NCBI GenBank assembly: GCA_021323595.1
Contig: JAJPKR010000046.1
Coordinates: 1 to 46,178, forward strand
Origin: Terriglobia bacterium
Lineage (GTDB): Bacteria; Acidobacteriota; Terriglobia; Terriglobales; SCQP01
Direction of reading: 5' to 3'
Length of the DNA: 46,178 nucleotides
The notes beneath the pieces are model-generated. The model was not told the DNA's origin, made no database searches, and worked only from the letters and a program-made list of their open reading frames with translations. The position numbers were made by a program, and so were the translations under genes. Every line of letters starts with the position of its first letter. The stretch's first letter is position 1. Below, piece by piece: positions 1 through 46,178 of this stretch.

Positions 1-41
1 GATTTTAAGTCCCGTGCGTCTGCCAATTTCGCCACCCGGGC
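1..41 (-). tRNA. tRNA-Leu (UAA anticodon), 5' half, cut by window edge
   Basis: Read on the minus strand from position 41, the sequence begins with the acceptor stem GCCCGGG. The D-arm follows with TGGCGAAATTGGCAGACGC, and then the anticodon arm GGGACTTAAAATC with anticodon TAA. The long D-loop and the acceptor and anticodon sequences closely match bacterial leucine tRNAs that read UUA. Only the first 41 nt are present; the rest, including the variable arm, T-arm and CCA end, lies beyond the left edge. No convincing promoter was found in the 130 bp between it and the neighbouring peptidase gene. Confidence 0.9.
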
Positions 42-171
42 ATCGGGAACCGGGACATCTTCACGCAACTTTCCTCAATTCTCTCACTGGCGCGCGAACG
101 CGTCGCGCGACAAGTTGATCGCTTGTGGCTGGAAAAGGGGCGAGCACGGGCCCTCGCAGCAATGGGCGGCG

Positions 172-1830
172 TCAGCGCGCGGAGGCGGCGCTGGTGCGGG
201 GCGGCTCCGGGCCGGGGGCCTCGCTCAGGCGCGCGCGTAGGCGCGCGGAAAGCTCCGGCTCCGCGCCAAGGCAGCGGCGCAGGTCGGGGAAGCGGGAGGC
301 GTCGAGGCGCGCGCCGCCGGCGTGAGCGTGCTTGGCCGCCACCAGCGCGGGCTGCCGGCTGCGATGCAGCACCTGCGCCACCTCCAGATCGTACATGGCG
401 TCGGCCGCGCTCTCCGCCGGGGGCAGGTCGAAGAGCAGGCGCCAGAGCGGTTCGCGCACTTGGTCGCGCGGCATGGGCTGGATGGCGCCCGCGCGCATGC
501 GCCGGCGAATCCCCGCCTCCAAGGCGGCGTCGAGCATCGCCGGGGCATAGAGAATGCCCTGGCCGATGCGCGCCGGGTCTTCGCGGTGCCGCGCCGACTC
601 GAAGAGCGCCACCCGGCAAGCCTCCACGCGCTGCCAGTTCGCCGGATAATTCGCGCCATAAAGCTCGAGCCACAACGCGCAGGCCGCCGCCACTTGCGGC
701 GCGGAGAGCGAGGTGCCGTTGCTGAAGCCGAAGCCGGATTTGGTGCGGAACATCATGAAGGCGATGTTGGGCGTGTAGCCCGCCACGGCCTTGTGCATCA
801 CCGTCTCCGGGCCCCAATTGCCCTGCATCGCCCCGAACCGCTCCGTGGTGTACGCGGACTGCGCGTAAGTGGCGCCGGTCACGGTAATGACGCGGTCAAA
901 GGCGCTCGGGTAAACGACGGCGTGCGTGGGCAGATCCAGGCCGGCGTAAATGTTGTCGCCCGAGGCTGCCGCGACGACGACGCCCGCTTCGTAGAGCCGG
1001 TTGACCGCGTCGCCCCAGCACGCCGAAGGCACGCCGCCGACGCTCAGGGTAGCGACATCGCAGCGATCGCCGGTTCGGCCGCGCGGCGCCAGCGCATAGT
1101 TCAGGCCCTCCGCCAACGCGCCCGTGAAAAAATGAACGACCGACGGCCCCACCCGAATCGGCACCACCTCGCAGTCCGGCGCGCCGCCGAAGTCGCCTCG
1201 ATAGGTCATGCCGCGATAGTCGAGCTCGACCTGGCCTCCCGCCAGCAGCGCCGCAGTCGCGGTGCCGTGCCCGGGATTGGCCAGCAATCCGCCGCTGCCG
1301 GGATCGATGGTGTCGGTGTTGCCTTCGGAAAAGTTGTAGCCCAAATCCGGGCGCATGTGCCGCGGTGTCGACGCGTGTTCGGGCCAGTAGCCGGTGTCCA
1401 GATGCGCCACCCGCACCCCTTTGCCGGTGGCGCGGCGCCGCGCCTCGAGAAAGCCGGTGAAGTTCGCTTCCAGGTGCCAGGCGGGGGAAACCGCGTCCGG
1501 CGGTGGCCAGTCAGGGTCCATGCCGGTGGCGGGTGGAGTGAGCCTCGGCTCCGCGGGCGTATGCAGCAGATCGGGCTCGACGAAGTGGCGGTAGCCATGC
1601 GCCGCCGCCACGCGATGCGCGTGATCCCACGGATGCTCATCCGCGCTGGGGGTGAGCGGCGCCACCTCGTACCAAGTTTCGGTGCTGCCAAAAAGCGCAA
1701 ATCCGCGCTCGCCCGTTTCGAATAGCCGGCGCCAGCGATAACCGGCCATTCGCGGGCGGCCCAGGCTCAAACGGTCGAACAGCCACGGACGCCGCACCTT
1801 AACAAGCAGCTTGCCGCTGTGTTGCAACAT
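172..1830 (-). CDS. Subtilisin-like serine peptidase (S8 family)
   Basis: This is a 552-residue S8 endopeptidase. The catalytic triad is readable: Asp145 in VAHLDTGYWP, His188 in NPGHGTATAALLAG and Ser374 in FSNGTSLSAPQVAAA. The spacing is normal for subtilases. The oxyanion Asn is probably in the SGDN segment near residue 293, which differs from the usual AAGN. The ATG at 1830 is preceded by GGGAGG with six bases between, so the start is well supported. The N-terminal 120 residues are basic and then acidic and lack a clear signal peptide or a recognisable inhibitor propeptide, which suggests a cytoplasmic protein or an unusual export route. It stands alone, with its stop about 130 bp from the tRNA-Leu gene and divergent from a secreted protein. 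The S8 assignment is firm; the substrate is unknown. Confidence 0.9.
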   Translation of the reverse strand: MLQHSGKLLVKVRRPWLFDRLSLGRPRMAGYRWRRLFETGERGFALFGSTETWYEVAPLTPSADEHPWDHAHRVAAAHGYRHFVEPDLLHTPAEPRLTPPATGMDPDWPPPDAVSPAWHLEANFTGFLEARRRATGKGVRVAHLDTGYWPEHASTPRHMRPDLGYNFSEGNTDTIDPGSGGLLANPGHGTATAALLAGGQVELDYRGMTYRGDFGGAPDCEVVPIRVGPSVVHFFTGALAEGLNYALAPRGRTGDRCDVATLSVGGVPSACWGDAVNRLYEAGVVVAAASGDNIYAGLDLPTHAVVYPSAFDRVITVTGATYAQSAYTTERFGAMQGNWGPETVMHKAVAGYTPNIAFMMFRTKSGFGFSNGTSLSAPQVAAACALWLELYGANYPANWQRVEACRVALFESARHREDPARIGQGILYAPAMLDAALEAGIRRRMRAGAIQPMPRDQVREPLWRLLFDLPPAESAADAMYDLEVAQVLHRSRQPALVAAKHAHAGGARLDASRFPDLRRCLGAEPELSARLRARLSEAPGPEPPRTSAASAR

Positions 1831-1890
1831 CCCCCGCCTCCCGTGCGGCCGCCGCGACTGAAGGCCGCGCCGTTGCGGCTCAATTCTAGT

Positions 1891-1999
1891 CCCACCAGAA
1901 GGGTGGGCCGCAGCGAAGTCGAACGAAACTGGGCGAGGTCAAGACTGGACGCCAGAAACAAACGGGCTCTCGGAGGTCAGAGAGCCGTATACAATATAC
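1891..1999. promoter_or_regulatory. Divergent intergenic region with hairpins and a palindrome
   Basis: The space between the S8 peptidase (minus) and the secreted protein (plus) holds three small inverted repeats. They are CCCACC/GGTGGG (1891-1907), GGCTCTC/GAGAGCC (1965-1986) and the near-perfect palindrome GTATACAATATAC (1987-1999). The last contains a -10-like TACAAT (1990-1995) on the plus strand and TATATT on the minus strand, so it could serve either gene. No good -35 accompanies it. The segment GGGCCGCAGCGAAGTCGAA after the first hairpin looks like part of a dispersed intergenic repeat, but this is an impression only. Confidence 0.35.
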
Positions 2000-2067
2000 A
2001 CCTCCGGCTCGGGAGGCGGTTAAGGTGCACCGCGTGCTGGGTCGGCCAAAAGTCGCACAGTCGCACA

Positions 2068-3873
2068 ATGGAAATTAACCAGGCTCATCGGCCACCATCG
2101 CCAAGGCGGCGGCGCACTTGGCAGCTTCCCGCCGTCATTCGATCTTTTTCATCCGCACCCTCCGGATTTCTCAAGCGGGCGGTGGCGCGGCCTGCCGGCG
2201 CCCGCGGGATCGCGCTGCCGTTCGCGGCTGCTCTGGCGGCGTTGCTGCTCTCGCCGAGGAGCGTGGCGCAGGCGACGGCGCAGACGCCGCTGACGCTGCC
2301 GGCGGCCGTACACGACACCTCGCCGCCACTGGCCCAGATGATCGCGCACGCGCCGCCTCCGCCGCCGCCGCTGACGCCGGCGCAGATCGCCGCGCGCCGC
2401 GCGGCCTATTTCGCCGCCCACCCGCAAGCGCGGCGCGTCTCGGGCAGCCCGCCGGAACCCGTCGCGCCGCCGCCGATCGCGCCGGCGGCGGCGGCGGTCG
2501 AGCAGACGCAAGAGGGTGAGCGGCCGGCGGCCGCGCTGGTGGCGGATTTTGCGGGGTTGGGTTTCGGCTTTCACGGACCGCAAGGGGTCGCCGATCCGCG
2601 CAATCCCTCGGATAACAGCCTGGCGGCCGGACGCCGCTACTTGATCCAGACGGTCAACTCACGTTTCGCCATCTTCGACAAGAGCGGGCGCGCGCTCGCT
2701 GGACCCATACCGACCAATGTTCTGTTCTTGGGATTCCAGGGCGATTGCGGGAAGACGACGTTCGGCGACGTGGTCGTGCGCTACGATCAACTCGCGCGGC
2801 GGTGGGTGTTCGTGCTGCCGATTTTTCGCCGGCCGCGCGGCGCGGCGCCGGACGCGCCGTACGCAGTGTGCTATGCGGTGAGCGCCGGGCATAATCCGCT
2901 GGGCCGGTATTATCGCTATCAGTTCACGCGCAAGCTGTTTCCCGACTATCCGCGGCTGGGCATTTGGCCGGACGGCTACTATCTCGGCACCAGCACCGGC
3001 GACACCGTGATCCAGAAGCACGCTTGCGTGGCCGAGCGCGCGGCGATGCTGCGCGGACTCCCGGCGCGCGAGCAATGCGCGGTCCTCGACGGCGTCAACT
3101 TTCTGAATCCCGCCGATCTCGAGGGACGCCGCACGCCGCCGCAGGGAGCGCCGGAGCTCTTCTTTGCGGCGGGCGGCGCGCAACTGCGCAAGGTCTTCGC
3201 CGACGACGCCCTGGTTATGTTCCGCTTTCACGTCGACTGGCGCGACCCGCGGCAGTCGCGGGTGACGGGGCCGTTTCGCATTCCGGTCGCGCCCTACCAT
3301 TACCTCTGCAACGGCCAGCTCTCGAATTGCGTGCCGCAGCCCGGCACCCAGCGCCGGCTCGACGCCCAGGGCGACAAACTCATGCAAGCGGTCGTGTATC
3401 GGCGTGTCGGCCGCCGGGAATTGGTGGCCGCACTGCACTCGATCGACACCGCCGCCGGCGGCGGGGGCGTGCGCTGGTACGAGTTGCAACTCGACCGGCC
3501 GCGCCTCCCCGTCCTGCTCCAACAGGGAACCTATGCGCCCGGCGGCGGCTACCGCTGGATGGGCAGCCTCGGCCTCGACCGCCGCGGCGATCTTGCCATC
3601 GGCTACTCCTATGGCGATGCCGCGCATTTTGCCGGCCAGCGCATGGCGGCGCGCCTGGCCCACGACGCCCCGGGCAAATTGACCTTCGCCGAAACCGTGC
3701 TGGCGCGCGGCGCGGCGGCACAGACGTATTCGCTGCGCTGGGAGGATTATGCGACGCTCGCCGTTGATCCCAGCGACGACTGCACGTTCTGGTACGCCGG
3801 CGATTTCTATGAGAAAGACGCCAAGAGCTATAGCACGCGGATCGGCGCCTTGCGCTTGCCGGGATGCCGGTGA
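2068..3873 (+). CDS. Secreted protein of unknown function
   Basis: This protein has about 601 residues from the ATG chosen here. A hydrophobic stretch ending in SPRSVAQATA resembles a signal peptide, but it is preceded by about 50 mostly basic residues. The true start may therefore be an internal GTG near 2182, and no clear Shine-Dalgarno supports either choice. After a proline-rich linker (PPPPPPLTPAQ) comes the conserved part. It includes DPRNPSDNSLAAGRRYLIQ, FAIFDKSGRAL, YYRYQFTRKLFPDYPRLG and IWPDGYYLGTS. These motifs recur in large exported proteins of soil bacteria that look like beta-propeller or immunoglobulin-type shells, with no biochemical role that I know. It converges on the metallopeptidase-like gene, with 181 bp between the two stops. 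A weak hairpin, TTCGCC/GGCGAA (3922-3940), lies in that gap. Confidence 0.75.
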   Translation: MEINQAHRPPSPRRRRTWQLPAVIRSFSSAPSGFLKRAVARPAGARGIALPFAAALAALLLSPRSVAQATAQTPLTLPAAVHDTSPPLAQMIAHAPPPPPPLTPAQIAARRAAYFAAHPQARRVSGSPPEPVAPPPIAPAAAAVEQTQEGERPAAALVADFAGLGFGFHGPQGVADPRNPSDNSLAAGRRYLIQTVNSRFAIFDKSGRALAGPIPTNVLFLGFQGDCGKTTFGDVVVRYDQLARRWVFVLPIFRRPRGAAPDAPYAVCYAVSAGHNPLGRYYRYQFTRKLFPDYPRLGIWPDGYYLGTSTGDTVIQKHACVAERAAMLRGLPAREQCAVLDGVNFLNPADLEGRRTPPQGAPELFFAAGGAQLRKVFADDALVMFRFHVDWRDPRQSRVTGPFRIPVAPYHYLCNGQLSNCVPQPGTQRRLDAQGDKLMQAVVYRRVGRRELVAALHSIDTAAGGGGVRWYELQLDRPRLPVLLQQGTYAPGGGYRWMGSLGLDRRGDLAIGYSYGDAAHFAGQRMAARLAHDAPGKLTFAETVLARGAAAQTYSLRWEDYATLAVDPSDDCTFWYAGDFYEKDAKSYSTRIGALRLPGCR

Positions 3874-4054
3874 AGAAAATTCGCGGACCGATGATCGGGC
3901 CCGGGAGGCGGTTGCAACGCGTTCGCCGATATCAGGCGAAGAGTTCTAACGGCCAACCGCTGACTGCCCAGTGCGAGCGGTCGCCGTTGCGAGTCCGCGC
4001 GTGCGCGGGGCGAGACGAGATAGCGGCGAAAGCAGCGCTGGCGCCGCGGCCGGA

Positions 4055-6331
4055 TCACGGGTTGGCGGTCATGGTCGCGCGGCGCCCGGTCGCGATCGAA
4101 AAATACTTCATCCACTGCTGGCGGATGCCGTTCGTCTCCTCGATCAGCCGCGGGCTTGGCTGGCGGCCGTGCAGGACGATCATGACCATACCGGTGTTGA
4201 AGAGCCGTTGGGAGTGATTGACGTCAGGGCGGCGCGGGCCTTCGGCGGCGATCACGTCGGCGATCGTGATCTTGGTCGGTTCGGCACGGAAGACGCGGCG
4301 GCCCTCGGCGTCGCGACCGGCGGGCGCGAGATGGCGCAGGATGAAAAAGTCCGGCACCTCCGCGGGCGAGATTAGGCCCATCAAATAAAGGTCTAGGTAG
4401 GAGTAACCGGTGGCCGGCACATAGTAGTTGTCGTCCAGTTGCGTATAGGTGCCGTCGTGGTTATCTTGCCAGACGCCGCCGCCCATGATCGAGGCCTCGG
4501 TCGGGCGAGCGTAAGGGAAAGGGACGGGCGCCTGCAAGCCCATCGCCCAGTGCACGGGGCCGAGCGGAATGGTCTCATCGCCGGCCTTGGCGGAAACGAA
4601 AGCCGCCCAGCGATGGCCCATTTCATGGCCAAGCTGGGACATCGCGTACATATATGGGGGCATGTGGCCGTCGAGCGAGATCTCGTCGAGCTGCTTTTCG
4701 TAATAGGTCACGTCTTCCGGGCCGCCAATCGGCGCATCGGGCGGCGGATATTTTTGCATTTGGATCGCGCCGGAATACACCGGCTGGATGAAGCCCCATT
4801 GGAAACGGCCTGCGGAACAATAGGCCGCGAGATCGTGCTGCTCGGCGCCGATGCCGGTCACGGGAACGCCGTCTGAGGTGCCAAGCGGGCCGTTGCTGGG
4901 TGTACCCGCCTCTTGGTTATCTACACGGAAGTCGGAGTAGTAGGCGAGGAAGTCGAACCGATCGCCGAGCGCCTGAATGACCGTGCACGCCAGGTCGCGG
5001 TTGCTCGGCAGCTGGTAATAGTGAAACGCCTCGTACACCACCGGAAACGGCCCCGCGCCGCGCCGCAACGAGGCGAAGTGCACCTCGGGATTGCGCAGGC
5101 CCTCGAGCCGGATCACGCGCGGAGCGAGCGAACTGGCCGGCTGCGTTTGCCGGGCCGCGATCGCCTGCGCGGAAACGCGAATCCGCCGCGCCGCAAGCAG
5201 CGCCTCCGGCAGGATGCCCGCGACGGAGATGGTATTGCCAACGGCCTCGACCTCGCGCGATACGCCCGGGCCGAAGGCGAAGTAGCGAGACGTGCCGCCG
5301 CGCGGAGCAAAGCCGGCGACGGTCCATTCCACGGCCGGCGACGCGCCGGCGGCTGGCGCGAAGCGCAGCCGGTAGGAGACGCCCGCGATACCGGGATCGC
5401 CGGCGGCCAACACCGGTCCCGCCGTCTCGAGCGTCGCCTTGAGCAGCACGCCGCCGACGGCGTTGAGGCGCAGTGCCTTGAGCGCAAGATTGCCCGGCGC
5501 GCTTGCAGCCGTCGTTGCGCTCTTGACGCCGGCCAGCGCGTGCTCCGCCCCGCTCGCGATCATCGGATAAACCCCCACGATCGCGTCTTGGGCGTGCAAT
5601 TGCAGGTACGACATCTCGATCGCGCCGTTCCGGTACAGCGCCGCTTGGAAACGGTTGACTGTCGGGGTCCAAGAGAAGTCTTGAATATTGCCGTAGGGCT
5701 CGCTCAGGTCCCAGGTAATCAGCGCGCGGTCCCCGGATTGCTTCACGTAGCGCTTTCCTCGCATGCGCGGCTTGAAGAAGACGCAAATCGCCGGCACGGT
5801 GTTGACGATCTCGCCGGCTGCCTGGCTAAGCTCCGCGAAGCGCGCCACCGAGATGCCGCCGAAATCGCGGCTTGGGTAGGCGGCGCCGGGGCCGGGCGCT
5901 CGCAGCGGCGGGCCGAAGCGAATCGAGCCGGTCACGCCGACCGAGAGCACGTCCCAGTCCCTGCCGGAGAAGGGGAAAACAAAGTCGTGAAGTGTCACGT
6001 TGGGGTCGGTAAGCGGCGTGCCGAACTCGGGGTCCCATTGCAGCGGCAGCACGTCCACGCGATAGCCGCCGCGCTCGGGCGTGAAACGTAAGGTCCGGTC
6101 TTGGAGATCGAAGAGATTCTCTTTCCCGAGCGCGCCAGGGTTGAGTTCCATCAATATCAGCTTGCCCCTAACCGAGACTTTGCCGATCGAGCGGCCCTGA
6201 CGCCCGCGGACCTGCCCGGAAAGCGCAAGCGGCGCCGCCAAGGCGAGTGCTAGGAGGATGAACCGAGCGATGCAGGGAAGGACGAAGTTCGAGTCCGGCG
6301 ATACGCGAGGGCGGAGGCCATTCGTTGCCAT
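4055..6331 (-). CDS. Secreted HExxH metallopeptidase-like protein
   Basis: This is a 758-residue exported protein. A signal peptide covers roughly residues 20-40 (FILLALALAAPLALSGQV). A long beta-rich N-terminal region is followed by QLGHEMGHRW around residues 567-576. HEMGH fits the HExxH zinc motif of metallopeptidases, and SYLDLYLMGLISPAEVP about 70 residues later could supply a Met-turn-like element. The third zinc ligand cannot be assigned by eye. The ATG lacks a Shine-Dalgarno but sits 8 bp below a -10-like CACAAT, which is 17 bp from a perfect TTGACA, so the mRNA may be leaderless. No operon partner is evident. Peptidase activity is inferred from the motif alone. Confidence 0.75.
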   Translation of the reverse strand: MATNGLRPRVSPDSNFVLPCIARFILLALALAAPLALSGQVRGRQGRSIGKVSVRGKLILMELNPGALGKENLFDLQDRTLRFTPERGGYRVDVLPLQWDPEFGTPLTDPNVTLHDFVFPFSGRDWDVLSVGVTGSIRFGPPLRAPGPGAAYPSRDFGGISVARFAELSQAAGEIVNTVPAICVFFKPRMRGKRYVKQSGDRALITWDLSEPYGNIQDFSWTPTVNRFQAALYRNGAIEMSYLQLHAQDAIVGVYPMIASGAEHALAGVKSATTAASAPGNLALKALRLNAVGGVLLKATLETAGPVLAAGDPGIAGVSYRLRFAPAAGASPAVEWTVAGFAPRGGTSRYFAFGPGVSREVEAVGNTISVAGILPEALLAARRIRVSAQAIAARQTQPASSLAPRVIRLEGLRNPEVHFASLRRGAGPFPVVYEAFHYYQLPSNRDLACTVIQALGDRFDFLAYYSDFRVDNQEAGTPSNGPLGTSDGVPVTGIGAEQHDLAAYCSAGRFQWGFIQPVYSGAIQMQKYPPPDAPIGGPEDVTYYEKQLDEISLDGHMPPYMYAMSQLGHEMGHRWAAFVSAKAGDETIPLGPVHWAMGLQAPVPFPYARPTEASIMGGGVWQDNHDGTYTQLDDNYYVPATGYSYLDLYLMGLISPAEVPDFFILRHLAPAGRDAEGRRVFRAEPTKITIADVIAAEGPRRPDVNHSQRLFNTGMVMIVLHGRQPSPRLIEETNGIRQQWMKYFSIATGRRATMTANP

Positions 6332-6339
6332 CGGCGGCT

Positions 6340-6368
6340 ATTGTGTTGCCGCCTCCGGAGCGTGTCAA
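6340..6368 (-). promoter_or_regulatory. Promoter for the HExxH protein, likely leaderless
   Basis: On the minus strand TTGACA (6368-6363) is followed by a 17-bp spacer and CACAAT (6345-6340). The predicted transcription start, six or seven bases further on, falls two or three bases from the ATG at 6331. The -35 is a perfect sigma-70 consensus and the -10 matches four of six positions. Confidence 0.55.
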
Positions 6369-6448
6369 GGATAATGTATGCAATATTCTTCACGTTAAGG
6401 GAGACCCGCGGCGCGCCGTGCGTCACCCGGGCCGCGATGTGTCCTAAA

Positions 6449-7993
6449 TCAGTGCGCCAGCTGCTGTCGCCAAAATGTGAGGTGGGCAGGGGCGGCTACG
6501 GGCATCGGGCCCAATCGATCGCCGAGTTCCATCGTTTGGGGTCTGCCGTCAAACGCCGGCCAGTTCGGTAACCCGGTGCTATTCGGATCGCCAGTCTTCG
6601 CGAAGTTCGTCCAGTAATCGGCGAGAGCGGTTGCCAGCCGATGGTCGGCCGGACGCCAAGGCCGGTCCAGGAAACGCAAATTGTCGAAAACGTAGGGCAG
6701 CTCGGAAGAATGGAACACCCCGAACTCAGGGTGCTGCGGCCACGGCAAGAGGTGGTCGAAATAATAGGTTCGCACCGCCCCGCCCGCCTGGAGCCACGCC
6801 GACGCCCAGAGATAGATAGAGACGCGCGCCCGATCGCGGCGCGCTGCGCGCAATGCGGCAAGGCCCGCGCGTCCATTCCGCGCCGGATAAAGCGCCTCGC
6901 ATCGTGGTGCCTGTTTGCCGCAAAGCTCGGCTAGTCCCGCGTGATACGCGTCCAGAGTCGGCTGCGGCGCCGGGCCGAAACCGTAGTAGCCGATGCCGAG
7001 GTCGTCGGCGACCATGCCGAGAACCACCGGCAGACGCGAATCGCCCGCGAATGGCCGGGCGGGGATGACCCATCCGTCCTCGATCGGTCCGAAGGGCGCG
7101 TGCTGTCCCGCCGCGAGCAGCCGCGCCGCCGGCATTTGCCGCATGGCGGCCAATGACTTCGTGCCCAGCGCGTGCGCGAAGGGCGCGTCGGCGCGCTCGG
7201 CCGCGGACAAAGTGTGATCGCCCTCGAGACGGCGATCGAAGAGCACTGCCGGCCCGCTCATCATGATGGCGCGCGCGAAAAGCCCTTGCGCGAGGGGCGA
7301 GCGCAGCAGCATGCCCACACTGATCGCCCCCGCCGACTGCCCCGCGATGGTGACTTGGGCGGGATTGCCGCCGAAGCCGGCGATATTTTTCTGGATCCAG
7401 CGCAGCGCCGCGATCTGGTCGAGCAGACCGTAATTGCCGGCCGAATGGTGCGGCGATTCCGCCGCCAGTTGCGGCAGCGCCAAGAACCCGAATGGGCCGA
7501 CGCGGTAATTGAAATCCACGACCAGGACGCCGCGGCGCGCCAAGGCGGCGCCGTCGTAGAGAGGCACGCCGCCGCCGCCGGAGGTGAATCCACCGCCATA
7601 AATCCAGGCGAGCACCGGCGCGCTCCGGCCGGCGGAGGCCTTCGGCGCCCAGATATTGAGATAAAGGCAATCTTCGCTCGGCTCGCCTTGGATGAGGTAT
7701 TCGCGCGTCCACGGGCCGATCCGGCCGGCGGGTTTGGCCTGCATGCAGGGCGGGCCGAAATGGGTGGCGGCGAGCACGTGCTTCCATGGCAGCGCCGGTT
7801 GTGGCGGCTGCCAGCGCCGCGCGCCTACCGGCGGCGCGGCAAAAGGAATGCCCCTGTACACCTGAATGCCGTCGGCCAGCACGGTGCCCTTCACCCATCC
7901 GCCGCTGGTCTTGGCCAGCACCGCCGGAGTTTGCGCTGCCGCGAACATACCGGCCAGTGTAAAGACCGTTCCCGCTACCGTCGTGATCCGCAT
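6449..7993 (-). CDS. Carboxylesterase, type B (para-nitrobenzyl esterase-like)
   Basis: This is a 514-residue alpha/beta hydrolase of the cholinesterase/type-B carboxylesterase family. A signal peptide (about residues 1-27, ending AVLA) indicates export. The family signature EDCLYLNIWAP is at residues 107-117, the oxyanion-hole GGG at 133-135, and the nucleophile Ser220 in TIAGQSAGA. The C-terminal FHSSELPYVF supplies the usual catalytic His region. The length is normal for the family. The ATG at 7993 has no Shine-Dalgarno, but TAGCAT lies nine bases upstream. The gene is flanked by the HExxH protein and hyuB, all on the minus strand but separated by gaps of about 100 bp, so independent transcription is plausible. 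Its natural ester substrate cannot be told from sequence. Confidence 0.92.
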   Translation of the reverse strand: MRITTVAGTVFTLAGMFAAAQTPAVLAKTSGGWVKGTVLADGIQVYRGIPFAAPPVGARRWQPPQPALPWKHVLAATHFGPPCMQAKPAGRIGPWTREYLIQGEPSEDCLYLNIWAPKASAGRSAPVLAWIYGGGFTSGGGGVPLYDGAALARRGVLVVDFNYRVGPFGFLALPQLAAESPHHSAGNYGLLDQIAALRWIQKNIAGFGGNPAQVTIAGQSAGAISVGMLLRSPLAQGLFARAIMMSGPAVLFDRRLEGDHTLSAAERADAPFAHALGTKSLAAMRQMPAARLLAAGQHAPFGPIEDGWVIPARPFAGDSRLPVVLGMVADDLGIGYYGFGPAPQPTLDAYHAGLAELCGKQAPRCEALYPARNGRAGLAALRAARRDRARVSIYLWASAWLQAGGAVRTYYFDHLLPWPQHPEFGVFHSSELPYVFDNLRFLDRPWRPADHRLATALADYWTNFAKTGDPNSTGLPNWPAFDGRPQTMELGDRLGPMPVAAPAHLTFWRQQLAH

Positions 7994-8091
7994 GCGTGGA
8001 ACATGCTACATCGCCCGCGAGCCCGCTGGGTGCAAACTTCGCCGGCAAGGGCCGGCGGCCACCCGGCGGATGGGCTGCCGGTCTGCGGAGC

Positions 8092-9690
8092 TCACCGGCT
8101 GCGGCCCCAGCCGCCGCCGCCGGGACTCTCGATGCGAATCGCCGCGCCCGCGGGAGCGGCGACGTTGCACTTGCCCGGCAATTCGCGCTCTTCGCCCTGG
8201 ATGCGCAGCACGGTGCGGCCGACGGCGCCCGGCGCGCCGCCCGCCAGCCCATAGGGGGCGAAGCGCCGCCGCTCGGCCAGCACGGTCACTTGCGCCGGCG
8301 TCAGCAGCTCGATCTCGCGAATCAGCCCGTCGCCGCCGCGATGCCGCCCCGCGCCGCCGGAGCCCCGGCGATACGCATAGCGGAGCGCGCGCAGCGGATA
8401 GGCGTATTCCAGCGCCTCGACCGGCGTGTTGAGCGAGTTGGTCATGTGCGTATGGACGCCCGGCAGTCCGGACGCATTGGGACGCGCGCCCATGCCGCCG
8501 GCGATGGTCTCGTAATAGGCGAAGGGCTGGCCGGCGCGGCGGTCGTGCTTGGGGAACAGCCCGCCGATGGTCAAGTTGTTCATGGTGCCGCTGCTGGCTG
8601 CGGGCACGCGCTCCGGCGCCGCGCCCGCCAACGCGCGCAGCAGGACGTCGACCAGGCGCTGCGAGGTTTCGACATTGCCGCCGGCCACCGCCGCCGGCGG
8701 CCGCGCGTTAACCACCGTCCCTTCCGGCGCGCGCACGGCGATGGGACGCATCAAGCCCGCGGTCGCCGCCGCCTCTTCCGGCAGCAGGCAGCGAAAAACG
8801 TAAAAAACCGCCGAATAGGCGATGGCGAAGACGGCATTGACGCTGCCTTCGGCCTGGGCGTCGCTGCCGGCGAAATCCACCTCCGCCCGCCCGCCGCCCA
8901 GCCGGATCCGGACCTGAATCCGCAGCGGCCGGGCGTTGATGCCGTCATCGTCGAGAAAATCTTCGGCTGCGTATCGTCCCGGGCGCAGCCGCCGCAGCTC
9001 CGCGCGCATCAGCCGCTCGGAGTGATCGAGCAGCGCCGCCATGGCGCGGCGCACCCGCGGCAGCCCGTACTTGGCGGCGAGCTCCTCCAGCCGCCGCGCG
9101 CCCACGCGGCAAGCCCCGACCTGCGCCGTCAGATCGCCTTCACGCTCGGCGGGCGTGCGGACGTTGTTCAAGATCAGCGCCAGCAGCGACGTGTCGAGCC
9201 GTCCGCCGCGCTCGAGCAGCAGCGGCGGAATGCGAATGCCCTCCTGCGCGATCTCGCGGCATAAGCCCATCGAGCCGGGATAGGCGCCGCCGACGTCGGC
9301 GTGATGCGCGCGCGCCGCCACAAAAAACGCCGGCTTGCGGCCCTGCGCCAGAAACACCGGCCGCACCATCGTGATATCGGGCAAATGCGTGCCGCCGGCA
9401 TAGGGATCGTTCAAGATCGCCAGGTCGCCGGGCTGAAAGCGCAGCGCGTCGAGGGCCGCCCGCACCGACATCGGCATCGAGCCGAGGTGGACGGGCATGT
9501 GATCGCCCATGGCGATGACCGCGCCGGCGGCGTCGAAGACCGCGGTCGAGTAGTCGCGCCGCTCCTTGATGTTGGGCGAATAGGCGGCGCGGCGCAGCGT
9601 TGTGCCCATCTCTTCCGCGATCGAATGGAAGGCGTTTTGAAACACCGCCAGCTCGATGGGATCGAACGCGGTTAGCGGGGCTCTAGCCAT
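8092..9690 (-). CDS. hyuB: Hydantoinase B / oxoprolinase B family subunit
   Basis: This is a 532-residue HyuB-type protein. In the family, HyuA and HyuB form an ATP-dependent amidohydrolase that opens hydantoins, 5-oxoproline or related cyclic amides; a minority are acetone or acetophenone carboxylase subunits. The N-terminus FDPIELAVFQNAFHSIAEEM, the segment GDHMPVHLGSMP (about residues 82-93) and the NDPYAGGTHLPDI block are family hallmarks. The Gly-rich C-terminus (ESPGGGGWG) is also typical. The ATG overlaps the end of hyuA by 19 bp, so the two are translationally coupled. No hydantoin racemase, carbamoylase or transporter lies beside them on the same strand, so the substrate is open. Confidence 0.92.
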   Translation of the reverse strand: MARAPLTAFDPIELAVFQNAFHSIAEEMGTTLRRAAYSPNIKERRDYSTAVFDAAGAVIAMGDHMPVHLGSMPMSVRAALDALRFQPGDLAILNDPYAGGTHLPDITMVRPVFLAQGRKPAFFVAARAHHADVGGAYPGSMGLCREIAQEGIRIPPLLLERGGRLDTSLLALILNNVRTPAEREGDLTAQVGACRVGARRLEELAAKYGLPRVRRAMAALLDHSERLMRAELRRLRPGRYAAEDFLDDDGINARPLRIQVRIRLGGGRAEVDFAGSDAQAEGSVNAVFAIAYSAVFYVFRCLLPEEAAATAGLMRPIAVRAPEGTVVNARPPAAVAGGNVETSQRLVDVLLRALAGAAPERVPAASSGTMNNLTIGGLFPKHDRRAGQPFAYYETIAGGMGARPNASGLPGVHTHMTNSLNTPVEALEYAYPLRALRYAYRRGSGGAGRHRGGDGLIREIELLTPAQVTVLAERRRFAPYGLAGGAPGAVGRTVLRIQGEERELPGKCNVAAPAGAAIRIESPGGGGWGRSR

Positions 9691-11663
9691 AGATTGTCGA
9701 GACCATCCACGCGCGCCCGCCAGCCGGGCGGCAGGAAGGAGGTGGCGCTGTATTCGTGAATGAGCGCCGGGCCGGCGAAGCGATCGCCGGGCCGCAGCCG
9801 CTCGCGTTGATATTGCCGGGCGGGCCAGCGCCGCCCCGCCTGGATCACGGCGCCGCTCCCGGCGAGCGCCGCGGCGCCGTCGCCCGGGCGCTCGCGCCGC
9901 CGCGGCATGCGCAGCGCCGGCGCCGGCACGATCAGCCGCACGCGCGCGGTGACGATCTCGATCGGGCGTTTCGGGTCGCTGAAGCCGTAGCGCCGTTCGT
10001 GCGCCGCATGGAAGCGGGCGGCGAGGCGCGCGCCGACGCCCTCGCGTCCGGGGCAGGGCAGCGTCAGCTCATACCCCTGCCCGGCATAGCGCAGGTCCAG
10101 CGAACGGAGGGCGCGGGCCCTCCCGGCCTTGCCGCGCAGCTCGCGCCGGCCGCGCCGCTCGAGCTCGCGGAAATGCTTCTCCAGGGCCGTGTGCGCGGTG
10201 AAGGGGAGCATCAGCGTGCGCGAGTAATCGCGCGCCAGGTCCGCCAGCAGAATGCCCAGCGCGGAGAGCGCGCCCGGCAGCGGCGGCACGAGCACCCGGT
10301 GCATGCCCAGCGCCGCCGCCAGCGCGCAGGCGTGCAGCGGCCCGGCGCCGCCGAAGGCGACGAGCGTGGCTTCGCGCGGATCGCGCCCGCGCTCGATCGA
10401 GATCGCGCGCAGCGCCCGCTCCATCGTCGCCTCGGCCACCCGCACGATGCCCTCGGCGAAGGCCTCGACGCCGGCGAGCGGCCCGCGCCGCCGGGCGAAG
10501 ATCGCGCGTACGCGCGCGGCGTCGAGAGGCAGGCCGCCGCCGAGCAGGGCATGCGGCAAGCGCCCCAGCAGTAGATTGGCGTCGGTGACCGTCGGCTCCT
10601 CGCCCCGCCCGTAGCAGATAGGCCCAGGATCGGCGCCCGCCGACTGCGGCCCGACGCGCAGCGCGCCACCGGCGTCGAAGCGCGCGATCGAGCCGCCGCC
10701 CGCGCCGACCGTGTGCACTTCCAGCATCGGCACCGCCACCGGCAGGCCGGCGATGGCGCCCTCCCGGCCGGCCACCGGCCCGGCGGCATCCACCAGCGCC
10801 ACGTCGGTCGAGGTGCCGCCCATGTCGAAGGTGATGATCGGCAAGCAGCCGGCGCGCGCCGCCACCGCGTGCGCGCCCACCACCCCGCCGGCCGGCCCGG
10901 AGAGGATCGTTCGCACCGGCTCGCGCGCCGCCGTCGCCGCGCCGATGATGCCGCCGGAGGACTGCATGACCGCCAGCCGCGCGCCCCGCGCCCGCGCCGC
11001 CAGCCGCTCGTCGAGCCGTCCGAGATAGCGCCCCACCCGCGGCGCCAAGTAGGCGTTGATCACCACCGCCGCGCCGCGCTCGAACTCGCGAAACTCCGGC
11101 AGGATCTCGTGGGACAGGGAAATCGGCAGCCCGAGCGGCGCCAGCGCCCGCGCCACCGCCCGCTCGTGCGCCGGATGCGCGAAGGAGAATAGCAGCGACA
11201 CCGCGATGGCTTCGGCCCCCGCCGCCGCCAAGTCGCGCCGCAGCTTGGCCAAGTCGGCGGCGCGCGGCGAGCGCAATACCCGCCCCTCGGCGCTGACGCG
11301 TTCGACCACCCCGCGCCGCAGCTCGGCGGGCGCAAGCGAGGGCGGCGGCGCGTACGACCAGTCGTAAAGATGCGCGCGCGCTTGCCGGCCGATCGCGATC
11401 GTGTCCTCGAAGCCCGCCGTGGTCACGAACGCCACCCGCGCGCCATTGCGCTCGAGGAGCGTGTTCGTGCCGACGGTGGTGCCGTGCCGCACTTCGCCCG
11501 GCGCTTCCCTCAGTTCCGCGGCGATCGCCGTCAGCGCCGCCAGGACCGCCTCGCCTGGGTCGGCCGGCGTTGAGGTCAGCTTCAGCACCCGCGGACGACC
11601 GTCGCGCAGATATACACAGTCGGTGAAGGTGCCGCCGGTGTCGATCGCCACGCGAAAAGGCAT
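9672..11663 (-). CDS. hyuA: Hydantoinase A / oxoprolinase A family subunit
   Basis: This is a 663-residue HyuA-type ATPase subunit with an actin-like fold. The N-terminal FRVAIDTGGTFTDCV is the first phosphate-binding motif. HGTTVGTNTLLER follows near residue 70. ITFDMGGTSTDVALVD and LSGPAGGVVGAHA in the middle are the second nucleotide-binding block. The ATG at 11663 has GGAG five bases upstream and begins exactly at the family N-terminus, so the open frame extending upstream is not used. It is the first gene of a two-gene operon with hyuB (19-bp overlap). It is divergent from the DUF2891 lipoprotein across 160 bp. No carboxylase gamma subunit is nearby, which favours a cyclic-amide hydrolase over an acetone carboxylase, but this remains inference. 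Confidence 0.93.
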   Translation of the reverse strand: MPFRVAIDTGGTFTDCVYLRDGRPRVLKLTSTPADPGEAVLAALTAIAAELREAPGEVRHGTTVGTNTLLERNGARVAFVTTAGFEDTIAIGRQARAHLYDWSYAPPPSLAPAELRRGVVERVSAEGRVLRSPRAADLAKLRRDLAAAGAEAIAVSLLFSFAHPAHERAVARALAPLGLPISLSHEILPEFREFERGAAVVINAYLAPRVGRYLGRLDERLAARARGARLAVMQSSGGIIGAATAAREPVRTILSGPAGGVVGAHAVAARAGCLPIITFDMGGTSTDVALVDAAGPVAGREGAIAGLPVAVPMLEVHTVGAGGGSIARFDAGGALRVGPQSAGADPGPICYGRGEEPTVTDANLLLGRLPHALLGGGLPLDAARVRAIFARRRGPLAGVEAFAEGIVRVAEATMERALRAISIERGRDPREATLVAFGGAGPLHACALAAALGMHRVLVPPLPGALSALGILLADLARDYSRTLMLPFTAHTALEKHFRELERRGRRELRGKAGRARALRSLDLRYAGQGYELTLPCPGREGVGARLAARFHAAHERRYGFSDPKRPIEIVTARVRLIVPAPALRMPRRRERPGDGAAALAGSGAVIQAGRRWPARQYQRERLRPGDRFAGPALIHEYSATSFLPPGWRARVDGLDNLWLEPR

Positions 11664-11823
11664 GCTCTCCAGACTAAAACAGAGATCCAGGGCAAGTGTT
11701 ATGCGCCAGGGGATAGTTGTCTGGAGCGGGGCGGGAAGGCAGCAGAGCCGCCGGCGGCGGGCGAAGGGCAGAGCGGGGCGCCGATGCCGCCCGTACTTGC
11801 AGCTCGGGCGTACTATGGGGACC

Positions 11824-13008
11824 ATGCGCCTGACCGCGACTTTCGCGCTGGGTTTCTCGCTGGTAGCCGCCGGCGGCTGCGGGCGCGCGCCGGCAACGGC
11901 GCCGCTGGCGGCGGCACAACCCGCTGCCTCCCTCGCGGGCGCCTTGACCGCCGACGAGGCGATGGCGCTCGCCGCCTTGCCGCTGGCCTGCCTGGATCAC
12001 CCGCAAGCGCCGCCGCCCGCGGCAAAAGTCCCGTATCTCTGGACGCCCGCCGGCCCGCCGCGCCTGCTCACCGACTATGCCGCCCAGCGCGCGTTCTATG
12101 GCTGCTACGACTGGCACTCGGCAGTCAACTCCACCTGGACGCTGGCGACGATCCTGCGCCGCTTCCCGCAACTGCCGATCGCGCCGCTGATTCGCATGGA
12201 ACTCGACAGCCACCTGGGCGCGAAAAATATCGCCGGGGAGCTGCAATTCTTTCAAAGCGCGAAACACTTCGAGATGCCTTACGGCCGCGCCTTCCTGCTG
12301 AAGCTCGACGCCGCGCTGCTCGGCTGGAACGATGCCGGCGCGCGCCGCTGGGCCGCCAACCTGTCGCCGCTGGCGCGTCTCATGGCGCGGAGCCTGACGG
12401 CGTACTACGACCGCCTCCCCTACCCCATCCGCACCGGCGTCCATCCCAATACCGCTTGGTCCATGAGCCTGGCGCTTGACTACGCGGACGCCGCGCACGA
12501 TCGGGAGCTAGGCCGCGCCATCGCGGCCACCGCGCGCCGCGACTTCCTCGCCGACCGCGACTGCAACGTCGCCATGGAGCCCGGCGGGCCCGACTTTCTC
12601 TCGCCCTGTCTCGCCGAAGGCGAGATCATGAGCCGTCTTTTGCCGCAAGCGCAATTCGCCGCCTGGCTCGACGGTTTCCTGCCGCCGCCAGGCTCGCCCG
12701 CCTTCGCGCATCTGACCCGGCCGTTCGATACCGCCCACATGACCAAGGATCAAATGGCCGCTAAGTCGCATCTCATCGGCTTGTCGTTTTCCCGCGCGGA
12801 ATCGCTCGAGCGCATCGCCTCCGCGCTGCCGCTGCGGGATCCGCGTGCCGTTTACTATCGCCGCAAGGCGCAGGCGCAAGCGCAGGCCGGCTTTCAAGGC
12901 TTGGTGGCGGCCGGCTATCTGGGCTCGCATTGGCTGGCCACCTACGCGGTAATGTATGCGGTCGAGGCCCCCGCGGCCGCGCCCGCCATGGTCGCTGGCG
13001 GCCGCTGA
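11824..13008 (+). CDS. DUF2891 family lipoprotein
   Basis: This protein has 394 residues. The N-terminus MRLTATFALGFSLVAAGGC is a signal sequence ending in a possible lipobox (Cys19, with Ala instead of Leu at -3). The mature protein matches what I recall of DUF2891. LACLDHPQ (residues 55-62) and the core FYGCYDWHSAV (91-101) are distinctive, and the remainder is helical with conserved DWHSAV and HTAWS-like patches, as in an alpha/alpha toroid. DUF2891 members have no established function. GGGG and a -10-like TACTAT (11811-11816) lie just upstream, so translation may start from a nearly leaderless mRNA. An open frame extending further upstream is antisense to hyuA and was discarded. The MFS transporter starts 22 bp after the stop, suggesting co-transcription and a role linked to uptake. 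Confidence 0.82.
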   Translation: MRLTATFALGFSLVAAGGCGRAPATAPLAAAQPAASLAGALTADEAMALAALPLACLDHPQAPPPAAKVPYLWTPAGPPRLLTDYAAQRAFYGCYDWHSAVNSTWTLATILRRFPQLPIAPLIRMELDSHLGAKNIAGELQFFQSAKHFEMPYGRAFLLKLDAALLGWNDAGARRWAANLSPLARLMARSLTAYYDRLPYPIRTGVHPNTAWSMSLALDYADAAHDRELGRAIAATARRDFLADRDCNVAMEPGGPDFLSPCLAEGEIMSRLLPQAQFAAWLDGFLPPPGSPAFAHLTRPFDTAHMTKDQMAAKSHLIGLSFSRAESLERIASALPLRDPRAVYYRRKAQAQAQAGFQGLVAAGYLGSHWLATYAVMYAVEAPAAAPAMVAGGR

Positions 13009-13030
13009 TCCGCCGGCTGCGGCTGCCCTT

Positions 13031-14281
13031 ATGAGCGAGCGCGCCACGCGATCCGCCGCCACGCTCGTCCCGCTGCGCTGGCGGGCCACGACGCCGGCAC
13101 AGCGCAGCACGCTCGTCGCTGCCGGGCTGGGCTGGATGCTGGACGCCTTCGACGTGATGCTGTATTCGCTGGTGCTGGCGACGCTCATGCGCCAGTTCGG
13201 CATGTCGAAGCCCACCGCTGGCCTGCTCAACACCCTGACGCTGGCGGCTTCCGCGATCGGCAGCTTGATCCTAGGCGTGATGGCAGATCGCTGGGGCCGG
13301 CGGCGGATGCTCAGCCTCAGCATCGTCCTCTACTCGATTTTCACCTTCGCCTGCGGCCTTGCCACCTCGCTGCTGGTTCTCGCGGTCTTTCGCTTTCTGC
13401 TCGGGCTGGGCATGGGCGGGGAATGGAACACCGGCGCCGCGCTCGTCGCCGAGACCTGGCCCGCCGAGTGGCGCGGCCGCGCCCTCGGCATCGTGCAAAG
13501 CAGTTGGGCGATCGGGTATGCCCTAGCCGCGATCGCGGCCGGTGTGATCTTGCCGCGCGCCGGCTGGCGCTGGGTCTTCTTCGTGGGCGTGCTGCCCGCC
13601 TTGGTGGTGTTGTGGATCCAGCATGGCGTCCCGGAGCCCGAGCTGTGGCGGCGTGAACGCGAACGGCCGGCGCCCGCGCCGGGCGGAGCATGGCGCGCCG
13701 GCGCCGGGCGGCTCGCGGCTTTGCTGCTGATGAACACCTTCGGCATGTTCGCCTGGTGGGGCCTGTTTACCTGGGTTCCAGCCTATCTCGAGCTGCCGGC
13801 GGCGCAAGGCGGGCGCGACTTTCATATGCTCGGCGTCGCTACCTTCCTGGTGGTCTTGAATCTCGCGGGCATGCTGCCCGGCTATTTGCTCTTCGGCGTG
13901 CTCGCCGACCGCTTCGGCCGCCGCCGCATGCTGGTGGCTTATCTCGCCGCCGCCGCCCTGCTCGTGCCGTGGTTCGCCCTGGCGCGGCGGCCAGGCATGA
14001 TCTTGCTCGCCGCTTCGCTGGTCGCCTTCTTCGGCACTGGCTTTTTCACCGGCTCGGGCATCGTCGGCAGCGAGCTGTTTCCCACGTCGATTCGCGCCAC
14101 CGCCTTGGGCATCTCTTACAACGTCGCTCGCGGCTTGAGCGCGCTCGCGCCCCTCGTGATCGGTGCGATCGGCGCGGCGCGCGGGCTGTCGTGGGCGTTC
14201 CTATCCTGCGCCATCGCCTTCGCCTTCGCCGCGCTCGCGGCGTTGCTGCTGCCGGAAACGCGCGGCCTCGAACTCGCCTAG
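13031..14281 (+). CDS. MFS transporter (sugar acid/carboxylate-type)
   Basis: This is a 416-residue 12-helix major facilitator. LGWMLDAFDVMLYSLV opens helix 1 and contains the D-A-F-D pattern common in SHS/AAHS-type carboxylate symporters. GVMADRWGRRRML is the loop 2-3 signature, RFLLGLGMGGEWNTGAALV is helix 4, and GVLADRFGRRRML is the equivalent loop 8-9 repeat. These features resemble transporters for lactate, sialate and aromatic acids, but the substrate is not determinable. The start chosen (MSERATR) gives a short N-terminal tail before helix 1; an open frame upstream of it overlaps the DUF2891 gene. The gene sits 22 bp after that lipoprotein gene and 126 bp before the first TonB-dependent receptor, so the three may form an uptake unit. 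Confidence 0.88.
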   Translation: MSERATRSAATLVPLRWRATTPAQRSTLVAAGLGWMLDAFDVMLYSLVLATLMRQFGMSKPTAGLLNTLTLAASAIGSLILGVMADRWGRRRMLSLSIVLYSIFTFACGLATSLLVLAVFRFLLGLGMGGEWNTGAALVAETWPAEWRGRALGIVQSSWAIGYALAAIAAGVILPRAGWRWVFFVGVLPALVVLWIQHGVPEPELWRRERERPAPAPGGAWRAGAGRLAALLLMNTFGMFAWWGLFTWVPAYLELPAAQGGRDFHMLGVATFLVVLNLAGMLPGYLLFGVLADRFGRRRMLVAYLAAAALLVPWFALARRPGMILLAASLVAFFGTGFFTGSGIVGSELFPTSIRATALGISYNVARGLSALAPLVIGAIGAARGLSWAFLSCAIAFAFAALAALLLPETRGLELA

Positions 14282-14407
14282 GCGCCGCTCGCGCGGCCTG
14301 CAGCTCCGGCTTTCATTTCCAGAAAAACCCCGCCACGGCACTCCGGTAATCGAGAGTGAACCGACCGTCATCGCGCCCGGTTCCGAGAGAAATCCCGGAG
14401 TTCACCT

Positions 14408-17400
14408 GTGGCCCGCATCGTGCGAAAGAGCAGGCGGATGGGCTTCCGCCCCGAGGTGCATTTCGCCATGCGATCTTTTCGGCTGCATCGGATCTTCGCC
14501 CTCTTCGTAGTTTTGTTCGTGACCGCCGGTCTGGTGCTTGCGCAGACGGCCACGACGGGCGCCGTCACCGGCACCGTGACCGATCCCTCCGGGGCGGTCT
14601 TGCCCGGCGCCACCATCACGCTCCGCAACCTGGCCACCGGCGCCACCCAAACCGCCACCACCAACGGTCAAGGCAGTTATCAATTCACGCTGCTGCCGCC
14701 GGCGAACTATCAGGTCAGCGCCACCGCCCGCGGCTTTCAAACCACCGCGCGGACCGTCGCGGTCAGCGTCGGCCAAGCCACGCGCAGCGATTTCCGCTTG
14801 AGCGTCGGCGCCGCCACGCAAACGGTGACGGTGAGTTCGGAAGCGCCGCTGGTACAAACCAACAACGGCAATATCTCGACCACCTTCACGCAGCAGCAGA
14901 TCGCGCTCGTGCCGAACCCCGGCAACGATTTGACAGCCATCACCCAAACCACTCCCGGCGCGGTGATGAACACCCAGTCCGGCTACGGCAACTTCGAAAC
15001 GTACGGCCTGCCCGCGACTTCGAATCTGTTTACCGTCAACGGCATGGATAATAACGATCCTTTCCTGAACCTCAACAATTCCGGCGCGACCAACCTCATG
15101 CTGGGCAAGAATGACATTCAGGAAGCGACCGTCGTCAACAACGGCTACACGGGCCAATACGGCCGCCTCGCCGGCGCCAACGTCAACTACGTTTCCAAAT
15201 CCGGCTCGAACGAGTGGCACGGCAACGCGATCTACCAATGGAACGGCCGGGTGATGAACGCCAACAACTTCTTTAACAACGCCACCGGCACGCCGCGGCC
15301 CTTCGACAACGCCAACCAATGGGCGCTATCCCTCGGCGGCCCCATCATCAAGGACCACACCTTCTTCTTCGTGGATCAAGAAGGATTGCGTGTCGTGCTG
15401 CCGACCAACACGCCGTTCAACGTGCCCACGCCAGCCTTCGAGGCTGCGACGCTGGCCAACCTTGGCGCGACCTCGCCCGCGCAGGTGCCGTTCTACCAGA
15501 CCATATTCAATTTGTATAACGGGGCCAAGGGAAATCCCGGCGCGGCGCTGCCCGGCGGCGGCTGCGCGGACCTGAATCCCGCCTTGGTGCCGGGCGGCAT
15601 CTGCGCGGTGCAACTGCGCTCGACCGCCGGCAACTTCACCCATGAATGGCTGTTGACCGCGCGCGTCGATCAGATCATCGGCAGCTCCGACAAGTTCTTC
15701 GCGCGCTTCGGCACCGATCACGGGCTGCAGGCTACCTATACGGACCCCGTCAATCCGATCTTCAACGCCCAGAGCAACCAGCCGCAGTACCAGGCGCAGT
15801 TGCAGGAGACGCACGCCTTCAGTGCCGGCTCGGTCAATCAGTTCAACGGCTCGTTCCTGTGGTACAGCGCCCTCTTCCAGCCCAAGAATCTTTCTGCGAC
15901 CCTGGCGGCGTTTCCAACCACGCTGAGCTTCGCCGGCAGCGCGCTGGCCAGCCTCGGCGGCCTCGACTTCATCTGGCCGCAGGGGCGCAAGATCACGCAG
16001 TACCAGTTCAGCGACGATTTTTCGACGGTGCACGGCGCGCACACCATCGGCCTCGGCGCCGACTTCCGCCGCGACCTCACCAACGACTACGATTTCGGCA
16101 TTCTCTCGAGCGGCACGACCATCTCGGAAAGCATGACCGACTTCTTCAACGGCGTGGCCACCGCCTTCGAGCAATCGTTTCCGACCGCGCTCAATCAGCC
16201 GATCAACCTCTACAATCTGGGCGCCTACATTCAAGACCAGTGGGCGGCGACGCGCGATCTCAAGCTGACGCTGGCGTTCCGCCTCGATCACAACTCGAAT
16301 CCGACCTGCGGGCACAACTGCTTCGCCCGCATGATTCTGCCCTTCACGTACCTGAACCACGATCCGACGATTCCTTACAACCAAGTGATCCAAACCGGCA
16401 TGGGCCAGGCCTTCGCCGGCTATCGCCATTGGGCGTACGAACCGCGCTTCGGCTTCGCGTGGACGCCGTTCGGCATGACCGGGACCGTGCTGCGCGGCGG
16501 CTTCGGCCTCTTCTACGATGCCTTCCCTGCCACCGTGGCCGATAGCTTCGCCGAGAACCCGCCGAATGAAAACACCTTCGTGGTCGCGGGCGTGCCGATC
16601 TCGCCGGCCGCGCCCGGCAACATGTTCGCCAGCGGCGCCGCCAACAACACCGCATTCTTGAACGGCTTCGCCAGCGGCGGCACGCTGGCCTCGATCAGCG
16701 CCAGCACGCCGGCCTTCGTGCCGCCGAATTTTTTCACTCAGGACGTGATCGTGGATCTACCGCGCTATCAAGAGTGGAATTTGGAGTTGCAGCACATGCT
16801 GGGCGCCAATGCCTCTTTCTCCCTCAATTACGTCGGCAATCACGGCGTGCACGAAAGCATCGCCAACGCCGGTCTCAACGCCTTCTGCCCAGCCTCGGCC
16901 TGTCCGGGCGGCTTCACCGGCTTGCCTCTGGCGCCCGCTGATCCCCGTTTCGGGGTCATTACGCAACTAACCACCGGCGCCAACTCCAACTACAACGGGC
17001 TGACCGCTTCGTTGCGGCGGCAGTTCACTTCCGGCTTGCAGGTGCAGTTGAGCTACACCTGGAGCCATGCCCTCGACTGGGTTTCGAACGGCGGCCTGCT
17101 GCCCTTCAACTTCACCGGCAACTCCGTCTCCGGCGAAAACGTCAGCATTCTGGGGCCGCAGGATCCGTTCAATATTCGCCGCTTCAACTACGGCAACGCC
17201 GACTACGACGTGCGTCATTATTTCAGCGCCAGTTATGTTTACCAAGTCCCCTTCAGCGACATGTTCCATTGGGGACCGCGGCAACTGTGGCAAGGCTGGC
17301 AGCTCTCCGGCACGGTCTTCGCCCGCAGCGGCCTGCCGACAACCGTCATTGACACGGCCGCGACCGGAACCTTGGCGGGATTCAATTACGGCACGGCGGG

Positions 17401-17812
17401 GGGCGAGGCGATCTTCGGCAACGAGCTGAATCAGGATCAGACCTCGCCGTGCGGCATTCGCAGCAGCCCCTGCTACAGCTTGACTTCGTTTTCGCCCTCA
17501 ACCGCCGCGCCGACCAGCTTCGGCAATCAGATTCGCAACCAGTTCCGCGGCCCGCGCTTCTTCGACATGGATCTCACCGTCCAGAAGCAGACGCAAATCC
17601 CGGGCTGGGAGCATGGACAGCTAGGCTTGGGCATTCAGTTCTACAACTTGCTGAACCATCCCAACTTCGACATCCCGCCGGCCGATTTGGCGAATCCCAG
17701 CTTCGGCCAAGTGATCCATACCGTAAGCGTGCCCACCAGCATTTTGGGCGCGTTCTTGGGCGGCGACGCTTCACCGCGGGTGATCGAGCTCACGGCCAAT
17801 TTGAGCTTCTAA
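14408..17812 (+). CDS. TonB-dependent receptor, Oar-type (first copy)
   Basis: This is a large outer-membrane protein of about 1134 residues. A signal peptide (MRSFRLHRIFALFVVLF...) is followed by a carboxypeptidase-regulatory-like beta-sandwich (TGTVTDPSGAVLPGATITL, near residues 55-73). A plug segment (VNGMDNNDPFLNL, GYTGQYGRLAGANVNYVSK) and a long beta-barrel follow, ending ELTANLSF with the expected terminal Phe. The GTG at 14408 has GGAG seven bases upstream and gives a 20-residue basic extension; ATG 14468 would start directly at the signal peptide, and I cannot decide between them. Family members import substrates using TonB and ExbBD. No TonB or ExbBD gene is nearby. The gene ends at a strong terminator. 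Confidence 0.9.
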   Translation: MARIVRKSRRMGFRPEVHFAMRSFRLHRIFALFVVLFVTAGLVLAQTATTGAVTGTVTDPSGAVLPGATITLRNLATGATQTATTNGQGSYQFTLLPPANYQVSATARGFQTTARTVAVSVGQATRSDFRLSVGAATQTVTVSSEAPLVQTNNGNISTTFTQQQIALVPNPGNDLTAITQTTPGAVMNTQSGYGNFETYGLPATSNLFTVNGMDNNDPFLNLNNSGATNLMLGKNDIQEATVVNNGYTGQYGRLAGANVNYVSKSGSNEWHGNAIYQWNGRVMNANNFFNNATGTPRPFDNANQWALSLGGPIIKDHTFFFVDQEGLRVVLPTNTPFNVPTPAFEAATLANLGATSPAQVPFYQTIFNLYNGAKGNPGAALPGGGCADLNPALVPGGICAVQLRSTAGNFTHEWLLTARVDQIIGSSDKFFARFGTDHGLQATYTDPVNPIFNAQSNQPQYQAQLQETHAFSAGSVNQFNGSFLWYSALFQPKNLSATLAAFPTTLSFAGSALASLGGLDFIWPQGRKITQYQFSDDFSTVHGAHTIGLGADFRRDLTNDYDFGILSSGTTISESMTDFFNGVATAFEQSFPTALNQPINLYNLGAYIQDQWAATRDLKLTLAFRLDHNSNPTCGHNCFARMILPFTYLNHDPTIPYNQVIQTGMGQAFAGYRHWAYEPRFGFAWTPFGMTGTVLRGGFGLFYDAFPATVADSFAENPPNENTFVVAGVPISPAAPGNMFASGAANNTAFLNGFASGGTLASISASTPAFVPPNFFTQDVIVDLPRYQEWNLELQHMLGANASFSLNYVGNHGVHESIANAGLNAFCPASACPGGFTGLPLAPADPRFGVITQLTTGANSNYNGLTASLRRQFTSGLQVQLSYTWSHALDWVSNGGLLPFNFTGNSVSGENVSILGPQDPFNIRRFNYGNADYDVRHYFSASYVYQVPFSDMFHWGPRQLWQGWQLSGTVFARSGLPTTVIDTAATGTLAGFNYGTAGGEAIFGNELNQDQTSPCGIRSSPCYSLTSFSPSTAAPTSFGNQIRNQFRGPRFFDMDLTVQKQTQIPGWEHGQLGLGIQFYNLLNHPNFDIPPADLANPSFGQVIHTVSVPTSILGAFLGGDASPRVIELTANLSF

Positions 17813-17835
17813 ACCGGGAACCAGGGACCACAAGC

Positions 17836-17875
17836 AGCGGATGGCGGCGCGCAAATCGCCGCCATCCGCTTTTTG
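17836..17875 (+). terminator. Rho-independent terminator after first TonB-dependent receptor
   Basis: A perfect 14-bp stem, AGCGGATGGCGGCG (17836-17849) with its complement (17857-17870), closes a 7-base loop and is followed by TTTT. It lies 24 bp after the receptor stop. There is no T-run on the other strand, so it does not terminate gmhA. Confidence 0.93.
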
Positions 17876-17947
17876 GTGTTGCCCGACCGCGAACGTCAGC
17901 TCGCGCCGCGCCTCCTATCTCCCGCGCTGCAGCCCGGACCCGCTGCC

Positions 17948-18529
17948 CTATGCCCCGAATAACGCCTCTTCGATGGCCTGGCATAGCGCGTGGCCGATGA
18001 GGATGTGGCACTCCTGGATGCGCGGCGTGTCGCGGCTTGGCACCTCCAGCAGCACGTCGGCGACCGCGCGCATCTTGCCGCCGCCGGCGCCGGTGAGACC
18101 GATGGTGGTGGCGCCGCCCTCGCGCGCTTTTTGCATCGCCGCGACCACGTTGGCGGAATTTCCCGACGTGCTGATGCCGACAGCGACGTCGCCGGGACGG
18201 ATCCAGGCCGCCACTTGGCGGCTGAAGGTCTGCTCGTAGCCGTAGTCGTTGCCGATCGCGGTCATGGTGGAGGAGTTGGCCGCCAGCGCCAAGGCGGGCA
18301 GCGAGCGGCGCTCCCGCAGGTAGCGGCCGAGAAACTCCGCCGCCAGATGCTGCGCATCGGCGGCGCTGCCGCCGTTGCCAAAGAAGATCGCCTTGCCACC
18401 GTCGCGGTAGCAGGCGATCAGCAGCTCCGCCGCCCGTTCCATCGCCGGCAGCATCGTCGCGAGCGCGGCTTGTTTGCATTGAATACTGGCTTCGAAGTTG
18501 GCGCGCAGCAAGGCGTTCAGGTTGGGCAT
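17948..18529 (-). CDS. gmhA: D-sedoheptulose 7-phosphate isomerase
   Basis: This is a 193-residue SIS-domain isomerase that converts sedoheptulose 7-phosphate to D-glycero-D-manno-heptose 7-phosphate. That is the first step of ADP-heptose synthesis for the LPS core, in the cytoplasm. FFGNGGSAADAQHLAAEF covers the phosphate loop and active site. His61, Glu65, Gln172 and His180 fall at the same residue numbers as the metal and catalytic residues of the E. coli enzyme. GISTSGNSANV (118-128) is the second SIS motif. The length equals the family norm. The ATG has no Shine-Dalgarno, but TGCTAAAGT ends six bases upstream (18544-18536), compatible with a leaderless transcript. No hldE or gmhB is adjacent. 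Confidence 0.95.
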   Translation of the reverse strand: MPNLNALLRANFEASIQCKQAALATMLPAMERAAELLIACYRDGGKAIFFGNGGSAADAQHLAAEFLGRYLRERRSLPALALAANSSTMTAIGNDYGYEQTFSRQVAAWIRPGDVAVGISTSGNSANVVAAMQKAREGGATTIGLTGAGGGKMRAVADVLLEVPSRDTPRIQECHILIGHALCQAIEEALFGA

Positions 18530-18535
18530 GCATGC

Positions 18536-18544
18536 ACTTTAGCA
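18536..18544 (-). promoter_or_regulatory. Possible extended -10 for gmhA
   Basis: Minus-strand TGCTAAAGT has a TGn extension and TAAAGT (T, A and T at the key positions). It ends six bases before the gmhA ATG, so transcription would start at or next to the ATG. No -35 is visible. Confidence 0.35.
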
Positions 18545-18658
18545 GCCCCCGCGCTCGGCGTCTGGCGTGTGGCGCCGATTCGCCGGCTACGCCTGGGGTG
18601 CCGCCGGAACGAAGCCAGGCAGCGCCCGATCGACCCGCCCACCTTATCCTGGAGCGAG

Positions 18659-19354
18659 GTGGCCATCGACACCCTATCCCCGGCCTCGCGCCCCGCCCGG
18701 CGTTGGACGCGCCGCCAGCGCGGCATCATCGCCGCCGCCAAATGGCTGGCGCCGCCGCTCATCATCGGCCTCGGTGCGACCTTGCGCGTGCGTTTGCCGG
18801 AAAGCCTACCGCCGGAGGTGCTGGCGGATCCGCCGCAGCCGGCGATTTATGCCTTCTGGCACCGCTACTTGCTGCCGATCGCCTGGTATCTGCGCGGCCG
18901 CCGCTTCGGAATTCTCGTCAGCCAGCACTTCGACGGCGAGTGGATCGGGCAGGCCGCCGCCCGCCTCGGGTACGTGATTTATCGCGGCTCGAGCACGCGC
19001 GGCGGCCGCGAAGCGCTGGCGGAGATGGAGCAGGGACTCTTGCGCGGCGTGCCCATGGGCCTCACCGTGGACGGCCCGCGCGGGCCGCGCTACGAAGTCA
19101 AGCCCGGCGCGATCTACCTGGCACGGATCACGGGCGCGCCGCTTTATGCAATCCATGTGGAGATGGAGAGCGCCTGGGAGCTGAACAGTTGGGACGGGCT
19201 GCAAATTCCGAAGCCCGGCAGTATCGTGCGCGGCCATTGGCGCGGGCCGTTTCGCGTCCCGGCGAACGCCTCGCCGGACGAACTTGAGGCTTGCCGCGTC
19301 CGGCTCGAATTGACCTTGAACCAACTTCGCGAGAGCCAAGGAGCGTTGCCATGA
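18659..19354 (+). CDS. Lysophospholipid acyltransferase-like protein (DUF374)
   Basis: This protein has 231 residues. An N-terminal hydrophobic segment (WLAPPLIIGLGATL, about residues 28-41) would anchor it to the membrane. YAFWHRYLLP (around residue 62) carries the H-containing acyltransferase-like motif. SQHFDGEWIG and YRGSSTRGGREAL lead to LTVDGPRGPRYEVKPG, the DUF374 signature near residue 140. This family belongs to the lysophospholipid acyltransferase superfamily and is often found with envelope lipid genes; the acceptor is unknown. A GTG at 18659 with GGAG four bases upstream gives the right N-terminus, since everything upstream in this frame is antisense to gmhA. The stop overlaps the pgl ATG by 4 bp (ATGA), so the pair is coupled. 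Confidence 0.88.
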   Translation: MAIDTLSPASRPARRWTRRQRGIIAAAKWLAPPLIIGLGATLRVRLPESLPPEVLADPPQPAIYAFWHRYLLPIAWYLRGRRFGILVSQHFDGEWIGQAAARLGYVIYRGSSTRGGREALAEMEQGLLRGVPMGLTVDGPRGPRYEVKPGAIYLARITGAPLYAIHVEMESAWELNSWDGLQIPKPGSIVRGHWRGPFRVPANASPDELEACRVRLELTLNQLRESQGALP

Positions 19355-20100
19355 AACCAGTCGAATGGGTGGTCCGGCCCACGGTCGCCGGGGCCGTCGA
19401 GGAATTTTGCCGCCGCCTGGAGCAGCGGCTGGCCGCGCATTCGCGCGCCGAGGGCGCGCTGCCGATCGCGCTCACCGGCGGCAATACGGCGCGCGCGTTT
19501 TACGAAGGCTGGCGCCGGCTCTACGGCAAGGCCGGGCTGGACCGCCATGCGGTCGCGTTCTATTGGAGCGACGAGCGCATCGTGCCGCCGAACCATCCCG
19601 ACAGCAACTATTTGCTGGCGTGGCAGGCGCTACTCGAACCGGCGGAAATACCCGCGCAGTTCGTGCATCGCGTGCCCACCGAAGAGGCCGATCCCGCCGC
19701 GCGCTATGCCGAGATCGTGCGCCGCCAAGTGCCCGCCGGTCCCGGCGGCGTTCCCCGCTTTCCCATCCTGATTTTGGGCCTGGGCGAGGACGGCCACACC
19801 GCCTCGCTGTTTCCCGGCGCCGATCCCTACGCCGGCGACGCCGCGCTGGTGCGTCGCGCCGCCGCCACGCCCGCCCATCCGCACGACCGCGTCACTTTTA
19901 CCCCGGCGCTGATCAACGCCGCGCGCGAAGTGTGGTTCCTCATCACCGGCGCGAACAAGGCGCGAGCGGCGCGCGCCCTGCGCGAGCGCGCGGCGCCTCC
20001 GGCCGAGGTGCCGGCGCTGATCGTCGATCCCGCTCGCACCGCGATCACCTGCTTTCTGGATGCCGCCGCGGACGGGGCGGATCAGAGGCCGCATAATTGA
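19351..20100 (+). CDS. pgl: 6-phosphogluconolactonase
   Basis: This is a 249-residue DevB/SOL-type lactonase of the oxidative pentose phosphate pathway, hydrolysing 6-phosphoglucono-1,5-lactone. ALTGGNTARAFYEG (about residues 40-53) is the sugar isomerase-like phosphate loop. YWSDERIVPPNHPDSNY (about 71-87) and ILGLGEDGHTASLFPG (about 147-162) are the two diagnostic motifs, the latter with the catalytic His. The ATG has AAGGAG six bases upstream and overlaps the DUF374 gene stop by 4 bp. Neither zwf nor gnd is adjacent, so the pathway genes are dispersed or lie beyond the window. Confidence 0.95.
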   Translation: MKPVEWVVRPTVAGAVEEFCRRLEQRLAAHSRAEGALPIALTGGNTARAFYEGWRRLYGKAGLDRHAVAFYWSDERIVPPNHPDSNYLLAWQALLEPAEIPAQFVHRVPTEEADPAARYAEIVRRQVPAGPGGVPRFPILILGLGEDGHTASLFPGADPYAGDAALVRRAAATPAHPHDRVTFTPALINAAREVWFLITGANKARAARALRERAAPPAEVPALIVDPARTAITCFLDAAADGADQRPHN

Positions 20101-20146
20101 CGGTCGCGCTTGAGGTGAACGAAGAGCGCGGCATCGCGGACTGCAT

Positions 20147-20863
20147 ATGCGCCTGCTCATCATCAGCGACATCCACGGCAACCTGGAAGCCTTGCAAGCG
20201 GTGCTGCGCGAGGCGCAAGGGCGGTACGACCGCTGTTTCTGCCTCGGCGACGTGGTCGGCTATGGCGCCGATCCGCAAGCCTGCGCGGCGCTGGTGCGCG
20301 ACGTCGCGGCGGTGGTCATCCGCGGCAATCACGACCGCGCCTTCGTCGCGCCCGAGTCCGCGCTGGACTTCAATCCCATCGCGCGCCTGGCGGTGGAGTG
20401 GACGCACAACCAACTTGACGCCGCAACGCGGGCATGGCTGGAGTCGCTGCCCGCCGGGCCGGTGCTGGGCGACGGCATCCAGCTCGCGCACGGCTCGCCG
20501 CTCGACGAGGACGAATACATCACTTCCACGGCGCAAGCCGCCGTGCTGCTGGCCGGTGCCGGCGAGCCGCTCACCTGCATCGGCCACACCCATTTGCAAG
20601 GCGGCTGGCGCATGCGCGGCGAAAGGACTGAAACCGTGGCGCGCAACGGCGCCCTGCCGCTCGATCCCGGCCAGCGCTACCTGCTCAACCCCGGCTCCGT
20701 CGGCCAGCCGCGCGACGGCGATTGGCGCGCCGCCTACATGATTTGCGACGAGGGCAGCGCCGAATTTTTTCGCGCCGCCTACGACCTCGCCGGCGCGCAA
20801 GGCAAGATTTTGCGCGCCGGGCTGCCGCCGACGCTGGCGGAGCGTCTCGCCGCCGGCTGGTAA
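20147..20863 (+). CDS. Metallophosphoesterase (calcineurin-like)
   Basis: This is a 238-residue single-domain phosphodiesterase of the YfcE/MJ0936-like group. Metal ligands are visible: Asp8 and His10 in SDIHGNLEAL, Asp39 in LGDVVGYGADP, RGNHDR near residue 65, GHTH near residue 146, and LAHGSP in the middle. LNPGSVGQPRDG is the typical C-terminal motif. It starts 46 bp after pgl on the same strand, so it is likely the third gene of the operon. The Shine-Dalgarno is weak. The substrate (cyclic nucleotide, phospholipid or protein phosphate) cannot be read from sequence. Confidence 0.93.
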   Translation: MRLLIISDIHGNLEALQAVLREAQGRYDRCFCLGDVVGYGADPQACAALVRDVAAVVIRGNHDRAFVAPESALDFNPIARLAVEWTHNQLDAATRAWLESLPAGPVLGDGIQLAHGSPLDEDEYITSTAQAAVLLAGAGEPLTCIGHTHLQGGWRMRGERTETVARNGALPLDPGQRYLLNPGSVGQPRDGDWRAAYMICDEGSAEFFRAAYDLAGAQGKILRAGLPPTLAERLAAGW

Positions 20864-20993
20864 GCGCCGGCCCCGGCTGGGGACGCCGAGGCGGGGAAGT
20901 CGTCCAGCGCGGCTGCCGCGTCCCCGGTTGCCGCCGTCCGGCGAACCGGGCGACGTCCCGGCGGTGGTACGCCAGCGCCCCGCTCGCCCGCGC

Positions 20994-22271
20994 TCAGGGC
21001 GTAACCGGGCCGGAATTCGCGCGCGCCGGCGTATCCGGCTGTCGCTGCAGGCGCCGCGCTACGGCTTCGACTTGCCCCATCACCCGCAGCGTGTTCAGTC
21101 CGAGCACTTGCCGAATCTGCGCATCGGTGTAGCCGCGGTCCATCAGTCCCTGTACGATGCGGGGAATGTCTTGGGCGCCGTCCATGCCTTGCGGCGCCCA
21201 ATCGATGCCGTCCCAGTCGGAACCGAGCCCGACGTGATCGATGCCGGCGACCTGAATGATGTGCACGAACTGATCCATCAGAGCGCGGAACGGCGGGCGC
21301 GTGAAATGCTCGGCGGCGAAGCGGCGCTGGAAGGCGTCGATGTGCGGATAGCCGTGCAGCCAGTCGCCGTCCCAAGCCGCGTCCACCGGTCCTTCCGCGC
21401 GCGCCTCGTCGGCGGCGAACTTGGCCGCCTGATCGCGCGCCGCTTGGCTGTCGAAGGCGGCGTAATCGTTGACCTGCACCACGCCGCCGTTGCGGGCGAC
21501 CGCGCGCAGCATCGCGTCGGTCATGTTGCGCGGCGCGTTGACCAGCGCCCGCGCCGAGGAATGCGAGGCGATGACCGGCGCCTGAGTGGTTGCGATCGCG
21601 TCCCAGAACGTCTTGTCGGAAACGTGGGAGATGTCCACGATCATGCCCAGCCGGTTCATCTCGGCGACGACCTCCTTGCCGAACGGCGTCAGGCCGTTGT
21701 GGTGATGGACGCGAGCGTCGTCCTGGTCGCCCGAGGAGTCGGCCCAATCGTTGGTGTTCGACCACGTCAGCGTCATGTAGCGCACGCCCAGGCGGTAATA
21801 GTCGCGCAGGACCGCCAGATCGTCGGCGATGGCGTGCCCGCCCTCGACGCCCATCAGCATGGCGAAGCGATGTTCGGCGGTGAGGCGGCGAATATCGGCG
21901 GCGGTCGTCGCCAGACCCAATTGCTCCGGATGCGCCTCGGCCTGGCGGCGGACGGCGTCAATCAGATCGAGGGCGCGCTCGATGGTTTGCGGACCGAAGC
22001 GAGGCTCGACCCAAATCGAGAAGAACTCCGCCTTCAGCCCGCCTTGGCGCGCCTTGTCCAGCGAGACCATGCGCTGCGTCGGCTTCGTGAAGTCGAAGCC
22101 GCCGTCGAGCATCCATTGGGTCGTGTCCGCGTGCGTGTCGATCACGATGGCGTCGTGGGCCAAGGCGATCGCGCGCGCCGAGGGCGTGGGGCCGGCGGCC
22201 GGCGGATTGGCCGCCAGCGCCAAGCCGGCGAACAGCAACAATAAGGCGCAGACGCGCCCGGCGATGCGCAT
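20994..22271 (-). CDS. Membrane dipeptidase (M19 family)
   Basis: This is a 425-residue zinc-dependent renal-type dipeptidase with an N-terminal signal peptide (CALLLLFAGLALAANP). Metal-binding residues are readable: IDTHADTTQW (His47, Asp49), the bridging Glu in GVEGGHAIAD, VDISHVSDKTFWDA and IASHSSARALVN, plus the conserved LGSDWDG. The family hydrolyses dipeptides, often with a D-residue, in the periplasm. The ATG is preceded by AAGGAGG with seven bases between, an ideal site that rules out the 14-residue longer form. It stands alone, convergent with the metallophosphoesterase gene (130 bp between stops) and followed upstream on the same strand by the VWFA gene. Confidence 0.95.
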   Translation of the reverse strand: MRIAGRVCALLLLFAGLALAANPPAAGPTPSARAIALAHDAIVIDTHADTTQWMLDGGFDFTKPTQRMVSLDKARQGGLKAEFFSIWVEPRFGPQTIERALDLIDAVRRQAEAHPEQLGLATTAADIRRLTAEHRFAMLMGVEGGHAIADDLAVLRDYYRLGVRYMTLTWSNTNDWADSSGDQDDARVHHHNGLTPFGKEVVAEMNRLGMIVDISHVSDKTFWDAIATTQAPVIASHSSARALVNAPRNMTDAMLRAVARNGGVVQVNDYAAFDSQAARDQAAKFAADEARAEGPVDAAWDGDWLHGYPHIDAFQRRFAAEHFTRPPFRALMDQFVHIIQVAGIDHVGLGSDWDGIDWAPQGMDGAQDIPRIVQGLMDRGYTDAQIRQVLGLNTLRVMGQVEAVARRLQRQPDTPARANSGPVTP

Positions 22272-22516
22272 GAGAATTCCTCCTTGCCGGCGGAAATCGC
22301 CATCGTACGCCAACTGCCGCTCCTGGAGCCAGCGCCCAAGCCGGTACGCGGCCAGGGATCAGAAGCCAGCAGGGGCGGCGAAGGCAGATAGCCGCCACCA
22401 GGATCGGCAACGAGCAGCCGGTACTGAGTCAGCGGTCATCCTCCTCCGCCTCCTCCGCGCGTCTCTGCTTCCGCACGCTTGGGCCTATCAGGCCTGGGCC
22501 GTGCCGCCGCACGACC

Positions 22517-25324
22517 TTATTGTTTCAGTAAGCGCAGGGAGGTCTGGCTGCCGAAACGGCGAAAGTCCTGGTAATGAAAGGCCAACTGTTCGCCTTCACC
22601 TTGCGGGAGCACGTCGGAGGCATGAATTTCGGTGGGCGCCAGGCAGCCGAGGTCGGTGTTGAAACGGTATTGCACGCTGAAATTCATGATCGCGGCTCCG
22701 CTGGCGGAGTCGATCTCGATCCGTTCCGGCGTGTCCGTGTCCATTTCGAGCCAGACGCGGCCTGACAGCCGGTCGCCCAGCGCGCTGGCGGGGGCCGCGG
22801 GCGAGAGCGCGCGGCGATGGAAGCCCAAGACCCATTGCTGGCCGTGCGCGGAGGCGCGCGGCTCGGGGCGGGAAAAGATTAAATCGCGCTGGTGCGGCGC
22901 GTCGAGTAGCGTCAAGGCGAAGGCCAGACCCTGAAAGCGGCCATGGGTGAGGTCGTAGCGCGAAAATTCGCGCGCCTTGCCATGGCGCGCGCGCGTCGCC
23001 CCGCCCGTGGCGGCGGCGTCCAAATAGCGGCCGCCGACGCGAATGGGCGCGCGGAACTCGGTGAAGCGCCCGTCGCGGCCGCGGATCACCGCGTAATTGC
23101 TCTCGATCACCACGCCGCGCGCGGGCGGAGCGCCGGCCGATACGCGGGCCGCGACCAGCCGCTCGTCGAGCACTTCGACCGCCCCGGCCTGATTGAAGCG
23201 GTCCTCGAACTGCGCGGCGCTGGCGGCAAGCGCGCGGCGCAGCCGGGCGAGCAGGCGCGCATCGGCCGGTTGCGCTTGCGGCATCGGCGTCAGTTCCGCG
23301 ATCAGCGGCTCGAGCGCGGCGGCGCGATTCGCATCCAGCGCCACGGCGCGCTGCAAGTGCGCGCGCGCCAGCGGCGGCGAAATCGCCAAATAGTAGCGGC
23401 CGAGCGCCTCGTGAATGCCTGCGGTTTCGTCGCCCAGCGCCAGGGCGCGCTCGTAATCGAAGGCCGAGCGTTGCCGGTCGCCCAGTTGCGCCAGGCACTC
23501 CGCCTGCAGCGCATAGGCGGCGCCGCTCTGCCGCAGGCTGGCGGCCGCGAGCACCCGCAGCGCTTGGCGGCAGTGCCGGGGCGCCAAACCGCGCGCCCGC
23601 GCCAGCAGCGCGGCGGGTGCGTCTTGGCGCAACGCGGCGCCCGCCACCGCGCGCGGCGGCGCCGGCAGCCCGGCGTGGATGGGCAGGGTGACCGAGGCGA
23701 AGTTCGAAGTCCCCGCCTCCGTCAGGGTGATGAGATAGGTGTAGTCGCCCGCCGGCACGATGACGTCGGCGGTGTAATGCACCGCGCCTTGCTGCGGCTG
23801 CGCCGGGCGAAACAGATCCACGGCTGCGGAGCGCACGCGGCCGCCGCGGTCCAAAATCGTGCGCACCGCCACCAGCGAGTCCACCGCCCCACCCGGCCCT
23901 CGCCGCTGCCAATGCAGCGCCGCCGCCGGAATCGTGCATTCGACGTTGACTTGCCAGCGGCCGCCGCTCGCCTCGGGCGCGGCGGCTTGCACCCGGATGG
24001 GGATCTGCTGCACGGCATCGGCGTAGTAGCCGCGCCGGGTGCGGAGATGCACGCCCGGGCGCCGCGAGCGCAGGGTGATCGCGCGATAACGGCCGTCGAG
24101 CTTTTGGTCGGTGGGCTGATAGGAGACGTAATAGGTCCCTTCGAAATCGCCCACGGCGCGCTCGATGGTTTGCGTCAGGTCGTTGTTTCCGAAAAATGCG
24201 CGGCCGCCGGTGTCGGCGGCCAGTTCCGCGAGCGAGTCTTCGGGCCCATGCACCGATTCGTGCTGGAAGTCCAACGCGCGCTCCTGCAAACTCGGCATCG
24301 TCTGGTCCACGTCGTTGAGGCCGTTGCGCAGCAGCGGCGGGCCGCTGTCGGCGGCATTGCCCACCGGCGCGTCGGCGCGCAGGCCATGCGTGTCAATGCA
24401 GTCGAATGTGACGCGCGCGCGCACCGCCGCGCTGGTCAGCAAGCGCAGCATATCGGCATAAGCGCCGGTGGCCTTGGTGCGGATATCGAAGTTGTCGCCG
24501 AAATACATGCGAAACGCCAGCAGCGCCAAGCGGCCCGGATTCAGCCGGAAGCCGTCGCCCAAATAGACCAGCCGTTTCTCGCCGCCGAAGGCGCGCATCG
24601 CTTCCACCAACTCGCCCAGGACGCTTTCGATCGTCTCCAGATCGCTGGTCTCGCGCGCGATGTAGAGCGACGCCACGTCCTCGCCGCAATGCAGCTCCGC
24701 AGCCGCCGTCAGATCCTGCACGCGATTGCCGGCATGGTTCTCCGGCACTCCCATGACCAAGCACTCCCGCATGGCGAAGAGCATGTCGCGATCGGCGGCC
24801 GTGGTCAGCGGCAGCGATTGCGCTTGCAGACGGTCGAGCGCCGTCATCAGCAGATGACGGTCGTTGGTGAAGATTTGCCACAGCCGCACTCCGGGGCCCA
24901 GCGAGATCACCGAGATCAGATCGTCGGGAGATTGATTGCGCTCGATCCAGGCGCGCACGGCGGCGATGGCGCGGCGGCGATCCTGGAAGGGCGTGCTCGA
25001 TTCGTCGAAGACGAAAGCGATGTAGCGCACGTGGCCGGTGGCGGCTGGGGTGCCAACGCTTGCGCCGCCGGTAGGAACCAGCGCCGGCGGGACGGGCGCC
25101 GCCACCGCGGGCTCGAAGCTGAGGAGCCGCTGCGGCCGGCCATTTTCCTCCAAGATGAAGTCGCTCGCGCGCAGATCGCGGATGGGCCGGCCGGAACGGT
25201 CGGTGGCGACGACGGACAGATTGACCAAATGGCTCTCGGCGCGAAAGACGGGAACGGGCGGCGATTGCGCCCCCAACGCCATCGCGGTTGCACCGATCAA
25301 AGCGGCGATGCCAGCCAGCCGCAT
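22517..25324 (-). CDS. VWFA-domain exported protein (acidobacterial type)
   Basis: This protein has 935 residues. The signal peptide is MRLAGIAALIGATAMALGAQ. Next comes a conserved segment, SHLVNLSVVATDRSGRPI with DLRASDFILEENGRPQRLLS, typical of the VWFA-related domain described in Acidobacteria. The VWFA domain follows; its metal site reads FVFDESSTPF, a D-x-S-x-T variant of DxSxS. A beta-rich segment and helical repeats resembling TPRs (about residues 615-700, ALQAECLAQLGDRQRSAFDY) come next, then a C-terminal region of unknown fold. GGAAGG sits five bases before the ATG, and a -10-like TATACT is 18 bases upstream. The gene is divergent from the sulfatase-like gene. Its role is probably in protein-protein contacts in the periplasm; its function is unknown. 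Confidence 0.85.
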   Translation of the reverse strand: MRLAGIAALIGATAMALGAQSPPVPVFRAESHLVNLSVVATDRSGRPIRDLRASDFILEENGRPQRLLSFEPAVAAPVPPALVPTGGASVGTPAATGHVRYIAFVFDESSTPFQDRRRAIAAVRAWIERNQSPDDLISVISLGPGVRLWQIFTNDRHLLMTALDRLQAQSLPLTTAADRDMLFAMRECLVMGVPENHAGNRVQDLTAAAELHCGEDVASLYIARETSDLETIESVLGELVEAMRAFGGEKRLVYLGDGFRLNPGRLALLAFRMYFGDNFDIRTKATGAYADMLRLLTSAAVRARVTFDCIDTHGLRADAPVGNAADSGPPLLRNGLNDVDQTMPSLQERALDFQHESVHGPEDSLAELAADTGGRAFFGNNDLTQTIERAVGDFEGTYYVSYQPTDQKLDGRYRAITLRSRRPGVHLRTRRGYYADAVQQIPIRVQAAAPEASGGRWQVNVECTIPAAALHWQRRGPGGAVDSLVAVRTILDRGGRVRSAAVDLFRPAQPQQGAVHYTADVIVPAGDYTYLITLTEAGTSNFASVTLPIHAGLPAPPRAVAGAALRQDAPAALLARARGLAPRHCRQALRVLAAASLRQSGAAYALQAECLAQLGDRQRSAFDYERALALGDETAGIHEALGRYYLAISPPLARAHLQRAVALDANRAAALEPLIAELTPMPQAQPADARLLARLRRALAASAAQFEDRFNQAGAVEVLDERLVAARVSAGAPPARGVVIESNYAVIRGRDGRFTEFRAPIRVGGRYLDAAATGGATRARHGKAREFSRYDLTHGRFQGLAFALTLLDAPHQRDLIFSRPEPRASAHGQQWVLGFHRRALSPAAPASALGDRLSGRVWLEMDTDTPERIEIDSASGAAIMNFSVQYRFNTDLGCLAPTEIHASDVLPQGEGEQLAFHYQDFRRFGSQTSLRLLKQ

Positions 25325-25342
25325 GGTCGCCTTCCGGCTGCG

Positions 25343-25348
25343 AGTATA
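25343..25348 (-). promoter_or_regulatory. -10 element of the VWFA gene
   Basis: Minus-strand TATACT matches five of six -10 positions. It lies 18 bases before the ATG, with a GGAAGG ribosome-binding site between them. No -35 of comparable quality is seen at the expected distance. Confidence 0.4.
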
Positions 25349-25606
25349 GCCCAATGGGTTCAGATGGCGGATGGCGGGGCGCCGTTGGCAGCGGCGGCGC
25401 CCCCGCCGGGGCGGCCGCGTGCGGCCGGGCGCCGGCGGCTGGCGCCGGGTGTAGTCGCCCAATGCGGGCGGGCGGGGCTGGAGAACCAGAGCTCGGTCCG
25501 TGCTGAGCGCGGCATGGTTGGGCTCCGGCACGCTCGCGCCTGAGCCCGGCATGGCCGCCGGCCGCCGCGAGACCGCCGCTGGCCTGGTTCTCGAGGACAG
25601 GGCATC

Positions 25607-27760
25607 ATGGAAGCCATGCGGTTTTATCTTCCCGGTTGCGCGCTGCTTGGGCTCGCCGGCGTTTTGGCGCTTGCGCCGCCCGCGCGCGCGCAGGCGCGCC
25701 CCAACTTGCTCCTGATCACGCTCGATACCGTGCGCGCCGATCATCTCGGCATCTACGGCGATCGCGCGGCGCGCACGCCGCATCTCGATGCGCTGGCGCG
25801 GCAAGGCGTCTGGTTCGAGTACGCCTTCACCACCGTGCCCTTGACGCTGCCTTCGCACGCCGCCATCCTCACCGGCACCTATCCGTTCGACAACGGCGTC
25901 CGCTCCCAGCCCGGCTTCCGCCTTGAGGATCGCCTGCCGACCTTAGCCACGATCCTAGACCGCGCCGGTTACGCCACCGGCGCCGTGCTCGGCTCCTCCA
26001 TTCTCGACCGCCGCTTCGGCCTGGCGCGCGGCTTTCAGGCCTACGACGACCAAATCTCCGGCGCTGTGGCCGAAGAATATGAGGGCTTGCCTGCCTCGAA
26101 GCGCTCCGCCGCCGAGGTCGTGCGGCGCGGCTGGGCTTGGCTGGAAGCCGAGCGGCGGCACTCCCCGGCGCGGCCGTTCTTCCTGTGGCTGCACTTTTAC
26201 GATGCGCATCTGCCGTACCTCCCGCATCGCGGCGCCGGCGGGAGCTTTCCCGCCACCTATGACGGCGAAATCGCCTACATGGACGCATGCTTGGGCCGCC
26301 TCTTCGCGGATCTCCAGCGCGCCGGTCTTTACGACAACACGGCCATTTTCGTGGTCGCGGACCATGGCGAGGGCCTGGGCGATCATGGCGAGTCCACCCA
26401 CGGCTTCTTTATTTACGACTCGACGATCCGCGTGCCGTTGATCGTGAAGGCGCCGGGCGCGGGGCCGCAGGGCATTCGCGGCGCCGGCCCAGCGCAGCCC
26501 AATGACGAACTCGCCAGCACCGTGGATATCGCGCCGACCGCGCTGCGGCTGCTCGATCTCCCCGTGCCGGCCGAGATGCAGGGCACGCCGCGGCTCGCGG
26601 CGGTGCTGGGGCGCGGCCGCGACGCCGACACGCCCGCCTATGCCGAGACCTTCTTTCCGCTGCTGAGCATGGGCTGGAATCCGCTGCGCGCCCTGATCTC
26701 GGGCCCCTCCGGCCGGCTCATGAAATACATCGAGGCGCCCCGGCCCGAGCTGTACGACTTGAGCCGCGATCCGCGCGAAACGCGCGACCTGGCCGCGGCC
26801 CAGCAGGCGCGCGCCAATAGCATGCTCGCGGCGCTCGACGACTTCGTGCGGGCACGCGCGCCGCGCGCCGCGCCGGACAGCCGCATGCCCGTGGATGCCG
26901 CGACCGCGCGGCTATTTTCCAGCCTCGGCTACGCCGGCGCCGTGCGCGGCGGCACGCCCGTCTTCGTCACCAACTTGCCCGATCCCAAGGATCGCGTGCA
27001 CGAGGAGGAGGCGATCCTGACCGCGCTGCGGACCTATGAAGCGCATGACTATCCCCGGGCCTTGCGGCAACTGCGCGCCATTCTCGCGAGCGACCCCCGC
27101 CAGCCGATGGCGCTCGACGCCTTGGGCACCATCCAGTTCGCCGAGCACGATCTCAACGCCGCGCGCGCCACCTACCGCGCCTTGATCGCGGCCGCGCCCT
27201 ATGATTCGACCGCCTATGCCGAGCTGGCGCATACGGAAGCCCTGCTCGGGCATCGCGCCGAAGCCGAGCGCCTCTATCGCAAGAACTTCGCGCTCGATCC
27301 CTCGAACGGCCGCGCCCTGCGCGAGTTGGGACTGCTCTTGATCGAAGACGGCAAGCTCGCCGAGGCCAAGGGCGATCTCGAGCGCGCGCTCGCGCTCCAG
27401 CCGGGCGATCCCTTCGCGCTCAACGGCTTGGGGCAAATTCAGGCGCAGCAGGGGGATTTCGCCGCCGCCGCGCAGTCGCTCGAGCAAGCCGTCGCGGCGG
27501 ACGCCAGTCAACTGCCGCCCCGCCTGAATTTGGGCTTCGTTTACCTGCGCCTCAATCAGCCGCAAAAGACCGCCCAGTTGATGGAGCAAACCTTGCGCCG
27601 TGCGCCGCGCGCGCCGCAAGCCTACGCCGAGCTGGCCGTCGCCCGCCTGGAACTCGGCGACCGTGCCGCCGCCGCCGCCGCCGTGCGGCGAGCCCTGGCG
27701 CTCGATCCTCAAAACTCGCTGGCCCGCCAGGCGCAGGCGGCGCTGCAACGGCAGCCGTAG
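25607..27760 (+). CDS. Sulfatase-like hydrolase fused to C-terminal TPRs
   Basis: This protein has 717 residues. After a signal peptide (residues 1-29) comes an alkaline-phosphatase-superfamily sulfatase domain. NLLLITLDTVRADHLGIYG (33-51) carries Asp40 and other metal ligands, and FVVADHGEGLGDHGE (248-262) supplies Asp252 and His253. At the position of the sulfatase C/S-x-P-x-R motif the sequence is T80-L-P-S-H, so the cysteine or serine that matures to formylglycine is replaced by Thr and the Arg by His. This suggests a Thr nucleophile, as in phosphoethanolamine transferases, rather than a classical sulfatase. Residues of about 465-717 form several TPRs. The next gene starts 14 bp after the stop, so the two are probably co-transcribed. 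Confidence 0.88.
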   Translation: MEAMRFYLPGCALLGLAGVLALAPPARAQARPNLLLITLDTVRADHLGIYGDRAARTPHLDALARQGVWFEYAFTTVPLTLPSHAAILTGTYPFDNGVRSQPGFRLEDRLPTLATILDRAGYATGAVLGSSILDRRFGLARGFQAYDDQISGAVAEEYEGLPASKRSAAEVVRRGWAWLEAERRHSPARPFFLWLHFYDAHLPYLPHRGAGGSFPATYDGEIAYMDACLGRLFADLQRAGLYDNTAIFVVADHGEGLGDHGESTHGFFIYDSTIRVPLIVKAPGAGPQGIRGAGPAQPNDELASTVDIAPTALRLLDLPVPAEMQGTPRLAAVLGRGRDADTPAYAETFFPLLSMGWNPLRALISGPSGRLMKYIEAPRPELYDLSRDPRETRDLAAAQQARANSMLAALDDFVRARAPRAAPDSRMPVDAATARLFSSLGYAGAVRGGTPVFVTNLPDPKDRVHEEEAILTALRTYEAHDYPRALRQLRAILASDPRQPMALDALGTIQFAEHDLNAARATYRALIAAAPYDSTAYAELAHTEALLGHRAEAERLYRKNFALDPSNGRALRELGLLLIEDGKLAEAKGDLERALALQPGDPFALNGLGQIQAQQGDFAAAAQSLEQAVAADASQLPPRLNLGFVYLRLNQPQKTAQLMEQTLRRAPRAPQAYAELAVARLELGDRAAAAAAVRRALALDPQNSLARQAQAALQRQP

Positions 27761-27774
27761 CACGAGGCGGGCGC

Positions 27775-29301
27775 ATGGCGGACGGCTTGCGGTATCTGGT
27801 ACGACGGCGCGCGGCGCAGGGCGCGCGGCTCATGGCTTTGGGGGCCTGGGCCGCCGCGGCTGCGCTGAGCTTGGCGCCCGGCGGCGGCGTTTGCGCGGCG
27901 GTGGCGCGGCCGGCGGGCAGCTTGCCCGCGGCCGGCGCCCGGCCGGGCGCGCCGCGTTCGGTGCGTCCCGAGGCGGCTCCGGCGCGCGTCGAGTTCACCC
28001 GCTATGCCGCCGCCGCACCCATCCTCGCCGCCTTTCGCGGCAGCGGTTTGCCCGGCAGCGGCATCGCGACTCCTTCCGCGTGGGATCGCTGGATTCGCGC
28101 CCATGACGCCGAGGTGCGCGGGCGCATCGCCCGCGGCGTCGAAGACTCGATCACCAACCTGATTTTTTACGGAACCTCCTTTACCCGCCAGCCGCGCCTC
28201 GCGGATTGGTCCGTTGCCCTCGATGCCCGCGGGCGGCTGACGCCGCTGGCGGCGGCGCGCCTCCGGGATTTTCTCGCCGCCGTGCGCGCCCTCGGTCCCG
28301 CGCGCGGCCCGCGGCCGCTGCAGGCGGCCGGCGCCGGCGGACGCCTCGCTTTCGCTGCGCGCTTTTTGGCGCGCGCGCGGCCGCCGGCGCAATGGCCCGC
28401 CTACCTGGAGGCCAACCTGCGCCGCTTCGTCGCCGAGCAGACCGCGTATCAGCGGCGGCTGGCGGCGGCGCAGGCCTCCGGCAACCGGCAAGATATCGTG
28501 CTCGCCCGCAGCTTCCTCTTCGAGCATCGCGGCCTCTCCGTCGATACCTCGCTCATGCCCAATTTCGCGCTGACCGATACCTTGCGCGTGCTCTTGGCCA
28601 AGGGCGTGTTGCATGCGGGGCAAATTCACCGCATCGCCGTGATCGGGCCGGGCCTGGACTTCGCCGATAAGCGCGAAGGCTACGATTTTTATCCCGAGCA
28701 GACGCTGCAGCCATTTGTGCTGCTCGATGGCGTCGCCGGCCTAGGCTTGGGCCGAGCCCCGGATCTGGCCCTCGCGACGCTCGACATCAATCCCCAAATC
28801 AACGCTCATGTCGCCGGCCTGGCGGCGCGCGCCGCTGCGGGCCGGCCCTATGTGCTCCAACTGCCGCTGGCCGACGACGTGCCTTGGACGCCGGCGGCGC
28901 TGGCCTATTGGCGCAGCGCCGGCGATCATATCGGTCATCCGGCGCCGCCCCTCGCTCCGCCGCCGCAGGTGCGTCACGTCAAAGTGCGCGCCGTCGCCTT
29001 TGCGCCCGCCTGGGAGGCGCGCGTGCGCCCCGTCAATCTCGATATCGTGGCGCAGACCATGCCCGGCGCCGGCTTCGATCTGATCGTTGCCACCAACATT
29101 CTCGTCTATTACGATCCGCTCGAGCAGGCGCTGGCCCTCGCCAACATCACGGCGATGCTGGCGCCGGGCGGCATCTTCATGGCCAATGACGTGCTGCCTG
29201 CCGTGCATCCGCCGGATCTCGAATTTCTCGGCCGCCGCGGATTGCCTTACACCACCGACCATAGCTTCGGGGACAGCGTGGTCGTATATCGCAGGCGCTA
29301 A
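27775..29301 (+). CDS. Exported protein with CheR-like methyltransferase C-terminus
   Basis: This is a 508-residue protein of unknown function. A hydrophobic N-terminus (residues 20-44, GAWAAAAALSLAP) looks like a signal peptide or anchor. The C-terminal half has the pattern of class I SAM methyltransferases. RIAVIGPGLDF (286-296) is the glycine-rich motif I, ATLDINPQI (334-342) ends strand 2 in an acidic residue, FDLIVATNILVYYDP (434-448) is motif IV as in CheR, and LAPGGIFMAND (462-472) is the following strand. Residues 100-280 are helical and unassigned. ATG 27832 is an alternative start just before the hydrophobic segment. It lies 14 bp after the sulfatase-like gene and ends before a hairpin. 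If it is truly exported, access to SAM would be a puzzle, so it may be a membrane-anchored or non-catalytic homologue. Confidence 0.8.
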   Translation: MADGLRYLVRRRAAQGARLMALGAWAAAAALSLAPGGGVCAAVARPAGSLPAAGARPGAPRSVRPEAAPARVEFTRYAAAAPILAAFRGSGLPGSGIATPSAWDRWIRAHDAEVRGRIARGVEDSITNLIFYGTSFTRQPRLADWSVALDARGRLTPLAAARLRDFLAAVRALGPARGPRPLQAAGAGGRLAFAARFLARARPPAQWPAYLEANLRRFVAEQTAYQRRLAAAQASGNRQDIVLARSFLFEHRGLSVDTSLMPNFALTDTLRVLLAKGVLHAGQIHRIAVIGPGLDFADKREGYDFYPEQTLQPFVLLDGVAGLGLGRAPDLALATLDINPQINAHVAGLAARAAAGRPYVLQLPLADDVPWTPAALAYWRSAGDHIGHPAPPLAPPPQVRHVKVRAVAFAPAWEARVRPVNLDIVAQTMPGAGFDLIVATNILVYYDPLEQALALANITAMLAPGGIFMANDVLPAVHPPDLEFLGRRGLPYTTDHSFGDSVVVYRRR

Positions 29302-29307
29302 ACGGCG

Positions 29308-29327
29308 GACAGGCATTCCTGCCTGTC
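29308..29327. repeat. Perfect palindrome (REP-like hairpin)
   Basis: GACAGGCA (29308-29315) and TGCCTGTC (29320-29327) form an 8-bp stem with a TTCC tetraloop, seven bases after the stop of the methyltransferase-like gene. There is no T-run, so it is not a canonical terminator. It resembles short palindromes that are dispersed in many intergenic regions of such genomes. Confidence 0.5.
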
Positions 29328-29479
29328 GGCGCGACACTGATGCGGGCGTCCGGCCGCCGGCGCGTGATGCTCAATCTCGAAGCGCCATCTTATTTTTGGC
29401 CGAGGGCGAAGGTTCCCCCATTCGCCTGGTTTTGCGCTTGGAAAATTGGGACAGTTCAAGCTATCCCCAATTCCCCGGC

Positions 29480-30085
29480 TCAGTTGGCGTCGGGGGCGAT
29501 GGTGACCAGGCGCAGGCGCAGGGGCTGATCGGCGGAAATCTTCACGTCGCCGTACTGCTCCATGAAGGCGGTGGCGTTGCCGTCCAAAATATAGAGCGCC
29601 AGGCCGTGCACGCCCGCGACGGCTTCGGCGGAAGTCATGTTCAGCTTGTAATCGCCGGGAATGTCGCCGCTTGGCATGTCGTGGTTGACCGAGGTGTCGG
29701 CGGCGTCGCCGAGCGAGCTGAACTTGTCGATGTAGGCCTGAAAGATCACGGCCTGCAGCGGAATTTTTGCGCCGGAAGGAGTATCTAATTCGGTGAACTT
29801 CACCGCCAGGCCGCCCCGCCGGTTCTTTTTTTGGTAAGGCAGCACGGAGACGATGCTGCCCTGTAGCAAGGAGTGCTTGGGGATCACGATCTCCTTGCCT
29901 GCCTTGCCTGGGTAGGTGACTTCGACGGTGACCGGATCGCCTACCTTCGCCGTCTTCGAGTTCAGCGGCGTCTTCAAATGACCATCGAAGCGGGTATGCA
30001 GGGGGATCGCCGGCGCCGCCGGCGGGGCGCTCTGGGCGCCCCACGCAAAGGCGCAAAACAGCAGCATCAAGGCAGCAAGTCGCAT
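29480..30085 (-). CDS. Small exported protein of unknown function
   Basis: This is a 201-residue protein. A signal peptide (MRLAALMLLFCAFAWGAQSA) is followed by a beta-rich domain. It includes LKTPLNSKTAKVGDPVTVEV, IPKHSLLQGSIVSVLP and GGLAVKFTELDTPSGAKIPL. This pattern recurs in small exported proteins of Acidobacteria and resembles the beta-barrel core of TrbI/VirB10-like proteins; the resemblance is only by eye. GGGAGG lies five bases before the ATG, fixing the start. It is divergent from the second TonB-dependent receptor, 283 bp away, and converges on the methyltransferase-like gene. Confidence 0.8.
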   Translation of the reverse strand: MRLAALMLLFCAFAWGAQSAPPAAPAIPLHTRFDGHLKTPLNSKTAKVGDPVTVEVTYPGKAGKEIVIPKHSLLQGSIVSVLPYQKKNRRGGLAVKFTELDTPSGAKIPLQAVIFQAYIDKFSSLGDAADTSVNHDMPSGDIPGDYKLNMTSAEAVAGVHGLALYILDGNATAFMEQYGDVKISADQPLRLRLVTIAPDAN

Positions 30086-30247
30086 CGCATCCTCCCGGAA
30101 CGGACTTCCTGGGTCACACCTGATCACGCTACGCCCGCCGCCCCGGCCGAGGCAAGGTCTGGCGGAAGATTCCAAAATTCGAACGGATAAGCGCGACAAA
30201 ATCCCATTTTTCATAGAGATGGAAGTGGCTCAGGAACCAATTTATTG

Positions 30248-30275
30248 TTGACATCCGCAAAATTTTCGACAAAAT
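30248..30275 (+). promoter_or_regulatory. Promoter of second TonB-dependent receptor with overlapping palindrome
   Basis: A perfect TTGACA (30248-30253), a 16-bp spacer and CAAAAT (30270-30275) form a sigma-70 promoter about 95 bp before the receptor start. AATTTT (30261-30266) and AAAATT (30271-30276), four bases apart, make a palindrome over the -10, a likely operator. The sequence CGACAAAAT at 30267 is repeated at 30194. The whole region (about 30180-30290) is far richer in A and T than the rest of the window. Confidence 0.7.
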
Positions 30276-30368
30276 TATGACTCTGAGTGTAGGAAGCTGT
30301 ACCGGCGTGCAGTCGGTCGAGTGATGGGTGACAAGAAACGATTCAATCAAGACTCCGGAGGAATGAGC

Positions 30369-33300
30369 GTGCGGAACCTCATGCGGCTTGGCCTTGGACT
30401 CTTCTCGCTGCTGGTGATCGTGGGCCTCAGCGCCGGCGCGGCGCGGGCGCAGACCGCCGAAGGGCAGATCACCGGCGTGATCTATGACACGACCGGCGCG
30501 GTCATCCCCAATGCGGTGGTCACGATAACCAATAACGGCACCGGCATCGCGCAGACGGCGAAATCCGACTCAGCCGGTCTCTATCGCTTCACGCTGGTGC
30601 CCTCGGGCGATTACACGGTGACGGCGGCGGCGCCGAGCTTCGCGACGCAGAAATTTACCGCCATCCACGTGGACCCGAGCCAGACCGTACCGCTGAACAT
30701 CACCCTCAAGCCGGCCTCGGCGCAGCAAACGGTGGAGGTGACGTCGGCGGCGCCGCTGGTGCAGACGGCCAACTCGAACTTGACCACGACCGTCAACGCC
30801 GCCACCATCACCAACACGCCGCTCAATGGCCGCAACGTGTACGACCTGGCCTTCCTGGCGCCGCAGGTGACGCAGGGCATGGATTACCGGCCGGCGGCGG
30901 GCGGGCAGCGCGAGGCGGGCACGACCTACACCTTCAACGGCACCGACAACAACGACGATTTCAGCGAGGGCAATAACGCGGCGACGCCGCCGCTCGAGGC
31001 GGTGGGCGAGTTCACGATGCTCACCAACGACATGAGCGCGCAGTACGGCCGCGGCACCGGGGCGGTGATCAGCGCCGTCGGCAAGAGCGGCACCAATCAG
31101 TTCCATGGCGTGCTGTACGAGTTCAATCGCAACCGCTCGCTGAACTCCTCCGACTTCTTCGCTAACAAGCAGGGCGAGCCCAAGCCGGGTTACGTGCGTA
31201 ACCAGTTCGGCGGCGCGTTGGGCGGCCCGATTATTCGCGACAAGCTGTTCTTTTACGCCGTCTGGGATCAAGTGACGCTGAACCGCAAGTCCAACCTCAC
31301 AGCGCTCGGCCCGAACTCCGCGGAGTTCGCCGCCCTCCAGGCCAATGCCAGCCCGATCGCCGCGTATTATCTGAAAAAGTACACGCCGTTCGTCTCCGAC
31401 AGCCAGGCCAACTGCGGCGCGGCCGACGTCGGCGACCTCAACCTGGGCTGCACCGCTCTGGTGGACTCCACCACGGATCCGCAAAAGAACCCCTACATCC
31501 GGATTGACCAGACCTTCCATAGCGGCGACAGCCTGAGCTTCGTCGGCACTTGGAACTTCGAAACCTACACGGACCCGTACGGCGGGGGCTACCTCACCAA
31601 GACGCCGGTGCCCGGGATCACCAACAACAGCAACCACGACCTGTCGCTCATCTACAAGCACATCTTTACCCCCAACGTGCTGAACCAGCTGACCATCGGC
31701 CATGTCAAGAACGGCAGCTTGTTTCACGAGGAAGACGCGAATCCGAGCGACCCCGAGGTGTTTATTGACAGCGCCATCGACGGCGGCAGCGGCTGGGGCA
31801 TGGGCGCATACCACACCGGTGTCCAGCAGGAGTTCGTCACTTCGCGCTGGCAATTTCAGGACAACCTCAGCTACGTCGTCGGCCGCCACAACATGACCTT
31901 CGGCGGTTCGATCAACCCGGGCAATCTGTATCGCTTCTGGGATCTGGGCGGCCCCGGCTACTACGAATTCGCCAATGCCGGCGGGCTGGATTATGGAAGT
32001 CCTACCCAGTGCACTGGGCCGAATACGCCGAGAGGGTGCACGCCGACGCCGGCTTCGCAGGGCGATCTCACAAGCAATGGTGGCATCACCGGAGTGAACT
32101 ATAACGACAGCAATTTCCAAAACGACTTTCCTTATTTCGAGGAATTCGCGGTTGATCCCCGGACGGGCAAGAAGGCGAATGCCTACCGGCACTACACCTA
32201 TCACGATGCCGATCTATTCATGCAGGACGACTGGCGGGTGACGAACCGGCTGAGCTTGCAGCTCGGCTTGCGCTGGGATCGCTTCGACCCGGCGTCCGAG
32301 GTCAACAATCTGATTGCGCAGTTCACGAACTTCAATTGCCTGACGAGCGATTTGGCTTCGCCGCAGAGCGTCGCCTGCATCGCTAATGCCCGCACCGGTA
32401 TCGTCCCGACGATGTGGAAGCCGCGCAACGGCGATCTCGGCCCGCGCTTCGGCTTCGCCTATGACCTCTTCGGCGACGGCCGCACCTCGCTGCGCGGCGG
32501 CTACGGCATCTATTACGACCGCATCTTCGACAATGTCTGGTCGAACGGGGCGTGGAACCCGCCCATCTACGCGCTGCTGGACACGGACGTCACCGCCGCC
32601 GGCAACACCATCTACTACACGAACCCGGCCTCCGCGGTGCCGAGCTATGTGCCGACACCCAGCGGCCAGCCGACGTTCCGCGTCTCCATTCGCACGATGG
32701 AGCAGAATCTGAAGGACACCTCCGGCGATAACTGGTACCTGGGCATCGAGCACCAGTTCTACCAGAACTTCTTGCTGCGCGTGAACTACCAAGGTTCGGT
32801 GGGCCGCCACGAGCCGGTGCTGATGAACTTCAACCGCTACGACGGTCTGGATTACACGCCCACGCTCAGCGCTCCGCAGCCGAACCCGATCTACACCGGG
32901 TTCAACTACCGCGCCAACGGCGTGAACTCCAACTATAACTCCCTAGTCACCGAGATCCAGAAGCGCATGGCCAACGGCTTGCAGTTCCAGTTCAGCTATA
33001 CCTGGTCCAAGCTGATGGACACCAACTCAGATCTCTTTGCCGGTTCGACCACGCAGGGTAGTTACAGCCAGCCGTACTATTACGTGTCGAATAGCCATAT
33101 GAACCTGGAGAAGGCGGCGGGCGCCTTCGACCACACCCATAACTTCAAGCTGAATTTCAGCTATGAGATTCCGTTCTTCTCGGCGCAGAACGGGTTTCTG
33201 GGACACACGCTCGGCGGCTGGCAGTTGACCGGCTTTTACCAGGGCTATTCCGGCCACCCAATCGAGGTCTACACTAGCCGCCGCCGCTTCAAGGGCAATG

Positions 33301-33818
33301 CGTTGGACGCGAACGGGAATCCTGAGAACCTGGGCGGCGACTACAATTACGATGGAGTTTACAACGATCACCCGGATTTTGTCGGAAGCAGCATCAGCGC
33401 CGCGTACGCGACCAACCAGAGCCCGGCCGACGGGATCTTCGTAGACAACAACAAGATCGGCTGCGGCTTTGCCGGCCAGGCATCGACGAACACGGCGGCG
33501 TGCAATACCGCCAACGGTGTCTCGACGCCCAACTCCCTGTTCGTGAACCCGCCCGGAGTCGGGCCGCGGTTTGGTACTCTCGGACGCAATATTTTCCGCA
33601 GCCCGTGGTTCAATGGCATGGACGCGGCCCTATTCAAAAACGTGAAAGTGGGGGAGGGCAAGAACCTTCAAATCCGGTTCGAGTCCTTCAATACGCTTAA
33701 TCACCCGAACTTCGACGGCATCAACACCAACCTCAACAGTTCGGGCTTTGGCAAGGCCCATTTCCTTGCCGGCACACCTTCGCGGCTGCTCCAGTTAGGC
33801 TTGCGCTTTACGTTCTAA
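30369..33818 (+). CDS. TonB-dependent receptor, Oar-type (second copy)
   Basis: This is an outer-membrane receptor of about 1149 residues. A signal peptide (MRLGLGLFSLLVIVGL...ARAQ) precedes a carboxypeptidase-regulatory-like domain (ITGVIYDTTGAVIPNAVVTI). The plug (TFNGTDNNDDFSEGNNAATP, MSAQYGRGTGAVISAVGKSG) and a long barrel follow, ending LQLGLRFTF with the terminal Phe. GGAGG is seven bases before GTG 30369 but only one base before ATG 30363, so I favour the GTG; the two differ by two residues. The gene is driven by the promoter at 30248-30275 and ends at a strong terminator, so it is probably monocistronic. It and the copy at 14408 share architecture but differ in plug and barrel, implying different substrates. 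The ligand is unknown. Confidence 0.92.
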   Translation: MRNLMRLGLGLFSLLVIVGLSAGAARAQTAEGQITGVIYDTTGAVIPNAVVTITNNGTGIAQTAKSDSAGLYRFTLVPSGDYTVTAAAPSFATQKFTAIHVDPSQTVPLNITLKPASAQQTVEVTSAAPLVQTANSNLTTTVNAATITNTPLNGRNVYDLAFLAPQVTQGMDYRPAAGGQREAGTTYTFNGTDNNDDFSEGNNAATPPLEAVGEFTMLTNDMSAQYGRGTGAVISAVGKSGTNQFHGVLYEFNRNRSLNSSDFFANKQGEPKPGYVRNQFGGALGGPIIRDKLFFYAVWDQVTLNRKSNLTALGPNSAEFAALQANASPIAAYYLKKYTPFVSDSQANCGAADVGDLNLGCTALVDSTTDPQKNPYIRIDQTFHSGDSLSFVGTWNFETYTDPYGGGYLTKTPVPGITNNSNHDLSLIYKHIFTPNVLNQLTIGHVKNGSLFHEEDANPSDPEVFIDSAIDGGSGWGMGAYHTGVQQEFVTSRWQFQDNLSYVVGRHNMTFGGSINPGNLYRFWDLGGPGYYEFANAGGLDYGSPTQCTGPNTPRGCTPTPASQGDLTSNGGITGVNYNDSNFQNDFPYFEEFAVDPRTGKKANAYRHYTYHDADLFMQDDWRVTNRLSLQLGLRWDRFDPASEVNNLIAQFTNFNCLTSDLASPQSVACIANARTGIVPTMWKPRNGDLGPRFGFAYDLFGDGRTSLRGGYGIYYDRIFDNVWSNGAWNPPIYALLDTDVTAAGNTIYYTNPASAVPSYVPTPSGQPTFRVSIRTMEQNLKDTSGDNWYLGIEHQFYQNFLLRVNYQGSVGRHEPVLMNFNRYDGLDYTPTLSAPQPNPIYTGFNYRANGVNSNYNSLVTEIQKRMANGLQFQFSYTWSKLMDTNSDLFAGSTTQGSYSQPYYYVSNSHMNLEKAAGAFDHTHNFKLNFSYEIPFFSAQNGFLGHTLGGWQLTGFYQGYSGHPIEVYTSRRRFKGNALDANGNPENLGGDYNYDGVYNDHPDFVGSSISAAYATNQSPADGIFVDNNKIGCGFAGQASTNTAACNTANGVSTPNSLFVNPPGVGPRFGTLGRNIFRSPWFNGMDAALFKNVKVGEGKNLQIRFESFNTLNHPNFDGINTNLNSSGFGKAHFLAGTPSRLLQLGLRFTF

Positions 33819-33842
33819 CGAGCGAGGGATCCCTTCAAGACC

Positions 33843-33874
33843 GCCGGGCGCGCCCAACGCGCCCGGCATTTTTT
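33843..33874 (+). terminator. Rho-independent terminator after second TonB-dependent receptor
   Basis: GCCGGGCGCG (33843-33852) pairs perfectly with CGCGCCCGGC (33858-33867) over a CCCAA loop and is followed by ATTTTTT. It starts 25 bp after the receptor stop. Confidence 0.95.
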
Positions 33875-34071
33875 GCGCCCGACGCGGGCCGGCAGGGGGT
33901 GCGTAGGCGAAACTCCGGCCGGCAGAGGCGTGGCAGCGCGCGCAGATCCCGCCCATCTCACCCGCAATGAGACTCTGAGAGACTGTCTCGGCGCGCAACG
34001 CGCATCCGCCCGCCGGCGATGTCCCCCCCCGCCGTTCGCAGGCGCCCATCTCGTCCTCCAACGGTGGAAGA

Positions 34072-34126
34072 GCCGGGCTTCGGCCCGGCGTCAGGTGGTT
34101 CCAGCCGAAATCCTGGGCTTTAGCCC
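34072..34126. repeat. Pair of REP-like palindromes
   Basis: In the 347-bp gap between the second receptor and the TPR gene, GCCGGGC-TTCG-GCCCGGC (34072-34089) and GGGC-TTTA-GCCC (34115-34126) lie 25 bp apart. Both are perfect hairpins with tetraloops, separated by GTCAGGTGGTTCCAGCCGAA. The arrangement is like a bacterial interspersed mosaic element, which suggests a dispersed repeat. A separate short GAGACTCTGAGAGACTGTCTC inverted repeat lies near 33967. No gene was found in this gap. Confidence 0.55.
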
Positions 34127-34165
34127 CGGCCGCCTCGCGGCCACCCGCCGGCGACCGTCGCTCGG

Positions 34166-35119
34166 CTATTCCACGATGAACGTCGGCAGCGCTTGATTGG
34201 CGAGCTGCTGGCGGCGGGCGCTGCGGGCCCGCTCATATTCCTGCATCAGCTTGGCGGCCTCGGCCAAATGGCCTCGGCGCGCCAGCGCTTGCGCGAGCAG
34301 ATAGTTGGCTTCCTCCAGGCCGGGCGCGAGCTGGCGCGCGCGCCGAAGCTGGGAGAGCGCGTCCGCGAAACGGCGGCGGCGCAGCCAGAGTTTGCCGAGC
34401 TGCAGGTATGCGGGCGCGAAGTCTGGCGCCAGAGCTTCCGCGCGCTGGAACTGCCGCGCGGCGGCGTCGAGGTCGGGCGGGGTGCGCTCGGCCAAGAGAA
34501 TGCCGACGGCCAAATGCGCGTTGGGCAAGGCGGGCGCGAGCGCGGCCGCGGCGCGCGCCTCCGCCAGCGCCGGGTCGATCTGGCCATCGTTGCCGAGCGC
34601 TTGCGCGGCGAGCAGATGCAGCTCCGCCGCCAGGCCTCCGCTGCCGGCGGCGAGGCCGCGCTGGGCCGCGGCCGCCGCGGCGCGATTGCGGCCCATGCGC
34701 AAGTCCGCGACCGCCAGCGCCTGCCAGAGGCGCGCGTTGCCCGGCTCCTCTTGGGTCGCGGCCGCGAGCGCGCGCGAGGCGGCTTCGGCGGCGTTGGCGC
34801 GCAGCAAGGCCAATCCGGCGTCGCCGGCGTAAAACCGCCCATGCGGATCGAGTTCGTAGGCGCGCTCCAAATCGCCCGCCGCCGTTTGCGTCCGGCCGAG
34901 GCCGGCTTCGGCGAGGCCGCGCAGGTGCAAGATGGCCGCGGCTTCGCCGATGCTGCCGCCGCGCGCGCCCGCGAGAAGCTGCTCGGCGCGCTGCCATTGG
35001 CGCCCCTGCACCGCCGCCTGGGCGAGCTGCAAGCGTTCTTGCACGCTTTGCGCGGATAACGGCGGCAAAAGCAGGAGAGCGGCAGCCAGCGCGCCGCCGC
35101 CGATGCGCGCCGCCCTCAT
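34166..35119 (-). CDS. Exported TPR-repeat protein
   Basis: This is a 317-residue protein. A signal peptide (ALAAALLLLPPLSAQ) is followed by about seven TPR units rich in alanine. Examples are LHLRGLAEAGLGRTQTAAGD, LWQALAVADLRMGRNRAAAA and YLQLGKLWLRRRRFADALSQ. Such repeats scaffold protein contacts in the periplasm or at the outer membrane. The ATG overlaps the stop of the FG-GAP/UnbV gene by 4 bp (ATGA), so translation is coupled and the two products probably work together. An open frame extending further upstream lies inside the neighbouring gene and was discarded. The UnbV/TPR pairing recurs in Acidobacteria, but its role is undefined. Confidence 0.88.
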   Translation of the reverse strand: MRAARIGGGALAAALLLLPPLSAQSVQERLQLAQAAVQGRQWQRAEQLLAGARGGSIGEAAAILHLRGLAEAGLGRTQTAAGDLERAYELDPHGRFYAGDAGLALLRANAAEAASRALAAATQEEPGNARLWQALAVADLRMGRNRAAAAAAQRGLAAGSGGLAAELHLLAAQALGNDGQIDPALAEARAAAALAPALPNAHLAVGILLAERTPPDLDAAARQFQRAEALAPDFAPAYLQLGKLWLRRRRFADALSQLRRARQLAPGLEEANYLLAQALARRGHLAEAAKLMQEYERARSARRQQLANQALPTFIVE

Positions 35120-36834
35120 TGGGGCTGCCGTCCTTCGACGAGGGTCACGATGCGGTCGCTGGGCACCCGGTGAAACTCTTGCACGAGGCCGGATGGCCAT
35201 CGCACCCGCACCGACTCGATGCGAGTTTCCGCGCCCAGCCCGAAGTGAACGCGCAAATCGCCGGCGGATAGATAGCTGCCGTCGTCGTGCACCAAGCGCA
35301 TCTGGGTGCCGCGCGCGGTCTGGAGCCACACCAGCGCCCCGATGGCGTCCCGGTTGCTCTTCGTGCCGATGAGTTTGAAGGCAGCCCAATGCCCGCCGGG
35401 CGTCACGTTGCGCAGCAGTTGCGGCTGGGCGTCGATGTTGTTCACGAAGACGTCCACGCGGCCGTCGTTATCGAAGTCGGCGAAGGCGGCGCCGCGGGAG
35501 GAGACGGCGTTGTTCATGCCCGGGCCGGCTTGCGCGCCGACGCTGGCGAAGGTGCCGTCGCCAAGGTTGCGGAACAGCAGCTTCGGCTGCTCGTAGCGGC
35601 TGTCTACGTGGTATTCGTCAAACTGCGGATAGACGTGGCCGTCGGCGGCAAAGAGGTCGAGCCAGCCGTCGTTGTCGAAGTCGCGGAAGCCCACGCCCCA
35701 GCCGAGATAAGGGAGCGTCGCCGCGCCGATGCCGGCGGCGAAGGTGTCGTCCTGGTAAAAGCCGGGCGCGACGGGCTCGAACAAGGAGTAAGTCTGGCTC
35801 GAGAAATTGGTGGTGACCAGCGCGAAATGGCCGTCGTTGCGAATGTCCCCGACATCCACGCCCATGCGCGCCTGCTCCCGCCCGTCGCCGCTGAAAGCGA
35901 CGCCGGCCAGCCCGGCGGTGTCGGTGAAGCGCAGATGGCCGTCGTTGTGCCACAGCGTCGCGGGCGTGCTGTCGCTGGCGACGTAAATGTCGGGGCGGCC
36001 GTCGCCGTCGGCATCAAAGACCACGACGCCGAGCCCGTAATGCGGCGGCCCGGCATCGATACCTGCCTGGCGGGAGATGTCGGTGAACGTGCCGTCGCCG
36101 TTGTTGCGGTAGAGCAAATCGTGGGAGCCGGGCAGGCCCAGAGGCCCGCAGAACACGGGCACGCCCTGGCGTCCGCATTGCAGGCCGAAGCGCGGCGGAT
36201 CGAGCACGTCGTAGTCCACGTAACGGGCGACGTAAAGATCCAGCCGGCCGCTGCCGTCCAGGTCGGCGAAGCTCGCCGAGGTGCTCCAGCCGCCGCCGCG
36301 CACGCCCGCCGCGGCGGTCACGTCCTGAAACCGTCCGCCGCCCAGGTTGCGGAACAGCGCATTATGGCCGACGCCGGTGATGAAAAGGTCGTCGCGGCCG
36401 TCGTTGTCGTAGTCGCCGACGGTGCAGCCCATTTCCCAGCCGGCGAAGCGGATGCCCGACTGCGCGGTCACGTCTTCGAAGCGGCCGTGCCCGAGGTTAT
36501 GGTACAAGCGGCCGTCGGCGAGTTCGCCCGGCTGGCCTTTGGCGATGGCTTGCAGATTGGCCAGGGTGCTGCCATTCGTGACGTAGAGGTCCGGCAAGCC
36601 GTCGTTGTCGTAGTCGATCCAGCAGGCGCCGTTGCCCAAGGAATCGAGAATCGAGAGCTTCCGGCGGTCGCCGGAGTGGTTGAGCAGAGAAATGCCCGAG
36701 GCGGCGGTTACGTCCGCGAAGCGAATGGCGCTCACCGTTCGCGAAGAGGGCGCCGGCGCCGCCATACCCGCCCAGGTGGCAAGCAGCGCCGCCGTGGCGG
36801 CGAGAGGGCTCCATGCGGAAAGCCGGGGCGGCAC
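35116..36834 (-). CDS. FG-GAP repeat protein with ASPIC/UnbV domain
   Basis: This is a 572-residue exported protein. The signal peptide is LAATAALLATWAGMAAPA. A seven-bladed integrin-alpha-like propeller follows, with repeated calcium loops such as DYDNDGLPDLYVTNG, DYDNDGRDDLFITG, DLDGSGRLDLYVARY and DFDNDGWLDLFAADG. The C-terminal ASPIC/UnbV domain spans about residues 490-560, with GDLRVHFGLGAETRIESVRV and RWPSGLVQEF. The start is a GTG at 36834 with GTGAGG immediately upstream; there is no ATG near the signal peptide. It is the first gene of a two-gene operon with the TPR protein (4-bp overlap). The likely role is surface binding or scaffolding; enzymatic activity is not indicated. Confidence 0.92.
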   Translation of the reverse strand: MPPRLSAWSPLAATAALLATWAGMAAPAPSSRTVSAIRFADVTAASGISLLNHSGDRRKLSILDSLGNGACWIDYDNDGLPDLYVTNGSTLANLQAIAKGQPGELADGRLYHNLGHGRFEDVTAQSGIRFAGWEMGCTVGDYDNDGRDDLFITGVGHNALFRNLGGGRFQDVTAAAGVRGGGWSTSASFADLDGSGRLDLYVARYVDYDVLDPPRFGLQCGRQGVPVFCGPLGLPGSHDLLYRNNGDGTFTDISRQAGIDAGPPHYGLGVVVFDADGDGRPDIYVASDSTPATLWHNDGHLRFTDTAGLAGVAFSGDGREQARMGVDVGDIRNDGHFALVTTNFSSQTYSLFEPVAPGFYQDDTFAAGIGAATLPYLGWGVGFRDFDNDGWLDLFAADGHVYPQFDEYHVDSRYEQPKLLFRNLGDGTFASVGAQAGPGMNNAVSSRGAAFADFDNDGRVDVFVNNIDAQPQLLRNVTPGGHWAAFKLIGTKSNRDAIGALVWLQTARGTQMRLVHDDGSYLSAGDLRVHFGLGAETRIESVRVRWPSGLVQEFHRVPSDRIVTLVEGRQPQ

Positions 36835-36945
36835 CTCACGATTTTAAGGCAGTGGGAAGAGGAGGGTCGCGGACAGGCAACGCACGCACGGGGGCCTAGC
36901 GCCGAACCCCGGCAGCGGCCACGGGCGCCTCCGGGGGGCCGCAGC

Positions 36946-38100
36946 CTAGGCGGGCCAAGGGGATTGCGGAGGCGGCACAGCCGGCTGGGCGACGTAAAAC
37001 CCTTGCACGAAATCGGCGCCGTGCGCGGCGGTCCAGGCGAACTCGCCCGCCGTTTCCACGCCCTCCGCCACGGTCTTGATGCCGAGCGCGTGCGCCGTCT
37101 CGAGGAGCTTCGCGGCGATCGTGGCCTTATACGGGTCGCAATCCACGCCGGCGATCACTTCGCGGTCCAGCTTGATGTAATCGGGGGTCAAGCGCTTGAG
37201 GCGGTTTAGGGAGGCGTAGCCGGAGCTGAGATCGTCGAGCGCCACGGCGAAGCCGGCGCGCCGGAAGCATGCCAGCAAGGCGCGCAAGTGGCTCAGGTCT
37301 TCTTCCACCTCGCTCTCGACGGCTTCGAAGACGAATTGCTCGCGGCGCAGTCCGAGTTCCTCCACCAGCTCGATGGTGTCGCGCAGGCATTCCCGCGGAT
37401 CGAAGATGGCGGCGGCGTTGAAGTTCACGAAGACCTTGGCGGCGACGCCATGCTGCGCCGTGGCCCGCAGAGCGGCCTCGCGCGCCGCATGATCCAGGCG
37501 GTCGCTCAGCTCGGCGCGCCGCGCCACGTCCAGCATGCGGCTGGGCGGGATCAGCGCGGCGCCGGCGGCGGGGTCGTCGCCGCGCCCGCGCATGAGGCAT
37601 TCATAGGCGAAGAGGCGGCGCTCCGGCGTCGCGTGCACGATCGGCTGAAAATGCATCGCCAAGGCTTGGCGCGAGAGCAGACCCAAGAGCCAGGCGGCTT
37701 CTTGGCGGGCGAGCAGGCCGTCGAGAGTTTGCATTGCGAAATAGTCTTGATGGGAAAGTTCTTGGCCGAGCGGTTGAAATAGGGCGCGGGTCGCGCTTTG
37801 CTCCGGCGAGGTCAACTGCTCGCTCAAGGCGGCGATGAAACCGCTGGGATCGTGTTCTTCGAGGGCGATGCTCAAGCACACGCCGCCGCCGCTGGTAGGC
37901 AGGCGCCTCTGGGCCAGCCATTGCCCCAGCTTGTCGGCGGTGTGAGGCGCGGGCAGCCGCAGGTGCAATACTCCGGGACCGAGCAAGGGGCCGGGTAGTT
38001 GGCGATCGAGGCCCGCCGGCTTGCGGTTTCGAATGGCGCTCAGACGGGCGCGATGCCGCGCGCTGGCGCTGGGCCGCAAAAGCTGCCGGAAAGTGGACAT
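36946..38100 (-). CDS. EAL-domain protein (putative c-di-GMP phosphodiesterase)
   Basis: This is a 384-residue protein. Residues 1-140 form an unrecognised domain, while residues of about 145-375 are an EAL domain. The signature is E-C-L (Glu167, YECLMRG). The other active-site positions appear conserved: Asn226 in FVNFNAA, Glu262 or Glu264 in FEAVESE, Asp289-Asp290 in ALDDLSSGYASL, Lys310 in DYIKLDR, Glu346 in VAEGVET and Gln366 in FVQGFY. Activity is therefore plausible although several motifs depart from the usual ELTES and DDFGSG. No GGDEF partner is present. It is cytoplasmic, since no signal peptide is visible. AAGAAG precedes the ATG, and a -10-like TAAACT (38124-38129) is 24 bases upstream. 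It is divergent from a small membrane protein. Confidence 0.88.
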   Translation of the reverse strand: MSTFRQLLRPSASARHRARLSAIRNRKPAGLDRQLPGPLLGPGVLHLRLPAPHTADKLGQWLAQRRLPTSGGGVCLSIALEEHDPSGFIAALSEQLTSPEQSATRALFQPLGQELSHQDYFAMQTLDGLLARQEAAWLLGLLSRQALAMHFQPIVHATPERRLFAYECLMRGRGDDPAAGAALIPPSRMLDVARRAELSDRLDHAAREAALRATAQHGVAAKVFVNFNAAAIFDPRECLRDTIELVEELGLRREQFVFEAVESEVEEDLSHLRALLACFRRAGFAVALDDLSSGYASLNRLKRLTPDYIKLDREVIAGVDCDPYKATIAAKLLETAHALGIKTVAEGVETAGEFAWTAAHGADFVQGFYVAQPAVPPPQSPWPA

Positions 38101-38277
38101 GGCTTCTTGGCGCGGAAAGGGCTAGTTTACGCCGCCCGTAGCGCGGCGGCCCCGGCAGCGGGGTTGCCTGGCCGGATACCGCGCCGCCGGGCAGACGCGG
38201 CGCGGCGCACTGGCCATGCCGCCAGCGGCGCCCGCTTGAGCCGTCGCGAAAGCGCTTGCGTTAAACTCGCAACCTAT

Positions 38278-38433
38278 ATGGACTTCGAAAGCGCCTCGAT
38301 CCTGGTGGCCATCGTCTTTTTCCTGGTCACATTGCCGCTGCTTGCGATCGCCCGGCGCCTGGCGCGCATCGCGCGCATCATGTCCCGCATCGAGAGCATG
38401 AACTTGCGCAGCCTCCAACGCTGGGGCGGATGA
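38278..38433 (+). CDS. Small membrane protein, 51 residues
   Basis: MDFESASILVAIVFF begins the peptide. One strongly hydrophobic helix spans residues 8-25 (ILVAIVFFLVTLPLLAIA). A basic, amphipathic tail RRLARIARIMSRIE and a short C-terminus ending RSLQRWGG follow. This is the topology of small regulatory or scaffold membrane peptides. There is no Shine-Dalgarno, but TAAACT (38262-38267) lies ten bases upstream, so the mRNA could be nearly leaderless. The gene is divergent from the EAL protein and convergent with the alpha/beta hydrolase. I do not recognise a named family. Coding status is inferred from the hydrophobic pattern and from the clean fit between its neighbours. Confidence 0.55.
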   Translation: MDFESASILVAIVFFLVTLPLLAIARRLARIARIMSRIESMNLRSLQRWGG

Positions 38434-38453
38434 GGGTGCGGGCGGCGATCGGC

Positions 38454-39206
38454 CTAGCGGATCGAGCGCAAAAACAGCGCCAAGTTCACGGCCAGCGGAT
38501 CGAGCATCGAGCGCACGCCCGTCAGGATCGTCACGTGATCGCGGCCCGCCACGCGGAGATTGCGCGCCGGCACGCCGCAGGCGGCCAGCTTCGCTTCCAT
38601 GGCGGCGGCCTGCTCGCCGGCGCCGGGATAATCGCGCTCGGCATACGCGAGAAAGAAGGGCGGCGCGGTTGCCGTGGCGTGGAACAACGGCGAGGCGTCA
38701 CGGTACAGTTCCGCATCGTTGCCGAAGGCGGCGGCGAGGTAGCCATCTTCGCCGCCGCGATAGCAAGTGAGATCGAAGACGCCGCAGATCGAGATCACGC
38801 CGGCGATCTGGCGGGGTTCGGCGCCGTTGCGTTTGAGATGCTCGGGATGCAGCGCCAGCAGCGCGGCCAGGTGCCCGCCCGAGGAGTGGCCGGCCAGGCA
38901 GATACCGGTGGTTTCGATGCCCGATTCGCGGCTCCCGCGCAGCAGGAAGCCCAGCGCCGCCGCCACGTCCTCGATCTGCGCCGGGTGCCGGTGCATGGGC
39001 GCCAGACGATGATTGGGCAGCGCAACGGCGTAGCCGAATTTCACCAGCACTTCCGCCAGCGGCCGGTACTCCGCTTTGTCGCCGCCGCGCCAGCCGCCGC
39101 CATGGATAAAAAAGAACAGCGGCGCTCGGTCCCGGTCGGGAAGATAGAGGTCCAGCCGCTGGCGCTCATCGGCGCCATAGGCCATGTCCGGCAAGTGCTG
39201 CGGCAT
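38454..39206 (-). CDS. Alpha/beta hydrolase (BD-FAE/esterase-like)
   Basis: This protein has about 250 residues. YGADERQRLDLYLPD and FFIHGGGWRGGDKAEY open the domain with the oxyanion HGGGW motif. The nucleophile is in LAGHSSGGHLAAL. The acid is probably in ERDYPGAG, and the catalytic His is in AGRDHVTIL. This pattern matches the acyl-hydrolase group that includes arylformamidase-like and carbohydrate-esterase-like enzymes. No signal peptide is visible, so it is probably cytoplasmic. The start is uncertain: MPQHL at 39206, MGPDL at 39245 or a site further upstream are all possible, and none has a Shine-Dalgarno. TACGCT lies seven bases before 39206. The reading frame stays coding-like for about 180 bp upstream. 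The substrate is unknown. Confidence 0.85.
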   Translation of the reverse strand: MPQHLPDMAYGADERQRLDLYLPDRDRAPLFFFIHGGGWRGGDKAEYRPLAEVLVKFGYAVALPNHRLAPMHRHPAQIEDVAAALGFLLRGSRESGIETTGICLAGHSSGGHLAALLALHPEHLKRNGAEPRQIAGVISICGVFDLTCYRGGEDGYLAAAFGNDAELYRDASPLFHATATAPPFFLAYAERDYPGAGEQAAAMEAKLAACGVPARNLRVAGRDHVTILTGVRSMLDPLAVNLALFLRSIR

Positions 39207-39668
39207 TGAATTAGCGTACGCCAGGGAACGGAGATCGGGGCCCATCGCGGCAGGCGGGTTGGGCGGCCGAGTGTCAGGTGTGATGCCGCAAGGATGGAGC
39301 TCGGCGCCGGCCGCGAGAAAGCGCGCCGTGTCCTTGCCGCGCTTCGCATCGCGCTCGGCTGAGATCTGCCATGCGCCGTCGCAGGCGTAGGCGCACGGAT
39401 GGCCGGAGCGGCTGCACGCGTGGCTGGAGGGCTGCGAGCGCAAGCGCGGCGAGGTCAAACCAGCCCCATTCCCCGGCGGTCCGGCGGGTTGCCATTCCGC
39501 CGCCACGGCGCCTCGTCTCCCGGGCGCAATTTGGGACCGCCTGCGCCGTTTGGGCGCACTGTCGGGCCGGTGTGCGGGCGCCAGCGCCGCAGGCCCGGCG
39601 AGGCGCCTCGTTGCGCCCATGGGCTGCGGCTTTGAGATATTCTGCCCAGTTCAGCGGAGGTGGCGCCC
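39207..39668. other. Intergenic region, 462 bp, no confident gene
   Basis: This lies between the divergent alpha/beta hydrolase and BNR-repeat genes. Minus-strand positions of about 39246-39440 stay in frame with the hydrolase and read like protein (CAYACDGAWQISAERDAK, then KDTARFLAAGAELHPCG). The stretch may be an N-terminal extension or a remnant. The rest looks non-coding. A GGAGG at 39656-39660 serves the BNR gene. No terminator or clear promoter was found. Confidence 0.4.
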
Positions 39669-42600
39669 ATGCGCCGTATTTTGGGTTGTCTGGTTGTGCT
39701 TGCGGCTGTCGCTTGCGGGTTGTCGGCGCAAGGCGTGAATCCCGCGCTTTATTCCGGCATGCGCTGGCGGCAGATCGGTCCGTTTCGCGGCGGGCGGGTC
39801 ACCGCCGTCGCCGGGATTCCCGGCAACGAGGCGGCGTACTACATGGGCACCGCCGGCGGCGGTTTGTGGGAGACCGACGATGCGGGCTGGGTTTGGCGCC
39901 CGATCTTCGACCAGGCGCACGTCGCCTCGATCGGCGCCATCGCGGTGGCGCCCTCGAACCCCTCGATCCTTTATGTCGGCACCGGCGACGTAACCGATGT
40001 TGGCGACGCCGTCAATCAGGGCGACGGCATGTGGAAGTCCACCGACGGCGGCCGGACCTGGACCCGCATCGGTCTGGACGATACGCGCCACATCGCTTCG
40101 ATCGTGGTGGACCCGCGCGACCCCAATCTCGTGCTGGTCGCCGCGCTGGGCCATACGTTTGCCCCCAACTCCGAACGCGGCGTCTTCCGCAGCACCGATG
40201 GCGGCCGCTCGTGGACGAAAGTGCTGTACCTCAACGACACCATGGGCGCGGTCAACCTCGCCAGCGCGCCTGACGCTCCCAAGATCGTTTTCGCCGCGCT
40301 TTGGTATCACTACGATCAGCCCGGTAAACGGCGCAGCTTCGACAGCCGCGAAGGCGGGGCGATCTATAAGTCCAGCGACGAAGGGCGCACGTGGAAGCCG
40401 ATCGCCGCCCACGGGCTGCCGGCGAGCGGCATGGGCCGTATCGGCCTGGCGGTCGGACCGGGCACGCACGGCCGGCGCGTTTATGCGATCGTGTCGGCGC
40501 GCGAAGGCGGCGTGTACCGCTCCGACGATGGCGGCGCCACCTGGCGGCGCGCCAGCCACGATCCGCGCGTCGTGGGCAATGGCTACTTCAGCGAGATCTA
40601 CACCGATCCCCGCAATCCCGACATCGTCTACGTCGGCCAAACTTCGCTATATCGCTCGCGGGACGGCGGGCAAACCTTCGTTGCCTACAAAGGCGCGCCC
40701 GGCGGCGACGACAACCACGTCCTCTGGATCGATCCCGCGGTTCCGCGCGACATGATTCTCGGCAGCGATCAAGGGGCGACGATCAGCCTCGACGGCGGCC
40801 ATACGTGGAGTTCGTGGTACAACCAGCCGACCGGCCAGATCTATCATCTTTCGACCGACCATCGTTTCCCCTTCTGGGTTTACGGGACGCAGCAGGATAG
40901 CGGCTCGATCGGAACGTCCAGCCGCGGCGACTATGGCGAGATCACGTTTCTCGATTGGGACGCGGTGGGCGGCTATGAATTTGGCTACATCGTTCCCGAT
41001 CCCCTCGATCCCGACCTTATCTATGCCGGCGGGCCCGGGCGCGGCACGGTGCGCATTGACCGCCGCAACCATCAAGTGGCCGACATCTCCCCCGACTTGG
41101 CGCGCGATCGCAAGCTGCACTTCGACATCAACCCGCCGCTGGTCTTTTCGCCCGAAGACCCGCACCTGCTGCTCGAGGGTTCGCAGTACGTGCTCGCGAC
41201 GCGTGACGGCGGGGCGCAATGGCGCGCGATCAGCCCCGACCTCGCCGCCCGCGCCGACGCGGATCAAAAGGGCGGCTTCTATCCGGCAGCGATCAGCTCG
41301 ATCGCGCCGTCGCCGGTCACCAGCCGCGTGCTCTGGGCCGGCACCAACGATGGCTTGATCCAGGTGACGCGGGATGGCGGCGCCACCTGGCGCAACGTCT
41401 CGCCGCCGGCTTTCATCGTGCGCAGCTACGTGGATATGGTCACGGCCTCGCCCTGGGACCCCGGTACCGCCTTTGTCGCCATGGATCAGCACGCCGCCAA
41501 CGACTTCAAGCCCTACATCTACCGCACGCGCGATTTCGGCCGCACCTGGACGAATGTCGTGGACGGCATTCCTGACGGCAGCTTCGCGCGTGTCGTGCGC
41601 GCCGATCCCAAGCGGCGCGGGCTGCTTTATGCCGGCACCGAAGACGGCGTGTACGTCTCATTCGACGACGGCGATCACTGGCAGTCGCTGCAGTTAAATC
41701 TGCCGACGGTGTCGGTGCGCGATCTCGCCCTCGAGCAAGGCGATCTGGTGGCCGCCACGTACGGCCGCTCGTTCTGGATTCTCGACGACCTGTCGCCGCT
41801 GCGCCAGGCGGCGGCCGTGGCCGCCGCGCCCGCGCAACCGTACTTATATCGTCCGGAGACGGCGATGCGCGTGCGCCGCGACGAAAACCAAGACACGCCG
41901 CTGCCACCGGAAATGCCGGCCGGGACCAATCCGCCGGCCGGCGCGATCATTGATTACTATTTGCCCAGCCCGCCGGCGGGCGAGATCGAGCTGGCCATCT
42001 TCGACCGCGACGGCCAGTTGGTGCGGCAATTTTCGAGCGCCGCGGCGCCGGCCGCGGCCGAGCCGCCGCCGCCGGTGCCCAGCTACTGGCTGGCGCATCC
42101 CGAACCGCTGCCGAAACAGGCGGGGATGAATCGCTTCGTCTGGGATCTGCGCTACACGCCGCCGCCGGCGTTGCGCCACGGCTATCCGATTTCGGCGGTG
42201 TACGAAGACACGCCCGCCGATCCGCGCGGCCCCTTCGTGGCGCCGGGCGAGTATCAGGTTCGGCTGACGGTGGAAGGCAAAACGTATTCGCAGCCGCTCG
42301 CCGTCGCGATGGATCCCCGCGTGCATGTCTCCCAGGCGGCGCTCGAGGCGCAGTTGCGGCTGGAGCTTCAGCTCATGGACGCGATGAAAGCCAGCTACCA
42401 AGGCCATGCGGAAGTCGCGGCCTGGCGGGCGCGGCTGGCCGAGCGGAAGAAAGGCTTGGTGGCGGCCCAGGCGAGCGGCCAGACGGCGCTGGCGGCGATT
42501 GCCGCTCTCGACCGGCAGGCGGCGGTGCTCGAAGGCAGCGCGGGCGCCGGTTTCCCCCGCGGCCCGCGGCAGCCGCCGCCCAGTTTCGGCGGGCTCAACG

Positions 42601-42800
42601 GCGAATTAGGCTGGCTGGCGACGGCGATCGAGCAGGCGGATACCGCGCCGACCGCCGCGGCCGAAGCGGCGGCCGCGGAGTACACCGGGCAATTGCGGCA
42701 CGTGGAAACACAGTGGAGCGAACTGCAAAGAGCGAGCGAGGATAAGCTGAGCCGGTTGGCGGCCGCGAGTTCGCCCGGCGCGGCTGCGCTCCGCCGCTGA
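39669..42800 (+). CDS. Exported BNR/sortilin-type repeat protein
   Basis: This is a 1043-residue exported protein. The signal sequence MRRILGCLVVLAAVACGLSAQ contains a possible lipobox Cys. Residues of about 30-720 form a tandem beta-propeller with repeated BNR Asp-boxes such as WKSTDGGRTWTRIG, YRSDDGGATWRRAS, VTRDGGATWRNVS and YRTRDFGRTWTNV. This is the VPS10/sortilin-like type seen in glycosyl-hydrolase-annotated proteins of Acidobacteria and Bacteroidota. The last 300 residues contain a beta domain (NRFVWDLRYTPPPA) and a helical tail. Enzymatic residues are not evident, so glycosidase activity should not be assumed. GGAGG eight bases before the ATG at 39669 fixes the start. The gene stands alone, 171 bp before dnaG. 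Confidence 0.9.
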   Translation: MRRILGCLVVLAAVACGLSAQGVNPALYSGMRWRQIGPFRGGRVTAVAGIPGNEAAYYMGTAGGGLWETDDAGWVWRPIFDQAHVASIGAIAVAPSNPSILYVGTGDVTDVGDAVNQGDGMWKSTDGGRTWTRIGLDDTRHIASIVVDPRDPNLVLVAALGHTFAPNSERGVFRSTDGGRSWTKVLYLNDTMGAVNLASAPDAPKIVFAALWYHYDQPGKRRSFDSREGGAIYKSSDEGRTWKPIAAHGLPASGMGRIGLAVGPGTHGRRVYAIVSAREGGVYRSDDGGATWRRASHDPRVVGNGYFSEIYTDPRNPDIVYVGQTSLYRSRDGGQTFVAYKGAPGGDDNHVLWIDPAVPRDMILGSDQGATISLDGGHTWSSWYNQPTGQIYHLSTDHRFPFWVYGTQQDSGSIGTSSRGDYGEITFLDWDAVGGYEFGYIVPDPLDPDLIYAGGPGRGTVRIDRRNHQVADISPDLARDRKLHFDINPPLVFSPEDPHLLLEGSQYVLATRDGGAQWRAISPDLAARADADQKGGFYPAAISSIAPSPVTSRVLWAGTNDGLIQVTRDGGATWRNVSPPAFIVRSYVDMVTASPWDPGTAFVAMDQHAANDFKPYIYRTRDFGRTWTNVVDGIPDGSFARVVRADPKRRGLLYAGTEDGVYVSFDDGDHWQSLQLNLPTVSVRDLALEQGDLVAATYGRSFWILDDLSPLRQAAAVAAAPAQPYLYRPETAMRVRRDENQDTPLPPEMPAGTNPPAGAIIDYYLPSPPAGEIELAIFDRDGQLVRQFSSAAAPAAAEPPPPVPSYWLAHPEPLPKQAGMNRFVWDLRYTPPPALRHGYPISAVYEDTPADPRGPFVAPGEYQVRLTVEGKTYSQPLAVAMDPRVHVSQAALEAQLRLELQLMDAMKASYQGHAEVAAWRARLAERKKGLVAAQASGQTALAAIAALDRQAAVLEGSAGAGFPRGPRQPPPSFGGLNGELGWLATAIEQADTAPTAAAEAAAAEYTGQLRHVETQWSELQRASEDKLSRLAAASSPGAAALRR

Positions 42801-42971
42801 GGCGCGGCGGCATCCAGGCGCACCTTGCGCCCAGACCGGCATCGGCCGCGGGCCGTCACGCCTGCTGCCTGGCGCGCGGCATGCGCGAACGGCGGCAGCC
42901 GCGCTGGGCCGGGGATCGCGCGTGGCTTGCGCCGGGAACCTCGTCGTGCGGTAATGGAGCAGGCCGGATCC

Positions 42972-44804
42972 ATGGCTGATTTTGCCGCTGAACTGAAAGG
43001 CCGCGCGGATTTGGCGGCCATCGTGGGCGAGACGGTGGCCCTCAAGAAGTCGGCCAATGGCTGGATCGGCCTTTGTCCTTTCCATTCGGAAAAGACGCCT
43101 TCGTTTCACGTTCATGCCGCCCGGCAGTTTTACTACTGTTTCGGCTGCCAGGCGCATGGCGACGTGTACACGTACTTGATGCAGGCGCACAAGCTGGATT
43201 TTCGCGGTGCGGTGGAGGCGCTGGCGGAGCGGCTGCGCGTTGCCCTGCCGGCGAGCTGGAGCCAAGGGGGCAACGGTCCCGAGGATGGCCGCCGCGCCGA
43301 GTTGCTGCGCATCCACGCCGCCGCGGCGCAGTTTTTCGCCGCGCAGCTGCGCGCGGCGCAGGGGGCGGGGGCGCGCGCCTACCTGGCGGGACGGGGCGTG
43401 ACGGCGGCGGCCCAGGAACGCTTCGGAATCGGCTTTGCCCCCGGCTCCGGCCGCGCGCTGACCGACTGGCTGCGCCGGCGCGAGTTCGCGCCGGGCGTCG
43501 CTTTGGCCTCCGGTCTTTGCCAATGGCGCCGGGCTGCCGCCGACACGGCATCTACGCCAGCCGCCGAGGCCGCGCGCTGGGACGATCTTTACGATCGCTT
43601 TCGAGATCGTGTGCTCTTTCCTATCGCCGATGAGCGTGGCCGCACCATCGCGTTCGGCGGCCGGGCGCTGGGTGAGCCCGATCCCGCGCGCCCGGCCCCC
43701 AAGTACTTGAATTCCCCCGAGACTCCCATCTACACCAAGAGCCGCGTCGTGTACAACCTCGACCGCGCCCGCGAGGCCATTCGCCGCTTGGGCTACTTCA
43801 TCCTGGTCGAGGGCTATTTCGATTGCCTGGCGGTTTTCCTGGCGGGCTTCGAGAACGTCGTGGCGAGTTGCGGCACCGCCCTGACGGCGCCGCAGATCGC
43901 CGCCGTGGCCCGCTATGGCAAGAACGCCATGATCAACTTCGATCCCGACGCCGCCGGTGCCGGGGCGGCCGAGAAATCGATCGGGCTGCTGCTGGAAGAA
44001 GGCTGCAAGGTCCGCGTAGTCCGGCTACCCGCCGGTCTCGATCCGGATTTATTCCTGCGCCAAAACGGCGCCCAGGCCTACGCCCAGGCGCTCAAAGAGA
44101 GTGAACCCTTTTTTGCCTTCTTAGGCGGGCGAGCACGGCGGCAATTCGATTTGCGGCGGGCGGATGGGCGGCTGGCAGCCCTCAACTTCCTGCTGCCTTA
44201 CATCAACCGGGTCGAGGAGCCGATGCTGCGAGTGGAGCTGACCGACCAATTGGCGCTGCAACTGGGCATCGAGAGTGCTGTCGAGCGCCAGCAACTCCGG
44301 CAGGCGGTGCAACAGCGGCGGTCGAGAGTGGCGGCGCCGGCCCTTGGCGGCGCCGGCACGCTCTTGCCGGCGGAAGCGGCGCTGCTCAGGGCGGTTCTGG
44401 AATGGGACCACGAGCGCGATCGTCTCTTGGCGCTGGCGCGGGAAGAGCAGCTTTTCGAGGGCCTGGCGGGACAGACGTTACTGAGCCGCCTCGGCGACGC
44501 GCAGGCTTCCAACTTCGAGTGGAGCGTCCTGCAAGAGCGGCTGGAACCGGTGGAACGAGAATTGCTCGCCGAAGCAGCTTTGCGCAGTACCGAGCCGCTG
44601 GATGAGAAAATCGTGGCGGGGGCGATCGAAGCTTTGCGCGATCGCCGGCTGGAGCGTCGGAAGCGGCGGCTGCAAGAGGAAGTGAAGGATGCGGCGGGGC
44701 GGCGTGACACTCTGAAAATAAAGGAATTGCTGGCCGAGCTTCAAACCGTGGATCAAGCGTTGAGCCGGCGCCGTCAAGACGCTCATTTGCATGCTGCCGG
44801 GTAA
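42972..44804 (+). CDS. dnaG: DNA primase
   Basis: This is a 610-residue replicative primase that synthesises RNA primers at the fork. The N-terminal CHC2 zinc finger has Cys35, His38, Cys56 and Cys59 (LCPFHSEKTPSFHVHA, YYCFGCQAHGD). The catalytic TOPRIM core contains FILVEGYFDCLAVFLAGF and the acidic NFDPDAAGAGAAEKS. The C-terminal helicase-binding region is present though weakly conserved, and the length is normal. ATG 42972 starts at the usual N-terminus (MADFAAELKGRADL); an ATG six codons upstream is the alternative. It precedes rpoD, the common dnaG-rpoD order, but the gene upstream is the BNR protein, not rpsU. Confidence 0.97.
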   Translation: MADFAAELKGRADLAAIVGETVALKKSANGWIGLCPFHSEKTPSFHVHAARQFYYCFGCQAHGDVYTYLMQAHKLDFRGAVEALAERLRVALPASWSQGGNGPEDGRRAELLRIHAAAAQFFAAQLRAAQGAGARAYLAGRGVTAAAQERFGIGFAPGSGRALTDWLRRREFAPGVALASGLCQWRRAAADTASTPAAEAARWDDLYDRFRDRVLFPIADERGRTIAFGGRALGEPDPARPAPKYLNSPETPIYTKSRVVYNLDRAREAIRRLGYFILVEGYFDCLAVFLAGFENVVASCGTALTAPQIAAVARYGKNAMINFDPDAAGAGAAEKSIGLLLEEGCKVRVVRLPAGLDPDLFLRQNGAQAYAQALKESEPFFAFLGGRARRQFDLRRADGRLAALNFLLPYINRVEEPMLRVELTDQLALQLGIESAVERQQLRQAVQQRRSRVAAPALGGAGTLLPAEAALLRAVLEWDHERDRLLALAREEQLFEGLAGQTLLSRLGDAQASNFEWSVLQERLEPVERELLAEAALRSTEPLDEKIVAGAIEALRDRRLERRKRRLQEEVKDAAGRRDTLKIKELLAELQTVDQALSRRRQDAHLHAAG

Positions 44805-44954
44805 GGTCCAACTCGCAGATTTGGCGAGCGTTTATGCGCGCCCTGAGGCGAGGGAAAAGAAACTTCGACCTCCGTCGTTTCATCTAAAACTTGGGGGGAG
44901 TTCAGTTCCAGGTGCGCAACCGGGGCGCAAGCAGCTTGTCCGATTGTCCGAGGG

Positions 44955-44983
44955 GTGAAATGCAGCGCGAGAGCTGCTATAAT
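44955..44983 (+). promoter_or_regulatory. rpoD promoter with extended -10
   Basis: TGCTATAAT (44975-44983) is a perfect extended -10, and GTGAAA (44955-44960) matches four of six -35 positions at 17-bp spacing. A GCAGC/GCTGC palindrome (44962-44977) lies in the spacer. The predicted start near 44990 gives a leader of about 53 nt before the rpoD start codon. rpoD can therefore be transcribed independently of dnaG. Confidence 0.8.
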
Positions 44984-45042
44984 TACCCAATTTTGGGCCG
45001 ATTGGCTCGACGCAGCATCCTCCTGCCCCCCAAGGAGAGAAT

Positions 45043-46178
45043 TTGGCCATCGACGATCGTTACGACGAAATTCAGAAGCTAATCAACGCCGGCAAAGAAA
45101 AGGGCTACCTTTCCTACGAAGAGGGAGCGGAGCCGATCGGCGCTGACGATACCGCCAGCGAAGATCTGGGCGAATTGCTGACCAGCTTTGGCCGCCAGTC
45201 GGCGGAAGGTGACGAGGCCGCGGACCTCGACCGCGTGGACGAGGAGGACCTCGATCTTGACCTGACGCCTGGCGCGCTGGAGAAGACCAATGATCCCGTC
45301 CGCATGTATCTGCGGGAAATGGGCACGGTGCCGCTGCTGACCCGCGAGGGAGAGGTCGAGATCGCCAAGCGGATCGAGCGCGGCCAGGTCAAGGTGCTCA
45401 AAGCGCTGTCGCGCACGCCGGTCATCATCCGCGAGTTGATCGCCACCGGCGAGGAGCTCAAGCGCGGGACCAAGAATATCAAGGAAGTGGTGGTGGTGGA
45501 CATCGAGGAGGACGAGATCTCCGAGGAAGTCCTTCGCCGCCGCTTGACCGAAGTCACGGCGCAGCTCGACGAGCTGGCCGCACTGTATAAGAAGCTGGTG
45601 CAGGCGCAGGAGAAGCTGGCGGCGATTTCGCGCGTGAAGGAACCGCGCAAGCACCGCAAGGCGCGCTTTCAAGTCGCCCGCACGCAGGTGCAGATCTCGC
45701 GGCTGATTCGCGCGTTGCGCTTCACGCCCCTCGAGCTCAAGCGCCTGATCGAGAAGCTGACCCACGTGGTGGATCAGCTCCGCCCGCTGGAGGCGCAAGT
45801 CAGCCGCCTGGAGCGCAAGATCGAGAACACTCGCGGTGCCGAGGCGCTGAAGGAGTTGCGGCGCGATCAGCGGCAGTTGAAGGAGCAGATCGCGCGCATC
45901 GAAGCGGAAGCCGGCGCTTCCAGCGCCGATCTCAAGCGCACGCGTGTGACCATCGTCACCGGCGATCACCAGGCCGAGAGCGCCAAGCGCGAGCTGATCG
46001 AAGCGAATTTGCGCCTGGTGGTTTCCATCGCCAAAAAGTACACCAATCGCGGCTTGCAGTTCCTGGACCTGATCCAGGAAGGCAATATCGGCTTGATGAA
46101 GGCGGTGGACAAGTTCGAATATCGCCGGGGCTATAAATTTTCCACCTACGCGACCTGGTGGATTCGGCAGGCGATCAC
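45043..46178 (+). CDS. rpoD: RNA polymerase principal sigma factor, 3' end beyond window
   Basis: About 378 residues of the housekeeping sigma-70 factor are present. The start is TTG at 45043, with AAGGAG five bases upstream; the first residues are [20 protein letters not shown], typical of region 1.1. Region 1.2 is [20 protein letters not shown] (about residues 84-103). A long, charged, partly coiled-coil non-conserved region (about 140-310) follows. Regions 2.1-2.4 read [37 protein letters not shown] and [15 protein letters not shown]. Regions 3 and 4 lie past the right edge. The preceding 238 bp contain its own promoter. The rare TTG start may moderate synthesis. Confidence 0.96.

Follow-up and report, generated by a model that had tools for sequence, protein, structure and literature searches.

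An exported-type protein family with a class I methyltransferase-type fold in Acidobacteriota

Acidobacteriota encode a family of proteins in which an export-type N-terminus precedes a methyltransferase-type domain. The member described here lies in the window, the whole analysed stretch of 46,178 nucleotides from a Terriglobia bacterium. The family is an exported variant of the known class I methyltransferase-type fold, and its distribution is phylum-wide but patchy. It has no library model of its own and is found mostly in Acidobacteriota. We see about an even chance that these are extracytoplasmic proteins with a maintained, probably adenosyl-type pocket, which work with Oar-type barrels and exported TPR proteins; their chemistry is only proposed. 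A search of the open-licence PMC literature by title and start of abstract found no paper on such an exported protein. The original prediction of a forward-strand frame combining an export-type N-terminus with methyltransferase motifs is borne out by the frame itself, by its family and by the structural model. The gene and its parts are as follows.

27775..29301 (+): gene of the exported-type methyltransferase-fold protein; open reading frame with ATG start, 508 aa; family alignment A2 (75 sequences)
27775..27897 (+): predicted export signal, basic n-region and hydrophobic segment, residues 1 to about 41; heuristic scoring; modelled as helix 2-32, then disorder
28003..28599 (+): helical N-terminal domain, residues 77-275; AlphaFold2 models
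28630..29295 (+): class I methyltransferase (Rossmann-like) domain, residues 286-507; model, Foldseek, VIA-align
28645..28662 (+): motif I GPGLDF, residues 291-296; G291, G293, L294 and D295 in 75/75, P292 and F296 in 74/75
28669..28713 (+): conserved loop that follows motif I and is specific to the family, residues 299-313 (K..D.YP.Q..QP); A2 conservation
28783..28785 (+): D337, acidic residue closing strand 2; 75/75
29092..29112 (+): T440-N441..Y445-Y446 after strand 4, at the position of CheR RN..IY by profile alignment to CheR; T440 and Y445 in 75/75, N441 and Y446 in 74/75

The window protein and 74 relatives, which are 33-51% identical to it, make up alignment A2. Of 111 relatives returned by a scan of 84,980 species genomes, 80 were kept, and almost all of these come from records that carry the name of an Acidobacteriota group. 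Among the 80 records, six are named for other phyla (Bacillota, Actinomycetota, Acidimicrobiia and three Verrucomicrobia) and two (HR08 and HR10) have no phylum name. A2 takes 74 of the 80 loci and leaves out L039, L045, L065, L069, L101 and L104, whose frames are broken or open. Matches were found in three of 60 related genomes, the window's own genome counted, and in none of 13 other genomes of the window's family. Among 299 genomes of the class, 44 match at E <= 0.001, many of them weakly and partially, and the 75-sequence profile has matches at E <= 1e-10 in 24 of 396 genomes of the phylum. The gene is patchy yet spread over Acidobacteriota, and is missing from the window's close kin searched. 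One member (L086) comes from an isolate record, Pyrinomonas methylaliphatogenes K22. Several genomes hold two members (L108/L111, L096/L097 and L069/L075), and a tandem pair occurs once (L079, 6116-7495 and 7920-9293). Copies broken across two frames, in L045 and in L002 and L004 of one genome, suggest decay or sequencing error. More distant relatives (L137 at 536-2143; L140 at 972-2741 on the reverse strand; L133-L136; L141) keep RG(L/H).(S/T/A)(D/T), GPG and (A/F)(T/F)N...Y, and from these motifs the distant set may represent a superfamily with lipoprotein branches. A further candidate, L142, proved to be no real homologue and was dropped.

The fold is predicted with confidence. AlphaFold2 with A2 gives the window protein a mean pLDDT of 89.4 and a pTM of 0.84, and the model runs from helix 2-32 through a disordered linker and the helical domain (77-275) to an alternating alpha/beta domain (286-507). 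GPGLDF (291-296) follows strand 286-290, D337 ends strand 332-337, and FDLIVATNILVYY (434-446) spans the end of strand 434-439. Foldseek finds 157 matches at E <= 0.001, and the 50 best listed are mainly methyltransferases, with OvsM (3.1e-7) and CheR1 (8.3e-7) among the top ranks. VIA-align places Bacillus subtilis CheR 5ftw first (Z 15.1, rmsd 2.9, 193 residues aligned). The domain thus shows the marks of a class I methyltransferase, namely a Rossmann-like fold like that of solved methyltransferases, a Gly-rich loop after strand 1 and an acidic residue where strand 2 ends. Library searches with the single protein are weaker. The methyltransferase matches of Pfam in the last part of the protein are all sub-threshold, CheR leading with 20.7 bits against a gathering cut-off of 27, and those of NCBIfam likewise fall under the curated cut-offs. 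PF01739 matches 24 of the 25 A1 members at E <= 0.1, with a best value of 1.7e-6. Searching solved structures by sequence gave weak matches only, the best value being 0.27 with the single protein and 0.0012 with the profile. Pfam alone would be insufficient, and it is the identity to 74 relatives, the invariant motif residues and the confident model together that settle the identity of the fold. The helical N-terminal domain, modelled alone, reaches a pLDDT of 88.1. Foldseek finds no match for it at E <= 0.001 and 29 at E <= 10, and no Pfam family matches more than one of the 75 members in this region at E <= 0.1; absence of a fold match does not prove a new fold.

The fold had been called CheR-like at first sight. 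Its class I nature stands and CheR is among the nearest structures, but the likeness is not exclusive, since other methyltransferases tie in the structure comparison: MtfA reaches Z 14.9 and several others lie within 1 of CheR. MtfA (3g2o), OvsM (9bxj) and NodS (3ofk) share the class I fold at Z 13-15, tied with CheR, whereas their sequence identity is 11-20% in the rows listed, and their substrate-specific parts and N-terminal domain differ. Profile comparison of the family with five CheR proteins of related genomes gave a probability of 94.9 over 141 columns. This alignment pairs D337 with the Asp of the CheR TD motif, and TN...Y with CheR RN..IY. CheR (PF01739) and the family have the class I fold and a C-terminal half in common, and the N and Y of RN..IY are kept (N in 74/75, Y in 75/75). 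The Arg of that motif, present in all five CheR proteins, is Thr in all 75 family members. The motif I loop of the family is also unlike that of CheR and is joined to a longer conserved segment, and no CheR N-terminal domain is among the matches listed for the window protein. CheR itself has no classical acidic residue before the first glycine, so the absence of this residue in the family says little. Family members are of the exported type, are poor in cysteine and have other neighbour genes; no chemotaxis domains are among the 25 families listed for the upstream or for the downstream neighbours, lists which are partial. The export-type signals and low cysteine speak against a cytoplasmic, chemoreceptor-directed CheR role.

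Conservation is concentrated at the putative ligand site. Twelve residues are identical in all 75 sequences of A2 (G291, G293, L294, D295, P307, Q309, Q312, P313, D337, H345, T440 and Y445), and K299, D304 and Y306 are identical in 74. In the model, G291, G293, L294 and D295, then D337, and then T440/Y445 fall just behind strands 1, 2 and 4, the places at which class I methyltransferases bind SAM. Invariant residues at the ligand edge indicate that the pocket is maintained and under strong constraint. The model keeps the ligand edge of a SAM-type pocket, the feature whose loss would have spoken against the original reading. From the fold and the positions of the conserved residues, the ligand is probably of the adenosyl type (SAM, SAH, methylthioadenosine or a related nucleoside). 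Ten distant relatives (L031 and L133-L141) all keep the GPG of motif I, and eight of them keep the Asp, which is E in L135 and N in L138. We consider it unlikely that the family is an exported pseudo-enzyme in which the fold is merely a protein-binding scaffold. Pfam and NCBIfam matches under curated cut-offs and a motif I loop unlike that of CheR would agree with such a scaffold, and TPR and barrel neighbours suggest protein-protein work. However, it is along the ligand edge of the fold that conservation is highest, and a mere scaffold would not need this.

A hydrophobic, export-like segment had been noted at the N-terminus of the window protein, and the protein does look exported. With a hydrophobic segment defined as an 11-residue stretch of mean Kyte-Doolittle value of at least 1.5, read upstream of the core in the open frame, 74 of the 75 members have one (L053 is the sole member under the threshold) versus 47 of 150 controls, which come from reading this DNA in its other two frames (19 of 150 reach 2.0). 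Net positive charge is found in the 12 residues ahead of the segment in 66/75 members, the segment outscores the best core window in 62/75, and a small-x-small pattern for a cleavage site, itself loose, is present in 74/75. By this hydrophobicity heuristic, the features of a Sec-type signal (basic n-region, hydrophobic core, small cleavage-site residues) are found across the family. The window protein's own stretch, LMALGAWAAAA after a basic n-region, has a mean of 1.73, which is among the lowest in the family, and the best window of its own core reaches 1.99; the heuristic nature of the scoring and the weakness of this segment both count against the proposed explanation. Behind its signal, the window protein also carries about 30 additional low-confidence residues rich in Ala, Gly and Pro (residues ~37-66, 27883-27972), a linker which the other A1 members are without. 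Cysteine makes up 0.135% of the family core and 38 of the 75 members are cysteine-free. In neighbour genes it makes up 1.242% of 136 cytosol-like proteins, which have no hydrophobic N-terminus, versus 0.683% of 138 N-hydrophobic ones, a heuristic sorting in which the N-hydrophobic set takes in membrane proteins. Cysteine depletion is an independent sign of export. All ten distant relatives have a hydrophobic N-terminal stretch by eye, weak in L136 and L141, and in L137 and L140 it ends in a lipoprotein-type cysteine that is more convincing than any in the main family. Lipoprotein anchoring within the main family was rejected (loose pattern in 4/75, unconvincing by eye). A predicted extracytoplasmic location of the family is well supported, and we infer that the proteins end up in the periplasm or at the cell surface.

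SAM is cytoplasmic, and a membrane-anchored enzyme with its methyltransferase domain on the cytoplasmic side, or a cytoplasmic protein made from a downstream start, would meet it there. The window gene has in-frame GTG codons at residues 43 and 63 and a TTG at residue 50. Such an arrangement is nevertheless quite improbable. The positive charge before the segment would leave the C-terminus outside by the positive-inside rule, the cysteine depletion and the lipoprotein-like sites of two of the ten distant relatives argue in the same direction, and in L018 the open frame starts at the signal's own ATG, directly after a stop codon. A wrongly assigned start codon was ruled out since the hydrophobic segment recurs over the family at the frequency given above; a downstream start that removes it would discard a family feature.

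The preferred extracytoplasmic location raises the question of the ligand. Most members have Sec- rather than Tat-like signals and would be exported unfolded, so the ligand would have to be found outside. We know of no SAM supply outside the cytoplasm, and searches of the open-licence PMC literature brought none to light. Twin-arginine export was rejected as a general answer to this question; the loose pattern occurs in 4/75 members, and in L056 and L084 it is poorly placed by eye. It is unlikely that the family is a true extracytoplasmic SAM-dependent methyltransferase acting on an envelope protein, a glycan or an imported compound, using SAM that is either acquired externally (from lysed neighbours, or by import through a barrel) or exported by an unknown route. 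A complete class I fold, an invariant Gly-rich loop with D337, the retained CheR-type T/R-N-x-x-x-Y region and the export-type N-terminus all suit a true enzyme, and barrel neighbours could import a donor or a substrate. Against it stand the lack of any extracytoplasmic SAM pool known to us, the replacement of the CheR Arg by Thr throughout the family, and the scarcity of twin-arginine-like signals, by which a folded protein loaded with SAM could be exported.

The neighbours of the window gene are as follows.

20994-22313 (-): gene for an M19 membrane dipeptidase; PF01244 3.5e-105
22517-25858 (-): large gene upstream on the opposite strand; no homologue among those listed for the other loci; its product presumably resembles the VWFA-related proteins common in Acidobacteriota
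25607..27760 (+): hydrolase of the sulfatase/alkaline-phosphatase superfamily, fused to TPRs and itself equipped with an N-terminal hydrophobic segment; matches to Pfam Sulfatase (3.8e-46) and TPRs
29480..30214 (-): opposite-strand gene between the methyltransferase-fold gene and the barrel gene, 244 aa; without a Pfam hit at E <= 0.001
30321..33818 (+): second gene downstream, for an Oar-type TonB-dependent outer-membrane barrel that includes a carboxypeptidase-regulatory-like domain; PF25183 2.1e-141, PF13620 3.8e-22

The spacer of 14 bp (27761-27774) between the sulfatase frame and the methyltransferase-fold frame on the same strand is confirmed from the frame ends at 27760 and 27775, and in the window the two genes are probably co-transcribed. 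The window sulfatase-like protein carries LTLPSH at the position of the formylglycine sulfatase motif Cys/Ser-x-Pro-x-Arg, and its homologue in L041 carries LTLPAH. With LTLPSH in place of that motif, its nucleophile is probably threonine, by analogy with the phosphotransferases of the superfamily. A joint function of this Thr-type sulfatase and the methyltransferase-fold protein had been suggested from the spacing. Same-strand spacing in the window and the adjoining homologue in L041 would fit a two-gene functional unit, but the pair is not conserved: L041 is the one case among 80 other family loci, and there the gene lies on the opposite strand in divergent orientation. Pfam Sulfatase is found in 2/78 upstream neighbours, the window being one, and is absent among the 25 families listed for 75 downstream neighbours. 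Sulfatase homologues at E <= 1e-40 occur in four of 19 other genomes, none on the contig that carries the family gene. Such a unit is therefore highly improbable.

Oar-type barrels are much more frequent companions. PF25183 occurs in 20/78 upstream and 15/75 downstream neighbours versus 2/104 genes four places away (Fisher p 4e-7), a comparison limited by the lack of phylogenetic independence among loci of related genomes and by the shorter length of the control genes (31441 residues in 104 versus 40117 in 78). With barrels assigned by clustering, one is adjacent in 33 of 81 loci and lies within three genes in 44. Nineteen of the 21 upstream barrels share the strand, and in 16 of the nineteen the gap is at most 118 bp, overlaps counted. 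Other genes of the same loci adjoin a barrel at 4/227 (N-hydrophobic), 4/169 (middle) and 9/251 (cytosol-like) positions. Each of nine genomes (G000 and eight others) has 41-56 PF25183 matches, or by estimate about one gene in a hundred, and abundance does not explain the adjacency. TPR_2 is found in 9/78 upstream and 12/75 downstream neighbours; the 25 families listed for the 104 controls, a shortened list, do not include it. The window fits this pattern because its sulfatase carries TPRs and a barrel lies two genes downstream. This adjacency suggests a functional link of the family to the barrel. Weighing against it, 48 of the 81 loci have no adjacent barrel, and the window's own barrel is two genes away, with an opposite-strand gene in between.

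A precedent for such a pairing comes from Myxococcus xanthus, where Oar is reported to be needed to secrete the protease PopC, which first accumulates in the periplasm (PMC6434023). There too an Oar-type TonB-dependent barrel is paired with an exported protein, but PopC is a subtilisin-type protease with no recognised signal peptide, and the proposed link of the Acidobacteriota family to barrels is one of gene adjacency. The precedent makes cargo of the barrel a real alternative to an enzyme serving import. In the explanation we propose, the protein would cross the inner membrane, mostly by a Sec-type signal, and stand in the periplasm or at the cell surface. The class I methyltransferase fold at its C-terminus would keep a pocket, probably for SAM, SAH, methylthioadenosine or a related nucleoside, and the helical N-terminal domain would provide the second half of an active or binding site. 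Its partners would be the Oar-type TonB-dependent barrels and the exported TPR proteins encoded alongside. The protein would either act on the load of the barrel or be itself carried or docked by the barrel. More boldly, and with a rather low probability, the family may be an Acidobacteriota extracytoplasmic methyltransferase-type enzyme which receives its adenosyl ligand from outside the cytoplasm and acts with, or is carried by, Oar-type barrels. If true, this would place methyl chemistry, or the scavenging of adenosyl ligands, in the bacterial envelope.

SAM enzymes are usually treated as cytoplasmic. Export signals together with a maintained SAM-type pocket would imply either that such a ligand is present beyond the inner membrane or that the methyltransferase fold has been put to a new use. 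To our knowledge, no cargo of the Acidobacteriota Oar-type barrels has been described, and the family offers a handle on these strikingly expanded barrels. The member in Pyrinomonas methylaliphatogenes K22 makes the question testable.
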